Positions 1 through 64,000 of a stretch of DNA of 64,000 nt are shown here, one piece after another. The stretch is taken from positions 1 through 64,000 of the forward strand of contig CAMXPV010000020.1 of assembly GCA_947245585.1 (NCBI GenBank). The letters are read 5' to 3'. Source of the stretch: an uncultured Lachnospiraceae bacterium. GTDB taxonomy: Bacteria; Bacillota; Clostridia; Lachnospirales; Lachnospiraceae. The translations under genes and the position numbers were made by a program. The notes below the pieces were generated by a model, which was not told the DNA's origin, did no database searches, and saw only the letters and a list, made by a program, of their open reading frames with translations. Every line of letters starts with the position of its first letter. Within the stretch, counting starts at the first letter, position 1.

Positions 1-361
1 GGGATTTACCTCGAATACTGTGTTTGGTTGTATCGTTCTGATACTCTTTCTGAAATTCTTTCTTATCATGTGCTCGAAAAACCTTCGGTTTTCCTCGCTC
101 ACGTTCGGGATTCCAATGCTGCGCATTGCCTGCATCTTCCCATCTGCCGTCCCGTGGGTAAACCCCCGTCCGTCATCTGTGAAGCTGCACACCGCTTCGC
201 GCTGTAATCCCTTTATCTTGGAAATCTTTTCAGGGTTGCATTACTGTTTATTTGTCAAGGTCCACCGGAGTAAATCTCTACGAGATTAACTCCTAAAGAA
301 TGCTTCGCATTCTTTCCCTGTCAGCCTGTGCGAAAATCTTTCCCACACAAGCGACTTTCAT
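1..361 (-). other. Hairpin-rich non-coding leader running off the left edge
   Basis: No convincing protein is seen in this stretch. The only long frame, on the plus strand at 20-289, has no ribosome site and no recognisable content. Read on the minus strand, the segment follows a strong promoter and holds several short hairpins: 295-315 (AAAGAATGC around a 3-base loop), 267-293 (a 12-base arm with one mismatch) and weaker ones near 76-95 and 116-130. A string resembling CTTGACAAATAAACAGTAA at about 244-262 is like the conserved strings found in leaders and spacers of Clostridia rRNA operons. I infer an RNA-operon leader, but no rRNA body is inside the window, so this is tentative. Confidence 0.35.
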
Positions 362-390
362 ATAATAGCAGATCAATTATGAGATGTCAA
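362..390 (-). promoter_or_regulatory. Strong sigma-A-type promoter firing leftward
   Basis: On the minus strand TTGACA (385-390) is separated by exactly 17 bases from TATTAT (362-367). The -35 box is perfect and the -10 box is near perfect. The transcript would enter the hairpin-rich segment and leave the window. No coding gene lies downstream within the window, which fits an rRNA or other stable-RNA promoter. Confidence 0.6.
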
Positions 391-469
391 CGCAAATTTT
401 AAAATTATTACAAATTTCTTTTTTCTATTACAGGCAATCCTTTTTTTCGTGATAAAAACAGAAGAACTT

Positions 470-1195
470 CTATTGCAATGTGAGGTGTCCATCTTCTCCG
501 TTTCCGCGAAGAATAAATTCAATACTTCCCACATTCGTCCCCTGCGGTACCTCCACAATGCTGACCATTTCTACCATCCCGTTCGCAGGAATGACATCAT
601 CATAGGTCTGCATATCATTCACCAACATTGTCGCCAAGGCTCCCTTACTGGCTTCCCCGTTCACAGAAACCCGGAATGTCGCGCCATAGCCCAACATATT
701 CATCTGTTGGTCTTGTCCGCCTGTATTCTGTGCGTTAAATTTCAAAACCAGAAGTTGTTTCCCAGATGAAGCGTCCATAGAGAAAAAGGGAACTGCCCCC
801 TCCTCCGACGGCGGATAAGAATCCACCAACTCATATCCTGTATAGCTTATCACTACGTTCGGAATACCATAATACTCTTCTACCGAGGATATCGTCTGCT
901 GTGCTTCCTCTTCGTCCTGGCTCACGTCCACTACCTCGGCAGGCTCCTCCATTTCCGGTTCGGGCTCCTCTTCCTGATTCTCCTCGTCGGGAAGCTCCTC
1001 CTCTTCTTCCTCTGCATCATAGACTGCTGTATCAACCAAATGTCTGCTCTGCGCCTTATCATATTTCAGCAGCACGCCTACCGCATATTCTGATATCAAA
1101 TTCGTCTCATCCTGTGTCAAATCGGGCATCTCGCCGCAGCCTGTCATCAAAAGCGCAGCCGCCACACTACACAGAAACGCATTCACTCTTCTCAC
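470..1195 (-). CDS. Putative lipoprotein with acidic linker
   Basis: A 241-residue secreted lipoprotein of unknown function. The N-terminus is a short lipoprotein signal (hydrophobic AAALLMTGC, lipidated Cys about residue 20). A helical stretch (about 25-50) is followed by a strongly acidic Glu-rich linker (about 60-100) and a beta-rich C-terminal domain (about 110-241) that resembles small extracellular immunoglobulin-like or DUF4352-type domains; that resemblance is only by eye. The start is GTG, chosen because a GGGAG Shine-Dalgarno sequence lies 8 bases upstream. It lies just downstream of, and on the same strand as, the sensor kinase at 1303-2832, so it could be the kinase's accessory or target lipoprotein. 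Confidence 0.7.
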   Translation of the reverse strand: MRRVNAFLCSVAAALLMTGCGEMPDLTQDETNLISEYAVGVLLKYDKAQSRHLVDTAVYDAEEEEEELPDEENQEEEPEPEMEEPAEVVDVSQDEEEAQQTISSVEEYYGIPNVVISYTGYELVDSYPPSEEGAVPFFSMDASSGKQLLVLKFNAQNTGGQDQQMNMLGYGATFRVSVNGEASKGALATMLVNDMQTYDDVIPANGMVEMVSIVEVPQGTNVGSIEFILRGNGEDGHLTLQ

Positions 1196-1302
1196 GTCCG
1201 TATCTCCCTGTAATCTAATATTTTACAACTATTTCATTATACCCTACAATTTCTATTCTTACAAGTCAAAACCTGATTCGGCCGTTATCATTCTGTCAAA
1301 AT

Positions 1303-2832
1303 TTAAGCCATATCCAGTTCAAACCAAAACTCCACGCCATTGTCATAATTAATCACCCCGTACTGCTGATTCATGGACTCCATAACCGCCTTGACAATGG
1401 AAAGGCCGATGCCGCTCCCGCCATATTCCCTTGTTCTCGCCTGATCTACTTTATAAAACTTCTCCCACAAATGCGTCAGGCTCTCCTGGGGGATCGGGCT
1501 TCCCGTATTAAATACCGATATCCTCACTTTACCGTCCGTCCGCACCATCTTTATATCTATAATCTTCTCGTTTCTGGCATAGTTAATGGCGTTCGTAAAA
1601 TAGTTCATAAACACTTCTTCCACCCGAAACTCATCACCCCAGACATAGATCGGATCATGCTCTTCCATGCGCACAGAAATTTCCTTCTGCCTGATCAAAA
1701 TGTCCGCAGAGGCAATATAATTCTTCACAAGGGCAGCCACATCGAAACGCTCCATGTTCACAATGTCGTTTCCTGCTTCCAACTGGTTGAGTGTAAGGAG
1801 ATTCTTTACCAATGCGTTCATTCTGGATGCCTCGTCCATAATGACATCGCAGTAGAACTCCCGGCTCTCCTCATCGTCATTAATTCCCTCTTTCAGGCCT
1901 TCCGCATAACCTTGTATCAGTGCAATGGGCGTCTTGAGTTCGTGGGAAACATTGGAGAGAAACTCCCGGCGCATTTCATCCACTTTGTCCTTTCTTTCTA
2001 TATCTTTCAAAAGTTCATTGTTGGCCGTCCGCAGCTCAGAGATTGTCTTTTCCAGCGCCTCTGACATCTCATTGATATTGTTGCCAAGTATCGCAATTTC
2101 CGTCTTGTCCTTCCCCGTATATTTGGCCTCAAAATCCAAATGCTTCATCCGTTCCGAAATATTCGCCAACTCCAAAATCGGTTTCGCAACCCGATTTGAA
2201 ACCCAAATCACCAGAAAAACGCTGACCAAAACAGCAATCAATCCCACATAGGCCAAAAAGTGATTGGAAATAGACACGCTCTCACGGATTCCCTCCAGTG
2301 CGCTTCTGAGCATAAAAAGATAGCCGTTATCCAACATGCCCCACATTTCAATATATTCTGTCTGGGTTTTGTAATCCTGAATAACCTGCATTTTATAGTT
2401 ATCCGTACTGAGCAAAAGCCTGTCTTCGTCCACACCCAGAAAGATATTGTCCAAAAGCTGTTTGAGCACGATCTTTGGATCGTTCATGGAATACTTGACC
2501 GCTTCCGACTCTCCGTCCACCACCAACACCTGAATGTTGTATTTATCGCAGATTTTTTTCAGCTCGATATCATACTCTTCCGAAGTGATATCTCCTGCAC
2601 TGGATGCCGCATTGATACTGTAATAAGCGCTCACCAATGCATTTTGCTTCTTATTAATATAATACGTCCCAAGGAGCGTCGAATTCAGAATCAGGCACAG
2701 AAGAAGCGTGCCCGTAATCAGCGTTATAAAGATAAAAGCGAACTGCCTTTTCATGGAATATTTCATATTTTCAAAATCTTGCCTCTTAGTTGCTTCCTTT
2801 CCATACTTTTTGTTTTTCCTCAACGTTAGCAC
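1303..2832 (-). CDS. Membrane sensor histidine kinase
   Basis: A two-component sensor kinase. It has one transmembrane helix (about 30-55), an extracytoplasmic sensor of about 130 residues, a second helix (about 190-212), a HAMP linker, a HisKA domain with the phospho-acceptor in SHELKTP (His297), and a HATPase_c domain ending with the G-box GSGIGLSIVK. All catalytic boxes look intact. The longest frame starts at GTG 2832, but a TTGACA-like promoter string overlaps that codon, so the ATG at 2766 (MKYSMKRQ) is a plausible true start. No response regulator is adjacent. The nearest orphan OmpR-type regulator on the same strand is at 12425-13102, on the far side of the RND pump and hybrid kinase genes. 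Confidence 0.9.
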   Translation of the reverse strand: MLTLRKNKKYGKEATKRQDFENMKYSMKRQFAFIFITLITGTLLLCLILNSTLLGTYYINKKQNALVSAYYSINAASSAGDITSEEYDIELKKICDKYNIQVLVVDGESEAVKYSMNDPKIVLKQLLDNIFLGVDEDRLLLSTDNYKMQVIQDYKTQTEYIEMWGMLDNGYLFMLRSALEGIRESVSISNHFLAYVGLIAVLVSVFLVIWVSNRVAKPILELANISERMKHLDFEAKYTGKDKTEIAILGNNINEMSEALEKTISELRTANNELLKDIERKDKVDEMRREFLSNVSHELKTPIALIQGYAEGLKEGINDDEESREFYCDVIMDEASRMNALVKNLLTLNQLEAGNDIVNMERFDVAALVKNYIASADILIRQKEISVRMEEHDPIYVWGDEFRVEEVFMNYFTNAINYARNEKIIDIKMVRTDGKVRISVFNTGSPIPQESLTHLWEKFYKVDQARTREYGGSGIGLSIVKAVMESMNQQYGVINYDNGVEFWFELDMA

Positions 2833-2940
2833 CTGCTTTTCTATTTGTCAATAGAATAGCCGCCTTGACTTTCCCTATTCATATGATAAGATTATGGTAA
2901 TTGAATTTGCGATAAAAAGAGTTTTTATACCGCCTTCCGA

Positions 2941-2956
2941 GGAGGATTTATTATTG
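2941..2956 (+). promoter_or_regulatory. Ribosome binding site selecting a TTG start
   Basis: GGAGG at 2941-2945 lies 8 bases before an in-frame TTG (2954-2956). The upstream ATG at 2894 has no Shine-Dalgarno sequence. This places the start of the diguanylate cyclase 20 codons later than the longest frame. Confidence 0.7.
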
Positions 2957-4372
2957 AAAGCGAAACGACATTATATCTGGGCCAATATCAAGTTAGTCAG
3001 TACCATAGTTCCGATCGTACTTGTCATGATCATCATCTATTTTATGCTTGTCCGCCAGGAGATCCTGGCCCGTTCCACGGAAAAGCTCTCCCTGGAATCA
3101 CAGTATTACGCTGAAAAAATCAGCGCCTGGATTGATTCCGTCCTGAACGAAGTGACAATCTACAAAGACATGATAGAGCGCCTCGGCCTTGATCAGGAAG
3201 CTGTCTATGAGTTAATGGGCACAAGTGTAGACACCCACGAGGCTTATCCCTACGGCCTGTACATGGGAGATGACTTGGGAAATTATTTTGATGCCTCCGG
3301 TTGGGTTCCCGATGAGGATTATGTCGTCACCGAGCGTGACTGGTATCAGGAGGGCCTGCAGCATTCCCTGCCCGCCTTCGGTGAGCCCTATGTGGATGCC
3401 ATGACAGGCGGTACATGCGTAAGTGTAACCAGCCGTTTAAACACGTCTCCCGGCGTAACCGTCCTGTCCACGGATGTCTATCTGGATTATGCTGCCCAAC
3501 TGACAAAAGACATTACATATGATAAGATCGAGCACGCATTCTTTGTCACTGGGAAGGAAAGGCTTATCGTAGCCAGCTCCGACACGTTACTGACCGGCAC
3601 CGTTTTATCTGCTGACAACGACTCTATTCTGTATCAGAATATCAGCCGGCTCTTAGACACCGGTCATACCGATCAGACTGAAGTCATTGGTGACGAGAGC
3701 ATTTATTTTGTCAATATTAACGCAATCCCAAATACGGACTGGTATTTTATCACCTGTATGAATCGAAACGAAGTGTTAAAGGATCTATGGCGGATCGAAT
3801 TTCCTATGTTGATCATCGCGGTCATCGCCTCCGTCCTGCTCTTCTTCCTGACCTCCGTATTCTCGAAAGAGATGAGCTCGATCCGTACAAAAGCCAGAAT
3901 GGATCCGCTGACCAAGCTTCTCAACCGGGAAGGGTTGGAGGAACTGGTGCGGATGTCGATTGCAGAGCGGCCGGAACAGGGTATCTTTATGATTATGGAC
4001 ATGGATAATTTCAAGTTGATCAACGATCAGCTCGGCCATCCCGTGGGCGACCAGGTACTGCGGGAATTTGCCTCCATTTTGGAAAACTACTTTAACCGGA
4101 ATAAGGATATTGTGGGCCGTCTGGGCGGCGATGAATTTGCCGTCTTCACGGGCCGCGACATCTCTGATGCCGAAATCAATGGTATGCTCAATAAGTTTAT
4201 TTCCGTAGTCCATCAAAACTTTGACAGCAAATACCCGGACCAGAAACTCTCCGTCAGCATCGGCATCAGCCGGACCGCCGACAACGCCACTTACGAACTG
4301 CTTTATCAGAGCGCAGACAAAGCTCTCTATCAGGCCAAGGGAAACGGAAAAGACCAGTTTCGGATGCGTTAA
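2954..4372 (+). CDS. Membrane diguanylate cyclase with Cache-like sensor
   Basis: Makes cyclic di-GMP from two GTP. A transmembrane helix (about 12-35 from the chosen start) leads to an extracellular region of about 260 residues of the PDC/dCache type, a second helix, and a C-terminal GGDEF domain. The active-site motif RLGGDEF is intact. An RxxD inhibitory site (RNKD) sits five residues before it, so product feedback inhibition is expected. The frame is open from ATG 2894, but a GGAGG ribosome site at 2941-2945 points to the TTG at 2954, giving 472 residues. It is the only plus-strand gene among minus-strand neighbours and has its own terminator. Confidence 0.9.
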   Translation: MKAKRHYIWANIKLVSTIVPIVLVMIIIYFMLVRQEILARSTEKLSLESQYYAEKISAWIDSVLNEVTIYKDMIERLGLDQEAVYELMGTSVDTHEAYPYGLYMGDDLGNYFDASGWVPDEDYVVTERDWYQEGLQHSLPAFGEPYVDAMTGGTCVSVTSRLNTSPGVTVLSTDVYLDYAAQLTKDITYDKIEHAFFVTGKERLIVASSDTLLTGTVLSADNDSILYQNISRLLDTGHTDQTEVIGDESIYFVNINAIPNTDWYFITCMNRNEVLKDLWRIEFPMLIIAVIASVLLFFLTSVFSKEMSSIRTKARMDPLTKLLNREGLEELVRMSIAERPEQGIFMIMDMDNFKLINDQLGHPVGDQVLREFASILENYFNRNKDIVGRLGGDEFAVFTGRDISDAEINGMLNKFISVVHQNFDSKYPDQKLSVSIGISRTADNATYELLYQSADKALYQAKGNGKDQFRMR

Positions 4373-4396
4373 GCGCCGAAACCGGTCTTTTCTTTC
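4347..4396 (+). terminator. Intrinsic terminator of the diguanylate cyclase gene
   Basis: A long stem pairs AAAAGACC-GTTTCGG with CCGAAAC-GGTCTTTT and spans the stop codon, ending in a T-rich run. It sits at the convergent junction with the RND pump gene, so it may also act on the other strand. Confidence 0.65.
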
Positions 4397-4398
4397 TA

Positions 4399-7300
4399 TC
4401 ATTTCTCTGCTTTCTTTTCCAGTCTTCTCGCCCTTCTTGCCTCCCTGTTCTCTCTTCTGCTCTGTTTATCAATAATCAGATAGAAGGTCGGAAGTAAAAT
4501 CAAGATCAGGATGGTAGAGGCCACCAGACCGCCTATGATAACCAGGGCCATACCCTGCATCATGACGGAACCATCCCCGATTCCAAGCGACATCGGCACC
4601 ATGGAAAGAATGGTTGTCAGCGTGGTCATCAGGATTGGCCTGAGGCGCATCTGTCCGCTCTTCACCAGTGCATCGTTTAACGGCATCTCCTCCCGCAGTT
4701 TATTGACCGTATCCACATAGAGAATACCATTGTTTACCACAATACCAACCAACATCAACACGCCCATCAGGGAGACCATACTCAGCGTCGAGCCTGTGAT
4801 AAAGAGTAGCCCAAAGGAACCAATCAAGGCAAAGGGAATACTCATCATGACCATGGCCGAGAATCTGGGCGATTCAAACTGCATTGCCATCACGAGGAAA
4901 ATCAGGAATACCGCAGTAAAGATCGCTTCAATGATCGCCTGAAACTCTTCCATCATCATCTCGTTCATCATATTTTCAGATTCGGTAACGCCCCGCGGCA
5001 AAACCATCTGATCCATGGCCTCGTCCGCCGCCGCCTGTGCGGTGAACCGCTCCGCCTCCGTAGTGTTCGCCGTGACAGCCACCTGATACAGCCCATCCAC
5101 GCGGATCAACGTAATTGGCGCGTCCTTGTACTGAATCTCGGCCACCTCAGCCAAAGGCACCTGCATTCCCATCGGTGATGTCAAGGTCAGATTCATCAGA
5201 TCATTCATATTTTCGTATTCGCCCTTCGGATACTCCAGGCGAACTTTATATTCTTCACCGTTTCTTGTCAGCGTGGCCGCCTCCACACCGCTTAGAGTGT
5301 TTCGCATTTCTCCCGCCACCTGAACAGGCGGCAGTCCTACCGCCATACTTTTTAGCGGGTCTACCACCACCTCCACCTGCGTGGAAGCATCGGCCAGGTT
5401 GGAAGACACCTGTAAAACACCGGGAATCTTCGTAAGCATCGCTTCCACTTCCCTGGAAGCCTCTTTCAGGTCGTCCAAATCCCTTCCCTGCAAATCAATC
5501 TCGATACCACCGCCCATCATCGACGTAATGCTGGCTCCACTGGACTGAATGCTGATATCCATACCAGTCACGTCCTTTAAGGCTTCCGAATATTTCTCCA
5601 CCGCCTGATTGGTGGAAAGGCTGGCATCCTCTTTCAGATAAGCGCGCACACTTGCGGAACTGGACGAAACATAGTAAGAATATTCATCAATTTCCTCGTC
5701 GGCCGCCACCATTTCTTCCAGAAACTTGGTCTGCTCCTCCACCGCTTCCGGTTTGGTGCCGGAACGGAAACTGACATTGATGGAAAAGGCGCCCTCGTCC
5801 ATGCTCGGCATCAACTCCGAATTCGTGTTATTCACCAACACAAAAGCGGCTACCAACAAAAGCACGGCGATCACCATAACCGTCTTCTTTTTATTTAATA
5901 ACTTATGTAATAGTTTTTCGTAACCGCTGTTTATTTTGCGAAGGAGCTTGTTAATTGGAAGTTCCTTTTTCTCCTGCGGCTTAAACTTGCCAAACAAAAG
6001 CGGAATAATCGTCATGGCGACAATCAGGGATGTCAGCATCGCCATAATAATGGTCATACCAAGCTGTGCAAAGAGCTGTCCCGACAACCCTTTCATGGTG
6101 CTCAGCGGCAGATATACCACCACCGTGGTGATTGTCGAAGCAATGATGGAAGTCGTCACATATCCGGTGCCTTTAAGCGCCGCATCCTGATACTCTCCCG
6201 TCTGATCCTTTAACCGAAAGCAGCTCTCCAACACCACAATGGAGCTGTCCACCATCATACCGATGGCGATGACCAACGCGCCCATGGTCACCACATTGAA
6301 GGTAAAACCAAGCATATTCATACCGATCATAGTGGAAAACAGAGAGATCGGCATGGAACTTCCCACGATCAGGCTGGCCCGCAGGTCGCCGAAGAAAATA
6401 AACAATACAAGCATGGACAGGACAACGCCCAACACCAGTGTCTTTCCCACGGAAGACAAGGAAGAAATAATGGCCTCGCTGGCATTGTAAATCACATCGA
6501 TCTTGACCGTATCGTTTGCCGCCTGCAGTCTATCCAACAGCTTTTCCACAGACCGGGTCACGTCCACCGTGCCGTAGCTTTTCTTTTTCGTAATGGCAAC
6601 GGTGATATCTTCCTGCCCGTTGGTGCGGCTGATGCCAGAATCCTCAACCTGACTCTCCGTCACAGTCGCCAGTTCCGAAAGAGGGATGACCTGTCCCCTG
6701 GCCGTCGTGATGGGAATATTCTGAATTTGCACCACGCCGGAAATATCCGCCGCACTGGAAATCGAAATGTCCTGCGTTCCCTGGCTGACGCTTCCCACCG
6801 GCACCGTAAAATCCATTGCCCCGATTGTCTGGGAAATACCGCTCATGGTAACGCCATACTGTTTCATTGCCTGGGAGTTTAACTCTACTTTAATATAGTT
6901 CTCTTTACCGCCGGACACCTGCACCTGTGCTACGCCGGACAAAGTCTCCAACTCCGGAACCATGGTGTCGTTCACATAGCTTAACACATCGCTGTCGCCC
7001 ACCGCCATCACAGAGACATCCATGGTCTCCATCTGGTCCATTGCCATTTCAATGATAAGGGGCGTATTCACGTCCTCCGGCATAGTCGCCTTCGCCGTAT
7101 TAAGCGCCGTCTGTAAATCCATGTAAGCCTCGTCCAAGTCTGTCCCATACTCATACTGGAACATAACCATGGACATATTTTCCGCCGACTGGGACGTATA
7201 GGTAGTAACACCGCTCTGCTCCGCACCTGCGGACTCCACCGGTTTGGTAACAAGCTCCTCCACGCTCTCCGGGTCAGCCCCCGGATAAATCGTGTAGACA

Positions 7301-7437
7301 AGCAGCATGGGCATTTCCATATCCGGTGTCAGTTCCAACCGGAAGCTTAACACGGAAGTCAGCCCAAAAACGACTAACGCCAAAACAATCAGCGCTGTTG
7401 ATACGGGACGGCGCATCGCCAATTTTGTCAAATTCAT
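4399..7437 (-). CDS. RND-family efflux permease (AcrB/HAE-like)
   Basis: A proton-driven RND exporter of 1012 residues, the usual family length. It shows the duplicated plan: TM1 at about 12-30, a first large periplasmic-type loop, TM2-6 (about 330-480), TM7 near 515, a second loop, and TM8-12 (about 830-985). The proton-relay region in TM4 reads GMMVDSSIVVLE, so only one of the two Asp residues usual in AcrB is present. The start has a GGAGG site 6 bases upstream. It lies 11 bases after the adaptor gene (7449-9227), so the two form an operon. In a monoderm host no outer-membrane partner is expected, and none is seen here. Substrates are unknown. Confidence 0.92.
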   Translation of the reverse strand: MNLTKLAMRRPVSTALIVLALVVFGLTSVLSFRLELTPDMEMPMLLVYTIYPGADPESVEELVTKPVESAGAEQSGVTTYTSQSAENMSMVMFQYEYGTDLDEAYMDLQTALNTAKATMPEDVNTPLIIEMAMDQMETMDVSVMAVGDSDVLSYVNDTMVPELETLSGVAQVQVSGGKENYIKVELNSQAMKQYGVTMSGISQTIGAMDFTVPVGSVSQGTQDISISSAADISGVVQIQNIPITTARGQVIPLSELATVTESQVEDSGISRTNGQEDITVAITKKKSYGTVDVTRSVEKLLDRLQAANDTVKIDVIYNASEAIISSLSSVGKTLVLGVVLSMLVLFIFFGDLRASLIVGSSMPISLFSTMIGMNMLGFTFNVVTMGALVIAIGMMVDSSIVVLESCFRLKDQTGEYQDAALKGTGYVTTSIIASTITTVVVYLPLSTMKGLSGQLFAQLGMTIIMAMLTSLIVAMTIIPLLFGKFKPQEKKELPINKLLRKINSGYEKLLHKLLNKKKTVMVIAVLLLVAAFVLVNNTNSELMPSMDEGAFSINVSFRSGTKPEAVEEQTKFLEEMVAADEEIDEYSYYVSSSSASVRAYLKEDASLSTNQAVEKYSEALKDVTGMDISIQSSGASITSMMGGGIEIDLQGRDLDDLKEASREVEAMLTKIPGVLQVSSNLADASTQVEVVVDPLKSMAVGLPPVQVAGEMRNTLSGVEAATLTRNGEEYKVRLEYPKGEYENMNDLMNLTLTSPMGMQVPLAEVAEIQYKDAPITLIRVDGLYQVAVTANTTEAERFTAQAAADEAMDQMVLPRGVTESENMMNEMMMEEFQAIIEAIFTAVFLIFLVMAMQFESPRFSAMVMMSIPFALIGSFGLLFITGSTLSMVSLMGVLMLVGIVVNNGILYVDTVNKLREEMPLNDALVKSGQMRLRPILMTTLTTILSMVPMSLGIGDGSVMMQGMALVIIGGLVASTILILILLPTFYLIIDKQSRRENREARRARRLEKKAEK

Positions 7438-7448
7438 TCTGCGCCTCC

Positions 7449-9227
7449 CTATTCTTCTGCCGCCGGGGCCAAGTCACCCTCCGGTTCCTGCACCTCCTGC
7501 GCCGCAATGACAGCACCGTCACGCAGATTGGCCGACCAACTCGTAATCAGGCTGTCCTCCACCGTTAGCCCGGAAACAACCGTAATGGTCTGCTCGTCGA
7601 AAATATCCGTCTCGATATCCCTGCGTTTGGCTGTGTCTCCCTCCGCCACATAGACATAGGGCTGGCTGTCATCGTAGTAAACCGCATCATAGGGAATCAG
7701 CAGAACATCGCTTTTGCTGTAAGTGTCAGCCGTCACCTTCACGGTGCTGCCTGTAAGCAGACTTTCATCCGGCGTACTCACACAGGATTTGACCATAAAA
7801 AGTCCTGTGGTCTGGTCGATCATACTGCCAATCTCCGTGATCGCCGCACTGTAAATCTTACCATTTCTGTCCACCTCTATTTTCTGACCTACTTTTAAAG
7901 TGCCGCGAATACCCTCGCTCACCCCAAAAGTAACCGTCATTGTATTTTTATTGGAAATGACAAAGGCCGGATTACCGGGGGACGCAAAATCATGGGCCTT
8001 CACATTCACCGCCTCGATCACGCCGTCGATAGGTGATGTCAGCGTGTACATGTCCAACTGGTACTCCGCGCTGTCGATTCCCACTTTTGCACCCGCCGCG
8101 CCAACTTTTGCACTGTTTACCTGCGCCGCCGCAGAATCCACGCCAAGAGCCGCCGTCCGCTTGCCCGCCTCCTGTACAGGCTGCGTGTTTACATTAAGCT
8201 GAGCCTCCGTCAGGTTTTTCACCGTCTCTGTCTGCCCCAGACTTTGGTACGTATCGGAGAGAGACTCCTCCAACTTTGCTTTCCCGTCGTCGATCTGCTC
8301 GATTCCGTCCTTGACCTGTTCGTAGGCGGAATCCATCTGGGATGCCGCGCTCTGGGCTGCCTGCAGATTGGCCTGGTGGGGTTTCATATTAGCCTCGGCT
8401 GTTGCTAATGCTGTCTTGGCAGCATCAAGTTCCTTCTGCGCGTCTTCTTTCGCTTTTTTATATTCATCTTCAGTAGAATACTCTGTCGCCTCCACCATGT
8501 TCATCTGGGCGATGGATGCCTGATAATTCCTCTGCGCCTCCGGATATCCGTAAGCAGCCGCAGCCGCATTGTAATCTGCCTGCGCCAAATCCACATACTG
8601 ATCCGCTTGCTTCCTCGCATCCTTCAGATCGCTCTTCTGCTCTTTCAGGTCCTCCCGGTCCTCATCCAGATCCGCAATCTGGTCATTGATATCCCTGATG
8701 CCGTTATTGATCCCGTCGATCTGCATCTGCATCTGATACATGGTCAGCTCCTTCTGCCTCTGGGTCTGCTCATTCTGCACATCAAGCTGGGCCACCGTGC
8801 TGTCGTACTGGGCCTGTGCAATCTCATATCCCACCTCGGCCGCCTGCACACCTGCCGCCGCGCTGTTGTACTGCGCCTGCGCACTGGCTAACTGCAGCTC
8901 CGCCGCCTCGGTATCAAGTTTACATAACTCTTGTCCCGCTGTTACCGTATCGCCCACGTTTATGTCGGCGCTCAATACCTCCGCCGAAACCAGGGGAACC
9001 ACATACACCGACTCCTGCGGGCTCACGGTTCCCACAAACTCATTTTTTAAGGTAAGGCTTCCCGCCTTCGGCATCTGCACTTCGACAGGAATCGCATCGC
9101 TTTCTTCCTCTTCCGCCTCCGCTGCCTCCGCCGTCTGTCCGCATCCTGTAAGCGACGTGGACAAACACGCCGTCACAAGCAAAACTGACACTGCTTTTTT
9201 TGCACCAATGATATACTGTCTCCTCAT
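7449..9227 (-). CDS. RND adaptor (membrane fusion) lipoprotein
   Basis: The periplasmic-adaptor partner of the RND permease downstream. A lipoprotein signal (LTGC, Cys about residue 28) anchors it outside the membrane. An N-terminal half-lipoyl/barrel segment (about 45-115) is followed by a very long coiled coil (about 110-350, rich in Ala, Gln, Lys and Asp), the second lipoyl half (TSPIDGVIEAVNV), a beta-barrel and a membrane-proximal domain. At 592 residues it is longer than typical MFPs (about 370-420), owing to the extended hairpin. A GGAGG site precedes ATG 9227. Co-transcription with the pump gene is inferred from the 11-base spacing. Confidence 0.9.
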   Translation of the reverse strand: MRRQYIIGAKKAVSVLLVTACLSTSLTGCGQTAEAAEAEEEESDAIPVEVQMPKAGSLTLKNEFVGTVSPQESVYVVPLVSAEVLSADINVGDTVTAGQELCKLDTEAAELQLASAQAQYNSAAAGVQAAEVGYEIAQAQYDSTVAQLDVQNEQTQRQKELTMYQMQMQIDGINNGIRDINDQIADLDEDREDLKEQKSDLKDARKQADQYVDLAQADYNAAAAAYGYPEAQRNYQASIAQMNMVEATEYSTEDEYKKAKEDAQKELDAAKTALATAEANMKPHQANLQAAQSAASQMDSAYEQVKDGIEQIDDGKAKLEESLSDTYQSLGQTETVKNLTEAQLNVNTQPVQEAGKRTAALGVDSAAAQVNSAKVGAAGAKVGIDSAEYQLDMYTLTSPIDGVIEAVNVKAHDFASPGNPAFVISNKNTMTVTFGVSEGIRGTLKVGQKIEVDRNGKIYSAAITEIGSMIDQTTGLFMVKSCVSTPDESLLTGSTVKVTADTYSKSDVLLIPYDAVYYDDSQPYVYVAEGDTAKRRDIETDIFDEQTITVVSGLTVEDSLITSWSANLRDGAVIAAQEVQEPEGDLAPAAEE

Positions 9228-9356
9228 ACTGCCTCCTCCGAAATTGCTCTCCCTCTATCCGCTCTTTAGAATACAACCATTATCCGTAAAAAGTAAAGTA
9301 TATTATGGTACATTTAACACTTTTTTTATCTTTCTAAAAAAAACGGGCTGAAAATT

Positions 9357-9388
9357 TAAAAGACCGGACATTTTCACGTCCGGTCTTT
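9357..9388 (-). terminator. Intrinsic terminator after the hybrid kinase gene
   Basis: A 9-10 bp GC-rich stem (AGACCGGAC / GTCCGGTCT) is followed on the minus strand by TTTTAAATTTT. It lies just past the stop codon of the hybrid kinase at 9393 and separates that gene from the adaptor and pump operon. Confidence 0.75.
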
Positions 9389-9392
9389 CCTT

Positions 9393-12383
9393 CTATATAC
9401 CTGCCTTTTTCTTACCCAGCCATCTTGACAGCATCCGCTGAAGCTGATCGATATCCAGAGGCTTGGACATATGCTCATTCATACCGCTTGCCTTCGACTG
9501 CTGCACATCGTCCAGAAAGGCATTCGCCGTCATGGCAATGATAGGAATTTCACGAATATCCTTCCGCTTCATCGCGCGAAGCGCACGGGTCGCGTCATGC
9601 CCGTTCATAATCGGCATCTGCAAATCCATAAGTATCAGATCATAGTACCCCTCTTCGGAAGCCGTCACCATATCCACAGCCTCCTGTCCGTTTTCCGCCA
9701 CTTCCACCTTTACGCCCGTCATGGAAAGGATTTCCTGCGCAATCTCCCTGTTTAAGTCGTTATCCTCCACTACCAGAATTCGTTTTGCGGAGTAATCCAC
9801 TTCTTCCAACTGCTCCAGTGATCCTTCGGAAGCCTTTATCTTGTCCTTTGGTACAAAATTGCGAAAAGCTTTTAACAGCCTGCTCTTGTCAAGCGGTTTC
9901 CTGATAAAGGCATTTACGCCGGCCAAACGGGCCTCGACCTCAACATCCACCCACTCGTGGGAAGAAACCAGTATCAGCGGCGTTTCTTCAAAGCCCTCGT
10001 TCCGAAGGGCCCTTGCCGTCTCCATACCGTTCATATCCGGCATATTCAAATCAACCAGAACGGCAAAAACATCCTCGTCCCTTTTCCTCTTCTCCCGCAT
10101 GTAAGTCAGCGCTTCCTCGCCGGACTGTACCCACTCGCCATGCATACCAAGATTTTGTAACAGCATACAGGTACCTTCTCCGGCAAAGGGCTCGTCATCC
10201 ACAACAAGCACGGTCCGGCCCTCCAGATCCACCCGGTTCAACACACCCGGCACCTGATATTTTAAGGGCACAGTGATGGTGACGATGGTGCCAATGCCGG
10301 GCTCGCTTTCGATCTGAATATCGCCGCCCATCATCTGAATAATATTCCGGCTGATCGTCATGCCCAGTCCGGTACCCTGAATCTTGCTGATCCGCACATC
10401 TTCCGCCCGCTCAAAAGGATCGTAAATGTGCTGCAAAAAATCTTTGGTCATACCGATGCCATTGTCTTTAAACACAAATTCATAGCATCCGATCTGCTCC
10501 TGCGGGGAATCCTTTTCCATGATATCTATGCTGATCTCCCCGTCTTCCCCGGTGTATTTGATGGAGTTCGTCATCACATTCATAAAGATCTGCTGCAGCC
10601 GCAGGGCATCGCCCCGCACATTGGTATTGTGAACCTCATGGGCGCGGAATTCTATTCTCTGCCGCTTTTCCTTTGTCTTTGCAGACAGCGTATTCACCAA
10701 ACTTTCCACCATATCCAGAAGATTAAAGTCCTCTTCGTTCAGCGTCAGCGTTCCTGACTCGATTCTGCTCATATCGAGCACTTCGTTGATGAGGGAAAGC
10801 AGATGCTTACTTGCAGTCGAGACCTTGCCCAGACACTCTTCCATACCGTCCGGATCGTGCAGCTTGGTTCCGGCAATGGCCGTCATGCCGATAATCGCGT
10901 TCATAGGCGTTCTGATGTCGTGAGACATCTTGGAAAGGAAATCCGTCTTCGCACAGCTCGCCCGGTCAGCCGCCTCATAAGCATCCAAAAGCGCTTTCTT
11001 CGTCTCCCTGTCCTTCTTCCGGATATCCGTGATATCCTTGGCATTGTTGAGCGCCAGTATATCGCCGCTGACACCATCTTTCGTGAGCAGGATGGTATGT
11101 CTTAAAACCATCAGCTGCTCTTCCTCCCCGGAGGTCTCGATCTCTATGACAAGTTCGGTTTCTCCCCGCTCATAAGCTTCCAAAAGATGCCGTGTATTTA
11201 TGGTCTGTATGTAAACCTCTCTGTCTACCGGGAAAACCCGTTCCTTACTCCAACGCAGGAAAAAATCATCCGCATTACAGGGTGCCTGCATCCCCACCTG
11301 CTCCAAAACTGATGTCATCACCCCGTCCCTGATCTCGTAAAAATCTTCCTCGATCAGATTTTTTGTCACATTTACGTTAAAGACAAATACCGCCTCTGAG
11401 ACAATGGCCTGTCTGTACTGTTCCTCTGCGCTCAGCGTGCGCCGAAGCGCGCGGTTTGTCTCCTGAATCTTCAGATTTGCCTCTTCAAGCTCCTTCTTGG
11501 TCCGAACCAGTTCCGCATTCATCCGCAACGTGCGGTCCATCATTTCGGCCTCTCTGGCCTTCTCCTCGGTAATATTTTTCACATACCACATAACTCTGGC
11601 ATTTTCTTCGCTAAAATACTCCACAGGAACCAGCGCAGACTGCACCCATTTCCATTCTCCCTCTACTAACCGCAGATAACTAAATTGGATCGGTGCGCCG
11701 CCGTTTAAAAACACCTGCATCAAATTTTCAGCCGACATGATATTCTGAAAATTTACACTGTCGCTCTGCTCCACATAGTTTTTTGCACAGGAGGCAATGG
11801 TCATCCTGTAATCGCCGTTTAAACGCTCCACCACGCGGGCTTCGCTCTCCACATACTTGAGATCCGTAATCAGATTCTTTTTGAGGTCAATGGCGCTGAT
11901 TCTGAAATAGGTGTCCTGAAGCATCCGAAACGCCTCATATGACAACTGGCTTGTACGTCGTTCCTCGTCAACCAGTCTGACCGCGCAGATCCATATTTTC
12001 CGGCCATCATTTGCCTTTGACTCTGTCCTGATCTCGCTTACCCAGACAGGTTCACCCTCTCCGTTGATCAGACGGTACTCCCTTCTGTCCTCCTCGCCAG
12101 GTAAACACACATGCGAGAAAGCCGGGCGGTCCGGCTTGTACACAGCCTCCAAAAACTTTCCCTTCGTCCTCTCCATCAACTGTTCAAAGGTCATCCCGAT
12201 ATTGGAAAGCGCAAACGCACTGATAAAATAAAGCGGAAAGCCTTCCTCATAAAAACCGCTGACCACGCCGACAGCCACATTTTTCCCAAGTAGTTCTATG
12301 ATTTTATCCTGATTTTCGTCCCCGACACCGTACTCATCTGTCGTGAAAAACATTTCTTCCTTATAAAACCAACGTCCAGTCAT
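9393..12383 (-). CDS. Soluble hybrid histidine kinase with two receiver domains
   Basis: A cytoplasmic hybrid sensor kinase of 996 residues with no transmembrane helix. The N-terminal half carries PAS-like sensing modules (roughly 30-140, 150-275 and 330-450) joined by coiled coil. A HisKA domain has MSHDIRTP (His488), followed by HATPase_c (GTGLGMTIS). Receiver 1 has its acceptor Asp at about 778 (LVDLNMPDMNG) and receiver 2 at about 920 (LMDLQMPIMNG). No HPt domain is present. The start is ATG 12383, with GGGAG seven bases upstream; the longer frame begins at GTG 12401. It lies 41 bases after the OmpR-type regulator gene, so they may be co-transcribed. The output partner is unknown. Confidence 0.9.
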   Translation of the reverse strand: MTGRWFYKEEMFFTTDEYGVGDENQDKIIELLGKNVAVGVVSGFYEEGFPLYFISAFALSNIGMTFEQLMERTKGKFLEAVYKPDRPAFSHVCLPGEEDRREYRLINGEGEPVWVSEIRTESKANDGRKIWICAVRLVDEERRTSQLSYEAFRMLQDTYFRISAIDLKKNLITDLKYVESEARVVERLNGDYRMTIASCAKNYVEQSDSVNFQNIMSAENLMQVFLNGGAPIQFSYLRLVEGEWKWVQSALVPVEYFSEENARVMWYVKNITEEKAREAEMMDRTLRMNAELVRTKKELEEANLKIQETNRALRRTLSAEEQYRQAIVSEAVFVFNVNVTKNLIEEDFYEIRDGVMTSVLEQVGMQAPCNADDFFLRWSKERVFPVDREVYIQTINTRHLLEAYERGETELVIEIETSGEEEQLMVLRHTILLTKDGVSGDILALNNAKDITDIRKKDRETKKALLDAYEAADRASCAKTDFLSKMSHDIRTPMNAIIGMTAIAGTKLHDPDGMEECLGKVSTASKHLLSLINEVLDMSRIESGTLTLNEEDFNLLDMVESLVNTLSAKTKEKRQRIEFRAHEVHNTNVRGDALRLQQIFMNVMTNSIKYTGEDGEISIDIMEKDSPQEQIGCYEFVFKDNGIGMTKDFLQHIYDPFERAEDVRISKIQGTGLGMTISRNIIQMMGGDIQIESEPGIGTIVTITVPLKYQVPGVLNRVDLEGRTVLVVDDEPFAGEGTCMLLQNLGMHGEWVQSGEEALTYMREKRKRDEDVFAVLVDLNMPDMNGMETARALRNEGFEETPLILVSSHEWVDVEVEARLAGVNAFIRKPLDKSRLLKAFRNFVPKDKIKASEGSLEQLEEVDYSAKRILVVEDNDLNREIAQEILSMTGVKVEVAENGQEAVDMVTASEEGYYDLILMDLQMPIMNGHDATRALRAMKRKDIREIPIIAMTANAFLDDVQQSKASGMNEHMSKPLDIDQLQRMLSRWLGKKKAGI

Positions 12384-12424
12384 CGACTTTCTCCCTTTCA
12401 CTCATTTTCTATAAGTGTCAGTGC

Positions 12425-13102
12425 CTATTCCTCTTCAAACTTATATCCCATTCCCCATATGGTCTTAATCAGTTCCCCCTTCGCCCCCATCTTGCTGCGG
12501 AGCTTTTTCACATGGGTATCAATCGTTCTGGCATCCCCAAAATAGTCATAATTCCAGACACTGTTTAAAATTTTTTCCCGCGACAGCGCAATTCCTTTAT
12601 TCTCCATAAAATAGGCCAACAATTCAAATTCCTTATAGCTTAAGTCTATGGCCTCTTCTCCCACAGTCACACTGTGCGCCTGCTTGTCAAGACGGATGCC
12701 TCCCGCCTCCACAACCATCTCAGAAACCGCCTGGCCTGTTCTGCGAAGAATCGCCTCCACCCGCGCCACCAAAATTTTAGGGCTGAACGGCTTGGAAATA
12801 TACTCATCCACACCCAATTCAAAACCCAGAAGTTCGTCCCGCTCATCCGACTTAGCGGTTAACATAATAATTGGCACTTTGGAGTATGCACGTATTTCCC
12901 GGCAAACCTGCCAACCGTCCATTTTCGGCATCATCACATCCAATATCACCAAATCAATATCTTCTTTGTCAAAAAAAAGGTCCAGTGCCTCCTCCCCGTC
13001 AGATGCCTCCACAACCTCATAATTATTTTTCACCAAAAAATCGCGGACTAACTTGCGCATACGGCTCTCATCGTCCACCACAAGGATCTTCGATTTATCC
13101 AT
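12425..13102 (-). CDS. OmpR/PhoB-family response regulator
   Basis: A DNA-binding response regulator of 225 residues. The N-terminal receiver domain has the acidic pair DD, the phospho-acceptor Asp55 (VILDVMMP) and the conserved Lys in SKPFSP. The C-terminal winged-helix domain ends in the usual RTIDTHVKKLRSK and WGMGYKFE motifs. A GAGGTG site precedes ATG 13102. It is followed by a hybrid kinase rather than a classical HisKA kinase. Its natural partner may be the orphan membrane kinase at 1303-2832, as this type usually pairs with such a kinase. Confidence 0.93.
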   Translation of the reverse strand: MDKSKILVVDDESRMRKLVRDFLVKNNYEVVEASDGEEALDLFFDKEDIDLVILDVMMPKMDGWQVCREIRAYSKVPIIMLTAKSDERDELLGFELGVDEYISKPFSPKILVARVEAILRRTGQAVSEMVVEAGGIRLDKQAHSVTVGEEAIDLSYKEFELLAYFMENKGIALSREKILNSVWNYDYFGDARTIDTHVKKLRSKMGAKGELIKTIWGMGYKFEEE

Positions 13103-13129
13103 ACCACACCTCTATGCTTTACTTTGACT

Positions 13130-13696
13130 TCACTCTGCGCCTAACCTGTCCGCCTCCAACTGGCGCTCGGCGCTTCGCAGCTCACGCTCCCTCTGGGTAA
13201 GCTCCTGCTCCCACTCCGAATACTCGTTCACCACTGCCTGCCTGTAATTGACTATATTAGGCGCTTCGCTGTTCCACGCAATGGCAACCATCCCCGCCAC
13301 AAGAAAAAGCAGTATCAAATTGACCAACAAAGACGTGACAAATCTCCCCTGATACTCCGGATGCCGGTTTGCCACGCTCTCCCTGATCAGCCTGCTGTTT
13401 GCCGTCTTGTTACTGAATGTCCCGTAAAGAGGCACCGGTTGGATTTTGTCCGCAGGCACCCCCCACTTTAACATTTCTTTCTGCATTTTCTGTAGATAGC
13501 TTAACCCAACCGGGGTCAAAAAAACCTGATTTTCCACCGCCCTGTTATAGACAAGTAGCACGTTCTGCGGCTTACGGTAATCGAGACGCTGCTCCAGATT
13601 TTCCACCTTTTTCTCTTCCATTCTGGCCGTCTCGGCATCCGCTACCGTAGCGAAACGATAACCGCCGACAACCAGATCATGCTCTCGTTTTTCCAT
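13130..13696 (-). CDS. Small membrane protein, function unknown
   Basis: I do not recognise this 188-residue protein. The N-terminal two thirds is charged and soluble. One strong transmembrane helix lies at about 120-142 (LLVNLILLFLVAGMVAIAW). The C-terminal tail (about 150-188) is a highly charged coiled coil rich in Glu, Arg and Gln. GGGGGA lies before ATG 13696. It sits between the chemoreceptor gene (22 bases upstream) and the response regulator (28 bases downstream), all in the same direction, so a signalling-linked operon is likely. Confidence 0.7.
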   Translation of the reverse strand: MEKREHDLVVGGYRFATVADAETARMEEKKVENLEQRLDYRKPQNVLLVYNRAVENQVFLTPVGLSYLQKMQKEMLKWGVPADKIQPVPLYGTFSNKTANSRLIRESVANRHPEYQGRFVTSLLVNLILLFLVAGMVAIAWNSEAPNIVNYRQAVVNEYSEWEQELTQRERELRSAERQLEADRLGAE

Positions 13697-13717
13697 AGAT
13701 TCCCCCAGAGACAGTTA

Positions 13718-15442
13718 TCATATCTTGAAGACACTCATGCTTTGCTCTAAATGTTCTGCAATATCCTTAAGTTTATTCGCATTCTCGGAAATACTGTACA
13801 CAATCGTGCTGACTTCCGTAACAGAAGCGGAAGTCTCTTCTGTACTCGCCGCATTCTCCTGTGCAATCGCCGTCAGATTCTGCACCACATCCACCACATT
13901 GACTCTGGCCTCATCCAACCGCTTCGTCTTATCCGCAATCCGGTTCACACCGTCCAGTGACTGGGTAATGCCGTCCTGCACCTGTACAAAGCTTTCATTG
14001 GTCCGGCCCACACTCTCATTCTGGCTTTCCATGATCTTCTTTACGTCTTCCATGGTTTCCACTGACTTCTGAGAATCTGCAATCAGAGAGTCAATGATCG
14101 TTTCAATCTGTCTGGCGGAATCGTTTGACTGCTCCGCAAGTTTCTGAATCTGGCTCGCCACCACAGCAAAACCTCTCCCCTGTTCACCTGCCCTGGCCGC
14201 TTCGATACTTGCGTTTAAGGACAACAGATTTGTCTCCTCCGCAATGGAAGTGATGAGCGTCGTCGCCTCCCTGATCTTCATAGCTGACTCGTTGGTCGTG
14301 TTGGTCTGCTCATAAATCACATCAATAGCCGCTCTGGCCTGATCGTTTATCTCCTCCAATGTCTTCAAGGTGGAAAATGCCTCATCGCTGGATTTCCTCA
14401 TCGAATTCGCATTGTCGGTCAGCTCCTCCACCTGCTTCGTGGTATCCTCCACCATATTGCCCATCAGAATCACATTCTCGGTCGCTTTCTGCGTTTCGTC
14501 CGCCTGGGAGGAAGCCCCCTCGGAAATTTCTGAAACAGCCTTCTCCACCTGCTCCACTGTAGTCGCCGTCTCGGAGGCATTTGCATTCATCAGATCCGAC
14601 GCTTCAAAAAGCCGCGCACTCTGGCCCCGAAGCTCCTCCACCATATCCGCAAGCTGTCTGCGAAGTTCTGCCACCGCACGGCTCATCTGTCCGGTCTCGT
14701 CAGTCCTTGCGGTCAATCTGTCCTGTCCCTCTATTTCCGTAAAGTCCATATGCGCCAACCGTCCCACCACATCTGTCACCGACAGAATGGGTTTCACGAT
14801 CTTACCCACAAACAAATACGCGATAATACTGGCAATCACAATCATGATTACGGTACACGTCGTACCGGTGGCAGTAACCTTGTGCACCGTACCCATCAGG
14901 TCATCCTCATCCGCTGATACTACCAATATACAATGTCCTTTTTCCGTCACGGCATACGCTGCGTACTTGTCCGACCCGTTAAATGTATACTCCACCACAT
15001 CAGGCTCCGGAAGGGTGCCGGTGGCAATCTGCGCAACCACGCCCTTCACCACTTCATTTTCCACCGGCTGGCCCACCTTCTCTTTCGTCGGGTGATAGAG
15101 CATCGTGCCGTCCCCGCTCACCAGATAGGTATAGCTGGATTCCACGCCCTTAAGGCCTACGCCATCGAGAGAATCCGCCAAAATATTATAGTTTGTCGCC
15201 GTATTATATCCCTGCAGCTCGATTGCGCTGTTGATTTTATCGCTGTAGGCAACCGCCAGGTCATAGAGATAGCTCTGATTTAACTCCATCATCGGAATCC
15301 GCAGATTCCGAATCACTACCACGGAAAGACAGGTCATCGCCAGAGCCATGGCCACCACCATTCCTCCTACAAGCTTTGTCTTTACGGAATGCAGGACAAG
15401 CTTTCCCTCTTTCTTTTTCGCTGTACTTTTACCTGTCTCCAT
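13718..15442 (-). CDS. Methyl-accepting chemotaxis protein
   Basis: A membrane chemoreceptor of 574 residues. It has an N-terminal helix, an extracellular Cache-type ligand domain (about 50-185) with the family-like segments [13 protein letters not shown] and [14 protein letters not shown], a second helix (about 190-215), HAMP, and a long signalling coiled coil. The hairpin tip [16 protein letters not shown] is well conserved, so it should couple to CheA/CheW. ATG 15442 is preferred over the in-frame TTG 15469 because GGGGGAG lies 7 bases before it. No other che gene is in the window, and the ligand is not predictable. Confidence 0.92.
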
Positions 15443-15577
15443 CTTTTCTCCCCCTCTTCCTAATTGCAAAATATTTGTTTTTATTTTACCGCTAAACAGA
15501 AACGATGTCTAGCAAATTGTGAACAAATGTAACCGTGGGCAAATTATGTTTACCGCTGTGTGCATTCTGCTTACAGC

Positions 15578-15627
15578 GCAAAAGAAAAGTCCTTAAACAC
15601 CCGTACAAAACGAGCATTTAAGAACTT
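15578..15627 (-). terminator. Terminator of the tmRNA gene
   Basis: A long imperfect stem pairs AAGT-CTTAAA with TTTAAGGACTT and has an inner CTCG/CGGG segment, followed on the minus strand by TTCTTTT. It lies directly downstream of the tmRNA 3' end. Confidence 0.7.
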
Positions 15628-15634
15628 ATCCGAG

Positions 15635-15981
15635 TGGACCAGACGGGAATCGAACCCGTGTCCAAAAGCCCATTCCCTGTCCTTCTACTATCATAGTCTC
15701 TCATTTCGGATTGCTCCTCATTCCCTCCTCCATGTGGAGAAAGACACCCTCATGGATTCAGTAGCCTCTGATACGCCCGCGGGTAAGAGGCGTCCCCCGC
15801 GTCGTTTCCTACATAGTCGATGCCCGGTTCTTAATGTGTAGGTGCACTAAGGCGGACAGCTGCCTTTAGGCAGCGTATGCTAAATTATCTTCAGCGTTTG
15901 TGTTTAAGTTTGCGATTTGACGCATCAGCCTGCGGATAGCTTCTCCAGCTGCAAGACCCCTGTCGAAACCTTGACTGGCCC
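15635..15981 (-). ncRNA. ssrA: tmRNA
   Basis: Transfer-messenger RNA of about 347 nt that rescues stalled ribosomes together with SmpB, encoded just upstream. The 3' end reads as a tRNA-like T arm (GGGTTCGATTCCC) and ends in an encoded CCA. The 5' GGGCCAG pairs with the 3' CUGGUCC to form the acceptor stem. The tag reading frame runs from 15913 to 15866 and encodes ANLNTNAEDNLAYAA plus stop, with the usual LAYAA-type C-terminal degron. A TATAAT box lies 7 bases upstream of the 5' end. Confidence 0.96.
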
Positions 15982-15988
15982 TTATTTT

Positions 15989-15994
15989 ATTATA
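15989..15994 (-). promoter_or_regulatory. -10 box of the ssrA promoter
   Basis: TATAAT on the minus strand ends 7 bases before the first G of the tmRNA. The -35 region is weak: TAGACA lies about 19 bases upstream, inside the intergenic gap after smpB. Confidence 0.5.
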
Positions 15995-16026
15995 ATTTTA
16001 GCACATTCTCCCTTGTCTATGCAATC

Positions 16027-16491
16027 CTATAAGTTTTTAATTTTGAATTCCCTCTCGTGTTCCCTGCGCATATCCTTCTTCGCTATATCCTGTCGTTTAT
16101 CATACAGTTTCTTACCCCGGGCAAGCCCGATCTCCATCTTGGCCCTCCCGTCCTTAAAATAGACCTGCAGAGGAACAAGCGTGTAACCTTGTTGGGCCAT
16201 ACTTCCCGCCAGTTTGCGGATCTGTACTTTGTGCAGCAGAAGTTTTCGCACGCGCAGCGGATCTTTGTTAAAAATATTTCCCTTTTCATAGGGGCTCACA
16301 TTCATGCCGTACACGAACGCCTCGCCGTTCTCAATCCGCACAAAAGCCTCCTTGATACTGCACTTTCCCATGCGGAGAGACTTCACCTCCGTGCCGTGAA
16401 GCGCAAGCCCCGCCTCATATTTTTCCTCTATAAAATAATCGTGATAGGCCTTCTTGTTATTTGCCACCAGTTTCATGGCTTCCTTTGCCAT
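16027..16491 (-). CDS. smpB: SsrA-binding protein SmpB
   Basis: Binds the tRNA-like end of tmRNA and delivers it to stalled ribosomes. It has 154 residues, the usual length, with the oligonucleotide-binding barrel ([28 protein letters not shown]) and the basic tail [14 protein letters not shown] that occupies the empty mRNA channel. AAGGTGAG lies before ATG 16491. The gene order secG-rnr-smpB-ssrA is a classic Bacillota arrangement that puts the trans-translation factors with the RNase that destroys the non-stop mRNA. Confidence 0.97.
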
Positions 16492-16510
16492 TCTCTCACC
16501 TTCTTTCCCA

Positions 16511-18646
16511 TCAGCTTTCGTCCGTCTCCGGAAGCATAAAGTCTACGGTCCGTGCCTGTCTGTCCACACCTTTTACCTGTACGTTCATCCGCTGTCCCAG
16601 TTTATAGGATACGCCGCTCTCTCTTCCCACCAACTCGCAGGCATCCTCGTCGCAGTAAAAGTAATCCCCTGCAAGGGCCGATACGTGCAGCAGTCCCTCC
16701 ACCGTATTGGGAAGCTCCACATAAAGCCCCCACTGGGTAACGCCAGAGATCACGCCCTCGTACACCTCTCCGACATGGTCCTCCATATACTCCGCCTTCT
16801 TCAACTTGTCGGTCTCCCGCTCCGCCTCCGCGGCGCGCCGCTCCATTTTAGAAGCATGTTTCGCCACTTCCGGCAGTCTGTCCTCATAATGCCTGATGCG
16901 CTCCTCGCTCAGCTTCCCCCGAAGCTGCTCCTTAATAATGCGGTGAATCTGCAAATCGGGATACCGCCTGATCGGAGAGGTAAAATGACAATACTGTTGG
17001 CAGGCAAGTCCAAAGTGCCCCGTACACTCCACCGTATACTTGGCCTGCTTCATGCTGCGGAGTGTCAGACGGCTGATCATCATCTCCTCCTTCGTATCCG
17101 CAATCCTGTCTAACAGCTTTTGGATTTCCTTTGGGTGAATCTCCTCCCCCGAAAGCTTCATGCGGTAACCAAAGTTTCGTATGAAGGTGGCAAGCTTTTT
17201 GATCTTGTCCGGGTCCGGCTTTTCATGCGTCCGGTACACGAAGGGCAGTTCCATCCAAAAGAAATGCTGGGCCACCGTCTCGTTTGCGGCGAGCATGAAG
17301 TCCTCAATCATCCGGGTCGCCACGTTGCGCTCATAGGGACGAATCTCAAGCGGATGACCGTCCTTATCCAAAATGATCTTGCTCTCCGCGAAATCAAAAT
17401 CGATGGATCCCCGTTTATGCCGTCTCTTCCTGAGAATCGCCGCAAGTTCCTCCATCTGCTCAAACATGGGAACAAGGGGTTCGTACTCCCTTCTCTCCCC
17501 TTCATCGTGATCCTCCAGTATTTTTTTCACACTGGTGTAGGTCATTCTTCGGTTTACGCAGATTACCGTCTCCACGATCTCATAATCTTTCACTTCACCT
17601 CCACTGCCTATGGTCATCAGACAGCTAAGCGCTAGCCTGTCCACCCCCTGGTTCAGGGAGCAGATACCGTTTGACAGTCTGTGGGGCAGCATCGGGATTA
17701 CCCTGTCCACCAGATACACACTGGTGCCGCGCTCCAAAGCCTCCCAGTCGAGGGCAGAATTTTCCTGTACGTAATTGGTCACATCCGCGATGTGCACCCC
17801 CAGATGATACAGCCCCTCCTCATCCCGGTACAAACTGACCGCATCGTCCAAATCCTTGGCATCCTCACCATCTATGGTTACCATCTGCAATTCACGAAGA
17901 TCCCTGCGTCCGGCCCTGTCCGCCTCCGAAACCTGTTCCGGCACCCGGCCCGTCTGATTCATTACCTTCTCGCCAAACTCCATGGGCAGACCGTAACCAC
18001 GTACAATGGACATAATATCCACGCCCGGATCGTTCATGTGGCCCAAAATTTCCACAACTCTTCCCTCGGGCTTATGTGTTTCATCCCCGTAAGAGGTCAG
18101 CTCCACAACCACTTTTGCCCCTGTGACAGCTCCCTTGGAACGCTCTGCCGGCACAAAAACATCCGCGCCAATCTTACTGTTATCGGGAATCACAAAGCCG
18201 AAATTCTGGGACTGCTCATAGGTTCCCACAATCTGTTTCAGACCATGTTCCAGGATGCGGACCACCGCCGCCTCACGCCGCTTCCCACCCTCTCCCGTCA
18301 AGGGCATAATCTGCACCCTGTCCATGTAAAAGGCACCCATGGTACGATCCGCCGGAATATAAAAGTCTTCGGAAAAACCCTCCACTTCCACAAAACCAAA
18401 TCCCTTGGCATGACTGATAAAAGTGCCCACAGGACGCTCGCCGTCAGGCTTTACATACCTGCCCTGTCTGTTTAACTCTATTCTGCCCTCCGAAAGAAGC
18501 GCCCGCAGCACACCCTGAAACGCAGCCCGATCTTCCTTCGCCACCTGCATAAAAGCTACCAGTTCCTTCTCCTTCATGGGCACATAGCTCTCATCCGCAA
18601 TAAGTTCGCATATTAAGTTTTTTCTCTTTTCAAACTGTGTGTCCAT
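16511..18646 (-). CDS. rnr: Ribonuclease R
   Basis: A processive 3'-5' exoribonuclease of the RNase II/RNB superfamily that degrades structured RNA and non-stop mRNA. Domains in order: a winged-helix-like N-terminus, two cold-shock barrels (about 65-210), the RNB catalytic domain (about 240-570, with [14 protein letters not shown] holding the metal-binding Asp residues) and a C-terminal S1 domain ([16 protein letters not shown]). The start is ATG 18646 (MDTQFEKR), because GGAGG lies four bases before it; the longer frame has no ribosome site. This gives 711 residues. It precedes smpB by 19 bases, so the two are co-transcribed. Confidence 0.96.
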
Positions 18647-18695
18647 TTGCCTCCCTCTGTTTCTGACGTTGTTTCGACGCATAAGCAGCTCGAAA

Positions 18696-18716
18696 TGCTG
18701 ATACGCGCAAAAAAGC
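18696..18716 (+). repeat. 21-base post-terminator motif, copy 1
   Basis: TGCTGATACGCGCAAAAAAGC matches a segment at 38768-38788 at 19 of 21 bases. Both lie at the U-tract side of minus-strand terminator hairpins. Confidence 0.4.
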
Positions 18717-18746
18717 ACCCTTACCATTGTGTGCAAGAGTGCTCTT
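18709..18746 (-). terminator. Terminator between secG and rnr
   Basis: AGCACTCTT and AAGGGTGCT form a stem followed on the minus strand by TTTTTTGCGCG. It lies in the secG-rnr gap, so rnr probably needs read-through or its own promoter. Confidence 0.6.
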
Positions 18747-18758
18747 CGTCCTTTTATC

Positions 18759-18998
18759 TTAGAATAAATTCAGGTTTAAAACAATCGCAATCAGCATAAA
18801 GCCCACTGCAAGCCCGGTCGTAATCTTGACCAACTTTCCTTCCATGGAACGGCCCTTGTTTTTCCCCCAGTAGGTTTCCGCCGCGCCGCTGATCGCGCCA
18901 AGCCCTGCTGACTTTCCCTCCTGCATCAGTACCAAAACCACCAATGCCAAACATATGATAATATAAATCACGGTAAGTATGATCCTCAATACTTCCAT
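18759..18998 (-). CDS. secG: Preprotein translocase subunit SecG
   Basis: A small membrane subunit of the SecYEG channel. It has 79 residues from the chosen start, with two transmembrane helices (about 4-24 and 56-76) joined by the family loop with LMQEGKSAGLGAISG and ETYWGKNKGRS. The longest frame begins at 19037, but GGCGG sits 9 bases before ATG 18998 (MEVLRI), which also gives the normal family length. It lies upstream of rnr, as in most Bacillota. Confidence 0.94.
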   Translation of the reverse strand: MEVLRIILTVIYIIICLALVVLVLMQEGKSAGLGAISGAAETYWGKNKGRSMEGKLVKITTGLAVGFMLIAIVLNLNLF

Positions 18999-19097
18999 TT
19001 GTATCATCCGCCTTTCTAAAGCCGTTTTATTCAACAAGGCTCATAATACCACATAACAAATCATTGTGCAAGCCCCTAATTTTCTGTCTGCTTCCCG

Positions 19098-19175
19098 TTA
19101 ATCATTGGGTATCAGAATTGAAAACTGAAACTCGCCCTTCCCGTAATCCACTATATATCTGCCACCGTACTTCTT
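19098..19175 (-). pseudogene. C-terminal remnant of a GHKL-type sensor kinase
   Basis: About 25 codons on the minus strand end in a stop at 19098-19100 and read KKKYGGRYIVDYGKGEFQFS before ILIPND. This looks like the extreme C-terminus of LytTR-associated GHKL histidine kinases (GG..., then FSILIP). No ATPase boxes remain upstream. It is most likely a deletion scar left next to the toxin-antitoxin pair. Confidence 0.45.
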
Positions 19176-19260
19176 TTTTCCGCATGAATTTCTCCTCTTT
19201 CCTTGTCCTTTTTGTCCTGCACTCATTATAGTATATCTGATTGAAATGCGCTTGCTAATT

Positions 19261-19313
19261 TTGTCTACATGGTATACACTAAGTATATACTATCTTACGT
19301 TTTATGAAGGAGG
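19261..19313 (+). promoter_or_regulatory. Promoter, operator and RBS of the MazEF-like pair
   Basis: TTGTCT (19261-19266), a 17-base spacer and TATATA (19284-19289) form a plausible promoter. The spacer and -10 box contain repeated GTATAC / GTATATAC half-sites in inverted orientation (19272-19290), a likely site for autorepression by the AbrB-fold antitoxin. AAGGAGG at 19307-19313 lies 6 bases before ATG 19320. Confidence 0.55.
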
Positions 19314-19319
19314 TTTTTC

Positions 19320-19562
19320 ATGCAGGCACAAGTAAAAGAATGGGGTAATAGTCAGGGAATCCGACTGCCGAAAGAAATACTGAAAAGCGCCGGAATTTCC
19401 TTAAACGAAATCTTGGATGTTACGGTAGCCAACGGTGTCATTACTTTGGCAAAACCATTTCGCCATAAAACGTTGGAAGAAAGGGCCGCAGAATTTGACG
19501 GCCAATTAATGCTAGACGGAGAATATGACTGGGGTGAATCTGTCGGAAGAGAGGTGTGGTAA
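19320..19562 (+). CDS. mazE: MazE/AbrB-fold antitoxin
   Basis: An 80-residue antitoxin. The N-terminal swapped-hairpin domain shows the family signature QVKEWGNSQGIRLPKEIL. The acidic C-terminal tail (about 50-80, DGEYDWGESVGREVW) would wrap and block the toxin. It has an excellent AAGGAGG ribosome site. The stop codon TAA shares its last base with the toxin ATG (TAATG), so translation is coupled. It probably represses its own promoter through the GTATAC repeats upstream. Confidence 0.85.
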   Translation: MQAQVKEWGNSQGIRLPKEILKSAGISLNEILDVTVANGVITLAKPFRHKTLEERAAEFDGQLMLDGEYDWGESVGREVW

Positions 19563-19864
19563 TGGAACCTTTGCACCAGGGAGATATTTTAAAAATAGAG
19601 AACATCAAGCACCCGGTCTTAGTAGCTAGCAAAGATTTTTTCAATACCAGCGGTGAAATCATAGGCTGCCCAATTATTCGCAATTCTAAGCCGGGGCCTC
19701 TCCATATATGGATGTCTACAGAGGCAACGAAAGGATATATCCACTGCGAAAAGCTTGCCTTGTTGGACTTATCAGTTCGTGGTTATAAAAAGGAAGGCAG
19801 ACTGCCCATTCCCGAAATAATCAATGTATCTGACGCAATTCAGGGTATTTTTGAGTATATTTGA
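19562..19864 (+). CDS. mazF: PemK/MazF-like toxin with altered active site
   Basis: A 100-residue protein of the MazF/PemK fold, members of which are usually sequence-specific mRNA endonucleases. The family frame QGDILKIEN...HPVLVASKDFFN...GCPII is visible. The Arg that normally precedes PVLV is a His here, and the Thr/Ser of the CPIT motif is an Ile. Both positions matter for cleavage in studied MazF proteins, so activity is uncertain. The start is ATG 19562, overlapping the antitoxin stop. Confidence 0.75.
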   Translation: MEPLHQGDILKIENIKHPVLVASKDFFNTSGEIIGCPIIRNSKPGPLHIWMSTEATKGYIHCEKLALLDLSVRGYKKEGRLPIPEIINVSDAIQGIFEYI

Positions 19865-19899
19865 TAAAATTACCGGCATGAAAAATGCAGTTTAATATA

Positions 19900-20367
19900 T
19901 TACTGCACGACAAACTTCATCAAATGATATGCCGACACATCATCCACAAACCCAACAGATTGATACAGCCTGTATCCGTCCTCCGTGAATTTCAAATCGA
20001 CCACACTCAGATTTTTTGCAGACGCGTCCGCCAACAGTTTTTCCATGATCTGTCTCGCGTACCCTTTATGACGGCAGGACGGCTTGGTGTACACATTTAA
20101 CACCGTTCCTGTTTTACCCGTGATAAAAGCCGAGTTCATAGGCTTTTCCACGACCAAAAGAAAGGCGCAGGCGGCGATTTCCTCCTGCTCCCTTACCAGA
20201 TAACAAAACAGATTCTGATTCAGGTTATGCTCAAAATAATCTGGCAGACCGCGCCTGATGATTTCAAGCTCATCCTCGCTCAGATTGCCGTGATCCTCCT
20301 CCAGATAAGCAAGTCTTAATTCTGTTAAGGAAGCAACATCTGTCATTTTCGCGTATTCAACCATCAT
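19900..20367 (-). CDS. GNAT-family N-acetyltransferase
   Basis: A 155-residue GCN5-related acetyltransferase that would move an acetyl group from acetyl-CoA to an unknown amine. The acetyl-CoA loop reads VYTKPSCRHKGYARQIMEKL (an R-x-x-G-x-A type motif), followed by the late strand LSVVDLKFTEDGYRLYQSVGF. A GGAGAGGG site precedes ATG 20367. It lies 18 bases after a second GNAT gene on the same strand, so they are probably co-expressed. Confidence 0.85.
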   Translation of the reverse strand: MMVEYAKMTDVASLTELRLAYLEEDHGNLSEDELEIIRRGLPDYFEHNLNQNLFCYLVREQEEIAACAFLLVVEKPMNSAFITGKTGTVLNVYTKPSCRHKGYARQIMEKLLADASAKNLSVVDLKFTEDGYRLYQSVGFVDDVSAYHLMKFVVQ

Positions 20368-20385
20368 GAACCCTCTCCTCTTCAG

Positions 20386-21192
20386 TTATCTTTCTACAAT
20401 AACAGACGCCCCTTCCGACTTGTCGCCATTTAACCACTGCCACTTTTCAGACAACTCGATTTTCCCGTTATCCAAAACATGTGGCACACTGTGACAGATG
20501 CCGGCCCGTATCTGCTTTTGTTCATTGATATGGTGGTAATAGAAATCCAGTTCACCATTTTGGCCTACTATTCCTACCAAATGACCTTTCAAGATTTCTC
20601 CGCCCGAATACTCCGCCCACAGGATATTTCCCCTTTGGCGGTATGCAAATACGGTATTACCGTCCACTTCCCCGTTTTCTGTGTTTTCCCGCGGAACAAA
20701 AAATCTGCCGTCATAATTGATATCGGTCGAGATATTTGGCAAAGGTTTCGCCATGATTTCATACACAAGCACTCTTCCGTTTTCCACATCCCACTTTTCA
20801 TGCTTTACCGTTTGATAACCTCTTTTTTCATACAAATGACTTGCGGGCAGGGAAGCGTCTAAATATGCCGTATCGTATTTCGCGCTGATCTCATTTTCCA
20901 GACACTGCATGATATAGCTTCCATATCCCCTGCCCTGATATTCCGGTTTTACATACACCCTTGTAATATGATCGTCTTTGTAACAGCCAGTCCCCACAAT
21001 GCCGCTGTCAACCCACAGCACGCCGACAACGCCATCCTTGATATCCTTTTCAATATTTTCCCTGCCATGAAGTTCACAAAAGAAATCCACCACTTCCTGC
21101 GGGTAATAGCGGGGATAAATCGTCTGTATCGTATTCTGTACGATCCTGAAGATTTCTTCCGTATCGCTTTGCGTTGCTATTCTGTATTCCAT
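20386..21192 (-). CDS. GNAT acetyltransferase fused to a C-terminal beta-barrel-like domain
   Basis: A 268-residue two-domain protein. Residues 1-150 are a GNAT acetyltransferase with the acetyl-CoA loop VYVKPEYQGRGYGSYIMQCL. Residues about 155-268 match the small beta domain often annotated as a clostridial N-acetylglutamate synthase-like protein (YDGRFFVPRENTENGEV, YSGGEILKGHLVG, ELSEKWQWLNGDKSEG). The second domain usually occurs alone, so this is a fusion. The substrate is unknown. GGAAACGG lies before ATG 21192. Confidence 0.82.
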   Translation of the reverse strand: MEYRIATQSDTEEIFRIVQNTIQTIYPRYYPQEVVDFFCELHGRENIEKDIKDGVVGVLWVDSGIVGTGCYKDDHITRVYVKPEYQGRGYGSYIMQCLENEISAKYDTAYLDASLPASHLYEKRGYQTVKHEKWDVENGRVLVYEIMAKPLPNISTDINYDGRFFVPRENTENGEVDGNTVFAYRQRGNILWAEYSGGEILKGHLVGIVGQNGELDFYYHHINEQKQIRAGICHSVPHVLDNGKIELSEKWQWLNGDKSEGASVIVER

Positions 21193-21215
21193 TGCCGTTT
21201 CCTGCCTTTTCAGCT

Positions 21216-21455
21216 TTATATGCCCATTTCTTTCATTTCTTTTAATATAAATTCCTGTAGATGATCCATAAGCGTTTGTTCCAAATCTGATTCGGAAACC
21301 GCATCATCAATTACCATGATCTCTCTTATATGAGAAAAAGAAAGATTATTTACGAGCAGTTCCGGATCTGTTATAAATTTGTGCGACACTGTCTCACCAA
21401 TCTGGGGATACATAAAATAAAATTGTCGGCACCATTTAAACAGAGTTGAATTCAT
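21216..21455 (-). pseudogene. Decayed YhcG/DUF1016-type nuclease
   Basis: 79 codons that splice together two separated parts of the YhcG family. The first part matches the DUF1016 N-terminal domain (FKWCRQFYFMYPQIGETVSH ... LSFSHIREIM). The last 25 residues (ESDLEQTLMDHLQEFILKEM) match the start of the PD-(D/E)XK nuclease domain. The segment between them and the whole catalytic domain are missing. An upstream in-frame stop cuts off the normal N-terminus. It is best read as a deletion remnant of a restriction- or defence-related gene. Confidence 0.6.
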
Positions 21456-21521
21456 ATCCGATTGCCCAATTTCTAAGGGTTATAAGCTGATTCACTTGAT
21501 CAAATCGTTTCCCTCAGCTAC

Positions 21522-22424
21522 TCACAGCTCAAACTGCGCAAACGCATCCTCCTTTTTCCTCTGCCCGTCATGGTAACGCATGAGGTAGGCCTTCATCTCC
21601 GCATGCCGCTCCCCCATGTCCTCCATCATGGCCTGAAAATTCTCCCCGCTTACGCCGCCTAGCTTCGTCAACAGCTCGTAATACGGCCGCTCGTCCCCGT
21701 GCTCCTCCAGAATCACCCGCCAGGTCTCCTCGCTCTCACAGCCCTTCACATGGGCCAGAAGATAGCCCGTAAGCTCTTCCCGAAGGTCATCCTGCAAACC
21801 GTAGTCATGAAAGAGGCGGAGCATGGCAAGCCGCACCTTCCCCCTGCGCTTCTGCTCCATATAGTAGCCCACGTCCGTGTCCCTGCTGCCGCAGTCCTCC
21901 TCCCCGCACAAAAGCATTTTAGAAAACCCCTCGTTGTCCGCAAGGGCCATCCGGTCGGCCACTCTCGCGTCAACCCCCGCAATCCATTGATCCGTCCCCG
22001 CATTCTCCGGGTCAAACAGATAGGCCGCATCGAGGATTCCCACCGTCGCCGCCAAAAGAAAAGGCACATCTCCATCCTTTTCCCCGCCCCGGCAGTCCTG
22101 TATTCTGGAAAGCGCCGTACATTCTTTCAAAATACCCTGACCGATCTCCAGTCTGCGATAGGGCAGGGTCACGCTCTCAAGCCCGGCGCAGTAAGCAAAG
22201 GCCCAGTCGCCGATTCCCGCAAGACTCTCGGGCAGGCTGATCTTTCGCAGCGTCTTACAGCTCAAAAATGCCTTTTTCCCAATCCAGACCATCGGATAGC
22301 CGCCCACCTCGCCGGGGATCACAAGGTCGGCATCCCGCCCCTCATACCCTGTCACCACCGCCGTCTCTGAGACTATCTCAAACCGTAAACGGCCCCGCTC
22401 CGTGGCCTGTTCTCTCGTTTCCAT
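21522..22424 (-). CDS. BspA-type leucine-rich-repeat protein
   Basis: A 300-residue protein with two to three LRR_5 (BspA/TpLRR) units near the N-terminus (VTGYEGRDADLVIPGEVGG, IGKKAFLSCKTLRKISLPES, IGDWAFAYCAGLESVTLP), then a helical C-terminal region of unknown fold (about 140-300). It has no signal peptide or membrane helix, so it is probably cytoplasmic, unlike many BspA repeats. ATG 22424 is chosen because GGAGG lies six bases before it. It is the last gene of the operon with the MoxR and VWA-type genes and starts ten bases after the MoxR stop. Confidence 0.8.
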   Translation of the reverse strand: METREQATERGRLRFEIVSETAVVTGYEGRDADLVIPGEVGGYPMVWIGKKAFLSCKTLRKISLPESLAGIGDWAFAYCAGLESVTLPYRRLEIGQGILKECTALSRIQDCRGGEKDGDVPFLLAATVGILDAAYLFDPENAGTDQWIAGVDARVADRMALADNEGFSKMLLCGEEDCGSRDTDVGYYMEQKRRGKVRLAMLRLFHDYGLQDDLREELTGYLLAHVKGCESEETWRVILEEHGDERPYYELLTKLGGVSGENFQAMMEDMGERHAEMKAYLMRYHDGQRKKEDAFAQFEL

Positions 22425-22434
22425 AGCGTTCCTC

Positions 22435-23952
22435 CTACAAATCCAAATTCCGGATCTCCTCCGCAAGCACGTCTCCCCGCTCCGTCAACATCAGCCCCTC
22501 GTTGTGTCTCACATAATCCTCACACCCGTAAGTGTTGATAAAGGCTGCGCAGTCCGCCTGCACCGTACACTCGGTCACCAGAAGCAGCATCTCGTTTCCC
22601 TCGCCGAAACAGTCCTCCACGAAAGCAAAAAGTCCGTGCAGACGCGCCTGCTCCCGCTCCGTGTCCTTCCTGTGGTTCTGCACCAGTCCGTCAAACCGTT
22701 CCTTCACGCCCGCAAAGGCCTCCTGTCCGTCCTGCAGTCCCCCGGTCAGAATCATCCGCGCGCTCTCCCGCAAAAATCTGACAATTGCCTTTCCCGTCTG
22801 CCTGTCGTCCACGGAAAGGGCTCCCGCACTGGCAAGGGAAGTCATGGCCTGTTCCCTTGCATCCGCCTGCTTTTGCAACAGGGCCGCCAGTTCCTGCGCG
22901 CCCTCCCCGGCCTGGGCCTTCTGCTTCAACGCACGCAAAGGATTCATCAGCTCCTTTAACCGTTTTGCCTGCGCCCCGTTTTCCCTAAGCTCCTGTCTCA
23001 GTTTATCAAGGAGCATTCCCATCAGGGAAAGCCTCTCGTCAAACGCAGCCTTTCTCGCTCTGTCCTTCACCTGCTCGCTGACCGTGCCTGCAAACACATC
23101 CTCCACCCGGTAATCCTGCTGATACTTCCTGTACAGATCATAGTAGGCGCTAAACTCCCGAGCCACGCGGTCGTTTCGCAAATACTGTCCGATCAGGGAT
23201 TCTTCCACAGAAAGCCCCTCCTCCTCATAGAGGACAAGCATCTGGGAAAGATCCTCCCAACCTCTGGCCGTGACATAACTTTTTCCCCGCACGGTGGTCT
23301 CCACCAGATAGAAATCCTCTTTCTTCATATCCAGATAATTTAACACTGCCGTATGGATATTTCTGTCCTTGGCATAGGCCCGCCAACTCTCATAATCGGC
23401 CTCCACCTCCAAAATTTTCAAGCGGTCTAAGGTCACCACGTCAAACTCCCGCACGGACTTGTTGTACTCAGGAGGATTTCCCGCAGTGACGATAATCCAT
23501 CCCTCCGGCACCTGATGCCTGCCGAATATCTTATACTGTAAAAATTGCAGCATGGAGGGGGCAAGGGTCTCCGAGACACAGTTGATCTCATCAAGAAACA
23601 AAATCCCCTCCCGGATGCCGCTCTTCTCCATCACCTCATAGACCGAGGCTATGATCTCACTCATGGTATACTCGGACACATCAAAAGTGTGTCCCTCATA
23701 CTCCCGGTGTACGATAAAAGGAAGCCCCAGGGCGGACTGTCTGGTATGGTGGGTCATGGAATAACTCACAAGGGCAATCCCCAACTCCTGCGCGATCTGC
23801 TCCATAATGGCGGTCTTCCCGATACCCGGCGCGCCCAACAGAAATACGGGCCGCTGCCTGACAAGGGGAATCCGGTAAGCGCCCTCCTCATCCTTTTTCA
23901 AATATATCTGTACGGAATCCTTGATGTATTTTTTCGCCTCGCTGATATTCAT
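22435..23952 (-). CDS. MoxR-like AAA+ ATPase
   Basis: A 505-residue AAA+ ATPase. Walker A is GAPGIGKTA (about residue 37-45) and Walker B is ILFLDEIN (about 117-124), followed by the sensor-1-like TAGNPPEYN. The N-terminal 260 residues are the ATPase. The remaining 240 are helical and charged and have no clear family match. MoxR proteins act as chaperones or remodellers for VWA-domain partners. Here the partner candidate is the gene immediately upstream, which overlaps this one by four bases (ATGA), so the two are translationally coupled. Confidence 0.9.
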   Translation of the reverse strand: MNISEAKKYIKDSVQIYLKKDEEGAYRIPLVRQRPVFLLGAPGIGKTAIMEQIAQELGIALVSYSMTHHTRQSALGLPFIVHREYEGHTFDVSEYTMSEIIASVYEVMEKSGIREGILFLDEINCVSETLAPSMLQFLQYKIFGRHQVPEGWIIVTAGNPPEYNKSVREFDVVTLDRLKILEVEADYESWRAYAKDRNIHTAVLNYLDMKKEDFYLVETTVRGKSYVTARGWEDLSQMLVLYEEEGLSVEESLIGQYLRNDRVAREFSAYYDLYRKYQQDYRVEDVFAGTVSEQVKDRARKAAFDERLSLMGMLLDKLRQELRENGAQAKRLKELMNPLRALKQKAQAGEGAQELAALLQKQADAREQAMTSLASAGALSVDDRQTGKAIVRFLRESARMILTGGLQDGQEAFAGVKERFDGLVQNHRKDTEREQARLHGLFAFVEDCFGEGNEMLLLVTECTVQADCAAFINTYGCEDYVRHNEGLMLTERGDVLAEEIRNLDL

Positions 23953-25265
23953 GTCGCTTCCCTCTCCTCTCCCTCCAACGCTTCCTCGTCCAACACAATC
24001 CTGATGGCCCAGGGCGGCACCTTCGGCGCGCTGTCATCCTCTTTCAGAAACACGAAGGCCGCATCATAGGGCGGCATCTGTTCCGGATAAATGCCGTAGC
24101 CGTCCGTAAAATAGAGCAGCCCTTTCATATCTTCAAACTCCCCCGCCCTGACCAACTCGTCCACATACTCAAAAACAGGCCTGAAATCCGTGGAGCCAAA
24201 GCCCGTCAGCTTTCCATTCTGCAAAAAGGCATCAAACTCTGCCCGCTCCGTAATCTTCACGTCCTGCTGTATCTGGCTGTCACACTGGATGATATGAACA
24301 TTGATCTTGGAGAAAAAATTCTCGCTCTCCTGCATGATGTTGTAGGTCTTTCGCAAAAACGCCTGCACGGTCGCCCCGCGGCAGAAAGCGGAGGTGTCGA
24401 TGGCGATCACAAAATCTTTGATCTTGTGGCTCTCCTGATACTCAAGCGGCTCCACCAAAGGCATGTTTCCGTAGGTGGCAAGCCCGTAGGTATAAAAGAT
24501 ATGGTCAAACTCCTCGTCATTGACCCGTATCGCCTCTCCCATAGCCATAAAACGCCTCAGAAAGGCCGTGTAATCATAGCGTTCTCTGACTGCCTCCTCC
24601 AGATTCTCCGTCATGCCCTCCCCGTTGTTTTTATCCTTGCTGAAACTCTTTAAGTCCGCCCGAATGCGCTCACTGATTTTTCTCCATTCCGACTGGGAAA
24701 GGTCCAGTTCTTCCTTTCTGTTCCAATAGATGTGCTCATCCCGTTTGCACAGCCGCCTCCACTCCACAACGGCCTTTGTGGAGGGCTCCTCAATCCGAAA
24801 ATGGCGGTAGATTTTCTCCGCTGTCAGCCCGCCCGCCTGTTTTTTTAAAAGCGCAAGGCGGCCCTCCAACTCCTTATCCGCATCCAGTCCCGTCAGATGC
24901 AAGCCCATATCCAAAACCACCGCCTCCACAGCGATATCCGTGGCCATATCCCAGTATTCCGGATTCAATTTATCCGTCTGAAACCCATGATAGAACACGG
25001 CGTGCAGCAGTGCGTGCAGATACAATCTGACGGGCATCGCTTTCTCCTGTTCATACTGCCTGATCAGAAGCAGCGGATCACAGACGAGACCCTCCCCGTC
25101 GAAGACATGGGCTCCCATGCCCGCCCTGCACGTTACGGACAGCTTTGCGAGCGCCACATCCAAAAAACGCATATGAACCAGAAGGCTGTCATGGGACAGA
25201 CGCAAAATCTGATCGGCCACCTGTTGGATTTTCTGTTCTTTGCCCGTATTTTCCTGTAACGCCAT
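23949..25265 (-). CDS. DUF2201-type metallopeptidase-like / VWA-like protein
   Basis: A 438-residue protein with an N-terminal putative metallopeptidase-like domain and a C-terminal VWA-like domain (about 300-438), the usual partner type of MoxR ATPases. The metal motif reads HALLHAVFYH (about residue 87-96), so the Glu of a classical HExxH is absent. The VWA metal site reads AIDTSAF rather than DxSxS. Both sites are therefore non-canonical, and the protein may be a binding scaffold rather than an enzyme. GGAGACAAAGG precedes ATG 25265. First gene of the operon. Confidence 0.75.
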   Translation of the reverse strand: MALQENTGKEQKIQQVADQILRLSHDSLLVHMRFLDVALAKLSVTCRAGMGAHVFDGEGLVCDPLLLIRQYEQEKAMPVRLYLHALLHAVFYHGFQTDKLNPEYWDMATDIAVEAVVLDMGLHLTGLDADKELEGRLALLKKQAGGLTAEKIYRHFRIEEPSTKAVVEWRRLCKRDEHIYWNRKEELDLSQSEWRKISERIRADLKSFSKDKNNGEGMTENLEEAVRERYDYTAFLRRFMAMGEAIRVNDEEFDHIFYTYGLATYGNMPLVEPLEYQESHKIKDFVIAIDTSAFCRGATVQAFLRKTYNIMQESENFFSKINVHIIQCDSQIQQDVKITERAEFDAFLQNGKLTGFGSTDFRPVFEYVDELVRAGEFEDMKGLLYFTDGYGIYPEQMPPYDAAFVFLKEDDSAPKVPPWAIRIVLDEEALEGEEREAT

Positions 25266-25358
25266 GCCCCTTTGTCTCCTTCCCTCTGTGATTTTGATGC
25301 AAATCCATTATGTAAACCTCTTCCTCGATTCATTAGTATTATGTAAACCGTCCAAGTT

Positions 25359-26120
25359 TTATCCTTGCAAAAAAGCCGTCTTAATCAAATATAATACCAA
25401 CAGATGCCCCGGATAGAACAGATAAAAAAACCACTTGGAAAAGTTTTTCCCCCGCTCCATTCTCTCTCCGTTATAAAAAAACAGCATCACAATTCCCGCC
25501 GCCAAAATTCCCACACCGGAGAGCAGCCCGTGACAAACCGCATATGCCGTCCAGTCTCCCGGCTCGCCGTTCATATAACTCTGCACATTCAACATGGAAA
25601 ACAAAAGAAAACATACAAGAAAACCAATCGCTGTCTTTCTCCTGTCTCCCCGCCCACGATAAAAGAAAATCGTAAACAACGGTGCGACAATCGCCCAGTC
25701 ACCATACACCGTAGCCAACATAAGAAGCGCCCCTAGCGCCGCTCTTACAATTTGATTGTCCACTTTCTCCATCATCACCAAAATCAGGAAACAGCAAAAC
25801 AGGGTATATATCATACTCAGCCCTTCCTGTTCAAAGGCGAGCATAAAAGGAATCTGGGAAATCACAGCAAACAGCAAAAGCCGAAGTCCGTATTTGACTT
25901 TAGACCGGGTATACTCATACCCCTCCACCAAAAAATAGCACATCACCGGTGCGGTGAAAAAACCGATGTCCTCCAAAAGCTCGTAGAGCGGCGTTCCCTT
26001 TAGCAGAAACATATGCGCGATATGATTGAGCAGCATGGTGAACATAGCAAAATACTTAATCACATCCCTGTTTAGTACCCGTGTCTGTCCACCGGACATC
26101 GTCTGCAGCTGTCCTTCCAT
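25359..26120 (-). CDS. TraX-family membrane protein
   Basis: A 253-residue integral membrane protein of the TraX family, with about seven to eight helices. The N-terminal segment (VIKYFAMFTMLLNHIAHMF) and the FFTAPVMCYFLVEGYEYTRS segment are typical. In the F plasmid TraX acetylates pilin. Chromosomal TraX-like proteins in Clostridia have no proven role and belong to a broader acyltransferase-like group. No conjugation gene is nearby, so a conjugative role is unlikely here. A GGGGGAG site lies before ATG 26120. Confidence 0.82.
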   Translation of the reverse strand: MEGQLQTMSGGQTRVLNRDVIKYFAMFTMLLNHIAHMFLLKGTPLYELLEDIGFFTAPVMCYFLVEGYEYTRSKVKYGLRLLLFAVISQIPFMLAFEQEGLSMIYTLFCCFLILVMMEKVDNQIVRAALGALLMLATVYGDWAIVAPLFTIFFYRGRGDRRKTAIGFLVCFLLFSMLNVQSYMNGEPGDWTAYAVCHGLLSGVGILAAGIVMLFFYNGERMERGKNFSKWFFYLFYPGHLLVLYLIKTAFLQG

Positions 26121-26220
26121 TTTCCACTCCCCCTGCTGTCCCTACGTCAAGATAGGCGATTACCGTACCCCGCAATCGCCTACTCTTCGTTTTCTAATCT
26201 CATGTCAAACAAACCGCTCC

Positions 26221-26850
26221 CTACACGAAAGGATTGTACTCCTTCTCATGCCCGATGGTGGTAAACTCCCCGTGTCCCGGATAAACCTTTGTCTCATCCG
26301 GCAGCAAAAACAGTTTTTCTTTCACGGATCTGACCAGTGCGCTCATGCTGCCCGTGGCCAGATCTGTCCGTCCCACAGACTCCTGAAAAAGCGTATCTCC
26401 CGCAACCAGAATACCTGCCTCCTCAAAATAATAGCAGCAGCTTCCCACCGTATGTCCCGGCGTGGCAATCAGCTTACAGGTGATACCCGCTATGGTAATC
26501 TCCTCGCCCTCTTTCAAATATCTGTCGGGAATCACCGTGTAAGGCCGCCCCACCTGATCGGAAACATTGGTAACCGCATCTTCGCAGAGCGCGCGCTCCT
26601 CCTCATAGGCGTAAATCGGAGCGCCGGAAAGTTCCCGCAGTCTGTTGCTGCCCCAGATATGGTCGAAATGGGCGTGGGTCAACAGAATCCCCTTCACCTG
26701 AAATCCCTTTTCCTGTAAGGTCTCATAGATATAGTCACCCTTATCCGCCGGATCAAAAAAGATAACTTCGCTTGCACCTTCCCTATACACAAAATAGCAG
26801 TTTGTCTGGCAGATGCCAAGCATCAGCCTTCCGATTTTTATATCCGACAT
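26221..26850 (-). CDS. MBL-fold metallohydrolase (glyoxalase II-like)
   Basis: A 209-residue metallo-beta-lactamase-fold hydrolase. The metal-binding motif is THAHFDHIWG, and further ligands are seen in TPGHTVGS, AGDTLF and VYPGHGEFT. This is the short YcbL/glyoxalase II-like type, usually a thioester hydrolase; the substrate is not evident. AAGGAG lies before ATG 26850. It starts 12 bases after the stop of the Rel gene, an order commonly seen in Clostridia, so the two are likely co-transcribed. Confidence 0.9.
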   Translation of the reverse strand: MSDIKIGRLMLGICQTNCYFVYREGASEVIFFDPADKGDYIYETLQEKGFQVKGILLTHAHFDHIWGSNRLRELSGAPIYAYEEERALCEDAVTNVSDQVGRPYTVIPDRYLKEGEEITIAGITCKLIATPGHTVGSCCYYFEEAGILVAGDTLFQESVGRTDLATGSMSALVRSVKEKLFLLPDETKVYPGHGEFTTIGHEKEYNPFV

Positions 26851-26862
26851 GCGTTTCTCTCC

Positions 26863-29178
26863 TTAGCCTGTTGTTCTCTCAATATCAATGATACTCTCGA
26901 TAGCCCTGAGTTTATCCACAATACGCTGCAGCTCTTCCCGGCTGCCGACCTCAAAGCTGACCATAATGGTGGCCGTCCCCTGCTTACTCACCCTGGTATT
27001 CAGCGCAAGAATGTCGATTTCCTTCTCCGTGAGGGCTCTGGAAACATCCGCCAACAGACCATTTCTGTTATTGGCGTAAATACTGATCTCCACCAGATAC
27101 TTTTCGCCGGCCGTCTCCCCTTCCGCCTGCTGCCACTCCGCGTCGATCAGCCTGTTTCTGTCAATCTCCGGCAAATTCATGAGATTTACACAGTCCGTTC
27201 GGTGAATGGAAATCCCTCTTCCCCTTGTGACAAAACCAACAATTTCGTCTCCCGGTACCGGACTGCAGCACTTGGAGAAACGGACTGCCACATCATGAAT
27301 CCCCTTCACCACGATGGCACTGGTACTCTTTCCCGGCCTGCTGCGGTTAATGCGGATGCTCTCCTCGATCTCCGCCATCACCTCGTCGTCGGTCATCTCC
27401 CGCTTATGGTCTTTTTCGTATAGCTCCTGCATACGATTGACGATCTGGCCTTCCTTGAGGGCACCGTGTCCCACCGCCGCCAACACCGAGTCCCAATTCT
27501 GGAATCCGTACTTCTTGATCACGGCATCCTCATACTGAGGGGTCAGAATGTCCGTGGCGTTGATCGTTTTCGCCTTACAGTAAGCGTAAATCAGTTCGCG
27601 TCCCTTGACAATATTATCTTCTTTCAGCTCGTTCTTAAACCACTGGTTGATTTTATTTTTGGCCTGCGTGCTCTTTACCACATTCAGCCAGTCACGGCTA
27701 GGGCCCTTGGAATTTTGGGAAGTCAAAATTTCCACCCGGTCGCCGTTTTTGATCTCATAATCAATGTTCACGAGTTTGCCATTGACTCTTGCACCGATCA
27801 TTTTATTTCCCACCGCGCTGTGCACGCTGTAGGCAAAATCGATCGGTGTGGAGCCCGCCGGCAGACTCTTTGCATCTCCGGTGGGGGTAAAGCAAAAAAC
27901 ATTGTCGGCAAACAGGTTTAAATCGTCCTTTAAAAGATTCAAAAATTCCTTATTATCCGAAAGGTCCTGCTGCCACTCCAGAATCTGGCGCAGCCATACT
28001 AATTTTTCTTCCTCCTGGGTCTCCACCTTCTTGCCGTCGGAAGCCTCTTTATATTTCCAGTGGGCCGCAATTCCGTACTCCGCCGCCTTGTGCATTTCAT
28101 AGGTACGGATCTGGATCTCAAAGGGCTGGCCGCTTGCGCCGATCAATGTGGTGTGAAGGGACTGGTACATATTCGCCTTCGGCATAGCGATATAATCCTT
28201 GAAACGGCCCGGAATGGGCTTATACATCTCATGAATCACACCAAGCGCCGCATAACAGTCCTGCACCGTATCCACAATAATACGCACCGCAAACAGATCA
28301 TAAATCTGATCAATGGATTTATTCTGGTTTTTCATCTTCTTGTATATACTGAAAAAATGCTTGATACGGCCGTCTATCTGTGCCTGAATGCCCGCATGTT
28401 TGATATGCTCGCTGACTTCGTCAACGATCGTCTGAATGTAACGTTCCCTTTCACCCTTCCTGACGGCAATTTTATCCACCAAGTCGTAATAAGCTTCCGG
28501 TTCCAAATATTTTAATGACAAATCGTCTAATTCCACCTTTATTTTTGATATCCCCAAACGCTGGGCGATGGGAGAATATATATCTAACGTCTCCCTTGCA
28601 ATCTCCTGCTGTTTTTCTGGCCGCATATGCTGCAGCGTGCGCATATTATGCAGGCGGTCCGCCAACTTTATCAAAATCACACGGATATCTTTCGCCATGG
28701 CGAGGAACATCTTGCGCAGATTTTCTGCCTGTCTCTCCAATTTTTCCGCATCTTTATCCTGATTTTGGTGTTCCCCATGAAAATTCAGTTTATCTAATTT
28801 GGTAACGCCATCCACCAGAAGCGCAACGTCCTCTCCGAACTGCTCCCTGATCTCCTCGTCCGTCATCACGGTATCTTCCACCACGTCGTGTAAAAGCCCC
28901 GCGACAATCGTCTCCTTATCCAGTTCCAGATCCGCAAGAACAATCGCCACGCAAAGCGGATGGATGATATAGGGCTCTCCGGATTTACGCGCCTGCCCTT
29001 TGTGGGCATCCGAAGCAATCCGGTATGCCTTCTCAATCAGGCTGATATCCGTCGAAGGGTGGTATTTGCGCACACGGACAATAAGCTCGTCGTAAAGCTG
29101 CTCCGGAGCCTGAAATTCTTCGATTGATTCAATTCTGCCGTCATCAAAGACCAACTCAACCTTCTCTTCTGTCGCCAT
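26863..29178 (-). CDS. relA: Bifunctional (p)ppGpp synthetase/hydrolase Rel
   Basis: Makes and degrades the stringent-response alarmone. It has 771 residues in the full long-RSH plan: HD hydrolase domain (about 45-195, with HD at 97-98 in LLHDVVEDT), synthetase domain (about 240-350, with GRFKDYIAMPKANMYQSLHT), TGS (about 400-460, FTPTGDAKSLPAGSTPIDFA), helical and zinc-finger-like regions (FSKCCSPVPGDEIVGF) and a C-terminal ACT domain. Both active sites look intact, so it is the bifunctional Rel of Bacillota rather than a RelA-only enzyme. Confidence 0.96.
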   Translation of the reverse strand: MATEEKVELVFDDGRIESIEEFQAPEQLYDELIVRVRKYHPSTDISLIEKAYRIASDAHKGQARKSGEPYIIHPLCVAIVLADLELDKETIVAGLLHDVVEDTVMTDEEIREQFGEDVALLVDGVTKLDKLNFHGEHQNQDKDAEKLERQAENLRKMFLAMAKDIRVILIKLADRLHNMRTLQHMRPEKQQEIARETLDIYSPIAQRLGISKIKVELDDLSLKYLEPEAYYDLVDKIAVRKGERERYIQTIVDEVSEHIKHAGIQAQIDGRIKHFFSIYKKMKNQNKSIDQIYDLFAVRIIVDTVQDCYAALGVIHEMYKPIPGRFKDYIAMPKANMYQSLHTTLIGASGQPFEIQIRTYEMHKAAEYGIAAHWKYKEASDGKKVETQEEEKLVWLRQILEWQQDLSDNKEFLNLLKDDLNLFADNVFCFTPTGDAKSLPAGSTPIDFAYSVHSAVGNKMIGARVNGKLVNIDYEIKNGDRVEILTSQNSKGPSRDWLNVVKSTQAKNKINQWFKNELKEDNIVKGRELIYAYCKAKTINATDILTPQYEDAVIKKYGFQNWDSVLAAVGHGALKEGQIVNRMQELYEKDHKREMTDDEVMAEIEESIRINRSRPGKSTSAIVVKGIHDVAVRFSKCCSPVPGDEIVGFVTRGRGISIHRTDCVNLMNLPEIDRNRLIDAEWQQAEGETAGEKYLVEISIYANNRNGLLADVSRALTEKEIDILALNTRVSKQGTATIMVSFEVGSREELQRIVDKLRAIESIIDIERTTG

Positions 29179-29609
29179 ATACTCACCATAGCCTTATCGG
29201 ATTACATAATAATACATACTAGCAATTTTACGCCATTCTACTATTATTTGCAAGACAAATCAAAATATTTTACAGTCTGCTCACGAATAAACAGCAAACA
29301 AGTACAAAGAAATGTTGCACAATACAATATATTGTATCAATCCCTCCCTGTCAGACTTTTTTATTCCACATGCTGTTATTCTCACTCCTCTTAACACAAT
29401 TTTGTTTGTCTTTTTTCTATGGAATCCCTCCAAAAAGGAGATTGTCCTTTCCTGATTTTTATGTTATACCTATCTCATATTCAATTTTCTTTTTTCAGTA
29501 TCAATCATGGGCAATGCCCCGTCATTTTCCTAAAGTAACAGGCAAGTGATATCCCAATTTTGCTACTTGTCAATACTAAGGGAGTCAGTCATGAAAGGAA
29601 AACACATCT
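29179..29609 (+). other. 431-base divergent gap between rel and the Rpn gene
   Basis: An AT-rich region with no gene of normal size. It holds a perfect 16-bp palindrome ATACAATATATTGTAT at 29322-29337 and a short GGGAG-led reading frame at 29591-29617 that overlaps the Rpn start. Promoters for rel (leftward) and the Rpn gene (rightward) must lie here, but I could not single out a convincing pair of boxes. Confidence 0.5.
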
Positions 29610-29617
29610 ATGAATAA
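29591..29617 (+). CDS. Possible 8-codon leader peptide
   Basis: ATG 29591 follows GGGAG (at 29580-29584) by 6 bases and encodes MKGKHIYE before a TAA. The stop overlaps the ATG of the Rpn gene (29610). An AAAGGA inside this mini-frame would serve the downstream start. This arrangement would couple Rpn translation to the leader. It may equally be chance. Confidence 0.3.
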   Translation: MKGKHIYE

Positions 29618-30452
29618 CTCAAAGTTCTCTCCTATTTCACTAACTCAAAACGCCGATTATTTTAATGTCCATGGCCGAATTCCTTACGGCATGACCAATG
29701 ACTACAAGTTCCGTGCCGTGCTTCAGTCCAACAACAAGGTGCTTAAAGGCTTGATCTGCGCATTGCTGCATTTCACAGAAGACGAAATTATCTCAGTCGA
29801 AATCACCAACCCCATCGTTTTGGGAGAAACCGTCAAAAATAAAGAATTTCGTTTGGATATCAATGTGAATTTGAATAACTGCACCTTACTTAATCTGGAA
29901 ATGCAGCTCGCCAACCAATTAAATTGGAAAAACCGTTCCGTCATGTATCTATGCCGCTCTTTTGACCACCTCAACCATGGGCAGGACTACGGAGAAGCAA
30001 AACCCGTTATACATATTGGTATTCTGGACTACTCCCTGTTTCCAGATTGCCCTGAATTTTATTCTTCTTATAAACTGATAAACATTAAAAATCATCGAAA
30101 ATATAGTGACAATCTCACTCTGAATGTGTTAGACTTATCTCACATAGAGTTGGCCGCTAAAGAAGATAAACGGTACCATATCCATAAATGGGCGATGCTT
30201 TTTAAAGCCACTACGTGGGAGGAAGTAAAAATGATCGCAGAACAAAACGAATATTTGATCGAAGCGTCCAAAACCATGTTTCAAATGAGCGCTGACGAAC
30301 TGATCCGCAAAAGATGCCGCGACCGTGAGGAGTATTATCAGGATTTAAGAAATTACGAACGGGCCATTGCCGAAAAAGAGCGCCAATGCGAACAGCTTAC
30401 TACAGAAAATGATCAGCTCCGCGCAGAGATTGCACGCTTAAAGAAACAGTAA
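29610..30452 (+). CDS. Rpn-family PD-(D/E)XK nuclease
   Basis: A 280-residue member of the Rpn (recombination-promoting nuclease, formerly transposase_31/YhgA-like) family. The nuclease core begins with DYKFRAVLQSNNKVLKGLICALLHF. The catalytic strand region follows as LDINVNLNNCTLLNLEMQLA, where the E-x-Q replaces the usual E/D-x-K. Its C-terminal 45 residues form a charged coiled coil. In E. coli, Rpn proteins cut DNA and raise RecA-independent recombination. Here the gene is single, has its own terminator and converges with groEL. Such genes are often many-copy in Lachnospiraceae. Confidence 0.88.
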   Translation: MNNSKFSPISLTQNADYFNVHGRIPYGMTNDYKFRAVLQSNNKVLKGLICALLHFTEDEIISVEITNPIVLGETVKNKEFRLDINVNLNNCTLLNLEMQLANQLNWKNRSVMYLCRSFDHLNHGQDYGEAKPVIHIGILDYSLFPDCPEFYSSYKLINIKNHRKYSDNLTLNVLDLSHIELAAKEDKRYHIHKWAMLFKATTWEEVKMIAEQNEYLIEASKTMFQMSADELIRKRCRDREEYYQDLRNYERAIAEKERQCEQLTTENDQLRAEIARLKKQ

Positions 30453-30461
30453 ACAAAGACT

Positions 30462-30505
30462 CAAAAAGGACATCTCCTCAAGCAAGCTTGGGAAATGTCC
30501 TTTTT
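30462..30505 (+). terminator. Terminator of the Rpn gene
   Basis: Outer stem AGGACAT / ATGTCCT followed by TTTTT. The loop holds an inner hairpin, CAAGC-AA-GCTTG, within a 16-base string (30475-30490) that is repeated exactly in the groEL terminator. Confidence 0.85.
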
Positions 30506-30605
30506 CTATACCGTATTACACTCGCAAAGCCGCGCTTACGCGCTGCAGCGTTAGCTCGAGACTCTGTCTCTCGCTACCGTTTGGCTTCGCCATACCATCC
30601 ACCAG

Positions 30606-30642
30606 AAAAACGCGTGCCCTCAAGCAAGCTTGGAACACGCGT
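30606..30642 (-). terminator. Terminator of groEL
   Basis: Stem ACGCGTG / CACGCGT with a run of T on the minus strand (30606-30610). Its loop contains the same 16-base string CCTCAAGCAAGCTTGG (30618-30633) as the Rpn terminator. Confidence 0.8.
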
Positions 30643-30676
30643 CTTCCTGCCGTCTGCTGTGCCGCAGCTTATTACG

Positions 30677-32302
<1,626 letters not shown>

Positions 32303-32326
32303 TTATGTCCTCCTAATTTTTATGCT

Positions 32327-32611
32327 TTACTCGACAACTGCCAAAATGTCATTCTGTCTCACGATAATGTATTCATCCTCATCAAGCTTCACTTCCGTAC
32401 CCGAATACTTGGAGAAAATAACCTGATCGCCAACCTTCACTTCCATCTTAACCTCTTTGCCGTCCACAACGCCGCCGGGGCCTACTGCGATTACCTCCGC
32501 CTGCTGCGGTTTCTCCTTGCCCTGTCCCGGTAAAACAATGCCGGACTTTGTGGTCTCCTCCGCTACCAACTGCTTTAATACGACTCTGTCGCCAAGTGGT
32601 GTTAACTTCAT
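32327..32611 (-). CDS. groS: Co-chaperonin GroES
   Basis: A 94-residue lid of the GroEL cage. Family motifs: LTPLGDRVVLKQ, the mobile loop VAEETTKSGIVLPGQ and the C-terminal strand VDGDQVIFSKYSG-like segment (seen as VGDQVIFSKYSGTEV). ATG 32611 is chosen over the longer frame because AAGGAGG lies just upstream and the length then equals that of the family. Confidence 0.97.
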   Translation of the reverse strand: MKLTPLGDRVVLKQLVAEETTKSGIVLPGQGKEKPQQAEVIAVGPGGVVDGKEVKMEVKVGDQVIFSKYSGTEVKLDEDEYIIVRQNDILAVVE

Positions 32612-32663
32612 GATGATTGCCTCCTTCTTCATTATGTCATGTGATTTGTTTTTCTTTGATTTG

Positions 32664-32690
32664 TTAGCACTCGCCTCGTCCGAGTGCTAA
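32664..32690 (-). promoter_or_regulatory. CIRCE operator (HrcA site) of groESL
   Basis: A perfect TTAGCACTC-N9-GAGTGCTAA inverted repeat lies between the promoter and groES. CIRCE is the known binding site of the heat-shock repressor HrcA. No hrcA gene is in the window. Confidence 0.97.
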
Positions 32691-32701
32691 CGCTAGAACA
32701 T

Positions 32702-32730
32702 ATATTATCTTCATATGCGGGCGTTTGCAA
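32702..32730 (-). promoter_or_regulatory. groESL promoter
   Basis: On the minus strand TTGCAA (32725-32730), a 17-base spacer and TAATAT (32702-32707). CIRCE lies just downstream, as expected for HrcA repression. Confidence 0.75.
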
Positions 32731-32756
32731 ATGTTTCTACCGTCGCATATGAAGAT
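32707..32756. repeat. 13-bp perfect inverted repeat around the groESL promoter
   Basis: ATCTTCATATGCG (32707-32719) and CGCATATGAAGAT (32744-32756) are exact reverse complements with a 24-base gap. The repeat overlaps the -10 edge and encloses the -35 box, so it is separate from CIRCE. Confidence 0.6.
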
Positions 32757-32832
32757 TATTCTCATGTTTTCTCTTATTATTTCACTTTTCCTCTTATTTT
32801 CTCGTTTTTATCCATAAAAAGGGATTTAATAC

Positions 32833-33285
32833 TTATTTTAGAATTTCAGGACTGCTCCCCAAAAATTCCCATATTTCATCCTTCGCAAAACCATACGAGC
32901 CCATCTGTCCCTCATATTCCTGCATTTTATCGCGGCACTGCTTGGCCTGCGCCTCATTGCCCGCACCCCGGTGTGCAAGATAAAGCATCGCTTCTTCATA
33001 ATAATATGCCACCGCGTAGAGCTGTCCCATCTCTCCCTTCACCGGCGCGCCATACGCTTCATTGCGGTGTACGTTCTCCACAAGCGTATCATACTGGTGA
33101 TAGGACACCATACTGATTAACGATGCCTCATCAGCCGTATTCACGTGCTGATAGTCCAACACGTTCACGATAAGCGCCACTGTCTGAATCAGCAAAATGA
33201 GGCAGAGAATGACGATCGCGGCATTTAACAGAAGATCCCTGCGCAGTCTTTTCGGTTCCTGCTCTGTTTCATAACCCTGCATCAT
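32833..33285 (-). CDS. Small single-pass membrane protein, function unknown
   Basis: I do not recognise this 150-residue protein. It has a short cytoplasmic N-terminus with basic residues, one strong helix (about 18-40, LLLNAAIVILCLILLIQTVALIV) and a helical extracytoplasmic domain rich in Tyr, Glu and Ala. The ATG at 33285 overlaps the stop of the zinc-ribbon gene upstream (ATGA), so it belongs to the same operon. The first two zinc-ribbon proteins may work with it at the membrane. Confidence 0.65.
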   Translation of the reverse strand: MMQGYETEQEPKRLRRDLLLNAAIVILCLILLIQTVALIVNVLDYQHVNTADEASLISMVSYHQYDTLVENVHRNEAYGAPVKGEMGQLYAVAYYYEEAMLYLAHRGAGNEAQAKQCRDKMQEYEGQMGSYGFAKDEIWEFLGSSPEILK

Positions 33286-34061
33286 TCTTCCCCCTCCTTC
33301 CTGTTCTTCGCCGTCTCCCGAAGCAGCCCCTCCTCAATCAGCGCGCTTTTTTTCGCCACGGAATAATCCGGAAGCAGCGCCAACTCTTCCTTCGTCAGAT
33401 GACCGAACGTAAACAGCGCCGCCTCCAGATCCTTAGTGATGCGCGCGTAGCTTTCCTGCCGCTCGGGGGTATAGCTTTCATCATAATACTGACCTTCGTA
33501 GGTGATCCGCCCCGCCGCCTTATAATAGCTGTCCAGATGGTTCGCAATCCGGGAAGCGGATGCCGAAACGTCGGCCTCCGTCTCCTGATCCCTGTAGCGG
33601 GTAAGTTCGTTGAGAACGCCCTTATAATCGGCAATCATAAATTCCAGCACCCGGTATTCCTGCATCTCATCTGTAAACCCGATATATTTTGCATCGTAAA
33701 GGGCATAGAACGCCCGCCAGTTTCCCTCTTCCTCATAATCCCGCAGCATCTGCCTGTACTGCCCCGCGTTTTTTTCCACATCCCGTTCCAACTGGCTCGA
33801 CCAGATATAGAAAGGCCCCTCGCCTCCCACAAAAATCATCACAATCACCATCACAAAAAGCACCGCGATAACCGTGACCTTAGCCGTAAACGAGTTATAG
33901 CGCCGTGCTTTTTTCTCCACTTCCTGTCTGGTTTCCTGAAATTCCCGATGATATCTGCGCATATCCTGCCGGTGTTTCACGGCAAAGGGATTCGGGTTCC
34001 CACAGAAGGGACATTTTTCATCCTCAATCTGCAAATTGGCTCCACATGTGGGACACTTCAT
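33282..34061 (-). CDS. Zinc-ribbon membrane protein
   Basis: A 259-residue protein. The N-terminus is a zinc ribbon (MKCPTCGANLQ...KCPFCG; four Cys in two CxxC pairs), followed by a charged linker, one transmembrane helix (about 60-80, VTVIAVLFVMVIVMIFV) and a helical extracytoplasmic domain. The longer frame starts at 34160, but ATG 34061 overlaps the stop of the upstream gene (ATGA) and begins with the zinc ribbon, so it is preferred. Function unknown. It has the same architecture as its upstream neighbour, suggesting an ancient duplication. Confidence 0.75.
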   Translation of the reverse strand: MKCPTCGANLQIEDEKCPFCGNPNPFAVKHRQDMRRYHREFQETRQEVEKKARRYNSFTAKVTVIAVLFVMVIVMIFVGGEGPFYIWSSQLERDVEKNAGQYRQMLRDYEEEGNWRAFYALYDAKYIGFTDEMQEYRVLEFMIADYKGVLNELTRYRDQETEADVSASASRIANHLDSYYKAAGRITYEGQYYDESYTPERQESYARITKDLEAALFTFGHLTKEELALLPDYSVAKKSALIEEGLLRETAKNRKEGEE

Positions 34062-34852
34062 CGTCTCATCCAATCCTTTCTGTCCTTTACATACTGTCTG
34101 ACTTTTTTTTTCGCCGTATCGTAATGCAGATAAACACCGTAGTCGTCTTCCACACAGCACGCCCTGTACAGGGAAGTCAGTTCCTCCTCCGAAATGGCAA
34201 GCGCCTCCTGCAGCTCTTCCTTTACTTCCCTGTGATAAGCCTCAATCTGCGCTTCCTCCGCCTCCGTATAAACATCGTACTCCCGCTCCTGCATCAAAAA
34301 CAGTACATCCATGATACAGGATATCTCCTCATCCTCACCGGAATCCCCCGCGGCAATCCGCGCCAAAGATTCCCTGCACGCCTGATACTGTATGTACCTG
34401 TCAAGGAAATCATTGTGCTCCCAATTCGACAACAGACGGTGCCCTTCCTCGTCATGGGCATACACATAGTCTAAAACGCCCTCGTAATCGCCCGCTTCAT
34501 ACAGAGCGTCCAACTTCGGAAACACTTCCCGCTCCCATGCGGCCTGTGCCTTCATCTCCTCCGGGGAAGCTTCATAATCTATGGATTTATGAAACAGATA
34601 TGCCACAGCGCCGCAAAACGCCGCCAGACCTGCAAACACAAGAAAAGTCCGAAAAAGTATGCGGCCGATCTTTCCCATTTCCCTCCGGTAGGCCTGTTTG
34701 GGCACCTCGGAAATTTCTTCCACATCCTCCTTCAGATCGTAGAGCTGCTCCATATACTGCCGTTCGCCGCCAGGCGCGTTGAAAGCGCCGCAATAAGGAC
34801 ACTTTGCACTCTCCTCCGGTATCGGCGCATGACAATTTTCACAGTAGAGCAT
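34058..34852 (-). CDS. Zinc-ribbon membrane protein (paralogue)
   Basis: A 264-residue protein with an N-terminal zinc ribbon (MLYCENCHAPIPEESAKCPYCG), a charged segment, a transmembrane helix (about 70-92, LFRTFLVFAGLAAFCGAVAYLF) and an acidic helical outer domain. The first Cys pair is CENC and the second CPYC. It starts three bases after the stop of the degenerate GGDEF gene and overlaps the next zinc-ribbon gene. Role unknown; the ribbon could bind another cytoplasmic protein or nucleic acid. Confidence 0.75.
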   Translation of the reverse strand: MLYCENCHAPIPEESAKCPYCGAFNAPGGERQYMEQLYDLKEDVEEISEVPKQAYRREMGKIGRILFRTFLVFAGLAAFCGAVAYLFHKSIDYEASPEEMKAQAAWEREVFPKLDALYEAGDYEGVLDYVYAHDEEGHRLLSNWEHNDFLDRYIQYQACRESLARIAAGDSGEDEEISCIMDVLFLMQEREYDVYTEAEEAQIEAYHREVKEELQEALAISEEELTSLYRACCVEDDYGVYLHYDTAKKKVRQYVKDRKDWMRR

Positions 34853-34855
34853 CGA

Positions 34856-35782
34856 TTATATTCCTTTTTCCAGCCGTTCTCTGTAACCCGGCGCATTCTT
34901 CACTTCAAACTTATTGTTAAACATCTCATATTCCGCGTCGTCAAGCTTCTCCTCGATTTTCTCCTCCACATTCGTCTTATAGACCACGCCGCAGGCCACT
35001 GAGGGCGCAAGAATCTTATCTTCAAAGGACAGGCAAGCCTCCCTGACACGGTCGCAGTAGCTTTCCGCCTCCCCGTCCTTTGCCATGGGAATGAGTACAA
35101 TAAAGACATCGCCGTCCACGCGGCCGATGATATAATCCGGTTTTTTCTCCTGCTTTAAAATCCCGGCGACAGTCTTAATCAGCCGGTCGCTCTCCTCGTC
35201 CCCGAAATGATCGTTCACAAATTTCCAGTCGTTAATATTTACGTTTATGACAGCCACAGGCGCAACCTCCGCCCTGTCTATCACTTTCATGCGCTCCTCA
35301 AAATACAGCTTATGATACACGCCGGTGAGCACATCCTCCTTCTCTCCCTTCGCCGTCTGCACATGCTGCACATTCAGTTTCTGCTCCAACTCGTCCGCAT
35401 AAATCGCAGTCTCAGTGTGAAGATACGTCTCCTCACCCCAACGGGAAAGCATGTTGGCAAAGCCGTCCAACATCCTCTCCACCGCATCCTTCTTCTCCGG
35501 AGACACCTTCCGCGTATCCGCATATAAATGTGCGATGGTTCTGCCGTAAACCCTGACTTTCCGTCCAGGATCCCCCACCACATCCGGTTTAAAACCCGCG
35601 AATCCACCGACCGATATGATTTTTTCCCCATGCCGCTCCGTGAGCAAAACCGAGGCATCTGTCACCGAACAGAGCGCCTTGCAGTATTCCGTCAACGTAT
35701 CTAGCGCATACAGATTATTCATCTCATAGCTTCTGATATTTTCCTTAATTCTCTGTTCAAACGGAATTGCTTTATAATCCAT
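34856..35782 (-). CDS. Degenerate GGDEF-domain protein
   Basis: A 308-residue cytoplasmic protein. The N-terminal 150 residues resemble a GAF-like/PocR-type sensory module (YCKALCSVTDASVLLTERHG). The C-terminal half follows the GGDEF fold (VLTGVYHKLYFEERMKVID, NDWKFVNDHFGDEESDRLIK), but the signature reads VDGDVF instead of GGDEF, and the YIIGR segment has no RxxD site. It is therefore unlikely to make c-di-GMP and may bind GTP or act as a scaffold. It is first in an operon with two zinc-ribbon proteins and a small membrane protein. Confidence 0.8.
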   Translation of the reverse strand: MDYKAIPFEQRIKENIRSYEMNNLYALDTLTEYCKALCSVTDASVLLTERHGEKIISVGGFAGFKPDVVGDPGRKVRVYGRTIAHLYADTRKVSPEKKDAVERMLDGFANMLSRWGEETYLHTETAIYADELEQKLNVQHVQTAKGEKEDVLTGVYHKLYFEERMKVIDRAEVAPVAVINVNINDWKFVNDHFGDEESDRLIKTVAGILKQEKKPDYIIGRVDGDVFIVLIPMAKDGEAESYCDRVREACLSFEDKILAPSVACGVVYKTNVEEKIEEKLDDAEYEMFNNKFEVKNAPGYRERLEKGI

Positions 35783-35898
35783 ACCCCTGCCTTCTCCTGT
35801 CTATGCTTTTTGTTCTGTCCCATAGGCTTATTCTAACAAATTACACCGCGCTTGTGAAGTTGAAAATGGATTTACGAAGGCATTTTATTTTTCATTAT

Positions 35899-36669
35899 TC
35901 ACATCCACCGCCCATACATCTTTTTCATGTAGCGGTGTACATCCATACCGTAAAGCCGGTCAAGCAGCCTCCCATCCAACTCCCCCACAGGGCCGCAGGC
36001 AAGCGCCCTGCCATCCTCCAATAAAAGCGCCGTATCCGCAAAGGCGAGCGCCAGACTGATATCATGAAACACCCCTACCACACACCGGTTTCTGGCTGCC
36101 GTCCACTCCCGCAGACTTTCCAAAAGCTCCGCCTGACAGCGAAGGTCCAGATGGTTTGCCGGTTCGTCCAACAGAATGATCTGCGGCTCCTGTGCAAAGG
36201 TTCTGGCCAAAAATACCCGTTGGAGCTGTCCGCCCGAAAGTTTTGTTACCGACCGCTCTCTCAATTCCCATACGCCGGTACGCCGCAGGGCATCTTCCAC
36301 GGCTTCTCGGTCAGCCGATGTCTCCACTGAAAACAGTGAACCGCTCCGGTGGGTGTACCGCCCAAGCATCACGGCCTCGTAAACCGTATAGTCAAAGGCC
36401 GCCTGGGAAAACTGACTCATCAACGCAATCCTTTTTGCCCGCTGTTTTGGTGGCATCATATGCAGGGTGAGCCCATCTGCCTCCACATTTCCCTGCCAGG
36501 AAAGCACACCCGCCAGAGCGCGCAAAAGCGTGGTCTTGCCACAGCCGTTAGGCCCCAGAATGCAAAACCGCTCACCCGCCTTCACCTGAAAGGACAAGTC
36601 CTTGATGACCTGCGTATTCCCGTAGCCGCAATAAAAATGTTCCACCGTAAGTAACGCCGTTTTATTCAT
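35899..36669 (-). CDS. btuD: Cobalamin-type ABC transporter ATPase
   Basis: A 256-residue ATP-binding subunit of a FecCD/BtuCD-type importer. Walker A is GPNGCGKTT, the signature LSGGQLQR and Walker B IILLDEP, and the switch His is in VFHDIS. A GGGGAG site precedes ATG 36669. It follows the permease gene by 21 bases. The cobalamin riboswitch ahead of the binding-protein gene indicates corrinoid uptake; by sequence alone iron-siderophore import would be equally possible. Confidence 0.88.
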   Translation of the reverse strand: MNKTALLTVEHFYCGYGNTQVIKDLSFQVKAGERFCILGPNGCGKTTLLRALAGVLSWQGNVEADGLTLHMMPPKQRAKRIALMSQFSQAAFDYTVYEAVMLGRYTHRSGSLFSVETSADREAVEDALRRTGVWELRERSVTKLSGGQLQRVFLARTFAQEPQIILLDEPANHLDLRCQAELLESLREWTAARNRCVVGVFHDISLALAFADTALLLEDGRALACGPVGELDGRLLDRLYGMDVHRYMKKMYGRWM

Positions 36670-36690
36670 GCTTCACTCCCCTTCCCGCTC

Positions 36691-37749
36691 TCAGCTTTCC
36701 CTGCGTCCGGCAAAAAACAGATACAGGAAGAAGGGCGCGCCCAGAAGCGCCGTAATGGAACCGATCGGAATCTCATGGGGCGGCGTGAGGGTTCTGGCCG
36801 CCAAATCGCACAATACCAGAAAGCTTCCTCCGAGCAGAGCGCAGGCCGGCAGTGCCCGTCTGTGGGCCGCGCCGAAAAGCCGCCTGACAATATGGGGCAC
36901 AATCAAATCCACAAAGCCGATGATTCCCACAAAAGCCACCGCCGTACCGGTGAGTACCGCCACCGCTGTCATCAGCCGCCCCTTGACCTTTCGCAGATCC
37001 ACTCCCATCGCCTGGGCCTGCTCCTCTCCGAACGTCATCACGTCCAATTCTCCGGCATAGCGCAGAAAATAGAGGCCGACAACAACCGTGGCAGGAAACA
37101 GCACGCCCACCGCGCTCCACTCCCGCATGGAAAAACTGCCAAGCTGCCAAAGTTGGATGCGCTGCGCATAGGTTGGGGAGCCGGTCGCAAGCAGCGACAT
37201 AACTGCATTGCAAAACAGGGAAAGCACCATCCCAACGAGAATCACCGTCACATTGGACATGCCCCTGTCCAGCTTTGCTGAAAGAAACAGCACCATAAAC
37301 ACGGCGGCAAGGGCAAACCCAAGGCTGACGACAGGCAGCAGAAACGTCCCAAGCCCCGCCGAACTCAGGCCCAGTACAATCACCAGAGCCGCACCAAGTC
37401 CCGCGCCTGAGGAAACGCCCAACCCGAAGGGAGAGGCCAGCGGATTTTGTAAAAGCGACTGCATCACTGCGCCGCACAGAGCAAGAGCCGCCCCCGTCAA
37501 AAAGGCCAACAGCACCCGCGGCAGACGCATATCAAGCACCATGACACTATAACTTGTGGGAATGTGATCTGGCAAAGGGATGGCAAACATGCGCTCCGCC
37601 ATAATCGACCAAATATCTCCGGGCGACACATACACGCTCCCTGTTCCCACGCCCAAAAGTATGGCAAGAAAAGCTGTCAGGAGAAGAAGCCCTATTTTCA
37701 TCCCCGTCCCCATTTTCCTCTTCCTCCTCATGCCAGTCCTCTTCCTCAT
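36691..37749 (-). CDS. btuC: Cobalamin-type ABC transporter permease
   Basis: A 352-residue membrane subunit of the FecCD family with about ten helices. Family motifs include RLPRVLLAFLTGAALALCGAV-like text (RLPRVLLAFLTG), QNPLASPFGLGVSSGAGLG and the cytoplasmic coupling segment VGFVDLIVPHIVRR-like (IGFVDLIVPHIVRR). The frame start at 37749 overlaps the binding-protein stop (ATGA). Later Met codons at residues 13 and 17 also follow AG-rich sequence, so the exact start is open. Confidence 0.9.
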   Translation of the reverse strand: MRKRTGMRRKRKMGTGMKIGLLLLTAFLAILLGVGTGSVYVSPGDIWSIMAERMFAIPLPDHIPTSYSVMVLDMRLPRVLLAFLTGAALALCGAVMQSLLQNPLASPFGLGVSSGAGLGAALVIVLGLSSAGLGTFLLPVVSLGFALAAVFMVLFLSAKLDRGMSNVTVILVGMVLSLFCNAVMSLLATGSPTYAQRIQLWQLGSFSMREWSAVGVLFPATVVVGLYFLRYAGELDVMTFGEEQAQAMGVDLRKVKGRLMTAVAVLTGTAVAFVGIIGFVDLIVPHIVRRLFGAAHRRALPACALLGGSFLVLCDLAARTLTPPHEIPIGSITALLGAPFFLYLFFAGRRES

Positions 37750-38705
37750 TCTGTTTCAAACCGCTCCGGATAGAGCGCCTGTGCCATCTGCTCCACCGCC
37801 TTTACAATATTTTGGTCCGGCAGGGACGAGGCCATATTGTCGATATAGTAGACCTCCTGATTCTGCACGGCAGACACACCGGCCCACCCTTCTCTGCCAA
37901 GAATTTCCTCCACGGGCGCATCCGTGTAATTCACATTCGTGAAAATAACATCCGGATTAGCCGCGACCACGGTCTCGCCCTCCACGGAAAGCCATCCGTC
38001 CTGATCGGCCAACACATTCCTGCCGCCCGCCAGTTCCATCAGCTCATGCAGATAGGTGCCGCTCCCGCAGCTATATAAATAAGGCGCCGGTGATATTTCA
38101 AAATAAACGCTTTTCCGCTCCTCCTTTGGAATCTCCGAAACAATGCCGGACAGCCGCGCAAGCTCTGCATCCATTTCAGCCACCACGCGCTCCCCCTCTT
38201 CCGGCACGCCAAGAGCCTGCGCGAGAAAACGGATATCGCTCCGCACCCCTTCCACACTTTCACTGGTGGGTACACAAATCACGCACACACCCGCGTCGAT
38301 TAACGGCTGATAGGGCGCTTCCTGATCGTAAAGGGAAAGGTTTGACACAAAAAGGATATCCGGGGCAAGGGCCGTTAACTGCTCCACATCGGGATTTACC
38401 GTGTCAAAGGTCGGAACGTTTTCAGGCAGTCCCGCAATGCCCACGCTCTGCAAATCATAGCCCGTTATTTTCTCCTCCACGCCGAGCGCTGTCAACGTCT
38501 CGCAAATTGAAGGCGCAAGGGCCACCACGGAGTCTACCTGATCGGGAATCACCACAGACGCGCCGCTAGGGTCGGTGGTGGGACGCGAAGCGGCATTCTC
38601 CGCCACTTCCGGCGACGGTGCAGCCTTACCGCAGGCCGTCAGGGTAAACAGCAGCATACACAGCCAAATTACTACAATCCGTATTCTCTTCATTTCTCTT
38701 CTCAT
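37746..38705 (-). CDS. btuF: Cobalamin-type ABC substrate-binding lipoprotein
   Basis: A 319-residue extracellular binding protein of the BtuF/FhuD type (Peripla_BP_2). It has a lipoprotein signal (LLFTLTAC) and the two-lobed core with a long backbone helix (VVALAPSICETLTALGVEEKI, APDILFVSN, ANPDVIFTNV). The longer open frame upstream to 38942 is an artefact running through the riboswitch. AGGAGG lies just before ATG 38705 (MRREMKR). First gene of the btuFCD-like operon, under riboswitch control. Confidence 0.9.
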   Translation of the reverse strand: MRREMKRIRIVVIWLCMLLFTLTACGKAAPSPEVAENAASRPTTDPSGASVVIPDQVDSVVALAPSICETLTALGVEEKITGYDLQSVGIAGLPENVPTFDTVNPDVEQLTALAPDILFVSNLSLYDQEAPYQPLIDAGVCVICVPTSESVEGVRSDIRFLAQALGVPEEGERVVAEMDAELARLSGIVSEIPKEERKSVYFEISPAPYLYSCGSGTYLHELMELAGGRNVLADQDGWLSVEGETVVAANPDVIFTNVNYTDAPVEEILGREGWAGVSAVQNQEVYYIDNMASSLPDQNIVKAVEQMAQALYPERFETE

Positions 38706-38767
38706 AGTTTCCTCCTCATCTTCTGTCATTTTTCTGGCTCTGCTTTCTTCCATAAGTCTTCTGCCTC

Positions 38768-38788
38768 TGCTTATGCGCGCAAAAAAGC
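38768..38788 (+). repeat. 21-base post-terminator motif, copy 2
   Basis: TGCTTATGCGCGCAAAAAAGC matches the copy at 18696-18716 at 19 of 21 bases. Here it overlaps the U-tract of the riboswitch terminator. Confidence 0.4.
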
Positions 38789-38812
38789 GTCCTGTGTCAA
38801 AACACAGAACGC
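38781..38812 (-). terminator. Riboswitch expression-platform terminator
   Basis: GCGT-CTGTG / CACAG-ACGC type stem followed by TTTTTT on the minus strand, between the aptamer and btuF. A second stable hairpin (38822-38837, TGCCGCA / TGCGGCA) lies between the aptamer and the terminator. Confidence 0.75.
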
Positions 38813-38873
38813 ACAAAACCCTGCCGCATCTGCGGCAAGGCCGAATATCACGCAGTTCCGGTTTCGGCAGAAT

Positions 38874-38986
38874 GCCATCAGGCTGCCATGTATCTGACTT
38901 ATCCTCGCAAAGAGGCTTCACAGTGACCGACTCGCAGGGCATTTCACCCTATTCCATGCGCCGACAAAGCGGCTGCAGCTGATGCC
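38874..38986 (-). promoter_or_regulatory. Cobalamin riboswitch
   Basis: The aptamer upstream of the btuFCD-like operon. The closing stem pairs GGCATCAG (38979-38986) with CTGATGGC (38874-38881). The conserved core is visible on the minus strand as GGGTGAAATGCCC, then TCGGTCACTGTGAAGCC, then AGTCAGATACATGGC. The downstream terminator suggests transcriptional shut-off when corrinoid is bound. Confidence 0.88.
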
Positions 38987-39059
38987 GTATCAAATTATGC
39001 TGCCAGTGTAGCACAGTTCTTTCCCTTTGTCAAAACAGCGGTAAAGCCATTCTTTTTCC

Positions 39060-40655
39060 TTAATTCCATTTCACCACCACAACCGAATCCACCATCTGTA
39101 CGTACCCTGCCTGCGGATAGCAGGGCATCTCCAAAACCTCCGGCTTTTCCTGTGCCCCTTCAAAGACAACCTTCACATCCCGAAGCAGGATATTGTCAAA
39201 ATAGGCCTGATAGGTTCCCGGATACGTAATCGACGTGGGTTTGTTACAGCCGGAAACACCCTTCACCCGGTCCGTTCCCGGAATTTCCTGCAAAACCTTC
39301 GATATGTCCCCCACAAAGGTAACCGCTGTCTCACCCGGCACATACCCCTGCACCTGATCAATCTGCGCCACAACCTCCGTCATCAGGGACAGGGTTGCCT
39401 TGCTCTCCACCTCTTTCTTCACATAGACCGCATTGTCCGTCTGGATATAGGAAAAAATAATAAAGGAGAGCAAAACCGCTGTCGCGCCATATAATTTCCA
39501 ACCAACCGACATTCCCTGCCGTCTTTCGTCGTCCCTATCTTTACCTGCTTCTCCCGCCTTCTGCCCCTTCCCATCTGCGTTGCCAAAAACCCACCTCCAC
39601 AAAAGAAGCGGCACAAGGTAGAGCAGCCAAACCGCATACACCATCAGATCATGGACATGGGGATTTAACAGCCTCATCATATAGGCGGCAAAGGGCAGGA
39701 CCGCAGCCAGAAACAAAAGTAACAGCCAGTCCCTGATTGCAAAACTGCCCCATAACCGTTTCACCAAAAGAAGCACCAGACAGAGGCACACCCCAAGGAT
39801 CAGGATATTGACAGCCCATACCGCCTGATAGGGATAAATATTTTCATCCTTTGCAAAGAAGTGCGTCGCCGCTTCCTTGAGACAATAGTGCAGTCTCATC
39901 CTGATCGGTTCCGCGTTATCCCACAGATTGGTCACACTGTCATAATACCCCTCCGCAAGCGGCGTCTCCACCAGACCACTGACCAGTTTCATCAACACAT
40001 AATAAACGATTCCACCGACTCCGATCATTCCCAGACTAGCGCAGCCGTCCCAAAATACCTTCGCCGCGCCGTCCTTCCTGATCAGGTTCTGCATGGAAAC
40101 GAGAATGATCAAAACCACCGTCACCGCCAGATAGCATTGATAAATAGAAAGCGAGCAGGTTACCGCAAGCGCACCGAATAGCAGCCATTTTTTCTGCCGC
40201 TGCTCCCCGTAAAGCCTCCAAAAACACACACCCGCCACGGCAAGCATCAGGGCAAACATATCCGCCGCAAGCCACGGCGTATAGGCCGCCGCCACCGCCG
40301 TCACGGAGATATTTACCGTCATGATCCCGGCCGTCAGCAAGACTTCCGCCCTTTCGTAAAAACCAAACAGCTTACATACCAGAAACACGGCGATCCCTAA
40401 CCAGAAAAAGGCCGCGATGCCCAGACTCCACGGCATCAAAAGGCCCGACGCTGTCAATTCCCTGTACACCGGCTCCAAGATCCTGCCAAGGCCGATCTGA
40501 TGCTGATGAGCCTCCCAGGCATCATAAAAATCAAACACAGCGTCATGGGAAACGCTGATATTCACAAGCAGAAAACCGTGGGCAAACAGCCCCAGTAAAA
40601 ATGTGTACAGCAGACTTCTCTTAAAAAGAAGGCCTGCGCCATTCTGTCCATACAA
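39060..40655 (-). CDS. GtrII-like glucosyltransferase-domain membrane protein
   Basis: A 531-residue integral membrane protein with about eleven helices and a 100-residue soluble C-terminus. The N-terminal pattern (loop with HDAVFDFYDAWEAHQHQIGLGR, then many helices) resembles the glucosyltransferase GtrII / Glucos_trans_II family of surface-glycan-modifying enzymes, with acidic residues in the first outer loop. The start is TTG 40655, supported by GAGGAGG seven bases upstream. No other glycan genes adjoin it, so the acceptor is unknown. Confidence 0.65.
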   Translation of the reverse strand: MYGQNGAGLLFKRSLLYTFLLGLFAHGFLLVNISVSHDAVFDFYDAWEAHQHQIGLGRILEPVYRELTASGLLMPWSLGIAAFFWLGIAVFLVCKLFGFYERAEVLLTAGIMTVNISVTAVAAAYTPWLAADMFALMLAVAGVCFWRLYGEQRQKKWLLFGALAVTCSLSIYQCYLAVTVVLIILVSMQNLIRKDGAAKVFWDGCASLGMIGVGGIVYYVLMKLVSGLVETPLAEGYYDSVTNLWDNAEPIRMRLHYCLKEAATHFFAKDENIYPYQAVWAVNILILGVCLCLVLLLVKRLWGSFAIRDWLLLLFLAAVLPFAAYMMRLLNPHVHDLMVYAVWLLYLVPLLLWRWVFGNADGKGQKAGEAGKDRDDERRQGMSVGWKLYGATAVLLSFIIFSYIQTDNAVYVKKEVESKATLSLMTEVVAQIDQVQGYVPGETAVTFVGDISKVLQEIPGTDRVKGVSGCNKPTSITYPGTYQAYFDNILLRDVKVVFEGAQEKPEVLEMPCYPQAGYVQMVDSVVVVKWN

Positions 40656-40736
40656 TTTCCGTCCTCCTCAGTCGTTCTATTTCTTTGCGGTTCCTATAGC
40701 ATAATACCACGTTATCCTCCAATGCGCCACCGTAAC

Positions 40737-40788
40737 GCAAAAAAACTCACTTCAATCCTGTCTGTAAACAAAATCGAAGTGAGCTTTT
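40737..40788 (-). terminator. Terminator of tpiA
   Basis: CTCACTTC / GAAGTGAG stem with a 20-base loop, flanked by T runs on both strands. It ends the glycolytic cluster gap-pgk-tpiA. Confidence 0.85.
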
Positions 40789-40835
40789 TATTTTTAGGAT
40801 ACCCGGTTATACGTAATAATATACGTTCCTGCCGC

Positions 40836-41582
40836 CTACGCGTTCACGATCTGCCCGAAATCAGGCTTGAGCGCCGCGCCGCCAATCAGACCGCCGTCGA
40901 TGTCAGGCTTGGACAGAAGCTCCGCCGCATTGGAAGCGTTCATGGAACCGCCGTACTGGATGCGAACCGCCTCTGCGGTAGCTGCGTCGTACATCTCAGC
41001 GATGCAGTCACGGATGCCCTTACATACCTCCTGCGCCTGATCGGAGGTAGCGGTCTTGCCGGTTCCGATCGCCCAGATCGGCTCGTAAGCGATGACCATG
41101 CCCTTTACCTGATCTGCGGTAACACCTGCCAGATCGGACTTGATCTGTAAACGAATCCAGTCCATGGTTACGTTCATTTCTCTCTGCTCTAAGGACTCAC
41201 CGCAGCAAAGGATCGGCACAAGACCTGCCTCTAACGCCTTGAGCACCTTCTTGTTCAGGAATGCGTCGTCCTCCTTGAAATACTCTCTTCTCTCGGAGTG
41301 GCCGATGATCACATACTCCACGCCCGCATCTTTCAACATGGGAGCGGAAATTTCGCCCGTGTACGCGCCCTTATCCTCAATGTAGAAGTTCTCTGCGCCC
41401 ACATGTACATTTGTGCCCTTTACCGCTTCCGCCACGGGTACAATATCAATCGCGGGTACGCAGTAAACCACGTCAACCGCATCGTTTTTCACCAGATCCT
41501 TTAAGGTTGCACAGAGCGCAACAGCCTCACTGGGAGTCATGTTCATCTTCCAGTTGCCGGCGATAATTCTTTTTCTTGCCAT
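40836..41582 (-). CDS. tpiA: Triose-phosphate isomerase
   Basis: Interconverts dihydroxyacetone phosphate and glyceraldehyde 3-phosphate. It has 248 residues, the usual TIM barrel. The N-terminal Asn/Lys motif is GNWKMN, the catalytic His is in IIGHSERR, the catalytic Glu is in [11 protein letters not shown], and the phosphate loop is [14 protein letters not shown] lies before ATG 41582. Last gene of gap-pgk-tpiA, 27 bases after pgk. Confidence 0.98.
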
Positions 41583-41609
41583 GATTGTATTCTCCTTATA
41601 CTTTAATGT

Positions 41610-42842
41610 TTACTTGTCGTCAGCTGCTACCACGCCCGGAAGCTCCTTACCCTCTAGGAACTCAAGGGAAGCGCCGCCGCCTGTGGAAATGTGGGACATC
41701 TTGTCTGCAAAGCCAAGCTGGTTACAAGCCGCTGCGGAATCGCCGCCGCCGATGATGGTGGTTGCGTCTGTCTCAGCCAACGCCTTCGCAACTGCGATCG
41801 TGCCCTTTGCCAGAGTGGGGTTCTCAAACACGCCCATAGGCCCGTTCCATACAACCGTCTTAGCGGACTTCACAGCATTTGCAAAAAGCTCCTGGGTCTT
41901 AGGACCGATATCCAGACCTTCCTTGTCAGCCGGGATCTTGTCAGCGTCCACATACTCCACATCAACAGGGCCGTCGATGGGGTTCGGGAAAGCCGAAGCA
42001 ACGCCGGTGTCGATGGGAAGTAACAGCTGCTTGCCGAGCTTTTCAGCCTTCGCCATCATCTCTTTACAATAGTCAAGCTTCTCGTCGTCTACCAGAGAGT
42101 TACCGATCTCGTAGCCCTTTGCCTTCAGGAAGGTGAAAGCCATGCCGCCGCCGATGATCAGGGTGTCACACTTCTCAAGCAGGTTGTTGATTACGTTCAG
42201 TTTGTCGGCAACCTTCGCGCCACCAAGAATTGCCACGAAAGGTCTTACCGGGTTCTCCACCGCATTGCCGAGGAAGTCGATCTCCTTCTGCATCAGATAA
42301 CCAACCGCGTTCTCGCCGCCCTTCTCGGTGATAAACTTGGTGACAACAGCCACGGAAGCGTGCGCTCTGTGCGCGGAACCGAATGCGTCGCATACATATA
42401 CGTCAGCCAGATCAGCCAGCTCTTTTGCGAAAGCCTCTCCTGCCTCCTTGGGCTTGGTCTCCTCTTTGCCGCGGAAACGGGTATTCTGTAAGAGAACCAC
42501 GTCACCCTCGTTCATAGCTGCAACAGCAGCCGTAGCCGCCTCGCCGGTCACGTTGTCATCCTTTACGAAATTGACGGGCTTGCCAAGCTTCTCGGAAAGT
42601 CTCTCAGCAACAGGCGCCAGAGACTCGCCCTCGTTGGGGCCGTTCTTTACCTTGCCAAGGTGGGAGCAAAGGATAACTTTGCCGCCGTCGGCAAGCAGTT
42701 TCTTGATGGTGGGAAGAGCTGCAACGATACGGGTCTCATCCGTGATCTTGCCCTCCTTCAAAGGTACGTTAAAGTCACATCTCACAAGGACGCGCTTACC
42801 CTTAACGTTGATATCATCTACAGACTTTTTGTTTAATGACAT
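41610..42842 (-). CDS. pgk: Phosphoglycerate kinase
   Basis: Converts 1,3-bisphosphoglycerate and ADP to 3-phosphoglycerate and ATP. It has 410 residues in two lobes. Signature motifs: [33 protein letters not shown], the hinge [11 protein letters not shown] and the nucleotide-binding WNGPMGVFE and GGGDSAAA. An AGGAGG site precedes ATG 42842. It is co-directional with gap and tpiA. Confidence 0.98.
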
Positions 42843-42885
42843 TTGTGTTTCCTCCTGTTTTTTATTTGCGGTCTGACCACATACA

Positions 42886-42915
42886 AAGAGACCCGGCCCA
42901 GCGGCCGAGCCTCTT
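42886..42915 (-). terminator. Hairpin between gap and pgk
   Basis: AGAG-CTCGGCC / GGCCGGG-CTCT on the minus strand with a 4-base loop, followed by TTTGT. It could be a weak terminator or an mRNA-stabilising hairpin that separates gap expression from pgk. Confidence 0.55.
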
Positions 42916-42959
42916 GAAAATACTAACTATATTTCTCCAAATACAGACTTCTTTTCGCT

Positions 42960-43961
42960 TTAGTTAAGCTCAGAGAAGTACTTAATGGTACGAACCATCT
43001 GAGAGGTGTAGCTGTTCTCGTTATCATACCAGGAAACAACCTGAACCAGATTGTCCTCGCCTACCATGGTCTGGGTAGCGTCGAAGATGGAACCGTAGGT
43101 GCTGCCTACGATATCGGAAGAAACGATCTCATCCTCGTTGTAGCCGAAGGACTCGGTAGCTGCTGCCTTCATAGCCGCGTTGATCTCTTCCTTGGTAACG
43201 GACTTCTCTACGGTTGCAACCAGAATGGTGGTAGAACCTGTAGGGGTAGGAACACGCTGTGCGGAACCGATCAGCTTGCCGTTCAGCTCAGGGATAACAA
43301 GGCCGATAGCCTTTGCAGCGCCTGTGCTGTTGGGAACGATGTTCACTGCGCCTGCGCGGGATCTTCTCAGATCGCCCTTTCTCTGGGGACCGTCAAGGAT
43401 CATCTGATCGCCTGTGTAAGCATGGATGGTGCTCATGATACCGGACTTGATGGTTGCCAGATCATTTAACGCCTTAGCCATGGGAGCCAGACAGTTTGTC
43501 GTGCAGGAAGCTGCGGAAATGATGGTATCCGAAGCCTTCAGTGTCTCATGGTTTACATTGTATACGATGGTAGGAAGATCGTTTCCTGCGGGAGCAGAGA
43601 TAACAACCTTTCTAGCGCCTGCATTGATGTGGGCCTGAGCTTTCTCTTTACTGGTATAGAAGCCGGAGCACTCCAACACAACGTCAACCTTGAGCTCGCC
43701 CCAAGGACAATTGTTTGCATCGGGCTCTTTGTAGATCTTTAATGTCTTACCATCAACAGTGATGGAATCCTCGCCTGCGGATACGGTATCAGCCAGAGCG
43801 TATTTACCCTGAGAAGAATCGTACTTTAACAGATGTGCCAACATCTTAGGGCTTGTCAGATCGTTGATCGCTACAACCTCATAACCCTCTGCTCCGAACA
43901 TCTGTCTGAATGCCAGACGACCGATACGGCCAAAACCATTAATTGCTACTCTTACTGCCAT
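42960..43961 (-). CDS. gap: Glyceraldehyde-3-phosphate dehydrogenase
   Basis: NAD-dependent oxidative phosphorylation of glyceraldehyde 3-phosphate. It has 333 residues. The Rossmann start is INGFGRIGR, the catalytic Cys is in [15 protein letters not shown], the His lies in the TIHAYTGDQ segment, and [10 protein letters not shown] is near the C-terminus. AGGAGG precedes ATG 43961. It is preceded by a promoter with two palindromes in its leader. No cggR-type regulator is linked. Confidence 0.98.
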
Positions 43962-44015
43962 TTTTCGTTCCTCCTGAATCTTGTTTTTTTGTTACTTTGC
44001 TATATAACTTTGCCA

Positions 44016-44049
44016 ATCCAATTGGATAAGATTGACAAAATTTTGTCAA
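44016..44049 (-). promoter_or_regulatory. Two palindromes in the gap leader (possible operators)
   Basis: A perfect 18-bp palindrome TTGACAAAATTTTGTCAA (44032-44049) lies directly downstream of the gap -10 box. A second perfect 12-bp palindrome ATCCAATTGGAT follows (44016-44027). The position suggests repressor binding or an mRNA hairpin. It is not a clear match to the Rex consensus. Confidence 0.5.
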
Positions 44050-44056
44050 CGACTAT

Positions 44057-44085
44057 ATTTTACCCAATTTGTCCTAAAAATTCAA
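44057..44085 (-). promoter_or_regulatory. gap promoter
   Basis: TTGAAT (44080-44085), a 17-base spacer and TAAAAT (44057-44062) on the minus strand, about 95 bases before the gap start codon. Confidence 0.7.
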
Positions 44086-44126
44086 GACGTAAATCAAAAA
44101 TAATTAGGAAAAGATTCCAAAACACA

Positions 44127-45830
44127 TCAATAACAATCGCGCAGATCATAAAATTCCACAGAGGGCTCCCTTCCGAACTCAGTAACAATGCCGTAAAACG
44201 TTACGCTAAAGCCGCTGCCGTCCTCATTGACGGTCAGTTTCGCGCCCCGGTCCTGCAGAAAATACCAGGCGTTCCCCACGGTTATCATGCGGGTGTATTT
44301 CGGAAAACTGAACTTTTCGCCGGAATAATAGCCGTCCAGACAGTCGTAGGTCGGGATAAAAAGCTTACAAAGCAGTTCGCCCGTGTCCGGGTCATGCACC
44401 TCATGCCAGTCCCCGTCCTCATTCTCCCACTCCCCGCTGCGCTTTTCGTATGCCGCTCCCCACTCCCGGTACTGCTCCGGGGTGATATTCCAGGCTTCAA
44501 ACAGAAACATGTAGCACCGGTACGCGTCCTGCAGTCCTTCGGAAAGCTCCTTTGCCTCCACGCTCCGCAGATCATATGCCTGCCTTTCGGCAAAGGAAAA
44601 ATCCGGCACGCCGCCATATAAAAGGACTTGCGGAAACAGCACGGACTCTGTGCAGACAGCCACCTCCGATATACGCTGCAGCTCCTCCTGCTCCCGGAAC
44701 ATCTTTACCGCGCTCTCGCAAAACGAGTCTATCTCTCCGATATCCGAATAGAGCAGTGTGGCATATTCTATGGTTTCCGGATCTGCGTAAGTGCCGCCCG
44801 TATAACTCACCAGACAGCCCTCCAGACCGTACTGCGCGGCGTAATACTCAAAAAGCAGCTGTTCGTAATCCTCCTGCACCAGATATACCCGCTTTCCCTC
44901 CACATATCCGATTTCCACCTTCGCGGTGACAGGCCACTCCGGATGCGCAGCGGAATACAGATGATAAACAATATAGCCGTTTTTATCTTTCTCCAACCGC
45001 TCCGGCTCGGAAAAGGTCGTTTCCGGATAGCGCTCTGCCATATAGTCGATCAGGAAAAGACGTCCGTTCTCCCGCTGTCTGTGGATTGTCACGGGAATCA
45101 TAATACAGACGACCAGAAAAGCCACCGCCACAGCACAAATAGAAATACGAAGGATTTTATCATTCTTTGCCCATCGCTGTTCGTACTGTATATTCCTCTG
45201 CTGTTTCTCATAGGCCGGATACAGACTTCTGTAGAGCCGCTGCAGGTCTCCCTGATATGCAATCCCCTCGCTTTCCTGAAAACCGTAAGCCTCCCAGAAG
45301 AGCATTTTCACCTCGTCAATGCCGTAAAAACATTTATTGTCAATCTCGTCTGCAAGGGTCTTCAGTACCTGCGGATGGTAACGGATATCCTGAAACTCCT
45401 CAGAAGCCAGATATGCCTTCCACCACTCCATGATCTCCTGATCGTGGTAAGGACCATGAAACTCCTTCCAACGATCCAAAAACACGTCTGCCTGCTGCCC
45501 GTGTTTCTCCGTGCTCTCCTCAAAATAAGCCCGCAGTTCTTCCCTCTCGGGCTCCTCTGTGGTTTCCTCTTCCGTTTCGCCCACGCTCCTTCCGGCATCC
45601 TCCGGCACGCTTTCCGCCGTTTTGTAAAACCATGTTATGCTGCTGCCGGACTGCTCAACCTGTCTGGCATAGTCCGCATATCCAAGCGCCGCCTGATAGG
45701 CCTCGTGCAGCTGCCTGAACTCCTCCGGTGCATCCTCCGGGTGAATCTCTCTTGTCTTCGCCGCGTAGGCTCTCCTGATGGTTTTTTTGTCTGTGGTCGG
45801 CTCTATGCCGAGTATCTTCCAAATATTCAT
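44127..45830 (-). CDS. Membrane-anchored J-domain protein
   Basis: A 567-residue protein. Residues 1-55 form a short J-domain (MNIWKILGIEPTTDKKTIRR ... FRQLHEAYQ) in which the HPD tripeptide reads HPED (30-33). A conserved cytoplasmic segment follows (about 110-205, EWWKAYLASEEFQDIRYHPQ), then one transmembrane helix (about 227-247) and an extracytoplasmic domain of about 320 residues of unknown fold. ATG 45830 is preferred because GGGG precedes it and it begins at the J-domain. The next gene upstream is a shortened paralogue, and beyond that lies an Hsp70, so this is probably its dedicated co-chaperone. Confidence 0.8.
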   Translation of the reverse strand: MNIWKILGIEPTTDKKTIRRAYAAKTREIHPEDAPEEFRQLHEAYQAALGYADYARQVEQSGSSITWFYKTAESVPEDAGRSVGETEEETTEEPEREELRAYFEESTEKHGQQADVFLDRWKEFHGPYHDQEIMEWWKAYLASEEFQDIRYHPQVLKTLADEIDNKCFYGIDEVKMLFWEAYGFQESEGIAYQGDLQRLYRSLYPAYEKQQRNIQYEQRWAKNDKILRISICAVAVAFLVVCIMIPVTIHRQRENGRLFLIDYMAERYPETTFSEPERLEKDKNGYIVYHLYSAAHPEWPVTAKVEIGYVEGKRVYLVQEDYEQLLFEYYAAQYGLEGCLVSYTGGTYADPETIEYATLLYSDIGEIDSFCESAVKMFREQEELQRISEVAVCTESVLFPQVLLYGGVPDFSFAERQAYDLRSVEAKELSEGLQDAYRCYMFLFEAWNITPEQYREWGAAYEKRSGEWENEDGDWHEVHDPDTGELLCKLFIPTYDCLDGYYSGEKFSFPKYTRMITVGNAWYFLQDRGAKLTVNEDGSGFSVTFYGIVTEFGREPSVEFYDLRDCY

Positions 45831-45857
45831 GTTAATCCCCATATTTCAGTATCATTT

Positions 45858-46367
45858 TTATACGTTGTCCTCCACCAGATTTCTGGCATAGTATAACAGC
45901 GCAATCACGACCGGAACAAGCGCCCTCCCGTCATGAATCATATAAGCGCCCCAAATACAGAAAAGCAGGATCAGAACAATCGCCGCGATCCTGACCAGAC
46001 GCTTTGTCTTTTTTTTCATCCGCCGCCTGATCCGTTTCGGATGCAGATATCTCCGCAATTTGCACACTTCGTCCTGATACGCGCCCTGATATGCGGTCTT
46101 ATCGTCTTCCCAAAAACCATAGGCCTCCCAGAGGAGACGCTTGATCTCATCCGTCATATAATCTTTATGAAAAAAATCATGCCGAAGGAATCTCCATGCC
46201 CTCTCGCCCGCAAGCACATGCACCACCTGCGGGTGAAAGCGGATATTCTGAAATTCCTCCGAGAACAGATACCCCCTCCACCAGTCGAGCGTCCCCGGTC
46301 TTTCATGGGAATTCCTGTAGGCGTTCCAGTATCGGATAAAGGCGTCCACGCGCCTGTCTGTTTCCAT
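45858..46367 (-). CDS. Shortened membrane paralogue of the J-domain protein
   Basis: 169 residues. It lacks the J-domain and the large outer domain, but its core (DWWRGYLFSEEFQNIRFHPQ ... LLWEAYGFWEDDKTAYQG) aligns with about residues 115-200 of the downstream protein. Two closely spaced helices follow a basic cluster (RIRRRMKKKTKR). GGAGG lies before ATG 46367. Likely a duplicate reduced to the membrane-anchored adaptor region. Confidence 0.7.
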   Translation of the reverse strand: METDRRVDAFIRYWNAYRNSHERPGTLDWWRGYLFSEEFQNIRFHPQVVHVLAGERAWRFLRHDFFHKDYMTDEIKRLLWEAYGFWEDDKTAYQGAYQDEVCKLRRYLHPKRIRRRMKKKTKRLVRIAAIVLILLFCIWGAYMIHDGRALVPVVIALLYYARNLVEDNV

Positions 46368-46395
46368 CTTATAACCTCCATGATTGCGCTGTTCG

Positions 46396-46488
46396 GAGAA
46401 TGCCGCTTTTCAGGCATTCTCTTGGGTGAAACTTAGAAGTTCTCCGCAAAACAGTCTTTACTGTGAGCGGCTAGAACTTCTTTTCACC
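46396..46488 (-). repeat. 93-nt structured element, copy A
   Basis: Starts directly after the TAA of the Hsp70 gene. Nested stems on the plus strand: GGTGAAA/TTTCACC (46425-46431 with 46482-46488), AGAAGTTCT/AGAACTTCT (46435-46443 with 46473-46481), CCGC/GCGG, ACAGT/ACTGT with loop CTTT. A separate hairpin GAGAATGCC/GGCATTCTC is at 46396-46421. Copy B at 62930-63022 has the same length and fold with paired base changes. Confidence 0.85.
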
Positions 46489-48168
46489 TTATTCGAGCCG
46501 GTCAAATATCTCCTCCGCCACCTTCAGGCACTCGGCAATCTGTCTGTCATCCCCGCCTGCAACCGCCTCCTGAATCTTCTTCATCACAGCCGCAACCTCC
46601 ATACGCCTTGAGCCGAGCGTCTGGGCATACAGCCTCTCCCCTCTCTCCATCACCATTTTCAGCCTGATCCCGCCGCGGGGCATCAGCTTATATTTTCGCA
46701 GTTCCTCCAACCTTCGTTCCAACTCCTCCTCGGACAGACGCAGATTTTCACTGACTAACACCTTTCTTTTTGTCTGCTCCGCCCCCGGATTCGTAAAGTC
46801 CGTAACCTCCACCTCCAAAATGCCGTTGATATCGTATGTAAAACAGATTTTCAGGTGGTTCTCTCCTCTTTTTCGCGGCTGAATATCCATCCGGATGCTG
46901 CCTAGCTTCAAATTATCTTTGCAGTAGTAGGCTTCTCCCTGATAGATGCCGATGTCGATACGGGATTGATTGTCATGAGAATTGCTGTAGTATCCGGTTC
47001 TGGAACAGGGCAGCACGCTGTTTCTCTCGATCACGGCGGACATAATCGGATTTTCCTCATCCACATAATTTACCACATCAGTACCCAGCGTAAAGGGACA
47101 GATATCCGTCAGAACCAGATCTTTAATATCCTCCCTGCGCTCCTTGATGCCGGCATAAATGCCGACTCCCATGGCAACCACCTCGTCCGGCGAAGCGACC
47201 ATGCTCGGCCTGCGCTTCAGCTGCGTCTGCAGATAGAGGGAGATCACCGGCATTTTGGAAGAGCCGCCCACAAGAACGATCTCGTCAATCTCATCAAGTG
47301 ACCGGGCGCTATCGCGGAGCGCTGTGTGAACCGCTTGACTAATCCGGTCAAACAGGCTCTGTCCCAGTCCCGCCAACAAAAGATTATTCAAAGGCATCCT
47401 CTTATCCTCTGTCTCCCATACCAACTCTGTCTCGTCCTGCTCTGTCAGCTCCCTTTTACATTTCTCGGAAAGCCGCAGAAGCGCCGCTTTCTTCTGCGGC
47501 TCCAAACCGTCGTAATCCATCTGGTGATGGGTGCAGAAACTGCGTGCGATCACCTCGTCAAAATCATCGCCGCCAAGCCGGTTATCGCCGCTGACGGCAA
47601 CGATCTCAATCACGTTTTCAAAATAGTCTACCACCGACACATCCAATGTCCCGCCGCCAAAGTCAAAGACCAGATAGGAACCTTCCTCCTCCCCGCTGAT
47701 CCGGCTGGCTGTCAGAGCTGCGGCGGAAGGCTCGTTGACAAGACGCTCCACATGGATGCCCGCCAGTTCCCCCGCCTCCTTGGTGGCATATCTCTGGTTG
47801 TCGTTGAAGTAAGCCGGAACACTGATCACCGCCTCCGTCACCTCTTCCCCCAGAAACCGCTCCGCATCCTCCTTTAACTGGCGCAGGACAAAAGAGGATA
47901 GTTCCTGCGGCGTAAAGGAATTTCCCGCCAGTGTAAATGTTTTGTCCGTCCCCATAAATCGTTTGAAAGAGGAGGCTGATGCCTCCGGATGGGAAACCAA
48001 CCGCTCTTTCGCCACTGCGCCCACGCAGATTTCCCCGTTTTCATCCACGCTGACTACGCTTGGTGTCAATGTTTCCCCCAAAGAGTTGGGAATCAAAACT
48101 GCCCTGCCTTCCTGGCAGATGCAGGCAAGACTGTTGGTCGTACCCAGATCAATTCCGATAATCACCAT
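46489..48168 (-). CDS. Hsp70-family chaperone (HscC/DnaK-like)
   Basis: A 559-residue Hsp70. The nucleotide-binding domain (1 to about 365) shows GIDLGTTNSLACI, VISVPAYFNDNQRYATKEAG, VFDFGGGTLDVSV and IVLVGGSSKMP. The linker and substrate-binding beta domain follow (DICPFTLGTDVV, then RKRGENHLKICFTYDINGIL). At 559 residues it is shorter than DnaK (about 610-640) and has a reduced helical lid, as in HscC-type proteins. It is first in an operon with two membrane proteins, one carrying a J-domain. No grpE is nearby. Confidence 0.93.
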   Translation of the reverse strand: MVIIGIDLGTTNSLACICQEGRAVLIPNSLGETLTPSVVSVDENGEICVGAVAKERLVSHPEASASSFKRFMGTDKTFTLAGNSFTPQELSSFVLRQLKEDAERFLGEEVTEAVISVPAYFNDNQRYATKEAGELAGIHVERLVNEPSAAALTASRISGEEEGSYLVFDFGGGTLDVSVVDYFENVIEIVAVSGDNRLGGDDFDEVIARSFCTHHQMDYDGLEPQKKAALLRLSEKCKRELTEQDETELVWETEDKRMPLNNLLLAGLGQSLFDRISQAVHTALRDSARSLDEIDEIVLVGGSSKMPVISLYLQTQLKRRPSMVASPDEVVAMGVGIYAGIKERREDIKDLVLTDICPFTLGTDVVNYVDEENPIMSAVIERNSVLPCSRTGYYSNSHDNQSRIDIGIYQGEAYYCKDNLKLGSIRMDIQPRKRGENHLKICFTYDINGILEVEVTDFTNPGAEQTKRKVLVSENLRLSEEELERRLEELRKYKLMPRGGIRLKMVMERGERLYAQTLGSRRMEVAAVMKKIQEAVAGGDDRQIAECLKVAEEIFDRLE

Positions 48169-48284
48169 AGTTACCCTCCATTTTTATCACGTCAGGCCTC
48201 AAAAGCCGTAACCTTCCATACTGCTGCGTCCATTATACACCCGTCAAAAACCATAAGTCAAAAAACAGATCCTAGATAAAACAT

Positions 48285-48313
48285 TTGTATTTACGCCCCA
48301 CATCGACTATACT
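48285..48313 (+). promoter_or_regulatory. Promoter of the PHP-GGDEF operon
   Basis: TTGTAT (48285-48290), a 17-base spacer and TATACT (48308-48313), about 60 bases before the PHP start codon. Confidence 0.7.
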
Positions 48314-48373
48314 GTAATTGAATAATTACACGAACAGACCGTATGCCCCTCATACACCGGAAAGGAGTTTTCC

Positions 48374-49192
48374 ATGGCGATTACCGCAGACTTTCACCTT
48401 CATTCTTCTTTTTCGGGCGATTCTGACACGCCCATGGAACAGATGATCCTTAAGGGAATCGAACTGGGGCTTACCGAAATGTGCTTTACGGAGCACAACG
48501 ACTTCGACTATCCGGTGACCGAACGCGAGGCTGACGGTTTTTTTGAGGTAAATCCCGATGCCTATCTCTATGATTTCCTGAAAATGCGGGAAAAATATGC
48601 GGATCAGATTCATCTGCTTTTCGGCGTAGAACTGGGGTTACAGCCTCATCTCTCCAAAAGGAATGCGGCCTTTGCCAAAGGACATGACTACGACTTCATC
48701 ATCGGCTCCTCCCACCTTTGTCACGGAAAAGACCCCTATTATCCTGCGTTTTATGAGGGGCGCACCCAGGAGGAAGCCTATCTGGAATACTTTGAGTCCA
48801 TCCTTGAAAACCTGAAGGCTTTCAGCAATTTTGATGTTTACGGTCATCTGGATTATGTGGTGCGCTACGGCCCAAAGAAGGATGAGGGTTATTCCTACGA
48901 GATGTACCGGGAACTATTTGACCGCATTTTAGAAAAGCTCATAGAGATGGAAAAAGGCCTTGAAGTGAACACGGCCGGACTGACAAAAGGGCTTCGGGAG
49001 CCTCATCCCTGCGCCGGTATCCTGACGCGCTACCGGGAAATGGGCGGCGAGATCGTCACCGTAGGCAGCGATGCCCACGCTCCCGGACAGATTGTCCACG
49101 CCTTTGACCGGGCAGCCGAATTGTTAAAAGAATGCGGCTTTCGCTATTACGCCACTTATGAGAAAAGGAGTCCCTCCTTCCATAAATTATAA
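48374..49192 (+). CDS. PHP-domain phosphatase (histidinol-phosphatase-like)
   Basis: A 272-residue metal-dependent phosphatase of the PHP superfamily, HisJ/HisK type. Metal-ligand motifs: DFHLHSSFSGD, the FTEHNDFD segment, IIGSSHLCHG, DVYGHLDYVVRYG and GSDAHAPGQ. It may dephosphorylate histidinol phosphate, but no his gene is nearby, so another phospho-substrate is possible. AAAGGAG precedes ATG 48374. It lies 12 bases before a GGDEF gene, so the two are co-transcribed. Confidence 0.88.
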   Translation: MAITADFHLHSSFSGDSDTPMEQMILKGIELGLTEMCFTEHNDFDYPVTEREADGFFEVNPDAYLYDFLKMREKYADQIHLLFGVELGLQPHLSKRNAAFAKGHDYDFIIGSSHLCHGKDPYYPAFYEGRTQEEAYLEYFESILENLKAFSNFDVYGHLDYVVRYGPKKDEGYSYEMYRELFDRILEKLIEMEKGLEVNTAGLTKGLREPHPCAGILTRYREMGGEIVTVGSDAHAPGQIVHAFDRAAELLKECGFRYYATYEKRSPSFHKL

Positions 49193-49204
49193 GAGGACTA
49201 CGCC

Positions 49205-50914
49205 ATGAATGAGAAAAGGAAACCTACGCGTAAAACCATTCAGAAAATATTGTTTATCATCTATGCGATGTTTAGCATCTTCTGTACCACAGCCATGATT
49301 GACCGGATGTTTTCCAACGACTATTCCGCGATCTCAAAGTGCGTCACGTTGAACGACGAATGGGATATCACGATCAATAACCAAACCTATCAAAATGTCT
49401 CTCTGGATACATTTCGGTTTGATCTTGTAAACACAGGCGATGCCATCACCATGATGCGGCCCTTGCCGAACCGTCTGGATTGTGTAGGCAATGCCCTTTT
49501 ACTTCCCATCAGGCAGACCGCCGCTAAAGTCTATATAGATGCCGATCAGATCTATCAGTATGGGTGGGACCGGATCAACCAGCATAAGACCATCGGCAGC
49601 GGTTATCTGACCGTGGAGCTGCCGGACAACTACGCGGAAAAAACACTGAAACTTCACCTCACCGTAGGGGAAGACAACGCCTTCTCCCACTTTGACCCCA
49701 TTCAAATCTACGAATGGAAAAATATTTACCGTGTCATTTTGACTGAAAACAGGATGCCCCTTTTTCTCGGGTGCTTTTTGACCATCTTCGGGCTCGTGAC
49801 CTGCCTCATTACGGTTTTTGCCCTGCTGTTTTCCGGCAAATTCCTTCGCATCCTGTGCGTTTCCCTGTTCTCCATCTGTATCGGGCTGTGGACCCTGTGC
49901 TACTACAATGTCCTGCTGATCTTCTCCATGCCCCTTTACATGATCAGCCTGCTTGAGTATCTCTCCCTCTTTCTGGCACCCATTCCCCTTGTCATCTATA
50001 TGCGGGAGGATGTGTTTGCCCTGAACCGCCCTGTTATGTGCCGCCTCTACCGGCTGCTTCTCGTCGTACAGATCGCCGCATCCACCATAACGATCGGTTT
50101 GCATTCTGTCGATCTGGTGCACTGTGCGGCTACTTTGAAATACATGCAGGCGCTGCTCATCTGCGAGTTAGTCTACTTTGTGATCGTGGAATTTATGAAT
50201 CTGCGCATCAGCCACCAACTTGTCCACAAGCTCTTTCTGGTAGGCATGCTTTTGCTCTCCACCTGTGTTTTCTGCGACCTGCTTTCTTACCATCTGGACC
50301 GTTACGAAGGCGTAGCGCTGCCCCCGGTCAAGGGCATTGCCCCTCTCGGTATGGTTCTCTTTATCTTTATCCTGTTGGTCTCCTTCTATATCAATCTGAC
50401 GGAGAAAATGATGCAGGAGGCAGAGCGCAACTCCCTGATCAAGAGCGCATACACCGACGAACTGACACAGATTCACAACAGGCGCTACTGCATGGAATAC
50501 ATGAACCGCATTATGGAGATGGAAAATCCGGACTACACGGTTATCTGCTTTGATTTAAACAACCTGAAAATCACCAACGACACCTACGGACACGCAAAGG
50601 GCGATCTCCTGATCAGAAGCGCCGCTGAAGTCATAGACAAGGCCTTTAGTCCTTATGGCATTGTGGCACGAATGGGCGGCGATGAGTTTATTGCCATCAC
50701 AACAACCGGAGATTCGGAGAAAATCTCTGCCATTATGGAAGAGTTTCACAACTGTATCGACAAAAAGAATCAGGAAATTCCGGATCTGCATCTGTCCATT
50801 GCCTACGGCTATGCCTCCTGCAGTCCAAAGGAATACAATATAGAAAAAATCTATCAGATCGCGGACGACCGCATGTATGAAAATAAACAGGCGATGAAGC
50901 GCGCAGGCGCTTGA
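49205..50914 (+). CDS. 7TM-type diguanylate cyclase
   Basis: A 569-residue membrane diguanylate cyclase. An N-terminal helix (about 12-34), an extracellular beta-rich domain (about 40-180), seven helices of the 7TMR-DISM type (about 185-400) and a C-terminal GGDEF domain with an intact RMGGDEF. There is no RxxD inhibitory site (SPYGIV at that position), so feedback control differs from the enzyme at 2954-4372. AGAGG lies before ATG 49205. It shares the operon of the PHP phosphatase. Confidence 0.9.
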   Translation: MNEKRKPTRKTIQKILFIIYAMFSIFCTTAMIDRMFSNDYSAISKCVTLNDEWDITINNQTYQNVSLDTFRFDLVNTGDAITMMRPLPNRLDCVGNALLLPIRQTAAKVYIDADQIYQYGWDRINQHKTIGSGYLTVELPDNYAEKTLKLHLTVGEDNAFSHFDPIQIYEWKNIYRVILTENRMPLFLGCFLTIFGLVTCLITVFALLFSGKFLRILCVSLFSICIGLWTLCYYNVLLIFSMPLYMISLLEYLSLFLAPIPLVIYMREDVFALNRPVMCRLYRLLLVVQIAASTITIGLHSVDLVHCAATLKYMQALLICELVYFVIVEFMNLRISHQLVHKLFLVGMLLLSTCVFCDLLSYHLDRYEGVALPPVKGIAPLGMVLFIFILLVSFYINLTEKMMQEAERNSLIKSAYTDELTQIHNRRYCMEYMNRIMEMENPDYTVICFDLNNLKITNDTYGHAKGDLLIRSAAEVIDKAFSPYGIVARMGGDEFIAITTTGDSEKISAIMEEFHNCIDKKNQEIPDLHLSIAYGYASCSPKEYNIEKIYQIADDRMYENKQAMKRAGA

Positions 50915-50965
50915 AGATGGATGCAGAAATGTGTCTTTCCATTGTATACATAAAAGAGGTATGTA

Positions 50966-51604
50966 CTATTTACTTAATGAACCATAAAAACTTTCATCTA
51001 TCAAATGACGCACGCTATCAGGAATATGTTTGCTTTCATCGTTAACTAATAGATTCCTATACCTGGATTCGCTTCCATCTTTTATAAAAATAAAATCTAC
51101 TATCGCTCCATCTGCACTTTTCTTCACAGAAGAATCCTCCACTCTCAAAGTCATTGGAAGGAACAAGTTATTAATCTTTTTACCATAGTTATCCAAGTTT
51201 TCAGTTAACCCCAATGTAAACTCCAAATTAGTTACACTTAACTTATATGTTATTGTAACAGTTTTCATATCTTTAAGTATGCAAACCATTTCACTGGTTA
51301 ATTCCGGCAACTTTTTCAAACAGGGTAGCTTTTTCCTGGCATTTGCATAAGGATGCCTGCCTGAAAAATAGAACTGACTATTTGTTAGTATCCTTTTCTT
51401 CGCATTTTTATAAAAATCATTTGCGGAAAGTCTGGTTTCTACACCTGTTAGATGCAAAAAATGATCTACCGGAAAAGACACCTCAAAAAAATCATCTCCA
51501 TACACATATAGAAAATTCTTACCTGCCAATTGGCTGCTATATATTACCGCTGAATCCATAATATCTAGCCGTATAGCATTTTTCTTATCTGTTTTCGTTG
51601 CCAT
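50966..51604 (-). CDS. PBECR4-type toxin-nuclease domain protein
   Basis: A 212-residue cytoplasmic protein resembling the PBECR4 family (phage barnase-EndoU-ColicinE5/D-RelE-like nuclease 4). Typical segments: KNFLYVYGDDFFEVSF, FLHLTGVETRLSANDFYKNA, FYFSGRHPYANARKKL, and LSVTNLEFTLGLTENL. Such proteins are linked to phages and mobile elements and are proposed nucleases. No partner antitoxin is adjacent in the same operon. The gene is AT-rich against its neighbours, which points to transfer. An AGAGGG site precedes ATG 51604, with a stable hairpin just upstream. Confidence 0.65.
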   Translation of the reverse strand: MATKTDKKNAIRLDIMDSAVIYSSQLAGKNFLYVYGDDFFEVSFPVDHFLHLTGVETRLSANDFYKNAKKRILTNSQFYFSGRHPYANARKKLPCLKKLPELTSEMVCILKDMKTVTITYKLSVTNLEFTLGLTENLDNYGKKINNLFLPMTLRVEDSSVKKSADGAIVDFIFIKDGSESRYRNLLVNDESKHIPDSVRHLIDESFYGSLSK

Positions 51605-51966
51605 ATATCCCTCTAATGTAAAGAGGAGTGTGAACTCACACTCCTCAGTTTATCCTTATAAAAAGAGTTTTATGCTGGTTGTCAGCCTCGGCATCCAGTT
51701 AAAATGCCCAAAACGACGCGGAAATCATTAAGTCCCCCGCGTGGACTACAACTTTATCTAAGTTGCCAAGCTCAATGCCCATTTAAGACATCTAATGAAA
51801 CGGAATTTTATCCTGCTCCGTCTGCAGCCCAACTTTTTACGATGCTCTTCCATCGAGGCATTTCTGTCCTGACTATATTTTAAACCATTTTGAAAAAATT
51901 ATCAATCTTGTTTTTGCATTTTCGTAATATAATATACGCTTCCTTTTGGAAAGAGTCCCCCATAGC
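51605..51966 (-). other. 362-base gap with dense hairpins; candidate structured RNA
   Basis: No protein is evident. Hairpins: 51623-51646 (GAGGAGTGTGA arms), 51674-51686 (GCTG/CAGC), 51690-51708 (GGCAT/ATGCC), 51716-51742 (ACGCGG/CCGCGT), 51749-51765 (CAACTT/AAGTTG), and a multibranch closed by 51774-51779 with 51857-51862 (AATGCC/GGCATT) that holds 51800-51821 (ACGGA/TCCGT) and 51840-51855 (CGATG/CATCG). The group lies just upstream of the PBECR4-type gene on its strand. It may be a leader or an independent ncRNA. Confidence 0.45.
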
Positions 51967-52479
51967 TTAACCTAACAGATGAAATCCATCTTCTACGTAT
52001 TTTACTAAAGACTCACTCACATATTGTTTTACAACTCTATCATAAGGAAATGTCTCCACACATTTTAATCTCTTTTTAATCCATTTGACCAATTCTTTGT
52101 ACCATTTATCAAGCCCTTCATCTTTTTGAATCAATTGTTCATTTTCATCCCAATATTTGTTAACCAAATATAATCTTCCTCTTTGAATCTGCTTTAGCTT
52201 AATTCTTGGTATCGTTTCGCCAAACTCAATGACAGGTGACGCATACGAATCTATATACTGAATTTCATTTTCTATATTTCTGAGATTCATTTCTCCAAAC
52301 TCATCCTTTGCTAAGTAGAGATTGATCCAGATATCCTCTGGCAAAGAATATACCTGCACACTCCCCTTCTCTGCTCCTCTTTTTTTATTTTGAAACACTT
52401 TACCGCCACTGTCGATTATCATTTTTATAAATTCATTTTCGTCAGTTGCATCCATGATAAAACCAAATTGTTTACCCAT
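51967..52479 (-). CDS. Hypothetical protein, possible immunity protein
   Basis: I do not recognise this 170-residue soluble protein. It is mixed alpha/beta, rich in Lys, Glu, Ile and Tyr, with no signal or helix. Its size, AT-rich composition and position beside an Imm30-like gene resemble orphan immunity proteins of polymorphic-toxin loci, but this is inference from context. AAAGGTAGGAAG lies before ATG 52479. It is 24 bases downstream of the Imm30-like gene and co-directional. Confidence 0.6.
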   Translation of the reverse strand: MGKQFGFIMDATDENEFIKMIIDSGGKVFQNKKRGAEKGSVQVYSLPEDIWINLYLAKDEFGEMNLRNIENEIQYIDSYASPVIEFGETIPRIKLKQIQRGRLYLVNKYWDENEQLIQKDEGLDKWYKELVKWIKKRLKCVETFPYDRVVKQYVSESLVKYVEDGFHLLG

Positions 52480-52503
52480 AAAGTCTTCCTACCTTTCTCT
52501 TCG

Positions 52504-52926
52504 CTATAAATTGTTTTTCAGGAAATCTTCAAATACTCTCTTAGTCGCATCTCCTGCTTTAGGCATTAGCTCCTCGATTTTAGAAACTATTCGCGAATCC
52601 ATTTGTATCAAATTTAGACTCTCTTTGCTTGTAAAATTTCTTAAAGAATCCACTACAATTTCAAATAATTCACTGTCATCAATTTCTGCTAAGTTTAATA
52701 ATACTTTTAATTGGTTTAAATCATTTTTGTCATGCATACAATATGCCAAACGTTTTTGCCATTCTACCGTTCTTTCTGATACTGCTTCCAATAACATTTT
52801 CCAATCATTTTCCGCAAATTCACAAAGCATATTTTCTGCAACATCAACCCCCTCATCATACCAATAATCAATGGCAAAATCTTCTACTGCAAACTCAAAA
52901 ATATATTTGTCAAATTCATCAAACAC
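52504..52926 (-). CDS. Imm30-like immunity protein
   Basis: A 140-residue all-helical acidic protein. The pattern CEFAENDWKMLLEAVSER then EWQKRLAYCMHD, followed by LKVLLNLAEIDDSELFEIV, is like the Imm30 immunity family of contact-dependent toxin systems. No cognate toxin is within reach, so it would be an orphan that gives protection from neighbours. The start is GTG 52926, with GGAGAGAAAGG upstream. Confidence 0.6.
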   Translation of the reverse strand: MFDEFDKYIFEFAVEDFAIDYWYDEGVDVAENMLCEFAENDWKMLLEAVSERTVEWQKRLAYCMHDKNDLNQLKVLLNLAEIDDSELFEIVVDSLRNFTSKESLNLIQMDSRIVSKIEELMPKAGDATKRVFEDFLKNNL

Positions 52927-52982
52927 CCTTTCTCTCCTTTGCTGCCTCTTGCGTCGTAGGGGTAGTTCTACGCGGCCCTGCC

Positions 52983-53264
52983 CTAATAGAAATATGGATT
53001 AAAGATACGTTGCCCCTTTAATGGGCTAATGTCAGAAAATTTAATATCGTATTTTTCTATAAAATTCTTTTCTATCTCCTCAACAGATAAATACCTATTT
53101 ATTTTTTCATACTCGTATTTTTCCATTGCCATATTATCCTCTGCTATTTCACATTCATAAACAACATAAACATCATCTACTTTCTGAACTGCATAGGAAT
53201 ACCAATAAAATCTATTATTTTTTTGGATTCTCTTTTCAATTCCTAACTGTTTCCCTGATTCCAA
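52983..53264 (-). CDS. Small hypothetical protein of the accessory island
   Basis: 93 residues or a few more; not recognised. It is beta-rich in the middle (FYWYSYAVQKVDDVYVVYEC) with a helical charged C-terminus. The frame starts at TTG 53264. An upstream GAGGGTAAAAGG would better suit a start a few codons earlier (an ATT codon), so the exact start is unclear. It lies 32 bases after the large lipoprotein gene, but its AT-rich composition groups it with the immunity-like genes. Confidence 0.5.
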   Translation of the reverse strand: MESGKQLGIEKRIQKNNRFYWYSYAVQKVDDVYVVYECEIAEDNMAMEKYEYEKINRYLSVEEIEKNFIEKYDIKFSDISPLKGQRIFNPYFY

Positions 53265-53296
53265 TTTGTAATAAATCCTTTTACCCTCATTCTGTT

Positions 53297-55042
53297 CTAA
53301 TCGTTATTCCAATCAGTATCTGCCAACACATCCGAGACAAACTCCGGCGACAGAATATCCCTCAAATCCTCCCACTTGACCAATACATACTTACTTTCAT
53401 AGGCTTCGCCTATCAACAGTCCATGATAGGATATGAGGTAGGTAAATCCCCCCGGCTCCAAATCATCGATCCACCATTGAAAGTATTCGTTCCTGTCATT
53501 TTCTTTTCTTATTATTTCCAGTAACTCTTCCCTGTAATTTTCCCCCTGGAACAGATCTTCAAACTCATATTTCTCTCCCGTTGTCGCATTAAAGGAAGCC
53601 GACATCTCAATCCCGCAGCCCTTATAGCCCACATCATCCATATCCACCACGGTAAAGAGATTTCCCCATCGAAACGCCGCCATAGTGAAGAGATTGGTAT
53701 GGGTTTTCCAAAAACTATCCCGCACTTCTTCGGCATCCATCGCTGCCGCTTCTTCCTGAAATACCTGCATCTGTGCTTTCCGGCTCTCATACAATTCCTC
53801 ATGGTACCGGTTAACCGCCTCTGCCAACGCATCCGTTCCCTTCATTTCCGCAAGCTGAATTTCCCAGACGGCCGAACCATATCCCTCCCATGGCTGCTCT
53901 AGCTCGCACTCCGCATAATAAGAAAATCTGTCACTGTCGTCCACGAACCACCTCTCTTCCGTTTCCTTTTCCCCGCCCGCTTCCGCTTCGATATAGCAGT
54001 AACCGGACGACTTATGCCACTCCACCGCGTCTGCTCCTTGATTTGCCTCATAAATGTCATACAGGTGGCCGCCCGTCCACGTCTCCGTATCATAGCGGTA
54101 CGGATTATTCCAGTCGCTGTACCTCACCACATCCGCGATCAGTTCCGGCGCCAGAATATCCGCAACGGCTTCCCAGGCAAACCGCAAAATCTCTTCCGGC
54201 CCATCCCCATACAGCAACAGCCCCTGATAAGTGAGCGCAAAAGAAAAACGGGAATGCAAAATCCTGTTCCATTCGTCGGCGTCAAGATCGCCGTGCCCCT
54301 GTCGGAGAATGTCTGTCAGTTCCTCCACATAATCCGCCGTATTGAACAGGTCTGCGGCCTCGTATTTTTCCCCCGTCATGCTGTTAAAATTTGCGATCAC
54401 TGCCGTGCTGCCCGCATCCGGCGTCTCCTCTATGTCCAGCACAGTGAATACATTGCCCCAACGGAAAGAAGCTAGCGTATAGATATTATCGCAATAACGC
54501 GTTTCATCTTTGCGTGTGGCAAAAACTTCCGTCTTCGTTTCCGCCTCCCCGTACCCCTGCATGCGCGCCTTGTGGTTTTCATACATCTCCTCATGGTATC
54601 GGTTGACCGCCTGTGCCAGCGCATTCGTTTCCTTCATTTCCGCAAGTTGGATCTTCCCTGTCACGCTGCTGCGCCCGTCATGCGGCAGACGGTATCTCTC
54701 ACAATAGGCAAATCTGTCGCTGTCTTCCACAAACCATGCGCCGTTTATCTCAGAAAGAAGGCCATAGTTCGCCCTCCTGATCGGCTCCAGATACGCCTCT
54801 CTGTCCGCCTCCCCGATCGGCTCCGGATACGCCTCGCTGTCTGTTTCTTCCTGTACAGGATCAGAACACTGGCTCTCCTCTTCACCGTATGTATAAGAAC
54901 CCAGACCGTTCTTCTCTGCATCCGGAGCGGATTTACAGCCGCAGAGTGTCGTGCCGCATAAAACCATGCATAACAATACACTGCATACACCTTTTTTTTC
55001 AGTGCGTTTCCATATATTCATCATATCCATCGTAATTTTCAC
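53297..55042 (-). CDS. Lipoprotein with two tandem RsiV/DUF3298-like domains
   Basis: A 581-residue lipoprotein (signal ending LCGC, about residue 35). It contains two copies of a domain of about 220 residues (about 100-330 and 340-580), each with WFV(E/D)DSDRF, IQLAEMK, ALA(Q/E)AVNRYHEE, FRWGN(V/L)FTV, F N(S/A)xTGEKYE and a late GLL segment. The TG...DLF pattern is like the DUF3298/RsiV C-terminal domain, which senses the cell envelope. An internal duplication is clear. Upstream is mnmA, whose stop is 6 bases from this frame's GTG start. Confidence 0.7.
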   Translation of the reverse strand: MKITMDMMNIWKRTEKKGVCSVLLCMVLCGTTLCGCKSAPDAEKNGLGSYTYGEEESQCSDPVQEETDSEAYPEPIGEADREAYLEPIRRANYGLLSEINGAWFVEDSDRFAYCERYRLPHDGRSSVTGKIQLAEMKETNALAQAVNRYHEEMYENHKARMQGYGEAETKTEVFATRKDETRYCDNIYTLASFRWGNVFTVLDIEETPDAGSTAVIANFNSMTGEKYEAADLFNTADYVEELTDILRQGHGDLDADEWNRILHSRFSFALTYQGLLLYGDGPEEILRFAWEAVADILAPELIADVVRYSDWNNPYRYDTETWTGGHLYDIYEANQGADAVEWHKSSGYCYIEAEAGGEKETEERWFVDDSDRFSYYAECELEQPWEGYGSAVWEIQLAEMKGTDALAEAVNRYHEELYESRKAQMQVFQEEAAAMDAEEVRDSFWKTHTNLFTMAAFRWGNLFTVVDMDDVGYKGCGIEMSASFNATTGEKYEFEDLFQGENYREELLEIIRKENDRNEYFQWWIDDLEPGGFTYLISYHGLLIGEAYESKYVLVKWEDLRDILSPEFVSDVLADTDWNND

Positions 55043-55048
55043 CCATCC

Positions 55049-56143
55049 TTAGTCTGCCATACCGGAAGAAACAATGGTTCCCCCGCCAAGCACATATCCG
55101 TCCTCATAGAATACCACTGCCTGTCCCGGCGTGATGGCCCGGACGGGTTTTTCAAACGCACAACGAATCCTGTCTTCCCCTATTTTTTCTATCACGCATC
55201 TCTCGCCTCCGTGGGCGTAACGAATCTTAGCCAATACCTCACGCGGCCCTCTCAGCTCCTCCATCCCCATGTAGTTGATCTGCTCGCAGACAAGAGAAGT
55301 TCCAAACACCTCGTCCGCCTCCCCGATCACCACCTCGTCCGTCTCCGGCCTGATTTCCGTCACAAAAACAGGATGCCCCATGGCCAGATTTAGGCCCTTT
55401 CGCTGTCCCACCGTATAGTGTGTAATCCCCAGATGCCTTCCCAACACTGTCCCGTCCTTTGTCACAAAGTTCCCCTGTCCCGGAACCCGCTCCCCCGCCT
55501 CCCTGCCGATAAAGGCGGCATAGTCATTATCGGGAATAAAACAAATTTCCTGACTGTCCGGTTTGTGGGCCACGGGAAGTCCGGCCTCCTCTGCAATCCG
55601 TCTGATCTCCTCCTTGGCATAATCCCCCACCGGCATTAACGTATGGGCAAGCTGCTCCTGCGTCAGACTGTACAAGGCGTAGGTCTGGTCTTTCTTCGCC
55701 GTCGCCGCATTCCCTACGGCGTACCTGCCGTTTTCCAACCGGACAATCCGCGCGTAGTGACCTGTGGCGATATAATCCGCCCCGATCTCCATACTTCTGT
55801 GAAGCAGAGACTCCCATTTCACGTAGCGGTTGCAGGCAATGCAAGGATTGGGTGTCCTGCCCGAAAGATAAGCCGCCACAAAATAATCCATGACTTTTTC
55901 TTTAAACTCCCGCCGAAAGTTCATTACATAGTGGGGGATATCCAATACCTCGGCCACCCGCCTTGCATCCGCCGCCGCGTCATAGCCGCAGCATCCGCCC
56001 TGCCCCGCCGTCACAGCCGGGCTCTCCTCCTGCCAAATCTGCATGGTGACCCCCACCACGTCGTAACCCTGTCTCTTTAATAAAAGAGCCGCCACCGAGG
56101 AATCCACCCCGCCGGACATGCCTACCACTACCTTTTTTCCCAT
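55049..56143 (-). CDS. mnmA: tRNA-specific 2-thiouridylase MnmA
   Basis: Thiolates U34 of tRNA-Lys, -Glu and -Gln. It has 364 residues. The PP-loop is GMSGGVDSSVAALL, the first catalytic Cys is in TPNPCIACNRYVKW, and the second is in SQEICFIPDND. The GHYARI and GQRKGL segments are also typical. AAAAGGA lies before ATG 56143. Its usual IscS/NifU neighbours are not present; it is embedded among secreted-protein genes. Confidence 0.97.
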   Translation of the reverse strand: MGKKVVVGMSGGVDSSVAALLLKRQGYDVVGVTMQIWQEESPAVTAGQGGCCGYDAAADARRVAEVLDIPHYVMNFRREFKEKVMDYFVAAYLSGRTPNPCIACNRYVKWESLLHRSMEIGADYIATGHYARIVRLENGRYAVGNAATAKKDQTYALYSLTQEQLAHTLMPVGDYAKEEIRRIAEEAGLPVAHKPDSQEICFIPDNDYAAFIGREAGERVPGQGNFVTKDGTVLGRHLGITHYTVGQRKGLNLAMGHPVFVTEIRPETDEVVIGEADEVFGTSLVCEQINYMGMEELRGPREVLAKIRYAHGGERCVIEKIGEDRIRCAFEKPVRAITPGQAVVFYEDGYVLGGGTIVSSGMAD

Positions 56144-56218
56144 TTTCTTTTCCTTTTCCCTGTCAAACTAATTTCCTGTCAAATCAAAGCTCTTTCTGAT
56201 ACCGCAGAAACCGCGTTC

Positions 56219-57553
56219 TCAGTCCTCATACAGCCAATAGTTCATATCTGGGTACAATGTTTTCCTTTGTAATTGTCTCTCATCCCAATCGGAAGATAAC
56301 TGGTGCGTCTCTACCAATTCCCCCATTTCATAATAAGACAATTCATAGCGTTCATCGCGTTCATAAATATCCAAAATCAGTTTTCTCGTACATACATATT
56401 TCCCATTTACGATCTCATAAATCAGGATATAGGACATCCATTCCCCTATATTCCCGCTGTCTACCACCCTTTGACGGTCAGCCTCAAAACGGTACACATT
56501 TGCCGGGAAGGACGGAAAATAAGCAAACTGCCCTGCCTCCTCTTCCCAGACAAGAGCGCGGCATTCGTCCCATTCTCCCTCATAACCCCCATCATGAATT
56601 AACAGATCTTGTTTTTTGTCAAAATTCAGGTCAATCCCCTTTATTCCGTAGTTCGTCATTCCTATGCTGCATGTTGTCTCAAAGGTATAGGGAATGCGGA
56701 AGCACTGTCCTTTCACTTCTTTCCCTTCCCATGTTCCTTCCACGGCAACGTAATAGTAAACGAAATCGTTCTTCTCTTTCTCAAGCTGCGGATAGCAATC
56801 GGGGGTATATGCCTGTTCATTGATTGGAATGGGGCTGTATGCGGGTTCTCCTACCTCAAAAGTACAGCAGGTCAATTCCCCCACCTGCTCCAGGCGGACA
56901 AACCACAGGCATCCCCCTTCCTGCGCCATGGCCTCCCGGATCATTTCCGCATACTCCGGCCCGGCAAGCATAAGCAGCGCTTCCTGCATCCCCTGCAATT
57001 TTTTCTCCGCGTCAGCCGGTTTCCGATCATCCTGAAACATATCCGAGTGAAGGGTCAGGCTGACAGAATACCCGTCCCGTCTGTCGCCCTCTTCCCAATG
57101 CCTGCGGAGCGCCTTTGCTGTCTGCTCCACGTCCAGACCCCATTCCTCTATGTACGCATGCGCCGAACAGCTTGGCAGGCCGGGCAGGTGGCTTTCCAGT
57201 TCTTCGCATTCACGGCTTTCACTCAGGTCAATCCGGATTTTTCCCTCGCTCTGGTCGTCAACAGAATACCAATCTTCTTTTTTTTCTGCCTCGCTCATAG
57301 AAAGATTTTCTGTATCCTCTCCATCGTCCATAGAAAGTTTTTCTGTATCTGCAAGCTGCTCCTGCAAACGTTTTATTTCCTCCGTTTTCTCGTCGATGGT
57401 CTGTTCTCTGTCCGCAAGTATCTCGGAAAGCTCCCTGTTTTCCGCAGATAAGGAGCGGTTCTGGAAGGCATAAAGGCGGTTCTGACCCACTGTCCATACA
57501 AATATTCCCCCTGCCAAAATCGCTGTCAACACGGCCGCTGCTTTCCTTTTCAT
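56219..57553 (-). CDS. Secreted or membrane-anchored protein, paralogue 1
   Basis: A 444-residue protein with an N-terminal signal-anchor (AAAVLTAILAGGIFVWTVG), a coiled coil (about 30-75) and a large extracellular domain. Shared with the next gene: SRECEELESHL, GCLWFVRLEQVGELTCCTFE, GIKGIDLNFDKKQDLLIH, and YYEMGELVETH. The DLNFDKKQDLLIH segment resembles FG-GAP/VCBS-type repeats. The function is unknown. GGAGGG precedes ATG 57553. Tandem duplicate of the gene just upstream. Confidence 0.7.
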   Translation of the reverse strand: MKRKAAAVLTAILAGGIFVWTVGQNRLYAFQNRSLSAENRELSEILADREQTIDEKTEEIKRLQEQLADTEKLSMDDGEDTENLSMSEAEKKEDWYSVDDQSEGKIRIDLSESRECEELESHLPGLPSCSAHAYIEEWGLDVEQTAKALRRHWEEGDRRDGYSVSLTLHSDMFQDDRKPADAEKKLQGMQEALLMLAGPEYAEMIREAMAQEGGCLWFVRLEQVGELTCCTFEVGEPAYSPIPINEQAYTPDCYPQLEKEKNDFVYYYVAVEGTWEGKEVKGQCFRIPYTFETTCSIGMTNYGIKGIDLNFDKKQDLLIHDGGYEGEWDECRALVWEEEAGQFAYFPSFPANVYRFEADRQRVVDSGNIGEWMSYILIYEIVNGKYVCTRKLILDIYERDERYELSYYEMGELVETHQLSSDWDERQLQRKTLYPDMNYWLYED

Positions 57554-57613
57554 CCTACTGTTTTCCCTCCTCTTTTGACACTTCCCATTTTGCTTCCTGC
57601 CAGACCGGAAACA

Positions 57614-58771
57614 CTACCCCTTCGGCCAGTAATTCAGATCCGGATACCTCTCATCCCTCTGCACTTCCATCTCCTCCCAATCGGAGAAAAGATACGTCTC
57701 CACCGGTTCACCCATCTCATAGTAGGACAGCTCAACCTTCTCAACGTCTCCATTCCACTCCGACTGGCAGATCAGTTCCCTGGTGCAGATATATTCCCCG
57801 TTTACAACCTCATAAACTTCTACGACTTGATATGATAGTCCTGACCGCCGGTTCACGACCACCCTTCTGTTTTCAAGTTCCAGCGAAGTGATCTGTTCCG
57901 GAAGAGAGGGAAAATAGGCAAACTGCCCTTTCTCCTCCTCCCAGACGGCCGCACGGTAATTTTTCCAGTGTCCCCCGGTTCCTCCGGAAGTTCCTTCATG
58001 AAGCAGCAGATCCCATTTTCCGTCAAAATTAAGGTCAACCCGCTCCACTCTGTAGTCCTCCCAGATTCCCACACTCCGGCCTGCCATCTTTGTATATGGA
58101 ACGCGCAGACTCTGACAGGAAATCTCCTCCTTTTCCCACGCCCCGCTTAAGGCAATATAATAGCCTGCATCGGTGTAAACAATGTTATCCAGATTACCCG
58201 CCTCATAGTAATGGGTAATCGGCTGATATACCGGTTCCCCGATCTCAAAGGTACAGCAGGTCAGATCCCCAATCCGTTCCAGACGGACAAACCACAGATA
58301 TCCCTCTTCTCTTGCCAAAGCCTCCTCTATGGCCTTGGCATATTCCTCCCCGGCAAACGCACACAAAGCCTTCTGCACGCTTTCCGTATAGGCCTTTGTA
58401 TCGGCAGGTTTCTCCTCCATATCCGGGTAAAGGACTGCGCTGACATAATCTCCGTCCTCCGACAAGTTTTCCCAATAGCCGCGCAGCACTTCGGCAATCC
58501 GCTCTGCATCCAAATCCCATCCTGTCATCTCCAACCGTATCGAGCAGCCCGGAGATTCCTCCAAAACGCTTTTCAGCTCTTCACATTCCCGGCGTTCGCT
58601 CACGGTAACGGAAACTTCCCCTGTTTCCTCCATGCAAACCCGCAGGCTTACGGGCAGCTCCTCTTTCTTCGTAAACAAGGCATATCTCCCTACAAAAATC
58701 ACCGCCGCCAACAGCAAAACCATCGCCAATCCAAATGTCAGCGCCCTTTTTTTCTCCCCATTCCACCTCAT
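57614..58771 (-). CDS. Secreted or membrane-anchored protein, paralogue 2
   Basis: A 385-residue protein that is a clear paralogue of its downstream neighbour but lacks the coiled coil after the N-terminal helix (ALTFGLAMVLLLAAVIFVG). It keeps RRECEELKSVLE, GYLWFVRLERIGDLTCCTFE, VERVDLNFDGKWDLLLHEG and YYEMGEPVETY. The start region has only a weak ribosome site. The function is unknown; the pair likely arose by tandem duplication. Confidence 0.7.
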   Translation of the reverse strand: MRWNGEKKRALTFGLAMVLLLAAVIFVGRYALFTKKEELPVSLRVCMEETGEVSVTVSERRECEELKSVLEESPGCSIRLEMTGWDLDAERIAEVLRGYWENLSEDGDYVSAVLYPDMEEKPADTKAYTESVQKALCAFAGEEYAKAIEEALAREEGYLWFVRLERIGDLTCCTFEIGEPVYQPITHYYEAGNLDNIVYTDAGYYIALSGAWEKEEISCQSLRVPYTKMAGRSVGIWEDYRVERVDLNFDGKWDLLLHEGTSGGTGGHWKNYRAAVWEEEKGQFAYFPSLPEQITSLELENRRVVVNRRSGLSYQVVEVYEVVNGEYICTRELICQSEWNGDVEKVELSYYEMGEPVETYLFSDWEEMEVQRDERYPDLNYWPKG

Positions 58772-58837
58772 CGCGTAATTCTATTCTCCTCTTTCCCCGC
58801 ATAAACATAAAGCATATCCCAACGGAAACGGTGCTTT

Positions 58838-60229
58838 ATGACCTTTAAAAAATGGACGCATCCCCTGATAACCGGAACCCTGATTCTTACCCTGACGGGA
58901 CTCCTCAGCCGTTTTATCGGCTTTTTTTACCGGGTCTTTCTCTCCAACGTATTCGGTGCGGAAGGCATGGGCATCTATCAGCTCATTTCCCCCGTACTTG
59001 CCCTCTCCTTTTCCCTTACGGTATCGGGCATCCAGACCGCCATCTCCAAATATGTGGCAAGCGAGACGAGCACCCGCGACTACAAGAGCTCCTTTCGCAC
59101 GCTCTGGGCCGGATTCCTTCTGGCCATGCTTCTGTCCGCCGTCTGCGCCACCGTCATCTATCTGTACGCAGACCAGATCGCCGTGACCTTTTTACTGGAG
59201 GAGCGGATCGCTCCCCTGCTGCGTATCATTGCGCTCTCCATTCCCATGGCCAGTGTGCACTCCTGCATCAACGGCTACTTTTATGGTATTCGGAAAGCCG
59301 CTATCCCGGCTTTCTCCCAGTTGGCGGAACAGGTCTGCCGCGTGGGAAGCGTATACATCATCTATTTTATCTGTCAAAACCACGGCCTCACCCCCACGAT
59401 CAGTTTCGCCGTGGTTGGCCTTGTGATCGGTGAGAGCGCCTCCATGATCGTCTCCGTGGTGGCGATCCTTGCCCGCGCGCACCATGTATTTCCAACCGGT
59501 GCACACAAAAACAGCCGCCGTCCGCCTTCCCCGTCCCTGTCCTCCGTGATCGCCATATACAGGCGCATCACGGAACAGCTTTTGCGGCTTGCCGTGCCCC
59601 TGTCCGCCAACCGCCTGATCCTGAACCTGCTGCAGAGCGTGGAAGCCATCTACATTCCCAACCGCCTGATGGCCTATGGGTTATCCAATGCCGACGCCCT
59701 CGGCGTTTACGGTGTGCTGACCGGGATGAGTCTGCCCCTGATCCTCTTTCCCTCCGCTGTCACAAACTCCATCTCCGTGCTGCTTTTGCCCGTGGTCTCC
59801 GAGGCGGATGCAAGCGGCAATCAAGCGGCGGTGAGGCGGGCCATCCTGACCTCCATACGAAGCTGTCTGCTTCTTGGATTTCTCTGCACAGCCATGTTTC
59901 TGTTGTTCGGCAGATTGGCAGGCCGCCTGCTCTACGGCTCTGAACTTGCGGGCAGTTTTATCCTGACGCTCAGTTTCCTGTGCCCTTTCATGTACATCGC
60001 CAACATGTTAAACAGCATCCTAAACGGCATCGGCAAAACCATCCAGACTTTCCTGTTCAGCGTGGTAAGCCTCCTGCTGCGTCTGCTGTTCGTCTTTTTC
60101 GCCATTCCCCGTTTCGGCATTCAGGGGTATCTGTGGGGAATGCTCGCCAGCCAGATGCTGCAAACCCTGCTCTGCACCATATCTGCGCTTCACATCTCAA
60201 GAAAAGCGCATGCCACTTGCCATTCCTAA
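58838..60229 (+). CDS. SpoVB/MurJ-like polysaccharide flippase
   Basis: A 463-residue integral membrane protein of the MOP superfamily, close to stage V sporulation protein B. It has about fourteen helices. The N-terminal pattern (LITGTLILTLTGLLSRFIGF, then AEGMGIYQLISPVLALSFSL, then GIQTAISKYVA) is typical. It probably flips lipid-linked wall or spore precursors. No spore gene adjoins it. The ribosome site is weak. A promoter for the next gene overlaps its 3' end. Confidence 0.88.
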   Translation: MTFKKWTHPLITGTLILTLTGLLSRFIGFFYRVFLSNVFGAEGMGIYQLISPVLALSFSLTVSGIQTAISKYVASETSTRDYKSSFRTLWAGFLLAMLLSAVCATVIYLYADQIAVTFLLEERIAPLLRIIALSIPMASVHSCINGYFYGIRKAAIPAFSQLAEQVCRVGSVYIIYFICQNHGLTPTISFAVVGLVIGESASMIVSVVAILARAHHVFPTGAHKNSRRPPSPSLSSVIAIYRRITEQLLRLAVPLSANRLILNLLQSVEAIYIPNRLMAYGLSNADALGVYGVLTGMSLPLILFPSAVTNSISVLLLPVVSEADASGNQAAVRRAILTSIRSCLLLGFLCTAMFLLFGRLAGRLLYGSELAGSFILTLSFLCPFMYIANMLNSILNGIGKTIQTFLFSVVSLLLRLLFVFFAIPRFGIQGYLWGMLASQMLQTLLCTISALHISRKAHATCHS

Positions 60230-60245
60230 CTCAATATACTATAAT
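60217..60245 (+). promoter_or_regulatory. Promoter of the DAHP synthase gene
   Basis: TTGCCA (60217-60222), a 17-base spacer and TATAAT (60240-60245). The -35 box lies within the last codons of the flippase gene. Confidence 0.72.
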
Positions 60246-60308
60246 ATAAATGTTTTTGCCAGAAAAAACGTTTATTCAAAAAATATATGATTACAGAGGA
60301 GGCAAAAC

Positions 60309-61337
60309 ATGTCTTTTCAATATGTAGCAAAACTACCCACCCCTGAGGAGATCAGGGAACAGTTCCCCCTGCCGGCCCACTTGGTGGAGCTCAAACGGGA
60401 ACGGGATATTGAGATTCGGGATGTGATTACCGGTAAAAGCAAGAAATTTATCGTGATCATCGGCCCCTGTTCCGCAGACAACGAGGAGGCGGTTTGTGAT
60501 TATGTAAACCGGCTTGCGAAGGTCAACGAAAAAGTGAAGGACAAGCTGATCCTGATTCCCCGCATCTATACCAACAAACCCCGTACCACAGGCGAGGGCT
60601 ATAAGGGAATCGTAAGTCAGCCCGATCCGGAAAAGAAACCCGATTTTACCAGCGGACTGATCGCCATGCGCAAAATGCACATCCGGGCCATCGAGGAGAC
60701 GGGACTCACCGCTGCAGACGAGATGCTCTATCCCGACAACTGGGGTTACGTGGAGGACATTCTCTCCTATGTGGCCATCGGCGCCCGTTCCGTGGAGGAT
60801 CAGCAGCACCGCATGACCGTCAGCGGTTTCGATGTGCCTGCCGGTATGAAAAACCCCACCAGCGGCACCCTCTCCGTCATGTTGAACTCCATCTACGCGG
60901 CACAGCACCCCCATGATTTCATCTATCGGGGATTCGAGGTCAACACAGGCGGGAATCCGTTGGCCCACGCGGTTTTGCGCGGCTCCGTCAACAAGCATGG
61001 CCGAAGCCAGCCGAACTATCACTATGAAGATTTAAACACCCTCTTTACCTTATATCAGGATTACGATCTGGTTAACCCGGCCTGTATCATTGATGCCAAC
61101 CACAGCAACTCCAACAAGGAGTTTGCGCAGCAGATCCGTATCGTCAAGGAAGTCATGCACAGCAGGAAACTGAACAGTGACATTCATCAGATGGTCAAAG
61201 GCGTGATGATCGAGAGCTATATCGAGGAGGGCTGCCAGAAAATCGGCGAAGGCACCTACGGCAAATCCATCACCGATCCCTGCCTTGGATGGGAAGATTC
61301 TGAGAGACTGATTTACGATATTGCAGAGTATGAATAA
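60309..61337 (+). CDS. aroF: DAHP synthase, AroF/G/H type
   Basis: 3-deoxy-7-phosphoheptulonate synthase, the first step of the shikimate pathway (phosphoenolpyruvate plus erythrose 4-phosphate). It has 342 residues of the type I-alpha class. Motifs: IGPCSADNEE, YTNKPRTTGEGYKG, IGARSVEDQQHR and IDANHSNSNK. GAGGAGG lies before ATG 60309. It stands alone with its own promoter and terminator; no other aro gene is in the window. Feedback specificity cannot be read by eye. Confidence 0.95.
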   Translation: MSFQYVAKLPTPEEIREQFPLPAHLVELKRERDIEIRDVITGKSKKFIVIIGPCSADNEEAVCDYVNRLAKVNEKVKDKLILIPRIYTNKPRTTGEGYKGIVSQPDPEKKPDFTSGLIAMRKMHIRAIEETGLTAADEMLYPDNWGYVEDILSYVAIGARSVEDQQHRMTVSGFDVPAGMKNPTSGTLSVMLNSIYAAQHPHDFIYRGFEVNTGGNPLAHAVLRGSVNKHGRSQPNYHYEDLNTLFTLYQDYDLVNPACIIDANHSNSNKEFAQQIRIVKEVMHSRKLNSDIHQMVKGVMIESYIEEGCQKIGEGTYGKSITDPCLGWEDSERLIYDIAEYE

Positions 61338-61370
61338 ACCTGTATATCGCCGCCATAGGTAAACTTTGAC

Positions 61371-61416
61371 AAAGAGGCCGTCGCACGGAATAATCCGTGG
61401 GACAGCTTCTTTTTTC
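61371..61416 (+). terminator. Terminator of the DAHP synthase gene
   Basis: CACGGA / TCCGTG inside an outer AAGAGGC...GCTTCTT stem, followed by TTTTTT. It lies between convergent genes. Confidence 0.8.
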
Positions 61417-61445
61417 GCTTTGTCTTCTTTCCCTGTCACATCCTG

Positions 61446-62783
61446 CTACAGATAATGGTATTTTCCCCGCTTGGCAGCCAGAAATGCCGCCGACAACAGG
61501 CAGGCGAAAAGTTCCGCTGCCGTAACTGCCCACCAGATCCCGTCCACACCCAACATAAGCGGCAGAATCAATACTGAGGCCGTCTGAAAAATCAGCGTTC
61601 TCATAAACGAGATAGCTGCCGAAACCGCGCCATTATTCAGGGCGGTAAAAAATGACGATGTAAAAATATTAAAGCCCGCCATCAGGAATGAAAAGGCAAA
61701 CAGATGAAAAGCGTGCCTCGTCAGCGCAAACAATTCCGCGTCATAGCCGACGAAAATCTGTGATAGCGGAGTCGCAAGCACAAAAGCCAAGATCGTCAGC
61801 CCAATGCCTGCGCCCCATACCAAAAACAGACTTTTTTGAAACATGTTTTTCAGTTCTCCTTCATTTCCCGCGCCATAGTGGAAGCTGACAATCGGCGCAG
61901 CGCCCACCGCGTAGCCGATATTAATCGCCACAAAAATGAACGACACATACATCAGCACACCATAAGCAGACACGCCGTTTTCCCCCAGATACTTTAACAG
62001 TTGAAAATTGTATACCATGCTGACCACAGAGGCAGAAATATTGCTCATCACCTCGGAGGAACCGTTCGCGCATGCCTGCAAAAGCGGCCGAATCTCCAAC
62101 TTCGTCCGGGCAAGGCGCAGCCGGCTGGTATTCGGGCGTACAAAATATATTAGCGGAAGAATACCGCCCACACACTGACTGAATCCCGTGGCAAGCGCCG
62201 CCCCTGCAACGCCCCATCGGAACACGCCCACAAAAAGGGCATCGAGAAACATATTTGTCACCCCCGCCGCCACCGTTGCCACCAGACCCAGCTTCGGTCT
62301 TTCCGCCGCAATCAAAAAACTCTGAAAGACGTTTTGCAGCATAAAGGCAGTAGTAAATCCGATGACGATTCTTCCGTATCGCACACAGTCATCCATCATC
62401 TCCGTCGTCGCCCCAAGCAGTCCCGCAACTGGGCGCATCAAGAGAAAGCCGGACACCGACAGGATCACGCCCATGATCACGGTCAGGTAAATCATCATAG
62501 AAAAATAGCGGTTGGCCTTCTCCTTGTCATTCTGTCCCAGAACCAGAGATACAAGAGCCGTACCCCCGGTGCCGATCATGAATCCCATGCCGCCCAGAAT
62601 CATGATAAAGGGCATAATAAGGTTAATTGCCGCAAAAGCTGTCTTCCCCGCAAAATTAGATACAAAAAAACCGTCCACCACACCGTAAACGGAAGTAAAT
62701 ACCATCATGACAATGGAGGGAAAAGTAAACCGCAGTAATTTATGATAAGTAAAGTGGTCCGATAATTGAATCCGCGCTTTCAT
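61446..62783 (-). CDS. MATE-family multidrug efflux transporter
   Basis: A 445-residue cation-coupled MATE exporter of the MepA/DinF-like type with twelve helices. Typical segments: LLRFTFPSIVMMVFTSVYGVVDG-like N-terminus (FVSNFAGKTAFAAIN), GGTALVSLVLGQND and ANIGYAVGAAPIVSFHYGAG-like repeat (IGYAVGAAPIVSFHYGA). ATG 62783 is chosen because GGAG lies 8 bases before it. It is preceded by a strong promoter and a repeated operator-like sequence. Confidence 0.9.
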   Translation of the reverse strand: MKARIQLSDHFTYHKLLRFTFPSIVMMVFTSVYGVVDGFFVSNFAGKTAFAAINLIMPFIMILGGMGFMIGTGGTALVSLVLGQNDKEKANRYFSMMIYLTVIMGVILSVSGFLLMRPVAGLLGATTEMMDDCVRYGRIVIGFTTAFMLQNVFQSFLIAAERPKLGLVATVAAGVTNMFLDALFVGVFRWGVAGAALATGFSQCVGGILPLIYFVRPNTSRLRLARTKLEIRPLLQACANGSSEVMSNISASVVSMVYNFQLLKYLGENGVSAYGVLMYVSFIFVAINIGYAVGAAPIVSFHYGAGNEGELKNMFQKSLFLVWGAGIGLTILAFVLATPLSQIFVGYDAELFALTRHAFHLFAFSFLMAGFNIFTSSFFTALNNGAVSAAISFMRTLIFQTASVLILPLMLGVDGIWWAVTAAELFACLLSAAFLAAKRGKYHYL

Positions 62784-62801
62784 TTCAAAAACTCCATTCA
62801 T

Positions 62802-62850
62802 ACGAAATCGTATTAAGAGCGAGTATAGTATGATTTCGCGCTAAAGTCAA
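62802..62850 (-). promoter_or_regulatory. Promoter with repeated operator of the MATE gene
   Basis: TTGACT (62845-62850), a 17-base spacer and TATACT (62822-62827) on the minus strand. The string TACGAAATCGTA (palindromic arms, 62802-62813 region) lies downstream of the -10 box, and GCGAAATCATAC lies within the spacer. The shared CGAAATC core suggests two binding sites for a MarR- or TetR-type repressor; no such gene is in the window. Confidence 0.65.
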
Positions 62851-62929
62851 TAAAAAAAGCATAAAGAAAAGCACGGGGTGTCGGTTTCCGACAGTCCCAT
62901 GCCTTGTAAACATATCTCATATTCGCGCA

Positions 62930-63022
62930 GAGAATGCCGTTTTGCAGGCATTCTCTTGAGTGAAACATATAATTTCTTAGCGAAGCAGCCCCTGCTGCTG
63001 AGCTTTAGAAATTCTTTTCACT
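62930..63022 (-). repeat. 93-nt structured element, copy B
   Basis: Starts directly after the TAG of xerD. Nested stems on the plus strand: AGTGAAA/TTTCACT (62959-62965 with 63016-63022), an ATAATTTCT/AGAAATTCT-type stem, AGC/GCT and AGCAGC/GCTGCT-type pairing, and a separate hairpin GAGAATGCC/GGCATTCTC at 62930-62955. Same order and length as copy A, with compensatory differences. Confidence 0.85.
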
Positions 63023-63970
63023 CTAGCCCCGGGGATGTGCTTTCGCGTATACCTCCCTGATATGATTGTGATTCAGGTTTGCATAGATCTGCGTCGTGGA
63101 AATATCGGAATGTCCCAACATCTCCTGCACGCTTCTTAAGTCCGCCCCGTTCTCCACCAGATGCGCCGCAAAAGAATGCCGCAGCGTATGGGGCGTGATA
63201 TCCGCCTGAATATCCGCCTTCTTGGCATAGTGCTTGATCAATTTCCAAAAGCCCTGCCTGCTCATAGGCTGTCCGGAACAATTTGCAAAAAGCACATCCG
63301 ATTTCTTATTTTCAAGCATCTCCTCCCTGGTTCCGTTTAAATACCGTTCCATCGCCGCCTTAGCCGCAGCGCCGAAAGGAATGATTCTCTCCTTATTGCG
63401 GTCGCGGCAGAGGATAAAATTCATCTGCATATTGACATCGGAAAGGGATAAGGTAATCAGCTCCGTCACACGGATTCCCGTCGCATAGAGAAGTTCCAAC
63501 ATGGCTTTATCCCGAATTTCCTTGGGACTGTCCCCGGAAGGCTGGTCCAGAAGACGTACCACCTCGTCGGGCGTCATGATTTCCGGTGCCTTCTTTTCGA
63601 TCTTGGGAGCCTTGAGCTTGTCGGAAATATCCTCCTCCACCAAACCTTCCTGCACCATATAGTGATAGAACGCTTTCAGGGATGCGATGTTACGGGACAC
63701 GGTGGCTGCCGCAAACTTACTGTCCTCCAGATATTTCACATAATCAATCAGATCCTGCGCTGTCATATCCCTGACCTCTTGAATCCCCCGCGAAGCCATG
63801 AAATGCAGTACCTTCTCTAAATCTCTCTTGTAAGACATCTCCGTATTGCCGGAGGTATTCTTCACATTATGTAAATACGTGATAAATGCACTTATCTCTT
63901 TTTCCATTTGCCAGAAAGCCTTTCCCCGTGCGTTCTCTTTATGTAAATCAAACCACTGTCTGAGTTCCAT
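63023..63970 (-). CDS. xerD: Tyrosine recombinase XerD
   Basis: A site-specific recombinase of the XerC/XerD family that resolves chromosome dimers at dif. It has 315 residues. The N-terminal SAM-like core-binding domain (about 20-110) is followed by the catalytic domain with the Arg in ATGIRVTELI, the HTLRHSFAAHL box, the LGHSDISTTQIY box and the nucleophile Tyr in that last box. The frame is complete within the window. ATG 63970 lacks a clear Shine-Dalgarno sequence; the Met at about residue 22 (MEKEIS) is an alternative. No mobile-element genes adjoin, so a housekeeping role is likely. Confidence 0.92.
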   Translation of the reverse strand: MELRQWFDLHKENARGKAFWQMEKEISAFITYLHNVKNTSGNTEMSYKRDLEKVLHFMASRGIQEVRDMTAQDLIDYVKYLEDSKFAAATVSRNIASLKAFYHYMVQEGLVEEDISDKLKAPKIEKKAPEIMTPDEVVRLLDQPSGDSPKEIRDKAMLELLYATGIRVTELITLSLSDVNMQMNFILCRDRNKERIIPFGAAAKAAMERYLNGTREEMLENKKSDVLFANCSGQPMSRQGFWKLIKHYAKKADIQADITPHTLRHSFAAHLVENGADLRSVQEMLGHSDISTTQIYANLNHNHIREVYAKAHPRG

Positions 63971-64000
63971 TATAATCAGATTTTTTTAGAAAAGCAAATG

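Follow-up and report, generated by a model that had tools for sequence, protein, structure and literature searches.

The CerM-associated intergenic repeat (CIR) of Caulobacter is, according to the part of its description drawn on here, a small intergenic element that lacks a terminal inverted repeat and instead has independent 5' and 3' stem-loops and TA termini (PMC2229807). The same part of that source describes ERIC/IRU (127 bp) and the NEMIS/Correia elements as MITEs with TA termini that are co-transcribed as long hairpins, and mentions a reported, orientation-dependent effect of ERIC on the upstream mRNA. REP and BIME elements are extragenic palindromes, some of which lie within 15 nt of stop codons, as stated in the section consulted of PMC12306157. 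REPs are 20-40 bp long and carry a GTAG or CGTC tag, and the CGTC type likewise occurs without a dedicated transposase, as given in the portion of PMC3733652 used here.

We consider it likely that two elements in a 64,000-nt stretch of an uncultured Lachnospiraceae genome (contig CAMXPV010000020.1, positions 1 to 64,000; hereafter the window) are copies of a non-autonomous, interspersed mobile hairpin repeat of MITE/REP-like character in Lachnospiraceae. The repeat is dispersed and its paired positions covary; orthologous sites hold it, hold a decayed form of it, or lack it, and most copies are co-oriented with the upstream gene and abut its stop codon, with a tendency to be preceded by TA. 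An earlier note on this DNA had treated the element as a two-copy feature; it actually belongs to an apparently mobile family found at stop codons, and its presence or absence at a given site differs between species. We found no published description of the repeat in the literature searched at the level of titles and abstracts, which is not proof that there is none.

Structure of the Two Window Copies

The copies at 46396-46488 and 62930-63022 are, as the earlier note had reported, of equal length, at 93 nt each; they align without gaps and are identical at 69 of 93 positions, with 24 differences. When folded with 10 nt of flanking sequence, both strands of each copy far outperform shuffled sequences (z -5.5 to -6.6, 0/200). 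Among the 35 pairs of the copy 1 fold, 25 are unchanged in copy 2, four are changed on both sides and still paired (46425-46488, 46439-46477, 46451-46464, and 46455-46460), one is changed on a single side and still paired, and five are lost. Four of the lost pairs make up a helix of 4 bp (46444-46447/46467-46470) that is in a different register in copy 2, and the other sits in the 9-bp stem. Differences between the copies therefore fall in pairs in most cases but not in all.

The direction of the neighboring genes, adopted below, is the reverse complement of the strand first described. Read this way, copy 1 begins at 46489 and ends at 46394. Its 96-nt core (46394..46489, minus strand) matches the covariance model R1 with 106.5 bits and the core of copy 2 (62928..63023, minus strand, starting at 63023) with 97.1 bits, and both belong to the five-copy seed of that model. 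In the minimum free energy fold, copy 1 forms a long bulged hairpin (46424..46489, minus strand) with pairs backed by covariation, composed of an outer stem (46424-46431/46482-46489) and further stems (46435-46447/46467-46481 and 46451-46455/46460-46464). Sequence and fold together define a short hairpin, GAGAATGCC/GGCATTCTC, at 46396..46421 on the same strand. This hairpin, previously called terminal, stands beside the nested hairpin as a separate structure rather than at its tip. Comparison by eye with full tails identifies the minus-strand segment 46368..46393 as the tail of copy 1, a likely remnant of a third hairpin together with a Shine-Dalgarno-like ATGGAGGTTA. Copy 2 has a long bulged hairpin at 62958..63023 and a short hairpin at 62930..62955, both from sequence and fold, and a tail remnant at 62916..62927 (CGCGAATATGAG in gene direction; all minus strand), which was recognized by eye and is missing from the sibling genome.

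Copy 1 lies downstream of a DnaK-like (Hsp70) gene (46489..48168, minus strand), whose sequence clusters with what we take to be DnaK, and the last base of its TAA stop codon (46491-46489) is the first base of the repeat. The start codon of the next gene, which encodes 169 amino acids (45858..46367, minus strand), is at 46367, directly after the copy 1 tail. Copy 2 follows a gene for a tyrosine recombinase, presumably XerD-like (63023..63970, minus strand), whose TAG stop codon consists of TA and the first base, G, of the repeat. The region 44127-48168 is operon-like: after the DnaK-like protein come two smaller ones, the latter of which begins by eye like a J-domain protein, and the repeat fills the first gap.

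Anatomy of the Repeat Unit

The full unit of about 136 nt reads TA, G-N-GTGARAAG, then two hairpins, one long and bulged and one short, to which a third may be added, and finally a Shine-Dalgarno-like GGNGGTTA tail. In the long hairpin, an outer stem of about 8 bp is followed by a bulge of 3 nt, which in some copies accommodates an additional hairpin; next come a 9-bp stem in which AGAA/TTCT is conserved, the inner stems, and a small loop. The short hairpin is centered around GGAGAATGCC and is often followed by CAYNGATTTG, a third hairpin of fixed geometry, and CATGGNGGTTA. A third hairpin of at least 6 bp is found in 40/130 copies, a few of them by chance, compared with 14/130 in the next 48 nt. 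The two ends of a copy sit in different hairpins, and terminal inverted repeats that would pair both ends are absent.

Some loci depart from this plan. Tandem cores spaced by 40-41 nt, a gap formed by the third hairpin module, occur at eight loci (L063, L085, L086, L101, L105, L122, L129, and L132); L086 has three cores with a second gap of 109 nt, and wider gaps of 103 and 109 nt were seen. In L011 (L003), L016, L042, L047, and L018, the long hairpin contains further hairpins, which differ in sequence, at its 3-nt bulge or in an inner stem. In a genome of another genus (L264 in G199), a tRNA-Pro gene on the opposite strand stands where the short hairpin would be, with its 3' end directly adjacent to the long hairpin.

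A reading frame that starts at GTG inside the element is open for at least 20 codons in 74 of 124 copies, a count that leaves out the 29 of 153 copies lacking the start pattern, and it often ends in ...TQENA. We rejected an encoded peptide: the 25-codon frame is often open, yet it is unconserved in divergent copies. Hairpins placed straight after stop codons would suit a family of intrinsic terminators or an integron attC-like recombination site behind genes, but we give this explanation almost no credence. As regards its first half, a scan placed no terminator-like site on either of the copies, the one detected lying outside copy 1 at 46340-46355 on the plus strand, and the consensus has no T-run after its hairpins; intrinsic termination was rejected on these two grounds.

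Distribution of the Repeat

When the window's genome was searched by pattern with up to three mismatches allowed, six copies emerged, of which one lacks the long hairpin, and R1 was built from the five full copies. With R1, the same genome yields 24 matches at E<=1 and 19 at E<=0.01, or 17 at E<=0.01 under stricter filters. At E<=0.01 the model matches 33 of 61 genomes, which are 33 of the 37 from the window's genus, and 0 of the 24 from other families of the same order. Five element-rich relatives carry 110, 104, 42, 34, and 35 matches. In a wider set of 299 Lachnospiraceae genomes, with nearly every genus represented once, matches at E<=1e-4 occur in 16, from 15 of 298 genera, 14 of them other than the window's own; in other genera the anatomy of the element is the same. 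The covariance-model search of related Lachnospiraceae that the earlier note had proposed thus returned hundreds of further copies with their stems kept, and neither a lack of other copies nor differences that break the stems at random was encountered.

An exact pattern scan of named genomes matched at least 119 stretches. Among the matches listed are Lachnospiraceae MAGs and isolates, including Lachnospiraceae bacterium 28-4, Parablautia muri, and an Acetatifactor sp., an assignment that rests on record titles, the others being titled only "bacterium", "uncultured bacterium", or "Clostridia bacterium". The exact pattern has 0 matches in viral contigs, and nothing in phage and plasmid records matches copy 1. 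The accompanying suggestion of an Rfam search led to no family that fits the element or exceeds its gathering threshold there: the scan of the window reports only a tmRNA gene (15632-15981, minus strand), with no match over the element, and at the six loci of the window's genome three weak matches at E<=10 all lie off the element.

Covariation of Paired Positions

Covariation cannot be proved from two copies alone; the sets of 91 and 72 distinct copies prove it. With 91 of them aligned, both sides change in 24 of 35 pairs and 95.8% of cells are paired, a result equaled by 0/500 shuffles, and pairing falls to 36-59% when the partner is slid by one to three columns. Among 72 matches, a set that takes in other genera and two weak second matches, both sides change in 34 of 35 pairs, 96.8% of cells are paired, again equaled by 0/500 shuffles, and the covariation score is 0.529 versus 0.163 for shuffled data. 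Both alignments were fitted to the model and are hence biased toward the structure.

Compensatory change goes far beyond the controls, which supports in part the proposal of selection on a fold; other readings, such as a constraint at the level of DNA, fit it too, and strong covariation need not imply a functional RNA. An RNA reading would make the element a functional, cis-acting RNA at gene ends that is under selection at the mRNA level, either protecting 3' ends or coupling termination to initiation, with mobility as a secondary trait. We regard this as rather unlikely. Such an RNA should tolerate G-U pairs on the mRNA strand, which would appear as A-C on the strand first described, and no such excess is seen. 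Wobble pairs are rare on either strand in the two main stems, with 6 G-T and 8 A-C in 1202 cells. Over all helices except the 3-bp one, G-T and A-C pairs number 55 and 42 (A5, p 0.22) or 36 and 16 (A6, p 0.008), the latter an outcome that the model favors, having been built on that strand. A comparison with 15 tRNAs, 11 of which had usable acceptor stems and which are too few to weigh, gave 3 G-T and 0 A-C in 77 cells. The rarity of wobbles on both strands therefore lends no support to selection on the mRNA strand, the strand test being a weak one, and is at least as compatible with a constraint on DNA, or with correction templated by the palindrome, as with selection on RNA.

Such correction could by itself maintain a palindrome that has no function, if strand switching templated by the hairpin during replication repaired one arm from the other. 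The double changes with few intermediates, 14 G-T or A-C cells in all in the two main stems, are what this process would leave behind, and so are internal deletions that retain both ends, which two loci described below display. Conservation of AGAA/TTCT, the 3-nt bulge, and the orientation and placement of copies are, however, left unexplained, and we think it improbable that palindrome maintenance accounts for the element.

Placement at Stop Codons

Placement was analyzed for 131 copies, that is, 139 minus eight with short or duplicate flanks; the counts retain orthologous pairs, come from source lists biased by pattern and best match, and take open frames of at least 70 codons as genes, so some calls are wrong. 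Eighty-seven copies lie between two co-oriented genes, 12 precede a convergent gene, another 12 are flanked by divergent genes, 4 are opposed to both neighbors, and 16 could not be assigned. Among the 104 copies behind co-oriented genes, the offset of the stop codon's end is +1 in 32, -2 in 19, +6 in 14, and +19 in 7. After six rows with a frame across the element were set aside, 98 copies remained, of which 52 are within 2 nt of the stop codon, 4 lie 3-30 nt beyond it, and 18 are farther away, with the gene ending inside the element in the other 24. This is so although the 60 nt past the stop codon contain on average 3.5 TA.

TA precedes 78/131 copies, including 35/59 of those outside the offsets 1, -2, 6, and 19; CA precedes 15/131. 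TA also follows 23 of 40 tails, which were picked by a loose pattern. In the 32 copies at offset +1, the stop codon is TAG in 29 and TAA in 3 and is finished by the first base of the element. Offsets -2 and +1 share a reading frame, and the junction that we take to be grpE-dnaK reads TAA CAG in the window's genome and TAG in a relative (G016), so one arrangement can become the other. Two sites (L008 and L013) have no gene ahead, and the element there follows a -10-like TATACTA or TATATTA, which would by its sequence be a promoter.

In 29 of 153 copies, an open frame of at least 60 codons has an SD-like motif 4-15 nt ahead of it, several of these motifs being ordinary Shine-Dalgarno sites past the tail. 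In several copies, including copy 1 of the window, the tail itself gives the next gene a plausible Shine-Dalgarno site. These motifs, the fixed orientation relative to the upstream gene, and the abutment on its stop codon are in keeping with the cis-acting RNA introduced above.

At the stop codon of one of the sites (L012), an insertion of another kind, rich in hairpins and about 150-200 nt long, is present in two relatives (L218 in G003 and L289 in G025). It starts near AGCCCGCGCCAT and is perhaps another repeat family of like habit.

Orthologous Sites

The gene names used for the compared sites (grpE, dnaK, XerD, rpsD, and rpoA) are ones that we presume from sequence. At the XerD site, R1 matches 1 of 30 orthologous loci, namely that of the window itself. 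In the sibling G033, whose XerD is 97% identical, the gene ends in a clean TAA followed by the same downstream sequence, and in G025 a single short-type hairpin lies farther downstream. For ten other sites of the window's genome we compared 45 loci in five relatives, consisting of 30 best-match loci and 15 further ones that were added to offset the bias of best matches toward empty sites. R1 gave 12 full matches, one of them with matches on both strands behind an opposite gene, and 1 partial match; by eye, the remainder comprise 9 more remnants, 2 ambiguous loci, 18 with none, and 3 that are not comparable. The 42 comparable loci are thus divided into 12 with the element, 10 with remnants, 18 with none, and 2 ambiguous. 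Remnants take the form of internal deletions with both ends retained (L225 and L234) or of short TAGNGTGAGAA-like 5' pieces. Several "empty" sites also bear TAGNGTGAGAA-like sequence, which may be left over from a copy or may have been there beforehand as a target.

At the L008 site the element is present in all six genomes compared, and some copies are therefore old and inherited. Conservation of sites across species with altered stems, here and at the rpsD-rpoA junction in two (L019 and L058), is again what a cis-acting RNA would predict; the many orthologous sites without the element argue against it. The grpE-dnaK element occurs in the window's genome, in G016, and on one of two contigs of G025, and is missing from G033, the other G025 contig, G003, and G034. 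The empty G033 site passes from the stop codon into AAAATAAATTTAGGTAGAAATAGGAGG, the sequence found after the element in G016. G033 is the closer sibling (XerD identity to the window's genome of 97% versus 95%), and the absence of the element there suggests a precise loss. In a further species (L136), the element is again at the grpE-dnaK junction and, judged by eye, the last Glu codon and the stop codon are read from it.

Three copies on three contigs of one MAG are identical at 96/96 core bases; their gene-side flanks are at background similarity (0.42-0.50), and their tail side is common to them (0.80-0.85). A pair with 98% identity was dropped as a case of unrelated flanks, with merely 12 nt comparable on one side. 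The empty sites of siblings allowed neither a target-site duplication nor the exact 3' end to be fixed. Going by sequence comparison, the repeat probably reached stop codons by moving around the genome.

Possible Mode of Movement

With 96-136 nt, up to 110 copies, and no transposase gene of its own, the element resembles a MITE of the ERIC/NEMIS/RUP type. A repeat derived from REP/RAYT or IS200/IS605 systems would depend for its movement on a Y1 (HUH) transposase that works on hairpins in single-stranded form. The REP-like character of extragenic hairpin repeats beside stop codons, sometimes in arrays, agrees with such an origin, as does the occurrence of Y1 genes in 15 of 41 genomes of the genus, including 4 of the 10 with at least 20 copies (G003, G015, G023, and G025). 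We nonetheless judge it very unlikely. The Y1 transposase (PF01797) has no match in the window's genome or in the other six of these ten relatives (G002, G006, G016, G027, G032, and G034), although the assemblies of G016 and G027 are merely 82% complete, and R1 has 0 matches at the 20 Y1 loci fetched from 40 Y1 rows. Clustering of 696 ORFs from element loci suggests no master gene beside the copies; the recurrent clusters look like what we assume to be ordinary ABC-transporter, response-regulator, DnaK, and sugar-transport genes.

For a mobile repeat we infer instead an enzyme acting in trans, probably not a Y1 (RAYT/IS200) transposase, that would recognize the folded DNA and insert the element at TA, the TA of stop codons being a privileged site. 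Neither neighboring gene would be broken, because the first G of the element rebuilds TAG and the tail can supply a ribosome-binding site. Once inserted, the element would be transcribed as a hairpin in the 3'-UTR or between cistrons and, by analogy with ERIC and REP, may tune mRNA decay or translational coupling. The enrichment at stop codons may reflect selection rather than targeting. We put forward only tentatively, and with more doubt than belief, the complete scenario of a DNA hairpin that prefers the TA of TAA or TAG in gene direction, rebuilds TAG, brings a Shine-Dalgarno tail between essential genes without harm, and is moved by an enzyme other than Y1/RAYT.

With up to 110 copies per genome, often located at stop codons and in some cases within housekeeping operons, this family of structured repeats could influence numerous operons in bacteria of the gut. 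The repeat also offers a testable case of a small mobile element that enters tightly packed operons without loss.

Comparison with Known Repeats

The repeat is like CIR in size, copy number, a TA at the 5' terminus, separate stem-loops, and the lack of a terminal inverted repeat, as far as the cited part of PMC2229807 describes them. In contrast, CIR is found in another phylum and carries a GANTC methylation motif, and placement at stop codons is unmentioned in that part of the source. ERIC, NEMIS, and RUP also resemble the repeat in size, copy number, and a TA at the 5' terminus; however, ERIC/IRU and NEMIS/Correia have terminal inverted repeats, whereas the Lachnospiraceae repeat consists of two to three separate hairpins with unpaired ends. 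REP/BIME elements with RAYT share with it the character of extragenic palindromes and proximity to stop codons, but a REP is a palindrome of 20-40 bp, and the repeat, at 96-136 nt with a two-hairpin core, falls outside this size range. Its unpaired ends, its unit of two or three hairpins, and its missing association with Y1 set the repeat apart from CIR, ERIC, NEMIS, RUP, and REP.
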